Source of the DNA: a virus
IMG/VR virus record: IMGVR_UViG_3300020159_003235
Span: 1 to 39,487 of that record
Strand: one strand, 5' to 3'
DNA: 39,487 nucleotides
Shown here: piece by piece, positions 1 through 39,487 of the stretch
How the letters are laid out: each line of letters begins with the position of its first letter
Position numbering within the stretch: position 1 is the stretch's first letter
The notes under the pieces: model-generated
What the model was told of the DNA's origin: nothing
The model's database searches: none
The model's input: the letters and a program-made list of their open reading frames with translations, nothing else
Program-made: the position numbers and the translations under genes

Positions 1-498
1 GGATATTCCAATTTCAATAAAACGCAATTGAAAAAATTGGTTACCTTTTGTGATTCTGTGATAACAGATTGTATTAAATTGAATGATGAATCAAAAGTAA
101 CCCGCAAACCTAAGAAGCGTAAGAAGAAAACTCCAGATCAGCTGGTCAATAAATTGATCTTCTGTGCGGAAAGTGTGCCCCATAAAATAAAGTCTATCAA
201 TCCTGCCGAGATCATTGGTGCTTCACAATTATGGATCTTCAATACGAAGAATCGTAAACTCGGTGTTTATAATACACTTGATGCTGAAGGCCTCTCGGTT
301 AAAGGCACAACGATTATAAATTTTGATGAGGTGAAGTCTGTCATGAAGACACTACGTAAACCTGAAACAATCTTACCTGAAATTATTAAGGGTGGAAAAG
401 TTTACATGAGAAACGCAATGTCCACGATCAATTCTGTCGAAATGCAAATGAATGGTAGGATCAATAAAGACATAGTAATATTAAGGGTGATAAAATGA
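1..498 (+). CDS. Phage protein of unknown function, 5' end outside window
   Basis: The reading frame is open from base 1, so the true start lies upstream and only the C-terminal part (about 165 residues) is visible. It has a lysine/arginine-rich stretch (KPKKRKKK) followed by a compact domain with the segment SQLWIFNTKNRKLGVYN. I recall similar segments in hypothetical proteins of T4-like cyanophages, but no function is known to me. The basic stretch would suit nucleic acid binding; that is inference only. The stop overlaps the start of the next small gene (ATGA), so the two are probably translated together. Confidence 0.7.
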   Translation, partial: GYSNFNKTQLKKLVTFCDSVITDCIKLNDESKVTRKPKKRKKKTPDQLVNKLIFCAESVPHKIKSINPAEIIGASQLWIFNTKNRKLGVYNTLDAEGLSVKGTTIINFDEVKSVMKTLRKPETILPEIIKGGKVYMRNAMSTINSVEMQMNGRINKDIVILRVIK

Positions 499-650
499 TT
501 AACGAAAAAGAACTCGATCAGGTAATATTAAACAAGGCAAAAGAACTTGGATTTACCCAAAGTGATTTGGGTGATAGTTACCATGGATCACAAAGATTGA
601 TTATTGCCTTAGTTAAACACTTTATTGTATTGACAGGTGATCAAAAGTAA
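495..650 (+). CDS. Small phage protein, 51 residues, unknown function
   Basis: An ATG at 495 overlaps the preceding stop codon (ATGA). The frame runs to a TAA at 648-650 and encodes a 51-residue, mostly helical protein starting MINEKELDQV. It contains the stretch KAKELGFTQSDLGDSYHGS. This resembles the first helices of a helix-turn-helix, but the protein is too short to call one. It is supported by start-stop coupling with its neighbour and by the lack of any other use of this stretch. Its last codons overlap the -35 box of the next promoter. Confidence 0.55.
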   Translation: MINEKELDQVILNKAKELGFTQSDLGDSYHGSQRLIIALVKHFIVLTGDQK

Positions 651-658
651 AGTATAAT
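630..658 (+). promoter_or_regulatory. Consensus sigma70 promoter for the RNase H gene
   Basis: TTGACA at 630-635 and TATAAT at 653-658 are separated by exactly 17 bases, a perfect match to the bacterial housekeeping promoter. The expected start of transcription is near 665, about 25 bases before the RNase H start at 691. The -35 box lies inside the end of the previous small gene. A host-type promoter suggests expression early, before phage factors take over. Confidence 0.85.
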
Positions 659-679
659 GTAAGTTAATATACAAAATTT

Positions 680-683
680 GGAG
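680..683 (+). promoter_or_regulatory. Ribosome binding site that sets the ATT start of rnh
   Basis: GGAG lies 7 bases before ATT at 691. No ATG, GTG or TTG exists in frame between the upstream stop (655-657) and TTG 730, and starting at 730 would delete the conserved FDFNQ segment. The site therefore points to ATT as the real start codon. Confidence 0.7.
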
Positions 684-690
684 AATTAAA

Positions 691-1533
691 ATTATTATTT
701 TCGACTTTAATCAAATTGCGATTTCGAATTTGATGGAACAAATTGGTTCATCGAAATCACCGGTTGAAGTTAACCTGGTTCGACACATGATTCTGAACTC
801 GATACGAGCTAATATTCGTAAATTCAAATCATTTGGTGAAGTCATTATCGCCTGCGACAATAAAAAGTACTGGCGCCGTGAGGTCTTTCCCTTCTATAAA
901 GCTAATCGTAAAAAATCAAGAGAAGATTCTGGCCACGATTGGCAATCAATCTTTGAATGCCTACACAAAGTTAAAGAAGAACTTAAACAACATTCTCCTT
1001 ATCGTGTCATTGATGTTGATGGTGCGGAAGCTGATGATATCATCGGTGTATTGGCCAAGAAATATTCGGCCGGTGATAAGGTGTTGATTTTGTCTTCTGA
1101 CAAAGATTTTGTGCAATTACAAGTATATCCTAATGTTTCGCAATATTCACCTATTATGAAGAAACACATCAAGTCGGATAATCCAAGTGCTCAACTTAAA
1201 GAGTTGATTATTTTTGGTGATAAGAGTGATGGTATTCCTAATATTCTATCGGCAGATAACTGCCTCGTTGAGTCGATTCGTCAGAAGTCTATCACTAAAT
1301 TAAAACTTCAGGAAATGATGAACACTTCAATTGCAACCGACGGTAATGAATTGATGAAAAGAAATTGGGCACGAAATCAACAATTGATTGATCTTTCATT
1401 TATTCCTGAAAGCATTGTTAATTCCATCCTAAGTACATATGAAGAACTAAAGCCTTCAACGAGGCAACAATTCATGAACTATATGATTGCCAATCGTTTA
1501 ACTAATTTGATCGAAGTCATTGATGAATTTTGA
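691..1533 (+). CDS. rnh: RNase H / 5'-3' exonuclease (T4 Rnh family), ATT start
   Basis: This is a flap-endonuclease-type nuclease that, in T4, removes RNA primers from lagging-strand fragments together with gp32. The 280-residue reading begins MIIFDFNQIAISNLM. FDFNQ gives the first metal-binding aspartate (D5). Further acidic clusters are DGAEADDIIG, SSDKDFVQL and GDKSDGIPN, the expected metal sites of the FEN/PIN-like fold. YWRREVFPFYKANRKKSRE is a conserved basic helix of the family. T4 RNase H is 305 residues, so the length fits. The start is unusual: only ATT at 691 keeps the catalytic N-terminus and is correctly spaced from GGAG (680-683). A start at the TTG of 730 would lose D5. A consensus promoter lies just upstream. 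In T4 this gene is next to dsbA; here about 9 kb separates them. Confidence 0.92.
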   Translation: MIIFDFNQIAISNLMEQIGSSKSPVEVNLVRHMILNSIRANIRKFKSFGEVIIACDNKKYWRREVFPFYKANRKKSREDSGHDWQSIFECLHKVKEELKQHSPYRVIDVDGAEADDIIGVLAKKYSAGDKVLILSSDKDFVQLQVYPNVSQYSPIMKKHIKSDNPSAQLKELIIFGDKSDGIPNILSADNCLVESIRQKSITKLKLQEMMNTSIATDGNELMKRNWARNQQLIDLSFIPESIVNSILSTYEELKPSTRQQFMNYMIANRLTNLIEVIDEF

Positions 1534-1562
1534 TAACGAGATATTTAAAAAATGGAACTTAA

Positions 1563-1988
1563 ATGAGTTTTAAACTATATTCTGAAATTTTAGAAGAATT
1601 TCACCAGATGCAAACGAAGAAAGAAAGAATTGAAGTTTTGCGGAAATATGAATCGGAAAGGTTTCGAACTTTTCTTGAGTACTGTTTCGATCCAGAGATC
1701 ATATTCGATGTCACTATTACTGATTACAAACCTTCATTCAATCCAGCTGGCCTAAATGAACTTTATATCGATGGTCAAATTTTAAAGTTTTACAGATTCA
1801 TTAAAGATCATCCAAACAGAACAGCTGGTTTTGGTGGAAAGAAACAACAAAATATACTAACAGCGATGTTGGAGAGTTTTCATAAAGATGAGTCGGAACT
1901 AGTTGTCAGAATGATTAATAAGAATTTATCAATACCATTTTTGACGCCGACTCTATTACGTGAAGCATATCCTAATATTAAACTCTAA
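1563..1988 (+). CDS. Conserved T4-like phage protein (DUF6433-like)
   Basis: A 141-residue protein with the N-terminus MSFKLYSEILEEF and the segment KKERIEVLRKYESERFRTFL, a pattern I recognise from a family found in T4-like cyanophages and related phages and named DUF6433. Function is unknown. It is mostly helical, with the conserved-looking end FLTPTLLREAYPNIKL. The start ATG follows the stop of rnh by 29 bases, with an A-rich leader and no strong Shine-Dalgarno sequence. It is probably transcribed from the rnh promoter. The family name is from memory and has not been checked by search. Confidence 0.75.
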   Translation: MSFKLYSEILEEFHQMQTKKERIEVLRKYESERFRTFLEYCFDPEIIFDVTITDYKPSFNPAGLNELYIDGQILKFYRFIKDHPNRTAGFGGKKQQNILTAMLESFHKDESELVVRMINKNLSIPFLTPTLLREAYPNIKL

Positions 1989-1998
1989 GGATTATATA

Positions 1999-2748
1999 AT
2001 GAAAGTTGCAATTGTGACTCCGACAATAGGAGGCGAATACCTTAATGCTTGTCTGGAATCAGTACGATTACAAACATATGAGGATATCACTCACTATCTT
2101 TTTGTTGACGGAAAAGATCATCATATCGATGTACAACTGGAATCGATTAAATTTCCCAAAGTAAAATCTATCATATTAGAAGAGAATGTTGGTAAAGGCT
2201 GGTATGGGCATAGATCATATGCAGCCTGTTCCTTTTTAGTTAATGCAGATATTATTTGTTATCTTGATGAGGACAATTGGTATGACCCTGATCATGTGGA
2301 GAAACTAGTCAAAGTTATTAAACAAGGTAATGATTGGGCATATTCACTGAGAAAAATTACCGACAAACAAGGCAAATTTATCTGCAACGATGATTGTGAA
2401 TCATTGGGAAAGTGGCCTGTATATTTTGACGAAAAAGTATTTCATATTGATACTTCTAGTTTTGCTGTCAAAAGAGATGTTGCTGTTAAAGTTGGACATT
2501 CTTGGTACGGACAATGGGGTGCAGATAGACAATTCTTTCATACATTAAGTAAACATTTCAATAAGTTTGGATGTACCAATGAATACAGCTGTAATTATCG
2601 GTTAGATGGAAATGAAAATTCGGTAAAAGAAAAGTTTTTTGTTGAAGGTAATAAAGTCAACACGCAGAAGTATGGTGATAAATTTCCTTGGAATGAAAAA
2701 CAAAATATTATAAGTTACTTAGGACCAAACATAGTTTTAGTGGAATAA
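1999..2748 (+). CDS. Family 2 (GT-A) glycosyltransferase
   Basis: A predicted enzyme that moves a sugar from a nucleotide sugar to an acceptor. The 249-residue protein opens with KVAIVTPTIGGEYLNACLES, the usual first strand of GT-A glycosyltransferases. It has LDEDNWY at residues 89-95, whose DED is the likely metal-binding DxD motif, and WGADRQFF further on, a likely acidic acceptor-site motif. The ATG at 1999, preceded by TAAGGA (1986-1991), is preferred over longer in-frame versions because it matches the family N-terminus. It is followed after one base by a GalE-like epimerase, so the pair may make and use UDP-galactose or a related sugar to modify phage DNA, virion proteins or the host surface. 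The acceptor cannot be inferred. Confidence 0.85.
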   Translation: MKVAIVTPTIGGEYLNACLESVRLQTYEDITHYLFVDGKDHHIDVQLESIKFPKVKSIILEENVGKGWYGHRSYAACSFLVNADIICYLDEDNWYDPDHVEKLVKVIKQGNDWAYSLRKITDKQGKFICNDDCESLGKWPVYFDEKVFHIDTSSFAVKRDVAVKVGHSWYGQWGADRQFFHTLSKHFNKFGCTNEYSCNYRLDGNENSVKEKFFVEGNKVNTQKYGDKFPWNEKQNIISYLGPNIVLVE

Positions 2749-2749
2749 T

Positions 2750-3694
2750 ATGATTCGAAGTGTGTTGATAACAGGAGGTTCTGGTTATTTGGGGAGTCAT
2801 ATATCCAAACTACTATATCGAAATCAATGGAATATTACTGTTCTTGATTTAGAACAACCTAAACATAACTATTACAATCGATATTATTGCAGTGATATTC
2901 GAGACAGAAATTCTGTTCAAAAAATATTTGATAAAAACAAATTTGATTACGTAATACACCTTGCTTCACGTATCGAGGTTGGAGAGTCGATGAAATATCC
3001 AACCGAATTCTGGGAAGTGAATGTTGGTGGTACAGTAAATCTGTTGAATGTAATGAAGAATTCCGGTAAAAGTAAACTATTATTCTCTTCTACAGCTGGT
3101 CTTTATTGGCCATCAAAAATTCCTTCAAAGGAAGAAGATTGTCATGTAGAAAATTCTGTATACTCAAATACCAAAGTCGCTTGTGAATCGGCCATAAGAG
3201 ATTCGGGAATACATCATATCATATTCAGATATTTCAACCTCGCCGGCGCTGATCCAGAAGGTGATATCGGAGAAAGTCACGAACCAGAAACACATCTTAT
3301 TCCTAACATATTTCAGAAACTAAATAATTTCACGATATATGGAAACGATTACGATACACCTGATGGTACTTGTGTAAGGGACTATGTACATGTTTGTGAT
3401 GTCGCAGATGCTCATTTTAGTGCAATTAAGTATCTGGATTCTGGTCTGCCGTCCGAGATTGTAAATTTGGGATCAGGAGAAGGGCACTCGATTTTACAAG
3501 TAGTACAGATGTTCGAAGATTTATATTGTATCAAAGTGAATTGTCATTTTGGTAATAGACGTAGTGGTGATCCAGATTCTTTGGTTGCGGATATATCACG
3601 AGCTCGAAAGTTGTTGAATTACTCACCCAAACATAATTTGAAATCTATCATAGAAACTGCATATGAATGGCACAAAAAAATTGATCGTACCTGA
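2750..3694 (+). CDS. galE: UDP-glucose 4-epimerase-like (extended SDR) protein
   Basis: An NAD-dependent nucleotide sugar epimerase of the GalE type, which interconverts UDP-glucose and UDP-galactose or a similar pair. The 314-residue protein has the Rossmann NAD-binding motif GGSGYLGSH (9-17), FSSTAGLYW (112-120) with the catalytic Ser/Thr position, YSNTK (138-142) giving the catalytic Tyr138 and Lys142, RYFNLAGADPEGDIGE (160-175) and CVRDYVHVCDVADAH (208-222), all typical of GalE. E. coli GalE is 338 residues, so this is a full-length enzyme. It sits directly after a glycosyltransferase, which suggests supply of its sugar donor. The last 32 bases overlap the next gene. The exact substrate is not determined by these motifs. 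Confidence 0.88.
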   Translation: MIRSVLITGGSGYLGSHISKLLYRNQWNITVLDLEQPKHNYYNRYYCSDIRDRNSVQKIFDKNKFDYVIHLASRIEVGESMKYPTEFWEVNVGGTVNLLNVMKNSGKSKLLFSSTAGLYWPSKIPSKEEDCHVENSVYSNTKVACESAIRDSGIHHIIFRYFNLAGADPEGDIGESHEPETHLIPNIFQKLNNFTIYGNDYDTPDGTCVRDYVHVCDVADAHFSAIKYLDSGLPSEIVNLGSGEGHSILQVVQMFEDLYCIKVNCHFGNRRSGDPDSLVADISRARKLLNYSPKHNLKSIIETAYEWHKKIDRT

Positions 3695-4256
3695 AAGAGA
3701 CAAAGAAGAAGATACTCCAGTGGAAAAAATTGAAGAGACTTTTCATAGCAATAAAATACATTTTTTATCCGGTACAATAGAACCGGAAAATGTAAAGAAA
3801 GCAATACAATGGATCTTATACGAGAATATAGTAAAAAATCACACAGTGAAATGCCTGACTTTATATATAAATTCAGAAGGTGGAGATTTATATGAGGCGT
3901 TCGGTTTGATTGATATAATGAAAGCCAGTGAATACCCTATAAGAACTATAGGATTAGGTTCTGTTATGTCAGCGGCATTTTTAATTTTTTGTGCTGGAGA
4001 AAAAGGACAAAGAATTATCGGAAAAAATACAGGTATTATGATTCACCAATACCATGATGAATTTCAAGGTAAACACCATGATATCAAATCTCGCATAAAA
4101 GAATCTGATAACTGTAATAACAGAATGCTGGATATTATTCAAAAAGCTTCAACTGTTGATATGAAAACTGTGAAATCACAACTTCTCCATTCGAGTGATG
4201 TTTGGCTTAAAGCGGAAGATATGATATCTCTCGGTCTAGCAGATCAAATTCTATAA
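3663..4256 (+). CDS. clpP: ClpP-like serine protease
   Basis: A 197-residue homologue of the ClpP peptidase. INSEGGDLYEAF (70-81) matches the ClpP substrate-binding loop INSPGG. The catalytic triad can be read as Ser103 (GSVMSAAFLIF), His128 (IMIHQY) and Asp179 (HSSDVWLKAEDM), all in the usual order and spacing. The C-terminal end SLGLADQIL is also typical. In bacteria ClpP degrades proteins delivered by ClpX or ClpA; no phage ATPase partner is visible here. It could act with the host unfoldase or be a processing protease. The start at 3663 lies inside galE, 32 bases before its stop, with no clear Shine-Dalgarno sequence. A TTG at 3681 is a possible alternative start. T4-like phages normally use the unrelated gp21 protease for the head. 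Confidence 0.9.
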   Translation: MNGTKKLIVPERDKEEDTPVEKIEETFHSNKIHFLSGTIEPENVKKAIQWILYENIVKNHTVKCLTLYINSEGGDLYEAFGLIDIMKASEYPIRTIGLGSVMSAAFLIFCAGEKGQRIIGKNTGIMIHQYHDEFQGKHHDIKSRIKESDNCNNRMLDIIQKASTVDMKTVKSQLLHSSDVWLKAEDMISLGLADQIL

Positions 4257-4268
4257 TCAGGTACTATT

Positions 4269-4442
4269 ATGTCTAGTGGAAGTAAACATTTAATTAAACC
4301 CCAAAAGTCTAAATTCAAAAAAGATCAAGACAAAGAAACATTTAAACAATTTCGAAAAAAACACCGAGACAAAACAACTTATAGACTCATTAGAAAAGAG
4401 GAGGAAGAAAATGTCAGTGAAAGATATTCAGAAGAGGATTGA
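4269..4442 (+). CDS. Small, highly charged protein, 57 residues
   Basis: An ATG at 4269, 12 bases after the ClpP stop, opens a 57-residue frame that starts MSSGSKHLIKP and is very rich in lysine, arginine and glutamate (KFKKDQDKETFKQFRKKHRD). No family is recognised. The 3' end overlaps the next small gene by 32 bases in another frame. The compact packing and the strong ribosome site of the next gene within it support a real polycistronic arrangement, but the coding status is not certain. Confidence 0.5.
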   Translation: MSSGSKHLIKPQKSKFKKDQDKETFKQFRKKHRDKTTYRLIRKEEEENVSERYSEED

Positions 4443-4578
4443 AGTCCTCGAAAGAGAAATTTTGGAGATGAAAATTTCCGAGAGAGACTTTCTTCAGAAG
4501 GAATTGAACCGCCTTAAGGTTCTAGAATTTGAAGAAGGTATTGTGGAACAAACTGAAAGACAACTGCTGCAAGGGTAG
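4411..4578 (+). CDS. Small coiled-coil protein, 55 residues
   Basis: The ATG at 4411 is preceded by a strong purine-rich ribosome site (GAGGAGG, about 4399-4405). The product begins MSVKDIQKRIEVLERE and shows heptad spacing of I, L, M and V over nearly all of its length, so it is likely one long coiled-coil helix. Function is unknown. Similar short coiled-coil proteins are common in T4-like phages. It ends just before a strong promoter that starts a new transcription unit. Confidence 0.6.
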   Translation: MSVKDIQKRIEVLEREILEMKISERDFLQKELNRLKVLEFEEGIVEQTERQLLQG

Positions 4579-4584
4579 TTTAGT

Positions 4585-4600
4585 GTTGTAAAAATACAAC
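4585..4600 (+). promoter_or_regulatory. Palindromic box GTTGTA-AAAA-TACAAC, copy 1
   Basis: A perfect 6-base inverted repeat around AAAA. It ends exactly 10 bases before the -35 box at 4611. The identical 16-base sequence occurs twice upstream of the promoter at 5404, with the same 10-base distance to its -35 box. This shared geometry suggests a binding site for a transcription factor or an AT-rich UP-like element, not chance. It is too weak and lacks the T-run needed for a terminator. Confidence 0.65.
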
Positions 4601-4610
4601 AATTTAGTGC

Positions 4611-4639
4611 TTGACAATACAACCATTCCGTGATAGAAT
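4611..4639 (+). promoter_or_regulatory. Strong sigma70 promoter for the SWIM protein gene
   Basis: TTGACA at 4611-4616 and TAGAAT at 4634-4639 are spaced by 17 bases. The expected transcription start, about 4646, is only a few bases before the ATG at 4649, so the message would be almost leaderless and has no room for a Shine-Dalgarno sequence. A 13-base inverted repeat covers the spacer, -10 box and start region. Confidence 0.8.
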
Positions 4640-4648
4640 GGTTGTATT
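4616..4648 (+). repeat. 13-base perfect inverted repeat overlapping promoter (likely operator)
   Basis: AATACAACCATTC (4616-4628) and GAATGGTTGTATT (4636-4648) are exact inverted complements around the 7-base centre CGTGATA. The repeat spans from the last base of the -35 box through the -10 box to the start codon. The outer parts contain TACAAC and GTTGTA, the same half-sites as in the upstream box, but in the opposite order. A protein bound here would block RNA polymerase. As RNA, only part of the right arm would be transcribed, so a DNA operator is more likely than an RNA hairpin. Confidence 0.65.
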
Positions 4649-5005
4649 ATGAATGAAACACTACAAGAAATTTCAGATTGGTCTTGTGATTACAAGATTC
4701 CCAACCACACCTATTTCCTAAATCGTGCCGGCAAATTAGTCGCATACATTAAAGAAGGTGCGGCCGATATTATTCATTTAAAAACACCAATTTCTTTCGA
4801 TAAGCGATATCGTAAATTTATCAAAATTAAAGATAAATCTATTGATATTCCTAAAGAAAAAAATGTACGTTCCTTTAATGTCAAATCGAAGGATAATGAG
4901 TATACTGTATCTCTTGAGAATAATACAAAATTCACCTGTACCTGTACTGGTTTCACTTACAGAGGAAAATGTAAACATATTGAGGCTGTAAAGAATAAAT
5001 TATGA
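4649..5005 (+). CDS. SWIM zinc-finger protein
   Basis: A 118-residue protein ending in a SWIM-type zinc-binding motif: C97-x-C99-x8-C108-x-H110 within FTCTCTGFTYRGKCKH. SWIM domains bind DNA or proteins. The upstream part has basic segments (FDKRYRKFIKIKDKS) and a beta-rich stretch just before the zinc motif (NEYTVSLENNTKFTC), as is usual for the domain. It starts right at the expected transcription start of a strong promoter, which suggests a near-leaderless message under operator control. It overlaps the next gene by 4 bases. Its partner and target are unknown. Confidence 0.8.
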   Translation: MNETLQEISDWSCDYKIPNHTYFLNRAGKLVAYIKEGAADIIHLKTPISFDKRYRKFIKIKDKSIDIPKEKNVRSFNVKSKDNEYTVSLENNTKFTCTCTGFTYRGKCKHIEAVKNKL

Positions 5006-5361
5006 TGATTTATATTAATACAAAATCGCCCAAAAAACTAACCAAAAATAAGACTAAAAAAGAGTTAGCGGAATATAATAATTGGATTAAATCGATTAAT
5101 TCTATTAAAACACCATCCGGCAGTATTATTAAGAAATCTTTAGTAACAACAAAACGCCCTAATCTTTCCTTTGTACCTCCGGGTCGTCAAACTAAGTGTT
5201 TTCCGTCTCTTGGAACAGGCGGTGGCACAGCGACAAAACCGGTCGATACTTTGCACTATACAGGCAGTAAAATGAAAGGGATAGGCACTCTCCACAAGTC
5301 CAATGCGGTTCCGGTATTTACTGACGAAGAAGCTCGGGATCAAGCAAATATGCGTAGATAG
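5002..5361 (+). CDS. Conserved phage protein of unknown function
   Basis: A 119-residue protein whose C-terminal part (YTGSKMKGIGTLHKSNAVPVF, then RDQANMRR) I recognise from many phage hypothetical proteins, where a very similar YTGD-IGIATMHKSN-VPVF pattern occurs. The N-terminal half is lysine-rich and probably flexible. ATG codons at 5002 and 5005 are both possible starts; the first overlaps the SWIM gene stop (ATGATG). Function is unknown. It is the second gene of the unit starting at 4649 and ends directly against the tandem palindromic boxes of the next promoter. Confidence 0.75.
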   Translation: MMIYINTKSPKKLTKNKTKKELAEYNNWIKSINSIKTPSGSIIKKSLVTTKRPNLSFVPPGRQTKCFPSLGTGGGTATKPVDTLHYTGSKMKGIGTLHKSNAVPVFTDEEARDQANMRR

Positions 5362-5393
5362 TTGTAAAAATACAACAGTTGTAAAAATACAAC
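5361..5393 (+). repeat. Tandem palindromic boxes, copies 2 and 3
   Basis: Two exact copies of GTTGTAAAAATACAAC at 5361-5376 and 5378-5393, repeated with a 17-base period. The second ends 10 bases before the -35 box at 5404, the same geometry as the single copy at 4585-4600. The 17-base period is not a whole number of helical turns, so two dimers would sit on different faces. The first copy begins at the last base of the preceding stop codon. Confidence 0.7.
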
Positions 5394-5403
5394 AGTTAAA
5401 CGC

Positions 5404-5432
5404 TTGACAAAATCGCCCAAATCGACTATACT
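5404..5432 (+). promoter_or_regulatory. Strong sigma70 promoter for the GP88-like gene
   Basis: TTGACA at 5404-5409 and TATACT at 5427-5432 with a 17-base spacer. Expected start of transcription is about 5439, giving a leader of roughly 20 bases before the ATG at 5458. Two palindromic boxes lie immediately upstream. Confidence 0.82.
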
Positions 5433-5457
5433 AGAATTGTTGAATGAGAGAACAAAC

Positions 5458-6219
5458 ATGAAATTACTTTCTACTGGCAATCCCAAAATCCTGAAAGGCA
5501 TCAAGTCAGGTTACAATACATTCATTTTGCACCTTGCTCCCGCAAAATTGTCCGGATACAATACGTGTCCAAAAGCAACAGCTGGTTGTGCAGCGGCTTG
5601 TTTAAATACAGCTGGTCGTGGCGGTATGTTCAAAAAAGGCGAATCGACCAATGTTATTCAACAAGCTCGAATTCGTAAAACAATATTCTTTTTTGAAGAG
5701 CGCTCTGGTTTTATGGAGTGGTTGGTAAAAGATGTTGAATTGGGAATTAAACAATCCGCTAAAAAGGATTTAATTCCCGTTTTTCGTTTGAATGGCACTT
5801 CTGATATTTCATGGGAAAAGTATCCAGTGATCCGCAAAGGTGTCATGTATCGTAATATTTTTGCCGCTTTTCCTGAAACAATTTTCTACGATTACACCAA
5901 GATTCTTGGTCGTAAAGTAAAAGAAATTTCAAATTATTCGTTGACCTTCTCAAAAGCGGACGGTAATGATAATGATGTACAAAAGGCAATTGCCGAAGGT
6001 TTGAACGTGGCGACTGTGTTCGCTCTCAAGAAAACCGAAGCGATGCCTGAAACATATTTGAATCGTACCGTATTTAACGGCGATGATTCGGATTTGCGTT
6101 TTCTTGATCCTAAAGGTGTTGTGGTTGGATTGTACGCAAAAGGCAAGGCAAAAAAAGACACCACTGGCTTTGTTGTTAATCTGCAACACCCCGTTTTTAT
6201 GCTTGCCAAAGCGGCATAA
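5458..6219 (+). CDS. GP88-like / DUF7227-like phage protein
   Basis: A 253-residue protein of a family seen in many phages and called gene product 88-like. Function is unproven. Visible hallmarks are LAPAKLSGYNTCPKATAGC, a cysteine set C37-x6-C44-x3-C48, RLNGTSDISWEKYP and DLRFLDPKGVVVGLYAKGKA. The cysteine cluster near the N-terminus could bind a metal or an iron-sulfur cluster, which is inference. The ATG at 5458 is chosen because it lies about 20 bases after the expected transcription start; longer in-frame versions would begin inside the promoter. It is the first gene after a strong promoter with tandem boxes, so it is probably highly and early expressed. The exact Pfam name is from memory. 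Confidence 0.75.
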   Translation: MKLLSTGNPKILKGIKSGYNTFILHLAPAKLSGYNTCPKATAGCAAACLNTAGRGGMFKKGESTNVIQQARIRKTIFFFEERSGFMEWLVKDVELGIKQSAKKDLIPVFRLNGTSDISWEKYPVIRKGVMYRNIFAAFPETIFYDYTKILGRKVKEISNYSLTFSKADGNDNDVQKAIAEGLNVATVFALKKTEAMPETYLNRTVFNGDDSDLRFLDPKGVVVGLYAKGKAKKDTTGFVVNLQHPVFMLAKAA

Positions 6220-6231
6220 ATCTGTTACAAT
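6203..6231 (+). promoter_or_regulatory. Near-consensus sigma70 promoter inside the end of the GP88-like gene
   Basis: TTGCCA at 6203-6208 and TACAAT at 6226-6231 with a 17-base spacer (one mismatch in each box). Expected start is near 6238, giving a short leader with GGAG at 6253-6256 before the ATG at 6265. A looser relative of the palindromic box (GTTGTTAATCTGCAAC, 6172-6187) lies 15 bases upstream. Confidence 0.65.
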
Positions 6232-6264
6232 GTATTTTCTTTCTTATATTATGGAGTTATTGAA

Positions 6265-6648
6265 ATGACTAAAACCAAAATTGTTCGTCTAAAACCTTTC
6301 GAGAAAATGTTGAATGTAATGCTTAGTGGCAATCCTGTTACTAAGGAAGAATTCGAGACTTTGCTCGGTAATGAAATTATGATGTATCGAATTTCTACAT
6401 ATATCTGGCACATTAAAACCATTGCTAATGGTACTGTTAAGGTTATCAAAGACGGCCGTAAAGTTGCCGCTTATCAATTGATGAACGTTGGTGTAGTAAC
6501 AAAGTATCTTGAAGATAATGGTGTTCTTTTAGCTAAGACCAGTCAAGTGAAAAAACTGAAAGACTTGGGTGCTAAGACTGAACCAGTGGTTGTCGAATCT
6601 GCTCCTCAGACCGAGCTCGGAGAATTGCAAGTAACCGAAATTGTTTAA
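6265..6648 (+). CDS. Winged-helix-like phage protein
   Basis: A 127-residue protein. Residues 25-75 read as a helix-turn-helix followed by a two-strand wing: VTKEEFETLLGN, MMYRISTYIWHIK (candidate recognition helix) and TVKVIKDGRKVAAYQLMN (wing). This is a visual fold guess, not a database match. GGAG at 6253-6256 with 8-base spacing supports the ATG at 6265. The C-terminal 40 residues are rich in proline, valine and glutamate and probably disordered. Its own promoter and nearness to the palindromic boxes make it a candidate regulator of this cluster, but a virion or structural role is equally open. Confidence 0.6.
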   Translation: MTKTKIVRLKPFEKMLNVMLSGNPVTKEEFETLLGNEIMMYRISTYIWHIKTIANGTVKVIKDGRKVAAYQLMNVGVVTKYLEDNGVLLAKTSQVKKLKDLGAKTEPVVVESAPQTELGELQVTEIV

Positions 6649-6662
6649 TATTATCAACCTTC

Positions 6663-6688
6663 ATAGTCAGTGCTCCGGTACTGACTAT
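6663..6688 (+). promoter_or_regulatory. RNA hairpin with C(UCCG)G tetraloop between genes
   Basis: ATAGTCAGTGC (6663-6673) pairs with GTACTGACTAT (6678-6688) in an 11-base-pair stem (one G-U) closed by a UCCG loop with the C-G closing pair. UNCG loops of this type are extremely stable and are known between genes in T4. There is no T-run after it, so it is more likely an mRNA end-protection or processing element than a terminator. Confidence 0.65.
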
Positions 6689-6693
6689 AACCT

Positions 6694-7014
6694 ATGGAAC
6701 TTTACATTATGAAACATTGGAATTCACTAAATGATTTGGAAACACAATTGATTAAACTTGAAACAACAAAAAGTTTAATCACCATGGTGTGTAATTCCTT
6801 TGATAACACTCATATTTCGGATATTAAGAATAGTCTATATCTCGTTGAAGATTATATCGTGGATCTTGTGAAAAACACGAACGAAAAATATGAAACACTA
6901 TTCGCTAACATACGAAACGAACAAGGCACTTTCATTTTTACCTCAATGAAAGAAGCTGATGAATTATCTGAAGTAATTTATAATTGGATTAAACCAAAAC
7001 TCAATATTGTATAA
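6694..7014 (+). CDS. Phage protein of unknown function, 106 residues
   Basis: A mostly helical, acidic protein. ATG codons at 6694 and 6709 are both possible starts; neither has a good Shine-Dalgarno sequence, and the first lies only 5 bases after the stable hairpin. The segment MKHWNSLNDLETQLIKLETT suggests an amphipathic N-terminal helix. The stop overlaps the next start (TAATG), so translation is probably coupled. I recognise no family. Confidence 0.6.
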   Translation: MELYIMKHWNSLNDLETQLIKLETTKSLITMVCNSFDNTHISDIKNSLYLVEDYIVDLVKNTNEKYETLFANIRNEQGTFIFTSMKEADELSEVIYNWIKPKLNIV

Positions 7015-7577
7015 TGAATATTTTTTACTTACATCACGAAGTGAATACTTGTGCTAAAATGCACGTTGATAAACATTGTATAAAAATGATTCTTGAATAT
7101 GCTCAACTTCTTTCTACTGCTCATCGTATTCTTGATGGCACTCAATCTGTTGGCCTGTCTGCTACTGGTCGTAAACAAACTAGATATGTTCTTCCTGATA
7201 GCCGTGAATCTGTCTTGTATATTGCTACTCATGTCAATCACCCGTCCGCTGTTTGGGTAAGAAAATCCATTTATAACTATATGTGGTTGTCTAATCTACT
7301 GAAAGAATTGTGTAAAGAATACACCTATCGTTATGGTAAAGTTCATAAATGTGAGCGTGATGGTTTAGTTGAGAGATTATGGGAAGTGGTTCCTGATAAT
7401 ATACCACATTCCGATTTTACAGAACCCACTCCAGCGATGCCTGATGAAGTGAAAATTGCAGGTGATTCTGTTGCATCCTACAGAAACTACTATATAAACA
7501 ACAAGCAGCATCTTGCCTCATGGAAAGGCAAGATTAATAGTCGTAATGTACCGGAGTGGTTTCATGCCAATTTATAG
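7014..7577 (+). CDS. Conserved phage protein of unknown function (HCIKMILEYAQLLSTAHR family)
   Basis: A 187-residue protein. The pattern MNIFYLHHEVNTCAKMHVDKHCIKMILEYAQ followed by STAHR, HVNHPSAVWVRKSIYNYMWL and YTYRYGKVHKCE is a family I recognise from many phages, always as a protein of unknown role. Histidines (H7, H8, H17, H21) and cysteines near the N-terminus, together with several conserved tyrosine/histidine positions, suggest metal binding or an enzyme. The stop overlaps the following gene by 14 bases. Some databases place look-alikes near pyrimidine-dimer glycosylases; I cannot support that from the sequence. Confidence 0.75.
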   Translation: MNIFYLHHEVNTCAKMHVDKHCIKMILEYAQLLSTAHRILDGTQSVGLSATGRKQTRYVLPDSRESVLYIATHVNHPSAVWVRKSIYNYMWLSNLLKELCKEYTYRYGKVHKCERDGLVERLWEVVPDNIPHSDFTEPTPAMPDEVKIAGDSVASYRNYYINNKQHLASWKGKINSRNVPEWFHANL

Positions 7578-7875
7578 ATTTAGAGATAACGAAACAGATG
7601 AAATTTTTGAAGTTTCTATGAAAATTTCCGAGAAGTTTGATTTTCTTTCTGCCAATCCAAATTATGAGTCTGTAATCCAGGCTCCTTCGATTGTCTCTGG
7701 CGTATCTGTCAAAGGGAAAGTGCCTGATGGTTTTAAGGAAGTGTTATCTAGAATTTCAGAACAAAATAAGAACACTGAACTGGCTGATCGATACGGAAAG
7801 AAGTCGATTAAAGAAGCCCGCACAAGTGAAGTGGTTCGTAGGCACGTAGACAAAGTAACAAAGAGATTGAATTGA
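7564..7875 (+). CDS. FmdB-like phage protein without zinc cysteines
   Basis: A 103-residue protein beginning MPIYRFRDNETDEIFEVSMKISEK. This start pattern (MP-Y-F, then a -E-MSI- segment) and the later SGVSVKGKVPDGFKEVLSRISEQN and KSIKEARTSEVVRRH are those of small phage proteins related to FmdB zinc-ribbon proteins. The usual CxxC pairs are absent, so it would not bind zinc. The ATG at 7564 fits this N-terminus; a longer in-frame version from 7513 would not. It overlaps both neighbours (14 bases and 4 bases). Function unknown. Confidence 0.7.
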   Translation: MPIYRFRDNETDEIFEVSMKISEKFDFLSANPNYESVIQAPSIVSGVSVKGKVPDGFKEVLSRISEQNKNTELADRYGKKSIKEARTSEVVRRHVDKVTKRLN

Positions 7876-8555
7876 GAGTATTTGAACATATTAAACTTCC
7901 AGAATTGCAGTTTGATCTGGAATCGGAAACTAACGAGCACGGTCGTAAATATTTTCTGCCTGATGGGCGGACTTACGATTCTGTTACCACCATACTTTCG
8001 TATAATAAAGACGAAACGGCGTTAATTAAGTGGCGTGAAAGAGTAGGTGAAGTTGAAGCGAATAGAATCACGAAAAAATCATCAGATCGTGGTACAAAAT
8101 TGCATGAAGTTTGTGAGAGGTATCTATTGAATGAATTAACAGAAATGAAAATTCGCATGATGATGCCTGACATAAAAGATTTCTTCACACAGCTGAGACC
8201 TTTTATTGACACTAATGTTGGACTAGTGTACGGCCTCGAACAAGTATTATATAGTGATAAATATAAAATGGCAGGTCGTACAGACACAATAGCTGTGTGG
8301 AATAATAAACTCTCGATTATTGATTATAAAAATTCGATCAAAGAGAAGAAGGAAGAATGGATTGAAAATTACTTCATTCAATGTACCGCATATTCAGTAA
8401 TGTTCACTGAGATTACTGGATTACCGATTGAACAAATTGTTGTTCTTATCGCAAACGAAGAAGGTACACCTCAGGTTTTTGTAAGAGAAGTGAATAAATA
8501 CTTACCTATATTCGAGGAAGTGATTCATAATTACCACAATTCTTCTAGGATTTAG
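7872..8555 (+). CDS. PD-(D/E)XK (RecB/Cas4-like) nuclease, TTG start
   Basis: A 227-residue nuclease of the PD-(D/E)XK superfamily, likely a DNA exonuclease or recombination nuclease. Motifs in order are H78 (GTKLHE), E123 (GLEQVLY), D138 (AGRTD), D151-Y-K153 (IIDYKNS) and Q170-xxx-Y174 (QCTAYSVMF), the full set seen in RecB/Cas4-type phage nucleases. The start is the TTG at 7872, overlapping the upstream stop (TTGA). No in-frame ATG precedes H78, and no Shine-Dalgarno sequence is seen, so translation is probably coupled. The permuted tmRNA begins right after its stop codon and is probably co-transcribed. Confidence 0.88.
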   Translation: MRVFEHIKLPELQFDLESETNEHGRKYFLPDGRTYDSVTTILSYNKDETALIKWRERVGEVEANRITKKSSDRGTKLHEVCERYLLNELTEMKIRMMMPDIKDFFTQLRPFIDTNVGLVYGLEQVLYSDKYKMAGRTDTIAVWNNKLSIIDYKNSIKEKKEEWIENYFIQCTAYSVMFTEITGLPIEQIVVLIANEEGTPQVFVREVNKYLPIFEEVIHNYHNSSRI

Positions 8556-8559
8556 TTTT

Positions 8560-8630
8560 ATACCAAAGAATTCGTTGAAGGTATAGTAGTGACGGACAGG
8601 ACGGGAGGTGACTGCTCCCCAGCTCCACCA
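8560..8630 (+). ncRNA. ssrA: tmRNA acceptor piece
   Basis: It contains a small hairpin (ATACC 8560-8564 with GGTAT 8580-8584), the T-arm (GGGAG 8603-8607, 7-base loop GTGACTG 8608-8614, CTCCC 8615-8619) and the acceptor strand CAGCTCC-A-CCA ending at 8630. The T-loop does not follow the usual TTCRANY pattern. UCGUUG (8572-8577) can pair with CAAUGA (8733-8738) of the coding piece and may be the helix that holds the two pieces together. The 5' end is approximate. Confidence 0.8.
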
Positions 8631-8631
8631 A

Positions 8632-8695
8632 AAGTATATTAGCCCGATAGGACGCTCTAAAGTCTAAACTGGGAAAACTGAGTTCTAGTATACTT
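8632..8695 (+). other. tmRNA internal spacer removed during maturation
   Basis: AAGTATATTAG (8632-8642) pairs with CTAGTATACTT (8685-8695) over 11 base pairs with one G-U. This hairpin stacks beyond the acceptor stem and joins the encoded CCA to the 5' GGGG. Such a closed precursor is expected for a permuted tmRNA, from which RNase P would release the 5' end at 8701 and 3' processing would expose the CCA at 8630. Confidence 0.75.
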
Positions 8696-8700
8696 CTGAT

Positions 8701-8872
8701 GGGGCTGAACAATGTCGAATCGACTGACGGAACAATGATGCTGGAGAATCGTGAAGCACTCACGTTAAATAGCGCAAAAAACGTAAATGCAAATGACGAA
8801 AATTTTGCTTTAGCAGCGTAATAACTGCTTAGGGTATTCGGTTGGTTTCCCTCGTAACAGAATTAACCAACC
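8701..8872 (+). ncRNA. ssrA: tmRNA coding piece with two pseudoknots
   Basis: It starts with GGGGCTG. PK1: TGCT (8739-8742) pairs with AGCA (8755-8758), and CGTGA (8750-8754) with TCACG (8760-8764), an interleaved H-type knot just before the tag, as in all tmRNAs. PK2 after the stop codons: AGGG (8831-8834) pairs with CCCT (8849-8852), and GGTTGGTT (8840-8847) with AACCAACC (8865-8872). The 3' end is approximate. These pairings were found by eye; no folding was run. Confidence 0.82.
8789..8824 (+). other. tmRNA tag reading frame, ANDENFALAA
   Basis: The resume codon GCA at 8789-8791 is followed by AAT GAC GAA AAT TTT GCT, then TTA GCA GCG and two TAA stops. With the alanine carried by the tmRNA the full tag is AANDENFALAA, one residue (F for Y) away from the E. 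coli tag AANDENYALAA. The ALAA end is the signal read by ClpXP and ClpAP. Confidence 0.93.
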
Positions 8873-8892
8873 ACTAATTCAAGGATTATATT

Positions 8893-9552
8893 ATGAAAGT
8901 ATATTTGAACAAATACAGAAGCCACTGGTTGAGTCCCTACACGATTTTAGAAAAAGTCTTTTTCTGGCGTGAGATTGATTATGATGAACCTGTTATCGAG
9001 AGATGGTCCGGTCGTCTAAATCCAATTTGTGAAGTGATTCAGGAAACTTTGGACATGTTACATCCAAAAATTGATTATGTTAAGATTGATTCTTGGGACA
9101 CTTGGTCTATGGATAATACCTTAGCGAAAATTGTTTTACCTATGTTGAAACAACTTCGTGATACTAAAAATGGTTCACCTATGGTCGACCTCGAAGATGT
9201 TCCTGAACATTTGCGAACTACAAACACTCTTGAATATGATGAACAAATGGTTTTTGACTTCTACAAAGAGGAAAAATTATTTGAAGACGAATATCCAGAT
9301 ATTCACGCTCGATGGGATTGGATTCTGAATGAAATGATTTGGGCGTTTGAACAGAAAGTGAATGATGATGCTGAAGGACAATTCTTTGATCATTCCGGGT
9401 ACGGAAACGATTTTGGTAAAGAATGGTTGAAAGATATATCCAAATCTGAGAGTAAACTCAAAATTGATTGGGATGGACTAAAAGCATGGCAAAAACGCAA
9501 GGAAAACGGTTTTCGCCTGTTTGGAGTTTATTTTGAAGGACTTTGGGACTAA
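8893..9552 (+). CDS. Conserved phage protein of unknown function (SPYTILEKV family)
   Basis: A 219-residue acidic protein. I recognise the signature HWLSPYTILEKVFFW, then IDYVKIDSWDTWSMDNTLAKIVLPMLKQLRD, GSPMVDLEDVPEHLR, ARWDWILNEMIWAFE and the end NGFRLFGVYFEGLWD from many T4-like and other marine phages. Its role is unknown. The high tryptophan and aspartate content and the fixed motif order suggest a structured enzyme-like or binding protein. AAGGA (8881-8885) lies 7 bases before the ATG. It follows the tmRNA directly and may share its transcript. Confidence 0.82.
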   Translation: MKVYLNKYRSHWLSPYTILEKVFFWREIDYDEPVIERWSGRLNPICEVIQETLDMLHPKIDYVKIDSWDTWSMDNTLAKIVLPMLKQLRDTKNGSPMVDLEDVPEHLRTTNTLEYDEQMVFDFYKEEKLFEDEYPDIHARWDWILNEMIWAFEQKVNDDAEGQFFDHSGYGNDFGKEWLKDISKSESKLKIDWDGLKAWQKRKENGFRLFGVYFEGLWD

Positions 9553-9603
9553 ATAATACACCAGATGTAATTCTGGATACACACAACACACTAGGAGAAG
9601 TAA

Positions 9604-9873
9604 ATGAGTATGACACCCTATGAGCTCAGACTCGAGCTCTTGAAAATGGCAAAAGACATGATGACCAATGATTACTATGGTCAACGTGAAATCATTTCAA
9701 ACGAATGGTCAACCAAGGTAGAAGAATCCAAGATTAATGGAACTCCTTCACCCGCACATCCAGGTTTTCCATTATTCCCATCAGAATCGGAAATAATCAA
9801 AAAAGCAGAAGCTCTCAATGGTTTTGTTTCCCAAACACCAAATATTCAAGAAGTAAAATCTAAGAAGTCCTGA
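9604..9873 (+). CDS. Small conserved phage protein of unknown function
   Basis: An 89-residue protein starting MSMTPYELRLELLKMAKDMM, with a central proline-rich part (PSPAHPGFPLFPSESEIIKKAE). I recall similar short proteins starting MTPYEMR in T4-like cyanophages, of unknown function. TAGGAG just upstream (9592-9597) is a good ribosome site. It is followed by a GC-rich hairpin. Confidence 0.7.
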   Translation: MSMTPYELRLELLKMAKDMMTNDYYGQREIISNEWSTKVEESKINGTPSPAHPGFPLFPSESEIIKKAEALNGFVSQTPNIQEVKSKKS

Positions 9874-9880
9874 TGGGTCT

Positions 9881-9902
9881 AGGGGTTTAATATACCCCTT
9901 TC
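9881..9902 (+). terminator. Hairpin with short T-run, possible weak terminator
   Basis: AGGGGT (9881-9886) pairs with ACCCCT (9894-9899) around a 7-base loop and is followed by only TTTC. It could act as a weak terminator or attenuator before the cell wall hydrolase gene. The next gene has its own good ribosome site but no clear promoter, so read-through is needed. Confidence 0.4.
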
Positions 9903-9917
9903 ACCAAGGAGAACATA

Positions 9918-10511
9918 ATGTTCAACAAAAAAATCACTGCTATCACTGCGGTTGCAACGGCTATCATTGTATTAAGTCTGGCATATTTGTTTCACCCCGT
10001 AGAAGCTTCGCAAATTGTTCCTATGGTTAGAGTAACGAGTAAGGCGGAAATATTTACAGTGAAGGCTGATGAATTATCCGCTAAAGAATTGCCTCCTATC
10101 ATATTCAGATACTCTAATTTGGTCGAATATGATAGGAAACAAATTGAATGTTTAGCAAAAAATATGTACTATGAAGCTGGATCTGAACCAAGAGATGGAA
10201 TCTTTGCTGTGGGTATGGTCACGATGAATAGACTACATTCAATTAAATTCCCACGAACCGTGTGTGATGTGGTATATCAGAAAACAGGCAATATTTATCA
10301 GTTTTCTTGGGTTGCTATGAAAGATAGCTTGACAAAGATAGATCAACAACTGTATAATAGAATCTTAGAAAAAGCAATATACATTTATTTTAACTATCAC
10401 ATGATGGTAGATGTTACAAGAGGTGCTCTATTCTTTCATGCCGATCACATCAGACCCGGTTGGAAGAGAGAGAAAGTTGCTCACATTGGGCGTCATATTT
10501 TTTATCGTTAA
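9918..10511 (+). CDS. SleB-type cell wall hydrolase with N-terminal membrane anchor or signal
   Basis: A peptidoglycan hydrolase of the SleB (Hydrolase_2) family, a likely endolysin. Residues 8-25 form a hydrophobic segment after a lysine pair, either a signal peptide or a signal-arrest anchor. The catalytic domain begins near residue 76: ECLAKNMYYEAGSEPRDGIFAVGMV carries the catalytic glutamate (E86). NRLHSIKFPRTVCDVVYQ and YQFSW are the other family hallmarks. The 197-residue length fits small SleB-type endolysins. AAGGAG (9906-9911) precedes the ATG. It lies among replication genes, not next to a holin; no holin is recognised in the window. Confidence 0.88.
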   Translation: MFNKKITAITAVATAIIVLSLAYLFHPVEASQIVPMVRVTSKAEIFTVKADELSAKELPPIIFRYSNLVEYDRKQIECLAKNMYYEAGSEPRDGIFAVGMVTMNRLHSIKFPRTVCDVVYQKTGNIYQFSWVAMKDSLTKIDQQLYNRILEKAIYIYFNYHMMVDVTRGALFFHADHIRPGWKREKVAHIGRHIFYR

Positions 10512-10523
10512 AGGAGTTACATT

Positions 10524-10796
10524 ATGGCAGTACAACAAATGAGTGTGAATCAGATTTCTAATCCAGAAGATCAAAAAAAACTTTTGGATGTTCTGCGTGA
10601 GTGTTCAGCATCAATGACACGCATGGAGGGTGAGAAAGATTACATCAAAGAATCTGTAAATGATATCTGTAAAAAATTAGATTTACCCAAGCAACTAGTT
10701 TCTCGTATGGTTAAAGTATATCATAAACAAAACTATGATGAAGAAGTTGCTGTGCATGAACAGTTTGAAACCCTCTATGAAACTATCGTAAAATAA
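10524..10796 (+). CDS. dsbA: DsbA-like double-stranded DNA-binding protein (late transcription)
   Basis: A 90-residue homologue of T4 DsbA, a small dsDNA-binding protein that stimulates late transcription; it is not the bacterial disulfide oxidoreductase. The C-terminal segment VKVYHKQNYDEEVAVHEQFETLYETIV matches the T4 pattern YHKDNRD...ELYDTVF. An N-terminal helical region follows MAVQQMSVNQ. AAAGGAG lies just before the ATG. The gene overlaps gp33 by one base (TAATG). In T4 the order rnh-dsbA-33-59-32 is the same, but there rnh is adjacent. Confidence 0.85.
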   Translation: MAVQQMSVNQISNPEDQKKLLDVLRECSASMTRMEGEKDYIKESVNDICKKLDLPKQLVSRMVKVYHKQNYDEEVAVHEQFETLYETIVK

Positions 10797-11017
10797 TGCC
10801 TACAAAAGACGAGATGTTAAAATTCGCAGTAGCTATCGAAGAAATTGTGGCCAAAACCGACTACAATCATATCGAAGCTATCGTAGAGTACTGTAAACAG
10901 ACAGGAATGGAAATAGAAGTTGCTTCTACACTGGTAAATTCTAATCTGAAATCCAAACTTGAGACTGATGCACAAGATTTAAATCTTTTACCTAAATCCA
11001 ACCGTTTACCTTTTTAA
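10796..11017 (+). CDS. gp33: gp33, late promoter transcription accessory protein
   Basis: A 73-residue homologue of T4 gp33, which links RNA polymerase carrying the gp55 sigma factor to the sliding clamp and so activates late promoters. Family features are EYCKQTGMEIEVASTLV and NLKSKLETDAQDLNLL, plus a C-terminal hydrophobic tail NRLPF, the expected clamp-binding tail. It is shorter than T4 gp33 (112 residues), as is common in marine T4-like phages. It supports reading the TATAAATA elements in this window as late promoters. The gp55 gene itself is not in the window. Confidence 0.85.
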   Translation: MPTKDEMLKFAVAIEEIVAKTDYNHIEAIVEYCKQTGMEIEVASTLVNSNLKSKLETDAQDLNLLPKSNRLPF

Positions 11018-11018
11018 T

Positions 11019-11606
11019 ATGACGGGATATGAAGCCTTCACGATTTATAATGCATTGAAGTTGCATTTTGAAACCGATTCCTACGATTTCTTTAAATATA
11101 ACGGAAAGAGTAGAATCACAATTGAATCCTTTGAGAATCGTAAAGACAAATATTATTTCTACAAACTCAGTAGAAGACAAGAGAAGGAAGATTACATTCA
11201 ATTCCTTGTTTCGAATCTACTGAGTAAAGAGAAATTATGGGTCGGTGATCTATTGGATGAACAAGCGGTAGTGGTTCACAAGAAAAGGATGTCAGTGGTA
11301 CAATCTCTGACATACAAATTTAAACAGGACTGTGAACACCTCAGAGGTATGGTTGATAATGCAAACGAATTGTTTAAAACAACAGGTGACTATCCAATAC
11401 TTTTGACTGAAACCTTACAAGGTTCAACTCAAATGGAAACACTTTGCATTCTAAACGATTTCATAAACTTCTTCCCTCTTTGGAACAAGAAGATAACCGA
11501 TACAATTCGGTGGCCAAACTATAACCGTAAATGTATGAAGTATACCCCCTTTATACAATTCGACAAAGTTAAGTATAGGCAAATAGCAGTAGAAGCATTG
11601 AAGTAA
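11019..11606 (+). CDS. gp59: gp59, loader of the replicative helicase
   Basis: A 195-residue homologue of T4 gp59, which binds forked DNA and gp32 and loads the gp41 helicase. The N-terminus MTGYEAFTIYNALKLHF, then YDFFKYNGKSRITIESFENRKDKYYFYKLSRR, are family signatures, and the end CMKYTPFIQFDKVKYRQIAVEAL is typical. T4 gp59 is 217 residues. It starts 1 base after the gp33 stop and lies directly before gp32, its protein partner, as in T4. Confidence 0.93.
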   Translation: MTGYEAFTIYNALKLHFETDSYDFFKYNGKSRITIESFENRKDKYYFYKLSRRQEKEDYIQFLVSNLLSKEKLWVGDLLDEQAVVVHKKRMSVVQSLTYKFKQDCEHLRGMVDNANELFKTTGDYPILLTETLQGSTQMETLCILNDFINFFPLWNKKITDTIRWPNYNRKCMKYTPFIQFDKVKYRQIAVEALK

Positions 11607-11609
11607 TGC

Positions 11610-11638
11610 TTGACAGTAGCATATATACATGATATACT
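11610..11638 (+). promoter_or_regulatory. Strong sigma70 promoter for gp32
   Basis: TTGACA at 11610-11615 and TATACT at 11633-11638 with a 17-base spacer. The expected start is near 11645, leaving a leader of about 50 bases before gp32, in which a late-type element also sits. Confidence 0.82.
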
Positions 11639-11669
11639 ATGTTTCATGTGGATAATCCGTAATATACAA

Positions 11670-11677
11670 TATAAATT
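11670..11677 (+). promoter_or_regulatory. Possible late promoter before gp32
   Basis: TATAAATT, one mismatch from the T4 late consensus TATAAATA. The expected start at about 11683 leaves a 13-base leader with GAGG at 11685-11688. gp32 is needed both early and late, so two promoters would make sense. Confidence 0.45.
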
Positions 11678-11695
11678 TTCATACGAGGTAATAAA

Positions 11696-12607
11696 ATGGT
11701 AGATTTTGCAAAACTTAAAAAGAATCGTTCAAGTATCGAGCAACTCACTAAAGCGATTGAAAATACACAATCAAACGGTGAAGGAGCTAAAGGTTCTAAA
11801 GACGATGAACGATTCTGGCAACCCACAGCAGACAAAGCAGGAAACGGAATGGCAACAATTCGTTTTCTTCCCGCACCATCAGTAGATGGCGATGACGCTC
11901 TTCCTTGGGTACGAGTGTTTCATCATGGTTTTCAGGGACCAGGTGGATGGCTCATCGATAATTGTTTAACAACACTTAACGATAAATGTCCTGTTTGTGA
12001 ACACAACAGCACACTCTGGAATTCAGGAATCGAATCCAATAAAGAAATCGTTCGCAAACAAAAGCGCAAGCTTACATACATTGCAAACATTCTTGTTGTT
12101 TCCGATCCTTCTAATCCAGAAAACGAAGGTAAGATTAAACTTTACAAATTCGGTAAGAAAATCTTTGATAAGATTACTGAAGCAATGAATCCAGAATTTG
12201 CGGATGAAACACCAGTTAACCCATTTGATTTGTGGGAAGGTGCAAACTTCAAAGTGAAGATTCGTCAAGTTGAAGGTTACCGTAACTATGATAAATCAGA
12301 ATTCTCAGCCAAGTCAGCTGTCTATGATGGTGATGATGAGAAATTGGAAAAACTCTGGAAGTCAGAGTATTCATTGAAAGAGTTTACTGAGGCATCAAGC
12401 TTTAAATCCTATGATGTGTTAAAGCAACGTTTGGATAAAGTGTTGGGTTTTGATGGTGCAGTTAATATGCGTACACGTGCTGAACAAACTTCAGTCGATA
12501 CGTATAGTGAGGAAGCAACTAGCGTTTTGGATAATCCAAGAACAGCAAGTGTTTCAACTGATGATGATGATTTGAATTACTTCAAGTCTCTTGCGAATCA
12601 AAACTAA
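11696..12607 (+). CDS. gp32: gp32, single-stranded DNA-binding protein
   Basis: A 303-residue homologue of T4 gp32, which coats single-stranded DNA in replication, recombination and repair. The basic N-terminus (FAKLKKNRSS) fits the cooperativity region. GNGMATIRFLPAP and WVRVFHHGFQG belong to the OB-fold core. The zinc site is readable as H76/H77, C90, C98 and C101 (CPVC). The C-terminus is acidic (STDDDDLNYFKSL), as expected for the tail that contacts gp59 and other partners. T4 gp32 is 301 residues. It is followed by a strong terminator. GAGG at 11685-11688 is the ribosome site. Confidence 0.97.
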   Translation: MVDFAKLKKNRSSIEQLTKAIENTQSNGEGAKGSKDDERFWQPTADKAGNGMATIRFLPAPSVDGDDALPWVRVFHHGFQGPGGWLIDNCLTTLNDKCPVCEHNSTLWNSGIESNKEIVRKQKRKLTYIANILVVSDPSNPENEGKIKLYKFGKKIFDKITEAMNPEFADETPVNPFDLWEGANFKVKIRQVEGYRNYDKSEFSAKSAVYDGDDEKLEKLWKSEYSLKEFTEASSFKSYDVLKQRLDKVLGFDGAVNMRTRAEQTSVDTYSEEATSVLDNPRTASVSTDDDDLNYFKSLANQN

Positions 12608-12614
12608 GTAAAAG

Positions 12615-12639
12615 AAACCCACCGAAAGGTGGGTTTTTT
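12615..12639. terminator. Bidirectional intrinsic terminator between convergent genes
   Basis: AAACCCACC (12615-12623) pairs with GGTGGGTTT (12628-12636) around a GAAA tetraloop. On the + strand it is followed by further T residues (to 12639); on the - strand by GGTGGGTTTCTTTT. It ends gp32 transcription and, from the other side, the tail operon that converges here. Confidence 0.92.
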
Positions 12640-12644
12640 ATTGG

Positions 12645-14528
12645 TTAACCGGTGGCAGGTCCAGAGGCGTAGGCTATTAGTGAATACAAACGCTTATCAT
12701 CTGTGTTGGCGTTTGAGGCCCCTGCTGCTTCATTCTGTATCGAAACGGTTTCTCTATTCACTCTATTCACTATAATAACTTCTTTTCCTCGATTAGCATT
12801 TTTCCTTATCGCAACTCTGGACAGCTGTTCTGTTGTATCACCGAATGATATGGGTTGTCCTATATTTGGAGTAACTCTCTGACCTTTCAATGATTGTTGA
12901 TATTTGTCTTCCAATCTCTTGTCGAGAATTCTCTCAAAATCCTTTGCTTTAATCTGTGTCAATTCCACATTATTTTTACCTACATCGATGTCCTTGTACT
13001 CGGGTTTTCCGCTGAGATAGCCAAATTTTCTATTCCACAAATCGGCAACGGTCATGTTTCCATCACCTCTTAGTGTAGCTTGATATATTTCGGCAGCACC
13101 GGCTGGACCTATATAATGTCCCATATATGCATAAGCACGGTTGTCAGGAACTCCTGATTTTCTCATCTGCTCACGATTTTGTTTTTGTAACAAATCGTTT
13201 AGTCTTTCCTGAACTTCAGGCGTGAATTTAGTGTTCATACTTAAACCTAAATCATTCACAAGACCACCACCTTTAGGTCCACCGAATAGTGTCGAAGGCA
13301 TGAATCCGTATTTACCCAATCCACCGGAATTGGCACTAGCCGATTGTCTATATGCTTGAAATTGTTGTACTTCAGATAGAGTCATATCAGTAAGTTTTTT
13401 ACCGGAAAACTGTTCAGCTGTTTTCAGCGTCTCACCTCTTTCTCCCACTTTTGTATTGTATATGACGCCACTATCGTTAACTCTATCACCAAAGGTTATA
13501 TCATAATTTCCACCTGATTCTGCACCACCTATAGCTTCATTGAGATTGAAACCCCTTGATGTAGAACGTCCTGGACTAGTAGAACGACCCAATGAAGGAG
13601 TGCCTGTACCAGTATCAGTTTTTGGTGTAATTACTGGCAATGTCGAAGCTTCGGCCGCTGGAAAAACATTAGTAGCAGCTTCAGCTAATTTTCCTTTGAA
13701 TTCAGACACCGTTTCCTCATACTTCTTTAGGGGGCCTGTTCCATCAACTATGTAATCATATATCGATTTAAAAGTGAAATCCTTTGACAATGTGTCTATC
13801 ATTCCATCAGTCTGTGATTCCAGTTTACCTATAAGTTGCAACCTTTCTTTGTCGAAATCTATAAAAGCCTTTTCTTTAAAATCTAGGAAATTATTTTTGA
13901 ACGAGTCGAATTTTTCATCCAGATCGTCATATATTTCTTTTACTATAGATTTTTCTTTATTTTTTATGAAGTCTAAAAGTAGATAGGAAACTCCTACAGT
14001 ACCAATCAATCCAATCATTTTTATCCAACTGAACGATGACTTTTTTGATTTATTGTTTACTCTGGTGGATTTTTTAGATTCGGATTTAAATTTTGACTCA
14101 TAAGATTTTTCCATCTCCGAAGTTTTCTTATAATACATATCTGTCTTTTCGGCAGCAGCGGGAGAAACCAGTCTCACCAATTTACCGACATTTTTTCTAG
14201 AGACATTGATATCTCTAGCAATTTCTGAAAAATACATAGAATTTTTGGCAAATATTTGCGTATTTTTTTCTATGTTTTCCACTTGTACATTTTTTGTTTT
14301 TACATCGAGCCAACTCGGTGCACCAGTGTTATTAAATTTTTGTGGTGTGGAGTCAGACTTATAAGCTTTTAGTGACGGAAATAAAGCTGTTAGAATTCCA
14401 GTCTGGTTGAATATTCGACGGGGATCGATAGTCTCTTTTATTTTGTCTTTAAGACTGCCGAATAAAGCTCCGGTTCTACTTTGACCAGACGATCTTCTAC
14501 GTGAAACGATTTCACTTAATTTAGACAT
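12645..14528 (-). CDS. Tail/hub structural protein with lytic transglycosylase-like domain
   Basis: A 627-residue protein, last gene of the leftward tail operon. Residues 1-155 repeat the N-terminal module of the gene before it (SGQSRTGALFGSLKDK, FNQTGILTALFPSLKAYK). One membrane-like segment lies at about 167-188, then an acidic helical region. From about 327 a lysozyme-like domain appears: GFNLNEAIGGAESGG with the candidate catalytic glutamate E337, then GKYGFMPSTL near residue 403, typical of lytic transglycosylases and muramidases, and AYAYMGHYIGPAGAAEIY. It probably cuts peptidoglycan during DNA injection, a job done in T4 by the lysozyme domain of gp5, which is missing from the gp5-like protein here. 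It lies immediately next to its paralogue (stop and start abut). Confidence 0.75.
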   Translation of the reverse strand: MSKLSEIVSRRRSSGQSRTGALFGSLKDKIKETIDPRRIFNQTGILTALFPSLKAYKSDSTPQKFNNTGAPSWLDVKTKNVQVENIEKNTQIFAKNSMYFSEIARDINVSRKNVGKLVRLVSPAAAEKTDMYYKKTSEMEKSYESKFKSESKKSTRVNNKSKKSSFSWIKMIGLIGTVGVSYLLLDFIKNKEKSIVKEIYDDLDEKFDSFKNNFLDFKEKAFIDFDKERLQLIGKLESQTDGMIDTLSKDFTFKSIYDYIVDGTGPLKKYEETVSEFKGKLAEAATNVFPAAEASTLPVITPKTDTGTGTPSLGRSTSPGRSTSRGFNLNEAIGGAESGGNYDITFGDRVNDSGVIYNTKVGERGETLKTAEQFSGKKLTDMTLSEVQQFQAYRQSASANSGGLGKYGFMPSTLFGGPKGGGLVNDLGLSMNTKFTPEVQERLNDLLQKQNREQMRKSGVPDNRAYAYMGHYIGPAGAAEIYQATLRGDGNMTVADLWNRKFGYLSGKPEYKDIDVGKNNVELTQIKAKDFERILDKRLEDKYQQSLKGQRVTPNIGQPISFGDTTEQLSRVAIRKNANRGKEVIIVNRVNRETVSIQNEAAGASNANTDDKRLYSLIAYASGPATG

Positions 14529-16133
14529 TTAGGTCCATGCTCCTGCTTTACCAGTGTATGCGGGAAGATCGGGAAGATCGCGATTCATAACGTCCGGAAG
14601 AGGTTGACGAGTTCCACCTCCACCAGTAGATGAGTTTTCTTGCGTAGGTAAATTTACGCTTTGTATATTTGTATTTACACTTTCATCAGACAGACTTTGA
14701 AATTCTTCAAATCCTGAATTGAGTAGAGATCCCGAATTATTTTCTCGTAGTGTGGTAACAGGGGCTCTAGGTGCATCTGTTACCACACCACTAGTGGTAT
14801 AGTCCACAAACGGTTCAGCTTTTAATGCGAGCTTGCCATCTATAGATTTATTATATGCCTTTCCAGCTTCATTGACTTGCACACCCGGACTCATTTGTTC
14901 ACCGACCGGGTCTGCTTTCATTAATGGATTTATTAATCTTTCTTCAACTTCTCCAAGACTTTCAACAGCACCAGCACGAAGCCATTCATCGATAGTCTCA
15001 CTGTCTGCCCCATATTTGTCATATAATTCTTTATCGTTTAAATAAAATCTATTTCCTTTTTTAAACGATAACTGACTACGCATAACACCCACAAAATCCT
15101 GAAACTCTTTCTGTCCAGTTTGACCGGCGTAGGATTCTCGCATGAATCTTTCTTCTTTTGTCTTATGACCTTTGGCTCTCAACTCATTGTATATTGTACT
15201 TTCGTCTTCATTCATTTCACCAGATAATTTTTTTCGATGCAGTTCATTGAATAAAAACGATTCTTTTTCTTTATTTAACAGACGTTTTCTGAAAAATTCT
15301 GCCAAAACAAGTAGGGCTAATGCTGCCAATACAACTTTACTGGAAATTACTGCTTTAATTATTGTTGCCAATCCTCCAGCACCCATCAAAGAAAAAACTT
15401 TACCTAAAGATTTTAATAATTTTCCAATAGAAGTTTTGAATAAACCAAACAATGAGGTGATTACTGTTGTCAATACAACTTTTAAAGTGGTAAATAAACT
15501 AGTGACTAGTCCTTGTAGTAAGGTGAAGAGTGTGCTGAATATTTTACCTATTGTTGTTGTAACAGCTTTAATTAAACCACCCACTATTGACAACAGACTA
15601 CCTAGAAATCCTTTAGATTTCTCCTCTTCATCGGAAAGGGTAGTATTTGGACCAGTTAGTTTAGGTCGTGTTTTAAATTTACTTTCGTATTCCTTTTCCC
15701 TCTCTGAACTCTTCTTGAAAAAGTTGTCAGCCTTTGTTTCAGGTTTTAATCCAACAACTTTGACCAGTTTCGAAATGTTCTGTCGCATGACATTAACATC
15801 CCTAGATAATCCAGGTAAAGCCATGGAGTTCACAGCGGATATTCTTGTATTCTTTTCGACAACGGAAAGATCCATTCCTCCATTCATCGACTGTGGTGAG
15901 TTTGATAACTCCGCAGTTCGTCTCTGAATCAATTTACCAGTTTCTTCACCGACACCTTTTGCTTTATAAGCTTTAAGTGAAGGAAAAAGAGCGGTGAGAA
16001 TTCCACTTTGATTGAACAATTGACGAGGATCAATCTTTTCTTTCAACTTATCTTTTAGACTGCCAAAGAAAGAACCGGTCCTACTTTGACCGGACTTTCT
16101 TTTCGATCTGATTACATCTGCCAACGTTGCCAT
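14529..16133 (-). CDS. Tape-measure-like tail protein with long hydrophobic region
   Basis: A 534-residue protein placed just after gp26 and its frameshift-type extension, the usual position of a tape measure protein. Residues 1-155 form a module shared with the next gene (SGQSRTGSFFGSLKDKLKE, FNQSGILTALFPSLKAYK, KNTRISAVNSM). Residues 176-282 are strongly hydrophobic with many small residues (LGSLLSIVGGLIKAVTTTIG onward), a pattern of tape measure proteins that form a channel in the host membrane. The C-terminal part is rich in proline, serine and glycine. The start is the ATG at 16133, touching the preceding stop. The T4 counterpart would be gp29 (590 residues), but no direct similarity is claimed. 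Confidence 0.6.
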   Translation of the reverse strand: MATLADVIRSKRKSGQSRTGSFFGSLKDKLKEKIDPRQLFNQSGILTALFPSLKAYKAKGVGEETGKLIQRRTAELSNSPQSMNGGMDLSVVEKNTRISAVNSMALPGLSRDVNVMRQNISKLVKVVGLKPETKADNFFKKSSEREKEYESKFKTRPKLTGPNTTLSDEEEKSKGFLGSLLSIVGGLIKAVTTTIGKIFSTLFTLLQGLVTSLFTTLKVVLTTVITSLFGLFKTSIGKLLKSLGKVFSLMGAGGLATIIKAVISSKVVLAALALLVLAEFFRKRLLNKEKESFLFNELHRKKLSGEMNEDESTIYNELRAKGHKTKEERFMRESYAGQTGQKEFQDFVGVMRSQLSFKKGNRFYLNDKELYDKYGADSETIDEWLRAGAVESLGEVEERLINPLMKADPVGEQMSPGVQVNEAGKAYNKSIDGKLALKAEPFVDYTTSGVVTDAPRAPVTTLRENNSGSLLNSGFEEFQSLSDESVNTNIQSVNLPTQENSSTGGGGTRQPLPDVMNRDLPDLPAYTGKAGAWT

Positions 16134-16274
16134 TTATTTTCTCTGTTGTTGTAACGCTTTCATTCTTTCAGTTTCTTCTTCAAGATATTTCAACAATAAA
16201 TTGACGTAAATATCTCTTTCCCAAGGTAACATGTTATCCAATTCTGTCAAACTATATTTGTGATGTTGCATCAT
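16134..16274 (-). CDS. Small -1 frame extension after gp26 (tail assembly chaperone type)
   Basis: A frame open without stop from the gp26 slippery site down to a TAA at 16136-16134. The last 46 residues, from ATG ATG at 16274, read MMQHHKYSLTELDNMLPWER and then a helical, charged end. The segment YSLTELDNMLPWERDIYVNLLLKYLEEE resembles the T part of G/GT-type tail chaperones, where LPWER-like motifs are common. It is either made as a gp26 fusion by -1 frameshift at 16328-16334 (about 64 extra residues) or as a separate small protein. It lies right before the tape-measure-like gene, the normal place for such chaperones. Confidence 0.7.
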   Translation of the reverse strand: MMQHHKYSLTELDNMLPWERDIYVNLLLKYLEEETERMKALQQQRK

Positions 16275-16321
16275 TGCAAAATTAGTCTGATAGTAGTTAC
16301 CTAAATTATCATGACTAAAAA

Positions 16322-17056
16322 TTACACGAAAAAACTTTGTATGCCTTCTAAAGTAATATTTTCGTTATACCCACATTTATTACATTTAAACTCTAAATCT
16401 TTTTTGACTTTTGGTAAAGTATCGAAAAATACTTTTACTTTTTCCAACTCTTTTGATTGTAAGGAATCCAAAAATTCTATCAATTCTTCACGACTAGAAT
16501 CTTTCGCATAATAAAGACTGTCTTCATCGTAGATATAATCGATACAATCCACAATTAGATCGATGATCATGTCAAATTCGTCACCGGAAGTTTCGTTACC
16601 TAAAAATTTCATATTAGGATACTTCATGACGATGCCTAATTTATCGGTCAATTGTATTTTATTGGAATGATTCTCATCGATTGATGGTTGAATCTCTAAT
16701 AAATTGACTTGCATCTCTACGACATTATTACATTTATGTGATTCACCACTTTCTTCTTTGATGTCATTGTTACATTTGTAACTGAGATCGACAACTTCTC
16801 CTATTGACCTGGCTCGTAGGTTGAGAAACAGAAATTCGATATCAAACATCGGCAACATCTCAACATCAATCTCATCAAGAATACAATTATTTAAAACTTG
16901 TATAACTGTACTGAATGCCGATTTGGAATCAACATCTTCAGCTGCCATTAAGAACAATTTTTCTTCTTTGACGGTGAATGGTCGAAATCTAATTTTTTTG
17001 CCAGTTGAAGGCAATTTCAATTCAAAGATTGGTGTGTCTATTTTAGGTAAAGCCAT
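16322..17056 (-). CDS. gp26: gp26-like baseplate hub assembly protein
   Basis: A 244-residue protein of the T4 gp26 (T4 baseplate protein) family, involved in hub assembly. The N-terminus MALPKIDTPIFELKLPSTGKKIRFRPFTVKEEKLFLMA is the family signature. CysxxCys-type pairs occur in the middle (YKCNN, HKCNN) and at the end (FKCNKCGYN), likely a zinc-binding element. T4 gp26 is 208 residues. The frame ends AGT TTT TTC GTG TAA; the T-TTT-TTC is a perfect slippery sequence in register. GGAG upstream of the ATG gives a good ribosome site. Neighbours are a gp54-like tube protein and the tape-measure-like gene. Confidence 0.85.
   Translation of the reverse strand: MALPKIDTPIFELKLPSTGKKIRFRPFTVKEEKLFLMAAEDVDSKSAFSTVIQVLNNCILDEIDVEMLPMFDIEFLFLNLRARSIGEVVDLSYKCNNDIKEESGESHKCNNVVEMQVNLLEIQPSIDENHSNKIQLTDKLGIVMKYPNMKFLGNETSGDEFDMIIDLIVDCIDYIYDEDSLYYAKDSSREELIEFLDSLQSKELEKVKVFFDTLPKVKKDLEFKCNKCGYNENITLEGIQSFFV
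16328..16334 (-). promoter_or_regulatory. Programmed -1 frameshift site T-TTT-TTC
   Basis: On the - strand the gp26 codons AGT TTT TTC contain the heptamer T-TTT-TTC in the X-XXY-YYZ register used for -1 slippage, two codons before the gp26 stop. After slippage the frame stays open for about 64 codons and ends at the start of the next gene. This matches the organisation of G/GT tail chaperones before tape measure genes. Confidence 0.65.
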
Positions 17057-17078
17057 AATTACTCCATTAATAAATTAT

Positions 17079-17810
17079 TTACGGTCTATTCAAACCGAAA
17101 TTGATAAGGTTTTCTTGGGAAGGATTAAATCCACCATTAAACACCACTCTATAACTCTGATATGCAAATGAAACATTCAGTCTCAGAAAAGCATCATCAG
17201 ACCAACTCATCGATTGTGCAGACATTCCTACTGGATAAGCATCAATCAATTCTATTTGCAGTACATTTTGAGCCTGTTCATCATATTTAAAAATCTGTAT
17301 ATTAGTCAGGTATCTAGACTTCTCACTCTTTGGAAATCTAGGATTATTGGTATCTGTAGGTAATATTGCTTGCATCCATCTGTCAAAAAATATCCTTTCT
17401 GGCATTGCTCGGGTACACAAAAATGTCATATTCATGTCCTGATATTGGGCAAGATAAGGCACTTTAAAAGTAGGTCCGTAAACCTTTGCCTCATGCGTCA
17501 GAAAAGACTTTCCAGGCAACTCAGCACCTTCACATAGGAAGGCCAACTGTCTTGATAGAGTAACATTGGATGTTCTTTGTTCCTCTGATATAGGACCCCG
17601 TCCAAGCGATTCATTAATGAAACTTGTTATAGGATCAATGAAAGAGTTTACAAGATCATTCCGAAAGTTTGTAATAGCATCCGTGACCCTATAGGTAACA
17701 TAGTTATTGATATATGTCGGTATCGGTATAACCACGGCAAAAAGACTAGACTTTGCCGGTCCGCCTAGACCTTTCATTGTCGATAAGAAATCGTTGGGTG
17801 AGAATGCCAT
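17079..17810 (-). CDS. gp54: gp54-like tail tube initiator protein
   Basis: A 243-residue protein with the tail-tube fold. Segments such as FLCEGAELPGKSFLTHEAKVYGPTFKVPYLAQYQDMNMTFLC and AMPERIFFDRWMQAIL match the tube-initiator/tube protein pattern (a CE-A-LPG loop, then a YGP...VPY strand). SAQSMSWSDDAFLRLNVSFAYQSYRV is the typical last strand. In T4, gp54 sits on gp48 and starts tube assembly; gp48 is encoded just 0.9 kb away on the other strand. It overlaps the upstream gene by one base. The gp19 tube protein has the same fold but is shorter (163 residues), so gp54 is preferred. Confidence 0.75.
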   Translation of the reverse strand: MAFSPNDFLSTMKGLGGPAKSSLFAVVIPIPTYINNYVTYRVTDAITNFRNDLVNSFIDPITSFINESLGRGPISEEQRTSNVTLSRQLAFLCEGAELPGKSFLTHEAKVYGPTFKVPYLAQYQDMNMTFLCTRAMPERIFFDRWMQAILPTDTNNPRFPKSEKSRYLTNIQIFKYDEQAQNVLQIELIDAYPVGMSAQSMSWSDDAFLRLNVSFAYQSYRVVFNGGFNPSQENLINFGLNRP

Positions 17811-18382
17811 CAGTATTTTTTCCTAGAATCTGCCCAAACTTTAGAACTTGAGCTCTTTTGAAATTGTTCAACAGGTAATAATGCAGCTATGTCCCACTCA
17901 TTCGCATCAATCTCAAGGAAACGAGACTGTACATGAGAGAAAAGATATCTCTTGACACAAGGTTGATATGACATTGAAGTTCTACTCAACAAATCATAAC
18001 TCAATTTCAACTTTGTTGTTCTATCGAATTTAGTATTTGTAGCATAATCGCTCAATGCATCCAGAAGAAAAATTCGTTGCTTTGGGTGAATATAATGCAG
18101 ATTCAACCCTAAAAAACCGTCTTGGTATCGTTCTATTGGTAAAACCAATGGGAACCTATCGTAATATTGCAACTTATCTTTCGTTTTAGGATCATAATAG
18201 AAGAAGTACATACTTCCAATAAAAGTGGAACTAGACATTCGTTGTCTATCAGCCATCAACTTTTCAGCTGAAGGATTGAGATTCTTTATCTTTGTTTCTA
18301 ACCATGATCGAGCAAGTCTGGATCTTGGTGCAAGTCCAGTTTTTCCTAGTTCTCGATTGATTCTGTCTAATAGTTGAGCCAT
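17810..18382 (-). CDS. Conserved T4-like structural-type protein, unknown role
   Basis: A 190-residue protein. The core MYFFYYDPKTKDKLQYYDRFPLVLPIE, then RYQDGFLGLNLHYIHPKQRIFLLDAL, is a pattern I recognise from T4-like cyanophages and pelagiphages next to tail genes; the role is not known to me. The N-terminus is basic (RSRLARSWLETKIK). A perfect late promoter (TATAAATA, 18388-18395) ends 5 bases before the ATG, so the expected transcription start falls on or next to the start codon. It overlaps the gp54-like gene by one base and is the first gene of the leftward late operon after gp4. Confidence 0.7.
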   Translation of the reverse strand: MAQLLDRINRELGKTGLAPRSRLARSWLETKIKNLNPSAEKLMADRQRMSSSTFIGSMYFFYYDPKTKDKLQYYDRFPLVLPIERYQDGFLGLNLHYIHPKQRIFLLDALSDYATNTKFDRTTKLKLSYDLLSRTSMSYQPCVKRYLFSHVQSRFLEIDANEWDIAALLPVEQFQKSSSSKVWADSRKKY

Positions 18383-18387
18383 ATTGT

Positions 18388-18395
18388 TATTTATA
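18388..18395 (-). promoter_or_regulatory. T4-type late promoter, near-leaderless
   Basis: TATAAATA on the - strand, an exact match to the T4 late consensus. With the element at -13 to -6 the start of transcription falls at 18382, the A of the ATG. The 15 bases ATAAATAACAATATG are identical to those before gp8 at 30218-30232. Confidence 0.75.
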
Positions 18396-18480
18396 TCAGG
18401 TAAATTTATTTCTGGAACAACATCATTACCTCAATTAACCATTGGAAGAAGCATAAGTAGTGGTGTGCTGTTTCAGAAGA

Positions 18481-18930
18481 TTATTTAATACCTAATTCTT
18501 TCTCCGTTAGTACTTTGAATTCCCAACCATGTTCATGACAGAATTCATCAGCTGCTTTCCATTTACATTGGTTTATAACATAAGTGGCAGATTCAGTGAT
18601 GTATCTTTGAGTCTTTCTTTTACGAACCGGTTGCTGAGTTTGTGCAAAAGGTTTGACTTCTATTAGGTAGGTCATTACCTTTCCATCAGATTTTTTCATC
18701 TTAACGATGAAATCAGGAAAGTATCGATGCATCTTTTGATCGATTGGATTGAAATAAGGTATTGAAATCTCTTCAGAAGCCCACCAGATAACCTGCGGGT
18801 GGTCATCGAAATACTTCATGACACGCAATTCCCAGCTGGAACGAAATATAATGTTATCTGCGTTTCCATTATATTTATTTGGATTTTTAGGTTTGAAGTA
18901 ACCTTTGTAGGTTTTATTGCCGAAACTCAT
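18481..18930 (-). CDS. gp4: gp4 head completion protein (TnsA-like nuclease fold)
   Basis: A 149-residue homologue of T4 gp4 (also called gp50/65), a head completion protein needed to finish DNA-filled heads for tail joining. The TnsA-type endonuclease residues are present: E34 (FRSSWE), D73 (YFPDF) and E91-V-K93 (LIEVKP). YKGYFKPKNPNKYNG at the N-terminus is also typical; T4 gp4 is 150 residues. The gene starts 30 bases from gp48 on the opposite strand. The 98 bases between its stop and the next leftward gene hold a late promoter and no convincing gene. Confidence 0.93.
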   Translation of the reverse strand: MSFGNKTYKGYFKPKNPNKYNGNADNIIFRSSWELRVMKYFDDHPQVIWWASEEISIPYFNPIDQKMHRYFPDFIVKMKKSDGKVMTYLIEVKPFAQTQQPVRKRKTQRYITESATYVINQCKWKAADEFCHEHGWEFKVLTEKELGIK

Positions 18931-18937
18931 ATAAATA
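18930..18937 (+). promoter_or_regulatory. T4-type late promoter for the rightward baseplate operon
   Basis: TATAAATA, an exact match to the T4 late consensus, overlapping the first base of the gp4 start codon on the other strand. The expected start at 18943 leaves an 18-base leader with TAAGGA (18949-18954) before gp48. Confidence 0.82.
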
Positions 18938-18960
18938 TATAGTCATCTTTAAGGATAGCT

Positions 18961-20265
18961 ATGTCCATTCTCTCATTTCTAGATACAGTTTACGATACTT
19001 ACCAGAATTCCCAAAGGAATAGGCCGCCTGGATCTTATAAACTGATCGATAATACTTATGATTACCGTACTTTTCGATATCCAATGGATATTGGAAATTA
19101 TGATAAAGGTCATTATATGGTCATTCATATTAACCAGCAAAAAAAGACACAATTTGGTACAGAAAAACACCCATCCGATAAACCAACAGCTATACAAAAT
19201 CTACTTGATCTTCAGGCGAAAAGAGGTCGAGTTGGTTTCGGTTCAGCTTTAACTGAGGTTACCAATAGTGTTGGTGGAAGTATCTCGAATAATGTTAATA
19301 CATATGCTAGCACTATCTCTAAGCTTTTACCAACTTCTCCAACGGTACAAACTGGAATATCAGCGATACAAACGGGAGCAAACCAAATAGGTAGTGATCT
19401 CTCCTCTTTTAACAGTGATGGGTTTGTCAGAACCATAGAAAGAACCACCGATTCGGTTGTGCTTTATATGCCAGACACTTTAAACTTTCAATATTCACAG
19501 GTATATGACGATCTGAAAGTTGGAGCCGGATTGGCGGCAGGCGGTCTGGCGGCTGGTATCTCGGTCTTTGATCAAATAAAGAAGAGTGGTATGGCGGTCG
19601 ATAAGAATGTTATTTCTCCTTTCGTATTTGCTGCACTTGAGGCTGTGGGCAGAGGAACTCTAGGAGATTTGGGACGAGCTGGAGTTTTTGCCATCAATCA
19701 GATGGTACGAAACCCAATGTTGGAGTTGATCTACAGTCAACCACAATTACGTACATTTCAATTCGATTTCAAATTTTATCCGAGAGATGAAAGGGAAGCT
19801 TTAGAAGTACAGAATATTATTGAGAGACTTAGATTTCATCAAGCACCAGAAATTAAATCTGGTACAACTGGTTACTTTTTGATACCTCCTTCAGAATTTG
19901 ATATTAAATTTTATTATAATGGTAACATTAATCCAAACATCGACAAACTGTCTACATGTGTACTTGAACAGATAACTATCAATTATGCGCCTCAGGGATT
20001 TACTGCTTATGAGAGTGCTAACGAATTGAAACCAGGTTTGGGTAGAACTGGTATGCCTGTGGCCATCGAAATGACATTAATGTTTAAAGAAACACAGATT
20101 ATGACGAAGGACAGTTATAGATTTAATACAATAAATGGATCGACCTCTAGAGAATTTTCGAGTCCTGAAGACTTTGATGGACAATATGTAGAGACTCCTG
20201 AAGAAACTGATAGATTATTATCATCTTTGACTGCACTCGATCCACAACCTGGCGGTCCACCGTAA
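18961..20265 (+). CDS. gp48: gp48-like baseplate tail tube cap
   Basis: A 434-residue protein related to T4 gp48, the baseplate protein on which the tail tube is built. VVLYMPDTLNFQYSQVYDD matches the T4 signature VLYLPDN. The later LIYSQPQLRTFQFDFKFYPRDEREALEVQNIIERLRFHQAPE and LEQITINYAPQGFTAYESANELKPG are tube-fold segments, and GMPVAIEMTLMFKETQIMTK is the final strand. T4 gp48 is 364 residues, so it is somewhat longer. The middle is rich in glycine, alanine and serine and is possibly membrane-like (AGLAAGGLAAGISVF). It starts behind a perfect late promoter. Confidence 0.85.
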   Translation: MSILSFLDTVYDTYQNSQRNRPPGSYKLIDNTYDYRTFRYPMDIGNYDKGHYMVIHINQQKKTQFGTEKHPSDKPTAIQNLLDLQAKRGRVGFGSALTEVTNSVGGSISNNVNTYASTISKLLPTSPTVQTGISAIQTGANQIGSDLSSFNSDGFVRTIERTTDSVVLYMPDTLNFQYSQVYDDLKVGAGLAAGGLAAGISVFDQIKKSGMAVDKNVISPFVFAALEAVGRGTLGDLGRAGVFAINQMVRNPMLELIYSQPQLRTFQFDFKFYPRDEREALEVQNIIERLRFHQAPEIKSGTTGYFLIPPSEFDIKFYYNGNINPNIDKLSTCVLEQITINYAPQGFTAYESANELKPGLGRTGMPVAIEMTLMFKETQIMTKDSYRFNTINGSTSREFSSPEDFDGQYVETPEETDRLLSSLTALDPQPGGPP

Positions 20266-20277
20266 AGGAAAAATAAA

Positions 20278-20916
20278 ATGATAAAATATTTTCAAACATT
20301 ACCTAAAGAATTTTATGTTTCCGATGACGGAGCTACATCGGTAGATATCGTTACTAATATAACAAGTTTAGTTTCTATTAACGATGATCTTAAAAATAAT
20401 GGTGTTGTTTTTTATGATTATCTTGTGGAAGATGGCGATACACCAGAAATACTTGCACATAAATTTTATGGAAATTCAAATAGACATTGGATTGTTTTGA
20501 TGTTGAACGATATTGTGCATCCTCAGTTTGATTGGCCACTTAGTACAAATTCTCTTGAACTCTATATCGACAAAAAATATGAGGCACAAGCTAATAACAC
20601 TATGAGTGGATTACAATGGGCAAAAACTAATACAAAAACACATTATAAGATTGTTCGTAAGAAATATTTGAATACAAATTCGGTCGATGTTTCATACATT
20701 GAAATTACCTCGAATACTTTTGCCAATACAACTTATGTTAAAAATGAATACACACTGAAAAATGGTAATAGAATTGATATAGAATCTAATGCAACATATA
20801 TCACATATTACACCCACGAAGTTTCACAGAATGACAAGAAACGAAGAATAAAAATGTTAAAACCTGATTATGTCGAAATGATTGAAAATGAATTACAGGA
20901 TAAATTTACAGTATGA
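20278..20916 (+). CDS. gp53: gp53 baseplate wedge protein
   Basis: A 212-residue homologue of T4 gp53 (196 residues), which joins the wedges around the hub. DLKNNGVVFYDYLVEDGDTPEILAHKFYGNSNRHWIVLMLNDIVHPQFDWPLS is the family core and has a LysM-like look. The start ATG lies 12 bases after gp48, with AAAGGAAA before it, and the end overlaps the next gene by 4 bases (ATGA). Confidence 0.92.
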   Translation: MIKYFQTLPKEFYVSDDGATSVDIVTNITSLVSINDDLKNNGVVFYDYLVEDGDTPEILAHKFYGNSNRHWIVLMLNDIVHPQFDWPLSTNSLELYIDKKYEAQANNTMSGLQWAKTNTKTHYKIVRKKYLNTNSVDVSYIEITSNTFANTTYVKNEYTLKNGNRIDIESNATYITYYTHEVSQNDKKRRIKMLKPDYVEMIENELQDKFTV

Positions 20917-22232
20917 CAACTGAAATAACTTCTACACTCGAATACGAAATACACAATCTTGTACTAGTTACACAATATGGAAATTATGAAATACGTGATA
21001 TATTCCTTGAGTTGAATGTATATGATCACATTTTATATCCATGTATGTCTGGTAACATTGTTATATTGGATTCTACCGGATTGATTAATAAGTTGAGTTT
21101 TGATGGATCTGAATTTATTCTTATGGATATTTCCAAAAAAGATAAACAATTGAGAAGAAAAAAGGCCTTTCACATATTTAAAATGACCGACAGAAAATCG
21201 AAGAGCTCCAATAGTGAAAGTTATGTACTACATTTCATTTCTGATGAATTCGTTTATTCTGAACAAAAAATTATCAATCGATCCTTTAAAGGTAAAGCTT
21301 ACTCTGAGATTGTTGCTGAGATTCTAACTAAGGATCTTAAGGTGGATAACAATAGATTGACCGGACTCTTTCACAAATCTTCTAGAATGAAAGAGGTTGT
21401 TATTCCAAGTATGAATCCTCTGGAAGCTATTAACTGGTGTTCGAGAAGAGCTGTCAATTCTGATTTTTTATCCGATTTCTTTTTTTATGAAAATGCTATA
21501 GGGTACAATTTTGCTTCTTTAACGGAACTAAAAAAGAAAGATCCAATTTTTGATGTCAATTTTACTATCAAAAACATAGAAGGATCTAAAAGTTTGGAAA
21601 TGTTTGGTGTTAGAGATTTTGAGATAATTGTTCAATATGATTATATCAAAAATATAAAATCTGGAGTTTTTGCTGGAACATTTATTGGTTATGATCCTGT
21701 TACGAGAACTGTAGTTGAACAGAAGATATCTTATGACGATATTATTGGAAATAACACATTCAATAAAAACTCTAAGGTTGTTAAAACAACAAATAGAGAC
21801 GGTAAAACAAACTTACAGGAATATGACTCCAGAAGAGTGGTTTTTCCGGCTGCATTGGGTAGAGAAAGCAACGGTTACATAAGAGCTAATAATCCGTCAA
21901 GTTTGTCTCTTAATGAGACTCCTGAATTCTTTATTTTACAGAGACGAGCTCTATTGCAAAATCTTTTCGCAAAAAGATTGAAGATAATTTTACCTGGGAA
22001 TTTTAGTATAACTTGTGGTGTCAATTTAAATATAAAGAAACCTAAAAATTCTACATATGAAGAGGATAATAATATTGACAAGTCTATATATGGTAAATAT
22101 TTGATTGTTTCAACGAGACATATGATTAGAGCCAATCAACACGAAACAGTTCTCGAATTGGTCAGTGATTCATTGGCATCATCAACGAATGGAACTGATA
22201 TAAATATAAAAGAGGTATTAAAATATGGATGA
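20913..22232 (+). CDS. gp27: gp27-like baseplate central hub protein
   Basis: A 439-residue protein whose arrangement matches the central hub (T4 gp27, 391 residues), which forms the trimeric base of the cell-puncturing device. An N-terminal beta-rich part (EYEIHNLVLVTQYGNYEIRDIFLELNVYDHI) is followed by FHKSSRMKEVVIPSMNPLEAINWCSRRAV, typical of hub domains. The next gene encodes the OB-fold of gp5, its binding partner. It overlaps both neighbours (4 and 8 bases). Identification rests on position and pattern, not on strong sequence identity with T4. Confidence 0.78.
   Translation: MTTEITSTLEYEIHNLVLVTQYGNYEIRDIFLELNVYDHILYPCMSGNIVILDSTGLINKLSFDGSEFILMDISKKDKQLRRKKAFHIFKMTDRKSKSSNSESYVLHFISDEFVYSEQKIINRSFKGKAYSEIVAEILTKDLKVDNNRLTGLFHKSSRMKEVVIPSMNPLEAINWCSRRAVNSDFLSDFFFYENAIGYNFASLTELKKKDPIFDVNFTIKNIEGSKSLEMFGVRDFEIIVQYDYIKNIKSGVFAGTFIGYDPVTRTVVEQKISYDDIIGNNTFNKNSKVVKTTNRDGKTNLQEYDSRRVVFPAALGRESNGYIRANNPSSLSLNETPEFFILQRRALLQNLFAKRLKIILPGNFSITCGVNLNIKKPKNSTYEEDNNIDKSIYGKYLIVSTRHMIRANQHETVLELVSDSLASSTNGTDINIKEVLKYG
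22199..22206 (+). promoter_or_regulatory. T4-type late promoter before the gp5-like gene
   Basis: TATAAATA inside the end of the hub gene, an exact late consensus. The expected start at about 22212 leaves a 13-base leader including GAGG (22212-22215) before the ATG at 22225. Confidence 0.7.
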
Positions 22233-23265
22233 TCGAACCATATGGGTAGGAATAGTAGAAGATAATACTTCTGATCCTTTGAAACTTTGTTATTGCAAGG
22301 TGAGAATATTCGGAACACATAGTCGAGATTCTTCCGTACTTCCGACCTCACAATTACCTAACACACTGATAGCTGGAAGTTTCGACGGAAATTTCGCACT
22401 ACCTGCTATTGGCACCTGGGTAATAGGAATATTTTTAGATGGTGATGAACAAAATCCAGTAGCTACTAATACTCTACCTGGCCTAGTTAACGATACGACG
22501 TATGTTAGCTTAACAGGTAATGAAGCTGCAAAAAGCGCAGCACTTATAGCTAAACAACCGCAACCAAAAAATACAGAACCACCTAAAAAAGGTGAACCTA
22601 GCACGCCTAAAATTACCAGAACTGCCGGTGGAACACTTGTGGATTATACAAACAAGTTGCGAAAACATTCATGTGATGTATCTTTGCGTGTTGATGAAGC
22701 TATAGCTAAAGCTAAAGGATTTGTTAAAGTTATTATAAAAAATATTCGTGATGCTATCTTAGGAATTCTAAAAGCATTAGGATTTAATCCAGGATCTTCA
22801 GCTATTGTTAGTTTTCTGGAAGATATAAAAAGAATATTGAAAGAGATTAATAAATTTTTGAAAGATGTAGTTAAAAATATTGCTGAAATTACCGAAGCAA
22901 TACGAAGAATTCGTGCGGTGATTGAATATATTTTAGGTCTTCCCGCAGAGTTGTTAAGATTGTTTAGAGATTGCTTAAATAAATTGCGAGCTATTTTAGC
23001 TACAGCTCCTTTAGAAATACTTAGTGGAGCTCAAGAAGGACTAGGTGATGGTTTAGATACTGCTGGTATAATATCCAGTTTTGTTTCGGTTGTAAATGAA
23101 ACAAAAAGTGTTATCAATAATGCGGTTACAATAGCTGCAGCTCCAGCTGCAATAATTACATCTCTTTATCGACCTTCAGGCATGTCTACGACCGAGGTAG
23201 AAGATATGATTTCCCAATCATATGGATTAAATGCTTTCAAATTAACCAATTACACTGGACCTTAA
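22225..23265 (+). CDS. gp5: gp5-like baseplate hub OB-fold protein (no lysozyme domain)
   Basis: A 346-residue protein whose first ~100 residues (IWVGIVEDNTSDPLKLCYCKVRIFG, TLIAGSFDGNFALPAIGTWVIGIFLDGDEQNPVATNTLPG) form the OB-fold of T4 gp5/VgrG-type spike proteins. A proline/lysine-rich linker (about 110-135) follows, then a long helical region with hydrophobic repeats (AKGFVKVIIKNIRDAILGIL onwards). The T4 lysozyme domain and C-terminal beta-helix are absent; the beta-helix is encoded by the next gene. It overlaps the hub gene by 8 bases. The helical part has no match that I recognise. Confidence 0.8.
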   Translation: MDDRTIWVGIVEDNTSDPLKLCYCKVRIFGTHSRDSSVLPTSQLPNTLIAGSFDGNFALPAIGTWVIGIFLDGDEQNPVATNTLPGLVNDTTYVSLTGNEAAKSAALIAKQPQPKNTEPPKKGEPSTPKITRTAGGTLVDYTNKLRKHSCDVSLRVDEAIAKAKGFVKVIIKNIRDAILGILKALGFNPGSSAIVSFLEDIKRILKEINKFLKDVVKNIAEITEAIRRIRAVIEYILGLPAELLRLFRDCLNKLRAILATAPLEILSGAQEGLGDGLDTAGIISSFVSVVNETKSVINNAVTIAAAPAAIITSLYRPSGMSTTEVEDMISQSYGLNAFKLTNYTGP

Positions 23266-23274
23266 GAGAATATT

Positions 23275-24093
23275 ATGTCAGATAAAAATCTAGGTGAATT
23301 TGCAATAACTGAACCAGAATCGGCAGCCAATACTGCCAATCCTCCACAATGGCCTTTTAATAATGCGAGAGAGACGGCTTCAGGACATCTCTTCGAAATG
23401 GATGACACTCCTAGTAAAGAACGTGTTAGATTGACCCATAGAACCGGCACATTTATTGAAATGCATCCTGATGGTTCACAGGTCAATCATATTTTTGGTG
23501 AAAGTTTTCAGATCATAGAAACTGACGGTCATGTTTTGATTAAAGGTACGTGCAGTATCGTTGTTGAAGGTAATGCTGCGATAGATGTTCAAGGCGATTT
23601 AATACAGCATGTTGGTGGTAACATGAAAACTCTCGTTGATGGAGATTATGATTTACTCGTTCTTGGAGATACTAACATTGTCACTAAAGGCGAGCTTGAT
23701 CTTAACACCGGATTGGATGGTAGTTTAACTTTAGGATCATCCGACCTTTTTATTAATTCTGATCTAAGAGTTAATGGCAGATTGTCAGCTGAACAAATAA
23801 CTTCAACAAACGACATTACAGCTGGTACAGGTATTCATGCTGGCGTTCCTGGTTCAGTCAATCCTCTGGCAGGAATTTCCACTCTCGGTGGATTATCTGT
23901 AGGCTATCCTGCTGCACCCCAAACGGGTATTCTTTCAGCCTTCCCTATAATTTGTCCAACTGTTTTTGCTGTAGAGTTAGTTGACCATGGTGGTGCTGTG
24001 TCTCTGATGCGTGTTGTTTATAATTCACATAAACATCCGACTCCAGGTCCTGCGGGTCCTTCGGGCCCGGTTAGCGTTTTGATGACACCATAA
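23275..24093 (+). CDS. Beta-helical central spike protein with HxH tip motif
   Basis: A 272-residue protein that looks like the separated spike of gp5. Residues 45-165 are a run of short beta strands (HRTGTFIEMHPDGSQVNHIFG, then VEGNAAIDVQGDLIQHVGGN), the spacing typical of the gp5 and phage P2 spike beta-helix. The C-terminal end carries YNSHKHPTPGPAGPSGP. HKHP matches the HxH iron-binding tip motif of contractile-tail spikes. The N-terminus (LGEFAITEPESAANTANPPQWP) is probably a linker that attaches to the hub. AGAG before the ATG at 23275 is weak. Confidence 0.78.
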   Translation: MSDKNLGEFAITEPESAANTANPPQWPFNNARETASGHLFEMDDTPSKERVRLTHRTGTFIEMHPDGSQVNHIFGESFQIIETDGHVLIKGTCSIVVEGNAAIDVQGDLIQHVGGNMKTLVDGDYDLLVLGDTNIVTKGELDLNTGLDGSLTLGSSDLFINSDLRVNGRLSAEQITSTNDITAGTGIHAGVPGSVNPLAGISTLGGLSVGYPAAPQTGILSAFPIICPTVFAVELVDHGGAVSLMRVVYNSHKHPTPGPAGPSGPVSVLMTP

Positions 24094-24096
24094 ATA
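24089..24096 (+). promoter_or_regulatory. Possible late promoter, CATAAATA
   Basis: One mismatch from TATAAATA, overlapping the stop of the spike gene. The expected start at about 24102 gives a 15-base leader before the ATG at 24117. Confidence 0.5.
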
Positions 24097-24116
24097 TAAT
24101 GAAACGGATTTGAAAT

Positions 24117-24953
24117 ATGACAACGATATATGAAAGATTGGATTTAAATTTTGACACTGACAAATTTGGTGATGTTAATGTATTGGATGAGAAGACAATA
24201 CGTTATTATACTGAATTTCCTAATACATTAAAAGATTGGCAATATGCAGATATCACAGGTGCACCACTATCACGCTCCGACTACTTTAGAAATCCTGTCA
24301 TAAATGTTAGTTCGGAATTGAGAGTCACCGTTAATAGTATGATTCAAATTGCGAACGGTGTATCTTATGCCAATTCTCCAAATACGGGTGCTCAAATCTA
24401 TACCACAGCTGTTTCGACTCTTCCTGAAGTAGATGCATTCATTACACATACTAATAATGTATCGGGTGTTTCTGCAGAATCGATGAGCACTCCTGATGTT
24501 CCTAGTTATGATTTGGCCTTATCTATTGGAAATGAGATATTAAGGATTGTTGTTTCAGAAGAAGAGATATTGAATGCTTCTCCGTTTCTTGGTAATTTTA
24601 CCAGTTTGTTTATAGAAGATGATTTGCGAGTTTTAGCTAATAATTTGGTTATCAACGTTTCAGAATTAGCAAATTCAATAACTATAATATACACGGAAGA
24701 ATCTCCTTATGTATCATATGAGAGTAACCTTTCTTCTTCTAAAATAAACTCCATATATTCTAATATTACTGCGGCATACGATCTTGTACATGATAGAAGA
24801 ATAGAAGATTGGGAATTTTATCAAAGAAGTCAACAAATTTTAAATGATTATATGATGCTTAATAGATTTAATAACCTAGGTAACACACAAAGAACACTAA
24901 TAAGTGATTATATTGGTACAGATAGACTGAAAAACAACCTCGCTAACACATAA
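24117..24953 (+). CDS. Structural-type protein of unknown role between spike and gp25
   Basis: A 278-residue protein starting MTTIYERLDLNFDTDKFGD. It is rich in asparagine, serine, threonine and isoleucine, without membrane segments. The C-terminal 70 residues are helical and charged (RRIEDWEFYQRSQQILNDYMML). I do not recognise a family. Its place between the spike and gp25 in a late baseplate operon suggests a baseplate or wedge component. The stop overlaps the next CATAAATA element. Confidence 0.65.
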   Translation: MTTIYERLDLNFDTDKFGDVNVLDEKTIRYYTEFPNTLKDWQYADITGAPLSRSDYFRNPVINVSSELRVTVNSMIQIANGVSYANSPNTGAQIYTTAVSTLPEVDAFITHTNNVSGVSAESMSTPDVPSYDLALSIGNEILRIVVSEEEILNASPFLGNFTSLFIEDDLRVLANNLVINVSELANSITIIYTEESPYVSYESNLSSSKINSIYSNITAAYDLVHDRRIEDWEFYQRSQQILNDYMMLNRFNNLGNTQRTLISDYIGTDRLKNNLANT

Positions 24954-24956
24954 ATA
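24949..24956 (+). promoter_or_regulatory. Possible late promoter before gp25, CATAAATA
   Basis: One mismatch from the late consensus and only 4 bases before the ATG at 24961. Transcription would start at or within the start codon, so a leaderless message would be expected if it is used. Confidence 0.4.
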
Positions 24957-24960
24957 AAGT

Positions 24961-25365
24961 ATGGCCACTTCAATATTATCTTCACCAAGACAGTATACCG
25001 ATTTAGACCTAAATTTTGTTGTTCATCCGATTAAGAAGGATATCAACAAAAATGTAGGCACCGCAGCAGTAATAAATTCAGTTAAAAATTTATTGTTGAC
25101 GGCACACTATGAAAAACCATTTCATCCAGAAATTGGCTCCAACATGAGGAAAATGTTGTTTGAACCTATGGATGCAATTGTTGCTACTAATATACAAAAT
25201 GAAATAGAACAGACAATCAATAATTATGAACCCCGTGTCAAAATAAGAACGATTGTAGTAAAACCGGATTTCGACAAAAATGGTTTTTTAGTGCAAATGG
25301 ATTTTTTTGTTTTGAATGTGACACAACCAATAACCATTAGTTTTTTCCTTTCAAGAGTGAGATAA
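24961..25365 (+). CDS. gp25: gp25 baseplate wedge protein
   Basis: A 134-residue homologue of T4 gp25 (132 residues), the conserved inner wedge protein shared by contractile tails and type VI secretion (TssE). The core LLLTAHYEKPFHPEIGSNMRKMLFEPMD and the EPR motif (NNYEPRVKIRTI) are diagnostic. It is directly followed by gp6 with no gap, as in most contractile systems. Confidence 0.96.
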   Translation: MATSILSSPRQYTDLDLNFVVHPIKKDINKNVGTAAVINSVKNLLLTAHYEKPFHPEIGSNMRKMLFEPMDAIVATNIQNEIEQTINNYEPRVKIRTIVVKPDFDKNGFLVQMDFFVLNVTQPITISFFLSRVR

Positions 25366-27444
25366 ATGGCTGACCGATTAAAAGTCACCGAATTAGATTT
25401 CGATGACATCAAAACAAATCTGAAGAATTTTTTAAAACAACAATCAGAATTTCAGGATTATGACTTCGAAGGTTCTGGTCTAAGTGTTCTGTTGGATGTC
25501 TTGGCTTATAATACACATTATAACGCTTATTACATCAATATGATTGCTAATGAATCTTTTTTGGATACCGCACTATTAAGAAACTCTGTTGTTTCTCACG
25601 CTAAAAAATTAGGATACACTCCTAGATCGGTTTCCTCTGCAATGGCAATAATCGATCTAACTGTAAACTCTGGAAATTCAACACCCGGATTTTTAACTTT
25701 ACCCAAAGGTTACATCTTTTTGTCTGACGAGGTAAATAATAGATCGTATAGTTTTGTTACTTTGGAAGATCATAGTGTTGCCAAGTCTGGAAATAACTTT
25801 ATTTTCACTTCTCTTCCTGTTTATGAGGGAACACTGGCCTCATATTCATATGTACATAATCAGGCGACTAATCCAACACAGACATTTATTTTACCCGATC
25901 CTAATATCGATACGGAAACTCTAACCGTTTCAGTACAACCTTCAACAGTAAATACTGATATTACAATTTTCAACACATCTACTGATTTATTGACACAAAC
26001 TTCCGATGCTGAAATTTATTTTCTTCAAGAAGCTACTGATGGAAAATATCAAGTATATTTTGGAGATGATGTTTTTGGTAAAAAATTGATAGACGGATCT
26101 TTAGTAACATTTCAGTATTTGATAAGTTCAGCTGATGCACCAAATTCAGCTAACAATTTTGTGGCCACTTCCTCTGTTTCTGGTTATTCCAATATGGTCG
26201 TGACTTCAAAAGTTAAAGCTTCGGGTGGAGCTCAACGAGAGTCAATTGAAGACATCAAATTTGCAGCACCTCTTCAGATTCTATCCCAGAATAGAGCTGT
26301 CACGAAAAATGATTATATTAGATTGATACTACAGAAGTATCCAGCTTTTGAGGCGGTCAATGTTTGGGGTGGAGAAGAAAATGATCCTCCTGTTTACGGT
26401 AGAGTGTTCGTTGCCGCAAAACCTAGACTAGGATTTGAAGTTACGGATACGGTTAAGAATTTTGTCGAAACTGAAATATTGAAACCTATCAGCATTCTTA
26501 CCGTCACACCTGAGATGGTTGATGTGGATTACAACTTCTTAAAAGTAGAGGTTGATTTGGTGTATGATAGAAATAAGACTACGATGACAGAAAGTGATAT
26601 GAAGAACTCTTTGAGGAATTTAATTTTAGGTTTTTGTAACAATAACCTGAATAAGTTCAACACATTCTTCAACTATTCAGGATTGGAATCAACTATACAA
26701 AATTATAACAAATCGATAATCTCGAATGAAGTTGAATTGTTAGTTGGTAAGAAATTTAGGCCAGATTTAACGAAACCAAACACATACATTTTGGATTTTG
26801 GACTACCTTTAAATAAGGGAGCATTAACCAATAACTTCTATTCAACACCAGACTTCACTGTGGTCGATGAAGAAGGTGTTTCACGACAATGTTTTCTGGA
26901 AGAAGTTCCTTCATCATTCTCGGGTCTTGAATCGGTTATCATTTCTAATGGTGGATTTAATTATACAACAACACCAACAATCGAAATCATAGGTGATGGA
27001 GAAGGAGCCACAGCAACAGCTACTATCATTAATGGTAAGTTAGCTAGAGTTACTGTTAATTCTCCTGGTGTGGGATACACAACAGCCACGATACGTATTG
27101 TTGGTGGCGGTGGTAACTCTGCTTCAGCTATAGCAGTGCTTGAAGGTAGATACGGACAGATTAGAATTTCTTATTATAAAATCGATGAGGTCACAAGTGA
27201 GTATACAAAAATTGTACTCAACAAAAACAGAAATTCTGGTGTCGCTGGAACAATAGATTATGTTTTAGGTAAAATAACAATAGACAATTTTGGACCAACT
27301 GCAATAAATAATGACTTCGGTGACATTACAGTTTACATGAGACCATCGAGTAACATTATTGAATCTAAGTTAAATAAAATGTTAGTTTTAGATTCTGATG
27401 ATGCAACAAGCATTGTTGTAAACACTTTAGCCGTTAAAAGATGA
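25366..27444 (+). CDS. gp6: gp6 baseplate wedge protein
   Basis: A 692-residue homologue of T4 gp6 (660 residues), the baseplate_J-like wedge protein that holds the wedge together. The N-terminal part DFDDIKTNLKNFLKQQSEFQDYDFEGSGLSVLLDVLAYNTHYNAYYINM is the family signature, and GGAQRESIEDIKFAAPLQILSQNRAVTKNDY marks the baseplate_J core. Residues about 520-590 carry a GG-Y-TTPTIEI-G-GEGATA type beta module, apparently an insertion also present in neighbouring baseplate proteins. It starts one base after gp25 and overlaps the next gene by 4 bases. Confidence 0.94.
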   Translation: MADRLKVTELDFDDIKTNLKNFLKQQSEFQDYDFEGSGLSVLLDVLAYNTHYNAYYINMIANESFLDTALLRNSVVSHAKKLGYTPRSVSSAMAIIDLTVNSGNSTPGFLTLPKGYIFLSDEVNNRSYSFVTLEDHSVAKSGNNFIFTSLPVYEGTLASYSYVHNQATNPTQTFILPDPNIDTETLTVSVQPSTVNTDITIFNTSTDLLTQTSDAEIYFLQEATDGKYQVYFGDDVFGKKLIDGSLVTFQYLISSADAPNSANNFVATSSVSGYSNMVVTSKVKASGGAQRESIEDIKFAAPLQILSQNRAVTKNDYIRLILQKYPAFEAVNVWGGEENDPPVYGRVFVAAKPRLGFEVTDTVKNFVETEILKPISILTVTPEMVDVDYNFLKVEVDLVYDRNKTTMTESDMKNSLRNLILGFCNNNLNKFNTFFNYSGLESTIQNYNKSIISNEVELLVGKKFRPDLTKPNTYILDFGLPLNKGALTNNFYSTPDFTVVDEEGVSRQCFLEEVPSSFSGLESVIISNGGFNYTTTPTIEIIGDGEGATATATIINGKLARVTVNSPGVGYTTATIRIVGGGGNSASAIAVLEGRYGQIRISYYKIDEVTSEYTKIVLNKNRNSGVAGTIDYVLGKITIDNFGPTAINNDFGDITVYMRPSSNIIESKLNKMLVLDSDDATSIVVNTLAVKR

Positions 27445-30221
27445 CAAAAATATTAACATCCTCTATTGTAAGACAACAGTTACCTGATTTTATTCGCTCA
27501 GAATATCCTATATTCGTAACATTCTTAGAAAAATATTATGAATGGATGGAATTGTCCGGTAATGCATTGGCTGAATCTGATAAACTTTCTGTTATCAATG
27601 ACATCGATGTTACTCCTAGTTATTATCTTGAACAAATTAAGAAAGAATTTCTACCTTTTTTCCCTGAGATAACATCAATTGATAGTAGAAAGTTTATAAA
27701 ACTGATTAGTAATTTCTACTCAGCGAAAGGAACACCAGATTCGGTTAAATTCTTATTCAAAGCTCTCTACAATGAAGACATTGATATTTTCTATCCAAAA
27801 GATGATATATTAAAAGCTTCTGATGGTAAATGGGTTTTACCGCTTGCACTACGAATAGACACTAATGATGAAAACATATTAAATATCGAACAGTGTCTAT
27901 TGACAGGATCACAATCGAAAGCTACTGCTTTAGTTGAAAAGGTTGTTCGATCTATAGATAGACAATTGGGTATTATATACACGGAAGTATATGTTTCTAA
28001 TGTGGAAAAATTATTCGTTACTGGTGAAATGGTTACTGCGACCTACAATAACGGTGTTGTTAATGTAAATGTGAGTGGTAAACTCATTGGTGCTCTGTCT
28101 GAAATTAAGATTGATCCTCTTAATAGAGGTCTTTTTTACAATGGATATAATCCTGATACTGGATATGATGGAGACCCATTAACAATTGTTGGTGGTCTTA
28201 ATCCCGAAGCTAATACGCCGGTTGGTGCTATTGCTTATGTTGGTGCAACCACTCAAGGTAGCATCACAGATATTCTGACGGTTAATGGTGGATTTGGTTT
28301 CCGTAATCCGGCCAATTTCCCAGGTAGTTCAATCATAGATTTTTCGGGTGGTTTTACTGATGGTCTATTTGGCACCGAAGCCAAAGCTGATATTACACTG
28401 ATGGATTTGAGTAATTATCGAACAATGAATGTCAGTAATACCAGCATTGAAGTCATCCAATCAATTACATTGGAAAACGTTTCTGCGAATATAATTACTA
28501 GTAATGTCAATTCTTTATCTTCTTATGAAACATTAAATGTTTCTCCTATAGCTTTTGTATCACTAACGGGGTCAGGTGGTGGATATAAAAATCTACCAGA
28601 CGTGAACATATACAGTTACTATAATGAAGACAATCCTGATGTTTTGGTTATAAACACAACAAATGCTGTTAAAGGAACAAATGTACTTTTTGATTTCTCC
28701 CAAAACTTAACTAATTCATTTCAAGTAGGAGATGTTGTTAGGTTGTTCCTTCTTAATAGACTTGAAGAGATAATGAAAGTCACCGAGGTAACAACAAACT
28801 CCATTTCTCTGAATAGAAATTTTCAAAATGATATAAATGGAATATCTGTATATAAAGTTACGAAAAGTGATTTAGTTAATCTAGGTTCTCTTGGTCGTAT
28901 ACAAGTTGTTAATCCTGGCCAAAACTATGCGGTTGGTAAATACTTGATATTCACAGGAGGATCTGGATATGGCGCAAATGCCGTAATCACTCAGGTTTAC
29001 GCTAACAATGGAATAAAGACAGTTTCATTCGTTGAGACTCAAGATTATGTTGTTGGTGGTGAAGGATATTCCATTGGTGATCTTCCCACAATCAGCATCG
29101 CCAATACTGTTGGAACTAATGCTGTTTTGCAGGTATCTGAGATATCCGGTGATGGTGAACAATTAAGTTTAACCACTTCTAGAATTGGATCAATTTCTTC
29201 GATTAGGGTACTCAGTTATGGTTATGATTATGTGTATGCTCCTAGTGTATCATTGAGAAATGCTGATATAACACTCGATGGTGTTACACCAGGATTATTA
29301 TTTGTGGCTAACACAAGAGTATATCAAGGATCTTCAAACAGTGTTGCGACTTTTTCCGCTTTTGTAGATTCTTTTGATCCTGATACGAATGTTATTAGGA
29401 TATTTGATTATATTGGAACATTTAATACATCATTGGCACTCAAATCTGATGATAATCTTATCACAGGAAATGTGATAAGTTCCGTATTTTATGGTGATGG
29501 TCGAGCTAAAGTAACGGCCGAATTCGAAAATGGATTGATAAGATATCCAGGACTGTATTTGAATACCGACGGACAAGTTAGTTCGGATAAAAGAATTCAA
29601 GATGGTGTTAAGTACCATAATTTCTCTTATATTATCAACACAACAAAAGATTATGAAACATTCAGAGAACCTCTTAATCAGATTGTTCATCCTCTAGGTA
29701 CAAAAACCTTTGTGAATCGTTTATTTGATAATGATATTCCGGTCACAGCAAATCTTCAAAACATAATTTACATAGAAACAGATTTACAGGAAACATTCAA
29801 TACAACTTACAATTCAAATAATATTGTTTCGACCAATACCAGTTCCAATTTAACAACATCTGTAAATGTTGGTGATACGATTATTGTACGTAGTATAGAG
29901 AAACAATTGCAAGGAACAGTTAATGTTTCTTACGGTTCCAATGTTGTTACTGGAAATTCTACGAATTTTATCAATCAAATACAAGATGGTGACACAATCG
30001 ATTTATCGACAGGCAATACTGAGATTGTTGCTAATGTGATATCCAATACACAATTCATCACGCAGAATACGATTTATCTTTCATCGAATGGTGCTACTAT
30101 AAATATAATATTCGATGAAATTGGAACGGTTAACTTTGTGAATGCAAACACTATATTATTAAACACAAATATAGACTCTTCAGCCAATTTTGTTACATCA
30201 ACCATCAGAAAAGTTAAATAA
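27441..30221 (+). CDS. gp7: gp7-like baseplate wedge protein
   Basis: A 926-residue protein at the gp7 position, between gp6 and gp8. The N-terminus (IVRQQLPDFIRSEYPIFVTFLEKYYEWME, SRKFIKLISNFYSAKGTPDSVKFLFKALYNEDIDIFYPKDDILKASDG) is the signature of the wedge protein in marine T4-like phages. From about residue 470 it has glycine-rich repeats (LGRIQVVNPGQNYAVG, GGEGYSIGDLPTISI, YGYDYVYAPSVSL) of the GYxxxPTI type. Near the C-terminus two roughly 60-residue repeats of the type TVNVSYGSNVVTGNSTNF occur. T4 gp7 is 1032 residues. It overlaps gp6 by 4 bases. Confidence 0.82.
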   Translation: MTKILTSSIVRQQLPDFIRSEYPIFVTFLEKYYEWMELSGNALAESDKLSVINDIDVTPSYYLEQIKKEFLPFFPEITSIDSRKFIKLISNFYSAKGTPDSVKFLFKALYNEDIDIFYPKDDILKASDGKWVLPLALRIDTNDENILNIEQCLLTGSQSKATALVEKVVRSIDRQLGIIYTEVYVSNVEKLFVTGEMVTATYNNGVVNVNVSGKLIGALSEIKIDPLNRGLFYNGYNPDTGYDGDPLTIVGGLNPEANTPVGAIAYVGATTQGSITDILTVNGGFGFRNPANFPGSSIIDFSGGFTDGLFGTEAKADITLMDLSNYRTMNVSNTSIEVIQSITLENVSANIITSNVNSLSSYETLNVSPIAFVSLTGSGGGYKNLPDVNIYSYYNEDNPDVLVINTTNAVKGTNVLFDFSQNLTNSFQVGDVVRLFLLNRLEEIMKVTEVTTNSISLNRNFQNDINGISVYKVTKSDLVNLGSLGRIQVVNPGQNYAVGKYLIFTGGSGYGANAVITQVYANNGIKTVSFVETQDYVVGGEGYSIGDLPTISIANTVGTNAVLQVSEISGDGEQLSLTTSRIGSISSIRVLSYGYDYVYAPSVSLRNADITLDGVTPGLLFVANTRVYQGSSNSVATFSAFVDSFDPDTNVIRIFDYIGTFNTSLALKSDDNLITGNVISSVFYGDGRAKVTAEFENGLIRYPGLYLNTDGQVSSDKRIQDGVKYHNFSYIINTTKDYETFREPLNQIVHPLGTKTFVNRLFDNDIPVTANLQNIIYIETDLQETFNTTYNSNNIVSTNTSSNLTTSVNVGDTIIVRSIEKQLQGTVNVSYGSNVVTGNSTNFINQIQDGDTIDLSTGNTEIVANVISNTQFITQNTIYLSSNGATINIIFDEIGTVNFVNANTILLNTNIDSSANFVTSTIRKVK

Positions 30222-30224
30222 ATA
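30217..30224 (+). promoter_or_regulatory. Possible late promoter before gp8, near-leaderless
   Basis: AATAAATA, one mismatch from the late consensus. It ends 5 bases before the gp8 ATG, so the expected start of transcription is the A of ATG (30230). ATAAATAACAATATG (30218-30232) is identical to the sequence at the leftward operon start (18382 region). Confidence 0.5.
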
Positions 30225-30229
30225 ACAAT

Positions 30230-31567
30230 ATGAGCTACTTATTAACAGAAAATTTTAAAATTGAAATGGCAAAAAAAGTCTATGATTTAATAGACCTGAG
30301 TAACAATTCAATTTTACCTGAAAGTAAAAAGAGTTATATATTTGCTGTATTAGGAAAACAAACTGCTTGGACCGCTAACACGGAAGTCGTGCCTCCACCA
30401 GAAGAAACAACCGATTTTTACAATCAACTTTATAGAAATTCTTTATTTGCAAAACGATTGACAAATGCTGATGCATCTTTTGTTGTTAGAAGAATCAATT
30501 GGGAACAAAATACAATCTATGATCAATATGATGATGACAATTTCAGTTATGATAATGATTTCTATGTAATGAATACTAATTATAAAGTATTCAAATGTCT
30601 CGATAATAATTCTGGTGCAGCTTCAACCCAAGAACCGGATATCACACTATCCTCGACTTCACTCGAAGAACCATATGTGCAGACTTCTGATGATTATAAG
30701 TGGAAATATCTTTATACTTTAAATTCTTTGCAGCGGCAAAAGTATCTTACACAGGACTGGATGCCGGTTTCAACTAATAAATTTGTGTCGGCATCTTCAG
30801 TTAATGGAAGTATTGATGTAGTCAGAGTTACAAATTCAGGTAATAATTATACCAACGGCACTAATCAAAATATTATTAGTATTACCGGTGACGGTTCTGG
30901 AGCTACATTTAGGGCGAATGTCTCGGGTGGTCAAATCCAAGACATAATTATACAGAATAGAGGTGTGAACTACACCTCTGCAACTTTGTCGATTACGGAT
31001 GTTTCTGGTGGCGTGGGTACGGCTGGTGCAGCTGAGGTGGTGATATCACCACAAAATGGCCACGGGTATGATCCAGTTTATGAATTGGGAGCATCAACAT
31101 TAATTTTTGATTGTGACTTTGAGGGTAATGATCTATCTTTCCTAAATCAAAATGATTATAGGCAAGTTTACCTATTAAAAAATCCGACCGATCAGGCAAC
31201 GAACGCTTTAGCTGTTGGTGAAAAATATTCTATGTATTATAGAATTAAAACTTCACCTGGTTTAGGAAACTTCAACGAAGATGAGGTTGTATATCAGGGC
31301 GTCACTTTCAATTCCGCCACCTTTACAGCTGATGTGGTTTATTTTGATGAAGTTCAGAATTATCTCTATGTAAACAATGTAAGAGGTAATTTAGGTACTA
31401 ATCAATCGATTAAAGGATTATCGACTGGTTCGATAAGAATCGTGAACGGATTTATTTTACCAGGTCTCAAATTGTACTCTGGAAAAGTATTATACATATC
31501 CAATGCACAACCAGTTTCAAGAAACGAAGAACAAACGGACCGTGTTAGGTTCTTACTGAATTTTTAA
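30230..31567 (+). CDS. gp8: gp8 baseplate wedge protein
   Basis: A 445-residue homologue of T4 gp8 (334 residues), which contacts gp7 and gp10 in the wedge. The family core is SYIFAVLGKQTAWTANTEVVPPPEE, VRRINWEQNTIYDQYDDD, DFYVMNTNYKVFKCLDN and DDYKWKYLYTLNSLQRQKYLTQDWMPV. The extra length comes mainly from a beta module (VTNSGNNYTNGTNQNIISITGDGSGA, then QNRGVNYTSATLSI, about residues 200-280) of the same type as in gp6 and gp7. A possible leaderless late promoter lies right before the ATG. Confidence 0.95.
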   Translation: MSYLLTENFKIEMAKKVYDLIDLSNNSILPESKKSYIFAVLGKQTAWTANTEVVPPPEETTDFYNQLYRNSLFAKRLTNADASFVVRRINWEQNTIYDQYDDDNFSYDNDFYVMNTNYKVFKCLDNNSGAASTQEPDITLSSTSLEEPYVQTSDDYKWKYLYTLNSLQRQKYLTQDWMPVSTNKFVSASSVNGSIDVVRVTNSGNNYTNGTNQNIISITGDGSGATFRANVSGGQIQDIIIQNRGVNYTSATLSITDVSGGVGTAGAAEVVISPQNGHGYDPVYELGASTLIFDCDFEGNDLSFLNQNDYRQVYLLKNPTDQATNALAVGEKYSMYYRIKTSPGLGNFNEDEVVYQGVTFNSATFTADVVYFDEVQNYLYVNNVRGNLGTNQSIKGLSTGSIRIVNGFILPGLKLYSGKVLYISNAQPVSRNEEQTDRVRFLLNF

Positions 31568-31583
31568 GAGTTATGAGGATTAA

Positions 31584-34500
31584 ATGACCACTCTTTTCAA
31601 TTACGACCCATATTTTGATGATTTCAATGAAGATGACAACTTCATGCGAGTTTTATTTCGGCCTGGATATTCTGTACAGGCGAGAGAACTCACACAACTA
31701 CAAACAATTCTCTCAAATCAAATAGAGAAATTTGGAAACCACATCTTTAAAAGTGGTAGTCCTATTGTTGGTGGTAAAATCTCTTTGGATGACAGATGTA
31801 ATTATTTGATATTACAAAGTCAATATGATGGAGTTGATATCAATCCTGAATTATTTGTTGATAAATTAGTCATATCATACAACACCACCAAATCGGTAAG
31901 AGCAAAAGTTATAGCTGTTGATGTTTCAGATAGTACTGCTCCGGTTTTGGTATTAAAATATCTGAGTGGAGAATATTTTTCCGAGAGTGACGAACTTAAA
32001 ATTTTTGGACAAAACATTTTTGCACAAGCAAGAACTAATAATGCAGTTGGTAAATCGTATGTTGCCAGTATTCAAGACGGCGTATACTACTTTAAAGGCC
32101 AATTTGTTAAGGTTGTTCCACAATTTTTAGTTTTGGAGTTATTTTACCGAACCGGTTATAATGCATTAACCAACAATGTAAACCCATCATATAAAATTGG
32201 TATTGAATTTGAAGATACTATCGTTGATGAGATTGATGATACTGGTCTTTTGGATCCTGCTCAAGGTTCATTTAACTTTCAAGCACCAGGAGCTACACGA
32301 TATAAAGTTGCAACCACTCTCTCGAAGAGAACTCTAGATAGTGCCGACGATTCATCATTCATCGAAGTTATTCGATTGGTTAATGGTATCAAAACAAAAG
32401 AACTTGAATATCCAATTTACAATGAAATCGAGAAAACTCTCGCTCGCAGAACTTATGACGAATCTGGTAATTATACCGTAGATCCTTTTGTAATCTCTCT
32501 TGAAGAGGGTGATGCAGCAAACGGAACATTTATCGCATCTTTGGATCCAGGTAAAGCTTATGTTGGCGGATATGAGTTTCAAACAATTGCACCAACTTTG
32601 ATTCCGATTAACAGAGGTCGTGACACTGCGACAGTCGAAGAATATGATATGCCAACAAATTATTCCAGTTATGTTGTACTGGATAGTATTTTTGGAACAC
32701 TAGACATTTCTTCATATCCTCTGTTGGATGTACACTGTGTACCATACTCACAAGTAAACGTTTCAACAACAACAACATACACATCAACTAAAGTTGGTTC
32801 TTTACGAGCCAATATGATGAAATATAATGATGCAACATCTTCAGATTTAGGTAATACACACTCATTTTATGTGCATGTTTTTGATTCGGCTGCATCGTCA
32901 ATTACTGGAACAACACGAGCTGGTTCAAGTAATACTGTAATTAATTTGCCAACAACATTTTCTACAACACCATCAGCCAATTCTTATGCTGGAATGTATT
33001 TCAGAATAACAGACACAAGCGGCTCGGGAGTTTCTCCGATATCAATTTTGCAGTCAAACAGTGTAAGTCAAACCATTACTCTAAGTACTGCTTTGCCTTT
33101 CACACCAACATCGAATACATTCTCAATCGACTCCGACTTTAAAGTGGCTGAGTCTATTGTTTATAAGGATGGATCAATTACTTTTGCAGGGAATGTAAAT
33201 TCAGATTCAAAAAATCCTATTACTGGTGATGCGTATGTCAATGAACCATCGAGAAATAGTTTGGTTTTTGATTTTCCTTATGTGGCAATGAAAGATGGCA
33301 CAATCGACAACTTAGATTTTTATGCTAGAAAATTTTACGGAAATAAAGTTTCCGGTGGTGATGGAATCATAACTATCACAGCTGAAGGAACAGATACTTT
33401 TGCATTCTCTGGTGCCGTAGGAACAATTTCAGATTCAGCTATACTTAACAATATCATCTGTTTCATTCGTTCAGATTCAGCGAGTAATGCAACTTACGGT
33501 ATTACTCCTAATACGGTATTAAGTTTATCTAATAATAATTTCACTGTTACATCAGTAAGTGCGACAACATTCACAATTAATGTTCGAGCACCTGGTATTA
33601 GAGCTGATTTGTTGATTACTTCCAAGGTTAATAATGCTGAAAATTCCACAACCGGTGCAATTAGAGGCAAACAGTTTATTCCTATTAATGCCGGAGTTGA
33701 CCTTCACACTAGAGTTCCTTACGAACTTGATATAGCAGGCACAACTTTAAATGCTGCAAACTCCTCGGTTAAAACTGCCGTTTCTGGTACTGGTTGGGTA
33801 TTCAATGATATTGGATCGACATTTTTTGACAACACTAACACTCTGAAGGACTTAAGAACACCAGGTGTTGCTGTAAGTTTACAAGTACCTGATGTATATG
33901 AAATTGTAAAAATTATTGATTCCAGATCACTAACTCAGAACGTAACAACAGCAATGTTAACGAATTCTCTGAATGATGTTACTGATTATTATGAATTTGA
34001 TAATGGACAAAGAAAAACCCATTATGACCATGCGACAATTAAACTTAAACGTGGATATAGTTCACCTAGAGGTAAAATTTATGCACAGTATCGTTATCTA
34101 AAACACCAATCTGCGCCGTCACCACAAAATGATGGATTGTTTACGGTAGACTCCTACTTGAAAGCTGGATCAAACTTTACTTATGATCAGATTTCAAAAT
34201 TTAATAACAAAGAAGATAATAAGTTAACATCATTGCGATCAGCTTATGACTTTAGGCCTACAAGGTCTATCGGTGGTTCGACATTATCTGGCGCAGTTAA
34301 TCCTGATCCAGATTTTACAGCTGTTTCTTCATTCGAATATTATTTGAGCAGAATCGATCAAATTGTTGTAAAACCTTCAAAAGAATTTGCCGTAGTTTCT
34401 GGTAAATCTTCAATATCTCCAAAGGCCTCTCCTATTGGTCAGGATGATATGAAGCTTTATACATTATATGTTCCAGCTTATACCGAATCGGTTAAAGATA

Positions 34501-37500
34501 TTAGAGTTGAGTTCAAAGAAAATCGCAGATATACCATGCGTGATCTTAATAAATTTGATAATAGAATTAAAGGTCTAGAATACTATGTGGCACTCAATTC
34601 ATTAGAGAAAAATGCAGCTTCTACGAAAATTCTAGACGGTAATGGTTTAGAAAGATCCAAATATGGCATTCTGGTCGACAACTTCACCACAATTGATACT
34701 CAAGCAACATACGGTGAAGTAGGTTTTGACAATCGATGCTTGATTGATAATTCTTCGCTATTGCCTGCTTCTCTCATGAGAACCGTTAAGATGGAAATTA
34801 ATCCACTGAAACTTGGTGGACCTTATAAACTTGTTGGATCCGGTGACAAGAAAGTTCTGATGTTGGATTATACAAAAACTCAATTGGCTAGCCAAAGATT
34901 TTCCACAAAATCTGTTCCGGTTGCTGGAGCTTTGTTTGCAAACTTCTTAGGAAACTTAAAGTTGTTTCCTGAATTTTCGTCTGATGTTGACACGAATGTT
35001 AATGCCAAAGTTGTTATGAATTCCACACAGGGGTTAGATACAGCTTTTTCGTTCATTAATGATGCATACAAGTATATTTCCGACCAAAGTCCACAATGGG
35101 CATATGATAAAAATAGTCCTTTTGCACGAACTGTAGATTCTAAATGGTTCACAACAAATACAGTTAATACCGAAACTACGGAACTAACTGTAGACCTCAC
35201 TAACAGTGCTGGAGCTGGTGGTGTTTGGACCACAATCAAAACTACTGGCGATGAAGTGTTTTTGTCAAAAGGAGCTGAATTATTCCAAGACCAAATTACA
35301 ACATCTTCATCCGAAACAGATTTAGGTAACTATGTAACAGATTTAGCTATACAGCCTTACTTGAAACCGCAACAGATTATATTTTCTTCCGAAAAGCTGA
35401 GACCGAATTCTGTATTCTATTCTTTCTTTGACGGCACACCCGTTTATCAGTATACTGTAGTTCCTAATAAAATTACACTAGATAATGCTTTTGGATTTAA
35501 AGTTGGTGAAAAAGTACTTGTTGCGAACACGACTTCAGATTTAAGTGCTAACCTTTCAAGTTATAATTCTGGTGGATCAAACTTTTCGATTGCTACAATT
35601 ACAGCCACAGAATATGTAGCTGGATCGAATAACGTTTACATTATTAATGAAACAGGTAAACCATTAACCAATAAAATATTGTTTGGTTTGGATAGTATTA
35701 GTGTTGCAAACGTTAATCAAGTAATCACACATCAATCCGGTGTAACTCAGAACTTAACTTCGAATACTATTACTCTACAATCTGATGGTCCATCTTCAAA
35801 CATTTCTGGCAATGTAATTTATATTATACATGAAACAGGATCTTCAACAGGTCTAAATGCTGGGTGGGTCATTACTTCTTATAATGTCACTACAAAAGTT
35901 GCTACCGTTAATGGTGATCTTTCAGATTTTATAGGAAGTTCATACACATATAGTTTTGGATCAAATCGTTCGAACTTGCTTGGTCAGGTATCTGGTGCAT
36001 TCTATCCTCCTTCAGCTACATTCCGATCTGGTGAAAGAACTCTTAGAATAACAGATTCTTTCAATAATAGTTTTGACAAAGAATCCACTTCTTACTGTGA
36101 ACACACTTTTGTATCTTCCGGTATAAAGGTAAACAAAACTAATCTCGTTGATACTGTATATAATGTTGGTGTTGAAAATAAATTTGTTGGAGTACAAACA
36201 TCAAATCAACTAATTTCTTCATCTGTAGAAAGTTCATCAGAAACAACGACTGTACTTCCTCCAGTAGTAAAAGAAGTTATAACCAACACCGTGATTGAAA
36301 CTGTTATTGTAAAAGAAGTTGTGACAGAAGTTATAACCAACACTGTAACCGTATTTGTGAACGATACTACACGAGCTGATGACCCGGTTGATGCATTTTC
36401 TGGTGGTGATGGTGGCGGTGGTGATCCTTTAGCTCAAACATTTTTTGTTGATCCACAAGTTTATCCTAACGGTATATTCCTTTCTGATATTGATCTTTAC
36501 TTCAGAAATAAAGATGATGATAATATTCCTCTTTCGGTTGAAATTAGGCCTACCGTAAACGCAACACCACATAGTGACTTCTGGTATCCAGAAACAAAGA
36601 TTACAAAGTATCCTTCAGAGATTGTAGTTTCAGAAAATCCTTCATTGAGTGATCCTTCAACAAAAACAAATTTTGAGTTTTTTAGTCCTGTTTTCTTAAA
36701 ACCAGGAATGTATGCTTTTGTTGTTAAAACTGATTCTCCCGAATATACTTTGTGGGTTGCAGAAAAAGGACAGACCACACTTCGAAACGAATTTGTTTCT
36801 ATTAACCCATATGTTGGCACAATGTATAAATCACAAAATGCCATGGAGTATGTTCCATACATTAACGAAGATATTACATTTAGTCTGAATCGTTGTAGGT
36901 TTGCTGAGGGTTCCGCTTTATTTACTGTTGAAAACCAAGCCACGGATATAAAGTACGTTTTTGATAAATTCAGAGTTATCGAAACTTCAATCGAACCATT
37001 GTCGAATGCTCCTATTTCGGTATATCACTATTTTGCGGCTAAACCGGTAAATCAAGCAATAGAAACTTCATTGAGACAATTTTCACCTTCAGTGATCTAT
37101 TCTATGGGTGAAGATGACAGATATGCTGTTGGTAACCGTAGAAAAGAGTTGCAAAATAAAGGTGATTTTGCTGTACAGATACAGATGAGTTCCAATGATA
37201 AGGCTATTACGCCTATCATATCATTAGAAAGTCTTTATGTGAATATATGGGAAAACTTCATCGATAATTCGGAAATAGAATTAGAAGATTTTAATATTAT
37301 CGCTTCAGGTACTGGTTATGCTAATACAGATACCATTACTGTGAACTCTACAACAGGTTCCGGTGCAAATGTCAACTTGATTGTCGATGCTAACGGAAGT
37401 ATCTTAAGTGTAAACGTTGCAGCTTCTGGCACATCTTACATTGATGACTTCGACATCACGATTAACACTTCCACAGGAACAAATGGAGAAATTGTTCTTA

Positions 37501-37928
37501 ATAGTGAATTTGATTCTACGGGCGGTCCTTGTGATGCTAGATATATCACTAAACCAATCACTTTGGCTGATGGATTTGATGCGGGAGATTTGAGAGTTTA
37601 TCTTGCTGCAAATAAACCTAGCACAACAGAGGTTCATGTATTCTATAAATTGTTATCATCGGATGATCCTACTCCATTGAAGGATCGACCATATTTAAAA
37701 ATGGAATGTGTAAAACCTACAGTAACACCATCTAAAACTACAAGTGATTATAGGGAATATGAGTATAGACCTTCTCTGATATCAAATCAAATCTCATATG
37801 TGGGTCAGAATGGCGTTACTTACGACAATTTCAAATCATTCTCAATAAAAATTGTAATGACTTCAGGTGATCCTTCGGTCATTCCTAGAGTTAAAGATTT
37901 GAGAGTTATTGCTTTGCCGGCAGAATAA
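31584..37928 (+). CDS. Giant gp10-like (DUF4815) baseplate/tail fibre connector protein
   Basis: A 2114-residue protein, the largest in the window, placed after gp8 where T4 has gp9-gp10. The N-terminus FNYDPYFDDFNEDDNFMRVLFRPGYSVQARELTQLQTILSNQIEKFGNHIFKSGSPIVGG is the DUF4815 signature. SVKDIRVEFKENRRYTMRDLNKFDNRIKGLEYY, and DPLAQTFFVDPQVYPNGIFLSDIDLYFRNKDDDNIPLSVEIRPT near 1610-1660, are further conserved blocks. Around 1555-1595 a valine/threonine/glutamate repeat (VKEVITNTV occurs twice) may form a coiled or triple-stranded stalk. Residues ~1895-1970 hold a GYANTDTITV-type beta module. It probably joins the wedge to fibres. GAGG lies upstream of the ATG. Confidence 0.85.
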   Translation: MTTLFNYDPYFDDFNEDDNFMRVLFRPGYSVQARELTQLQTILSNQIEKFGNHIFKSGSPIVGGKISLDDRCNYLILQSQYDGVDINPELFVDKLVISYNTTKSVRAKVIAVDVSDSTAPVLVLKYLSGEYFSESDELKIFGQNIFAQARTNNAVGKSYVASIQDGVYYFKGQFVKVVPQFLVLELFYRTGYNALTNNVNPSYKIGIEFEDTIVDEIDDTGLLDPAQGSFNFQAPGATRYKVATTLSKRTLDSADDSSFIEVIRLVNGIKTKELEYPIYNEIEKTLARRTYDESGNYTVDPFVISLEEGDAANGTFIASLDPGKAYVGGYEFQTIAPTLIPINRGRDTATVEEYDMPTNYSSYVVLDSIFGTLDISSYPLLDVHCVPYSQVNVSTTTTYTSTKVGSLRANMMKYNDATSSDLGNTHSFYVHVFDSAASSITGTTRAGSSNTVINLPTTFSTTPSANSYAGMYFRITDTSGSGVSPISILQSNSVSQTITLSTALPFTPTSNTFSIDSDFKVAESIVYKDGSITFAGNVNSDSKNPITGDAYVNEPSRNSLVFDFPYVAMKDGTIDNLDFYARKFYGNKVSGGDGIITITAEGTDTFAFSGAVGTISDSAILNNIICFIRSDSASNATYGITPNTVLSLSNNNFTVTSVSATTFTINVRAPGIRADLLITSKVNNAENSTTGAIRGKQFIPINAGVDLHTRVPYELDIAGTTLNAANSSVKTAVSGTGWVFNDIGSTFFDNTNTLKDLRTPGVAVSLQVPDVYEIVKIIDSRSLTQNVTTAMLTNSLNDVTDYYEFDNGQRKTHYDHATIKLKRGYSSPRGKIYAQYRYLKHQSAPSPQNDGLFTVDSYLKAGSNFTYDQISKFNNKEDNKLTSLRSAYDFRPTRSIGGSTLSGAVNPDPDFTAVSSFEYYLSRIDQIVVKPSKEFAVVSGKSSISPKASPIGQDDMKLYTLYVPAYTESVKDIRVEFKENRRYTMRDLNKFDNRIKGLEYYVALNSLEKNAASTKILDGNGLERSKYGILVDNFTTIDTQATYGEVGFDNRCLIDNSSLLPASLMRTVKMEINPLKLGGPYKLVGSGDKKVLMLDYTKTQLASQRFSTKSVPVAGALFANFLGNLKLFPEFSSDVDTNVNAKVVMNSTQGLDTAFSFINDAYKYISDQSPQWAYDKNSPFARTVDSKWFTTNTVNTETTELTVDLTNSAGAGGVWTTIKTTGDEVFLSKGAELFQDQITTSSSETDLGNYVTDLAIQPYLKPQQIIFSSEKLRPNSVFYSFFDGTPVYQYTVVPNKITLDNAFGFKVGEKVLVANTTSDLSANLSSYNSGGSNFSIATITATEYVAGSNNVYIINETGKPLTNKILFGLDSISVANVNQVITHQSGVTQNLTSNTITLQSDGPSSNISGNVIYIIHETGSSTGLNAGWVITSYNVTTKVATVNGDLSDFIGSSYTYSFGSNRSNLLGQVSGAFYPPSATFRSGERTLRITDSFNNSFDKESTSYCEHTFVSSGIKVNKTNLVDTVYNVGVENKFVGVQTSNQLISSSVESSSETTTVLPPVVKEVITNTVIETVIVKEVVTEVITNTVTVFVNDTTRADDPVDAFSGGDGGGGDPLAQTFFVDPQVYPNGIFLSDIDLYFRNKDDDNIPLSVEIRPTVNATPHSDFWYPETKITKYPSEIVVSENPSLSDPSTKTNFEFFSPVFLKPGMYAFVVKTDSPEYTLWVAEKGQTTLRNEFVSINPYVGTMYKSQNAMEYVPYINEDITFSLNRCRFAEGSALFTVENQATDIKYVFDKFRVIETSIEPLSNAPISVYHYFAAKPVNQAIETSLRQFSPSVIYSMGEDDRYAVGNRRKELQNKGDFAVQIQMSSNDKAITPIISLESLYVNIWENFIDNSEIELEDFNIIASGTGYANTDTITVNSTTGSGANVNLIVDANGSILSVNVAASGTSYIDDFDITINTSTGTNGEIVLNSEFDSTGGPCDARYITKPITLADGFDAGDLRVYLAANKPSTTEVHVFYKLLSSDDPTPLKDRPYLKMECVKPTVTPSKTTSDYREYEYRPSLISNQISYVGQNGVTYDNFKSFSIKIVMTSGDPSVIPRVKDLRVIALPAE

Positions 37929-37929
37929 T

Positions 37930-38160
37930 ATGTTAGTAAAAGTAGAAGGCGGTCAATTTGTGAAAGATACTAAAAACAAAGCATTGTTGACCGTCAACCG
38001 TTCCGCCATTGAAGAAAACGAGGCTCGCAAAAAACTTGCGAGTCGGATAAATTCAAAAAATGATGAAATAAATATGTTGAAGAATAAGGTCGAGTCGTTG
38101 AGTACCGACATATCCGACATTAAATCTCTATTGAAACAACTAGTAAAACAAACAGATTAG
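37930..38160 (+). CDS. Small coiled-coil protein after the gp10-like gene
   Basis: A 76-residue protein: MLVKVEGGQFVKDTKNKALLTVNRSAIEE, then a long helix with heptad repeats (KNDEINMLKNKVESLSTDISDIKSLLKQLV). Similar small proteins beginning MLVKV-GG follow gp10-type genes in cyanophages; their role is unknown. The ATG at 37930 is chosen because it gives this N-terminus and follows the preceding stop by one base; a longer in-frame version from 37909 lies inside the upstream gene. It probably forms a trimeric or dimeric coiled coil, perhaps a fibre chaperone or connector. Confidence 0.7.
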   Translation: MLVKVEGGQFVKDTKNKALLTVNRSAIEENEARKKLASRINSKNDEINMLKNKVESLSTDISDIKSLLKQLVKQTD

Positions 38161-38168
38161 GACTATAA

Positions 38169-39487
38169 ATGCCAATTCCAATTATATCCAGAACAAACAC
38201 TATTGACGAGTGGAGAATACAAACTAATCAATCAGCAAATTCGCTGAATTCATTAGAAACTGGAAATTATGTTAAGTCTAATGGTGTTTTAACCCTATCT
38301 GGAAACAGTAGTTTAGTCATAACAGCAAATGGAACTGCTTTGCAGGTATCTAACAATGCTCTGTTTCAGAAAGATGTTGCGATTTCAGGAGACATTTCTG
38401 TAGGATCAGCTCCTATCGCAAAAGGCAATGTCAGTATTGGTGGAGTGCTATCTCTTTTAGGTCCAGGAAACTCACTGCTTGTTTCCAATAATGCGGTTGT
38501 CAACAGTAATATAACTATTACAAACATGACAACCACGAATAACTTAACAGCTAATTTGGATATTGTTGTTGGTAGAGACGCTAGAGTAAATAGAAACCTC
38601 TATCTTCCTAATACCGGCACAGTATTGTATGTAAATACCGGAGTAGCTCAGATTGCAACAGCTATAATCACCAATACCATTACAACAAATTTAACATCAA
38701 ATATCGCTACAGTTAATACGAATGCAGTTATAGGACAAAATTTAACCGTTGTATCGAACACAATATCCGGAAACATTTCCACGAATGGATTGGTTTACAC
38801 AAATTATTTGAGAGTACTCGGTGATGCGAACGTCGAATCGAATGTACAAGTTACTAAAAACGTTATTACAGGTAACGTTGTATCTTCCGGATTAGTACAC
38901 ACCAATGATCTGAGAGTCAGTAACGGTGTTATTATTATAGGTAATGAAACTGTCGGTGGAACTTTAGTGGTGACTTCTAACGTTACTGGTGGAAATTTAA
39001 TAACAACAGGAACAACAAGAACTGGTGCGCTTGTCGCAAATGGTCGTACAGATTTGAATGGAAGTATCTTCCTTACAGGTTCTTCTACTGTCACCGGCCC
39101 ATTCTCTGTTTCGAACATGTCTGTTTCCGGTAATGTAAGTATTGGTGGTTCAACGTCAATTGATTCTGAATCTATCACACTTAGAAGTTTGACGCCTCAA
39201 CCATTAGACTCTGGATATTCTTATTTTGGTGTTAACAGAGGTGCATATGCTAACGCACACATTCGATGGAATGAACCGGAAAAATATTGGGACATAAGAG
39301 ATGTTCTGAATTCTACAAGTTATTCGAAAATTCTGACGGCTAACTTAATCAGTGATAGTGTAACTTCAACAAGTCAATTTACTGTTGCTTCTTCATTAGC
39401 CGCAAACACTTTGAATACATCAATTGTTACAGCCAATAATAATCTGAAGAGTTATACTGATACCACGATTGCAACTGCAAACACCAA
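38169..39487 (+). CDS. Tail fibre-like protein, 3' end outside window
   Basis: An ATG at 38169 opens a frame without stop to the end of the window (439 residues so far). The N-terminus MPIPIISRTNTIDEWRIQTN is followed by long repetitive beta-rich sequence full of N, T, S, V and G, with recurring units such as TNDLRVSNGVIIIGN and VTGGNLITTGTTRTGALVAN. This is typical of trimeric beta-helical fibre or spike proteins. SYFGVNRGAYANAHIRWNEPEKYWDIRDV near residue 355 looks like a globular insertion seen in T4-like fibre proteins. TTAGGA (38156-38161) is the ribosome site. It probably recognises the host or belongs to the baseplate fibre network. Confidence 0.75.
   Translation, partial: MPIPIISRTNTIDEWRIQTNQSANSLNSLETGNYVKSNGVLTLSGNSSLVITANGTALQVSNNALFQKDVAISGDISVGSAPIAKGNVSIGGVLSLLGPGNSLLVSNNAVVNSNITITNMTTTNNLTANLDIVVGRDARVNRNLYLPNTGTVLYVNTGVAQIATAIITNTITTNLTSNIATVNTNAVIGQNLTVVSNTISGNISTNGLVYTNYLRVLGDANVESNVQVTKNVITGNVVSSGLVHTNDLRVSNGVIIIGNETVGGTLVVTSNVTGGNLITTGTTRTGALVANGRTDLNGSIFLTGSSTVTGPFSVSNMSVSGNVSIGGSTSIDSESITLRSLTPQPLDSGYSYFGVNRGAYANAHIRWNEPEKYWDIRDVLNSTSYSKILTANLISDSVTSTSQFTVASSLAANTLNTSIVTANNNLKSYTDTTIATANT

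Follow-up and report, generated by a model that had tools for sequence, protein, structure and literature searches.

Locus organization and genomic neighbourhood

The window, that is, the whole stretch of 39,487 nucleotides analysed here (IMG/VR record IMGVR_UViG_3300020159_003235, positions 1 to 39,487), is a fragment of a T4-like phage genome. It carries an exonuclease of phrog_298, a tmRNA gene, a phrog_11543 gene, a cell wall hydrolase, two transcription regulators, one of which is of the late-promoter gp33 kind, gp59, gp32 and tail genes. A sequence-only reading of this DNA had placed a permuted ssrA between a nuclease gene and a conserved phage gene, with a ClpP-like protein encoded upstream, and the family assignments agree with it on all three genes. 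The features of the locus, all on the + strand, are:

3663-4256, +: ClpP-like serine peptidase (PF00574, E 1.4e-30), with a Ser, His, Asp triad that aligns with bacterial ClpP
7872-8555, +: PD-(D/E)XK exonuclease, phrog_298, the left neighbour; the same neighbour is present in L279, L248 and Melnitz
8556-8630, +: acceptor piece, the 3' half of the tRNA-like domain, from the RF04321 and RF01850 alignments; 5' end nominal
8603-8619, +: T-arm, with a perfect 5-bp stem GGGAG/CTCCC and the non-canonical loop GTGACTG (8608-8614), from the sequence and the T-loop tally
8620-8630, +: acceptor 3' strand CAGCTCC (8620-8626) and encoded ACCA (8627-8630), from sequence and fold
8631-8700, +: spacer (intervening segment) of 70 nt, non-coding, with closing stem 8632-8642/8685-8695 and an inner stem-loop, from fold and sequence
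8701-8881, +: coding piece, from the RF01850 match that extends to 8881; 3' end approximate
8701-8707, +: acceptor 5' strand GGGGCTG, pairing with 8620-8626 and including G3-U70, from sequence and fold
8708-8723, +: D-loop-like segment that exceeds those of relatives by about 4 nt and is devoid of the usual GG/AG
8789-8821, +: tag frame ANDENFALAA, from GCA at 8789 to the stop TAA at 8819-8821, with a second TAA at 8822-8824, from the sequence and the RF01850/RF04321 alignment
8831-8872, +: 3' pseudoknot, 8840-8847/8865-8872 plus AGGG 8831-8834/CCCT 8849-8852, from the fold and direct complementarity
8893-9552, +: phrog_11543, a conserved phage gene without assigned function, the right neighbour

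The arrangement nuclease-ssrA-gp33-gp59-gp32 is common to the window, the cultured phage Melnitz and the alpha-type marine relatives L279 and L248 (L numbers denote the compared records, many of which are metagenomic contigs). The likeness to Melnitz that had been noticed earlier extends to the order of the genes around ssrA, namely PDDEXK nuclease, ssrA, late-transcription coactivator, gp59 and gp32. The close relatives of the window possess beta-type tmRNAs, unlike the alpha-type Melnitz. A tmRNA above the cut-off was recovered in 33 of the 44 records tested, and nearly all share the neighbour gene phrog_11543. One could imagine that imprecise excision from the chromosome of a host left the phage with the tmRNA as a passenger without selected function, given that integration often takes place at tmRNA genes and that host fragments are known in prophages (PMC9004378). 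However, the conservation of the locus in T4-like phages, seen in those 33 of 44 records, and a pattern of variation that preserves the structure (see below) make such an origin highly improbable.

Identity and anatomy of the two-piece tmRNA

A search with the covariance models for permuted tmRNAs, which had been suggested as a check, matched the Rfam family RF04321 (tmRNA_permuted) over its full model (1-213) at 8570-8821 of the window, with 86.9 bits against a cut-off of 47 and an E-value of 1.7e-15 for the whole window. This score and the sequence itself bear out the phage-encoded, permuted two-piece tmRNA that had been proposed at 8556-8872. The beta_tmRNA model RF01850 is also aligned over its full length, to 8530-8881, at 68.1 bits (E 1.6e-20), which is under its own cut-off of 84, and in the covariance search it scores higher than the alpha model RF01849. 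The subtype is hence closest to the beta model, whose cut-off it does not reach, and not to the alpha type of SAR11 and Melnitz; several relatives, including L084, L098 and L090, score 88-183 bits with RF01850. The beta-like subtype hints at a betaproteobacterial host.

ARAGORN did not call the tmRNA gene in the window, probably because its T-loop is GTGACTG rather than TTCRANY and because its D-loop side exceeds that of relatives by about 4 nt. Taken alone this negative call would suit a chance resemblance or a tRNA fragment, but that explanation is refuted by the E-value of 1.7e-15 over the full model, the fold z of -4.4, the correct tag and the synteny.

The acceptor stem that had been paired base by base across the spacer is complete, with 7 of 7 pairs between 8620-8626 and 8701-8707 including G3-U70, and the 11-bp hairpin described in the spacer corresponds to the closing helix 8632-8642/8685-8695. 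Acceptor and spacer together fold at -32.3 kcal/mol, as against -17.7 +/- 3.3 kcal/mol for shuffled sequences (z -4.4), a value equalled by 0 of 200 shuffles. The tag frame expected in the coding part is present as ANDENFALAA, terminated by TAA TAA; searches for this peptide and close variants, using degenerate patterns, gave no match in 84,980 bacterial and archaeal genomes. With respect to the two pseudoknots that had been proposed, the 3' one is backed by complementarity, whereas the region of the first contains only a 5-bp hairpin (8750-8754/8760-8764) without a clear second helix. The description of the gene as a complete permuted ssrA likewise stands in part: the acceptor, T-stem, spacer stem and tag are intact, but the elbow is aberrant, lacking C56 and having an altered D-loop, and the inter-piece helix is weak. 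When the 70-nt spacer was read by eye, no ORF of useful length was found in it.

An aberrant elbow in the window copy

The T-loop GTGACTG is the sole case without C56 among 93 distinct tmRNAs, the residue being kept in all 92 others. In the relatives the elbow contact 18-55 covaries, such that a T-loop with TTC is accompanied by GG in the D-loop, and one with GGC or TGC by AG; the D-loop segment of the window offers neither the GG nor the AG partner. Hence the window tmRNA lacks the canonical tRNA elbow (18-55 and 19-56), a feature that is usual in the family and lies outside the Rfam criterion. We also considered a compensatory C19-G56 pair that might rescue the elbow, and no alignment of the D-loop convincingly supports it. 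Beyond the acceptor stem, the duplex between the two pieces is no better than in shuffled sequences.

These peculiarities raise the prospect that the window copy might be an altered allele or one in decay. In the strongest form of this explanation the copy would no longer support trans-translation and the locus would be kept as a recombination landing place between phages, for which the unique T-loop, the altered D-loop, the weak inter-piece helix and the wholesale exchange of alleles between near relatives (see below) might be adduced. On the other hand, the window tmRNA is divergent from every relative, with an acceptor piece that is at most 73% identical, and yet it retains a perfect acceptor stem and T-stem, the 11-bp spacer stem, an LAA-ending tag and the 3' pseudoknot, which is more than would be expected of a freely decaying gene. 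An identical tmRNA is carried by an independent metagenome contig; this constitutes weak evidence against decay, as that contig is 99.88% identical overall to the window. Taken together, we consider a degenerate allele possible but unlikely, and the preserved sequence features suggest that the window gene probably works as a tmRNA.

Family-wide variation, tags and cassette exchange

Among the 93 distinct tmRNAs, each of the acceptor pairs 4-69, 5-68 and 6-67 is represented by several Watson-Crick or G-U types. As 7/7 acceptor pairing with GGG and U70 served as the filter for this tally, the result lies solely in the range of pair types seen at these three positions. The tags are highly diverse, with 70 different peptides in the 93 tmRNAs, including divergent phage examples such as GEDRLAA, ANDNRFLMAA and ANDESYRIAA, and 79 of the 93 end in LAA. 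This diversity might be taken to mean that the phage tmRNA counters the host system, either by competing for SmpB, AlaRS or ribosomes or by re-tagging with a phage-specific tag; furthermore, mycobacteriophage DS6A possesses a tmRNA without a tag that is inhibitory to the cell's own tmRNA in E. coli (PMC11915505). Nevertheless, ANDENFALAA of the window differs little from the ordinary tag ANDENYALAA, and an LAA terminus in 79/93 tags is the usual ClpX signal that a normal function predicts. An anti-host role therefore appears improbable, and ribosome rescue of the ordinary kind is the function that we favor.

Comparison of the nearest relatives points to mobility of the locus. The records L003 and L004, at 90-92% DNA identity, can be aligned to the window as far as 8552, at the nuclease gene's end, and the alignment resumes at 8807, inside the tag; in the interval 8552-8807 they show no match to the window and contain a different tmRNA. 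To trace such events more widely, 92 tmRNAs were split into four modules, namely the acceptor piece, the spacer, the 5' coding part and the tag part, and 28 tmRNA pairs were found to combine a module of at least 95% identity with another of at most 68%. For instance, in L147 and L108 the spacer alone differs, whereas in L208/L190 and L146/L180 it is the one module in common. As read from these alignments, the locus is a recombining cassette in which whole tmRNA alleles are swapped, and in which spacers, bodies and tags are exchanged separately as well. Neither this exchange nor the spacer genes of the relatives described below figured in the sequence-only reading.

In several phage tmRNAs (L090 and L098, as well as L091-L094, L099 and L100) ACCT is encoded in place of ACCA, and the spacer is only 26 nt long. 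In these tmRNAs the CCA would need to be completed by a host enzyme.

Genes nested in the spacers of phage tmRNAs

To survey spacer contents, a pattern scan of IMG/VR was combined with relatives identified through the neighbour genes, which gave 79 non-redundant spacers of 25-192 nt, including those of the window, Melnitz and Cupriavidus; the spacer of L131, an unparsed locus outside this set, is about 231 nt. In 96% of the spacers the closing stem comprises 8 pairs or more, as opposed to 24% once 3' ends are exchanged among the loci. Small ORFs occur in 17 of the 79 spacers, the cultured phage Melnitz being among the carriers, and of the 26 spacers of at least 95 nt, 16 have a reading frame longer than in at least 95% of shuffled versions. 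These ORFs fall into at least 8 unrelated families, mostly of putative single-span membrane proteins. Typically a Shine-Dalgarno sequence lies right after the CCA, in the form CCA AAAGGAGATT...ATG. In most cases the frame is closed by the TGA of TTTTTGAT, immediately 5' of G1. In several families the Shine-Dalgarno sequence lies within the closing stem.

Family A has a consensus of about MKNPLV..VSKWMF.AYI.WSICADI.LLAGI.YL.FF and 199 relatives among IMG/VR candidate stretches. Eighty of these loci were fetched (L234-L313; e.g. L248:2501-2611 and L279:2501-2611), and they encode proteins of 34-49 aa with one hydrophobic span and the WSICADI motif. In 64 of the 80 the gene is situated between CCA and G1 and 2 are at contig edges, while the remaining 14, sorted by reading the sequences, comprise 4 with a coding piece but no upstream acceptor piece and 10 that are free-standing. 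In the case of family C, 13 of 16 loci are inside spacers. For family A pN/pS is 0.24 in frame (0.19 and 0.23 in two length classes) versus 1.3-3.2 in the other frames, and for family C it is 0.25 versus 1.1-1.4, so that, as judged from these ratios, both families are under clear purifying selection. The coding case for the other families is made by ORF length relative to shuffles, together with two variants each for a few of them. Family E is carried by L097, L102 and L105, which are closely related to the window phage and share its neighbour gene.

None of the families gave a significant match in Pfam or PHROG, tblastn did not recover family A from phage records, and no Rfam family was detected at cut-offs inside the spacers of the 20 loci scanned. 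We also entertained the idea that non-coding spacers are structured RNAs in their own right, but their inner parts hardly beat shuffled sequences (mean z -0.25; window -0.25).

Several additional observations pertain to individual loci. A number of family A members possess a second, overlapping upstream frame (..ILGxxDEEPSSxK) that begins at the Shine-Dalgarno site. The four family A genes accompanied by a coding piece without an upstream acceptor (L308, L309, L258 and L297) are seen as broken or rearranged tmRNA genes that retain the micro-protein. Free-standing homologues of families A and C are found in L275, L277, L289, L290, L302, L306, L292, L294, L296 and L301, and in L320, L321 and L329.

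In Melnitz (MZ577097) the ssrA spacer contains an unannotated ORF, MFKWLSKTRLVVITRDYFRERNRKADAKIPKYLSGTRSVYD, located after GGAGAAG and without a stop up to G1; it lies within the annotated SsrA at 45984-46436 (L332:1985-2437). Likewise, the spacer frames of L132 and L145 have no stop before G1. The cargo is not always a protein gene: the spacer of L106 contains a complete tRNA-Arg(CCG) at 1678-1751 on the - strand, inside a tmRNA at 1410-1854, and ARAGORN calls both. The L106 tmRNA also does not encode the final A (ACCT). In seven isolated phages with spacers of 93-118 nt no convincing spacer gene was found. Four phages of Roseobacter, Rhodobacter, Ruegeria and Mesorhizobium (L335, L336, L337 and L340), whose tmRNAs are unannotated in their records, share a GAWGAGGC-like motif in spacers of 93-111 nt, which is perhaps a common RNA element.

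Functional implications

Our main reading, to which we assign a probability of roughly 0.7, is that the window encodes a functional permuted two-piece tmRNA at a conserved T4-like locus extending from the nuclease to gp33-gp59-gp32, and that this locus is a recombining cassette whose spacer serves as a docking place in about a fifth of the cases sampled. The anatomy, the covarying pairs, the tag frame, the synteny, the exchange of modules and the selection on spacer genes are seen in the sequences, whereas the processing, charging, tagging and spacer translation outlined below are inferred, as is a benefit to infection. The gene would most likely be transcribed as a single precursor, which host tRNA-processing enzymes would cut after the CCA (8630) and before G1 (8701); the spacer would then be discarded and the two pieces would pair. 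Host AlaRS would charge the molecule by virtue of G3-U70, and together with SmpB of the host it would rescue stalled ribosomes and append ANDENFALAA, directing the products to ClpXP-type proteolysis in the host. The dependence on host SmpB is suggested by its absence from the 18 tmRNA-bearing phage records searched, several of which are of 150-340 kb. Eleven of the same 18 records contain a ClpP-family gene, indicating a loose association of phage ClpP with tmRNA, and any link to tagging, including the earlier idea that tagged peptides might be fed to ClpP, is only suggestive. In the window the ClpP gene (3663-4256) adjoins genes for a sugar epimerase and a glycosyltransferase, and no obvious Clp ATPase is encoded within the window.

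Where the spacer contains a gene, the template for its translation might be the precursor or the spacer after excision. In those families in which the closing stem contains the Shine-Dalgarno sequence, translation would depend on the opening or removal of this stem, and the excised spacer RNAs of Melnitz, L132 and L145, having no stop codon, might themselves be non-stop substrates of the tmRNA. These considerations lead to the proposal, for which we see roughly even odds, that the spacer is a cargo slot for exchangeable small genes (at least 8 unrelated micro-protein families and a tRNA), and that the released spacer or the precursor acts as a mini-mRNA which couples micro-protein expression to tmRNA processing.

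The spacers of two-piece tmRNAs have been regarded as throw-away segments, and the presence of selected micro-protein genes in them means that a class of phage genes is concealed by the annotation of tmRNAs. These genes are missing from Pfam and PHROGs, and even in a sequenced isolate they had escaped annotation. It also suggests that an RNA-processing event may gate the expression of a protein. As Melnitz is a carrier that is cultured with its host, the RNA ends, footprints and peptides could be studied directly. In addition, the swapped alleles and tags of near-identical phages provide a natural series for understanding why lytic phages keep a ribosome-rescue RNA.

Comparison with known tmRNA systems

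Two-piece tmRNAs of phages are already known: a 2021 survey of 18,146 phage genomes yielded 133 unique tmRNA structures, for 53 of which a two-piece form was suggested (PMC9004378), and a 2025 database lists 79 phage tmRNA sequences of all forms (PMC11915505). The window gene extends this known kind and, by itself, is another phage tmRNA of an already known type with an odd elbow. With the Rfam family RF04321, in which the alpha (RF01849), beta (RF01850) and cyano (RF01851) types are merged, it shares the order acceptor-intervening-coding, G3-U70, the tag, the tRNA-like pairs and a full-length match, and it differs in its non-canonical T-loop and D-loop, in falling under the beta_tmRNA cut-off and in being phage-encoded. 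Melnitz, a phage of Methylophilales/OM43, is similarly a T4-like phage with a permuted ssrA at the same locus; its RNA, however, is of the alpha type, has the tag ANDNYVPVDYALAA, is followed downstream by a glutamine riboswitch and harbors an ORF in the spacer, whereas the window RNA is nearest to the beta type and its spacer is non-coding. The beta-type tmRNA on a megaplasmid of Cupriavidus sp. KK10 (L331), the one bacterial copy compared here, displays the same architecture, with GAT just before G1, a hairpin closing the spacer and the tag ANDEKFALAA, but its spacer is about 32 nt long and without cargo, in comparison to 25-231 nt in phages.

As for nested genes, a literature search, with subscription papers mostly outside its reach, turned up no description of tmRNA spacers that harbor protein genes. 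The closest parallel is GCA-2688965 sp002688965.2, in which a tRNA-Ala is nested whole in the spacer of a permuted tmRNA, as is the tRNA in L106, and which was called a unique feature among 97,179 tmRNAs (PMC11915505). That assembly is nominally archaeal, whereas L106 is a phage contig with tRNA-Arg(CCG), and other phage spacers hold protein genes. The window spacer itself is free of cargo; across its relatives, the nesting of small genes under selection within a tmRNA spacer that is itself exchangeable represents an undescribed organization.
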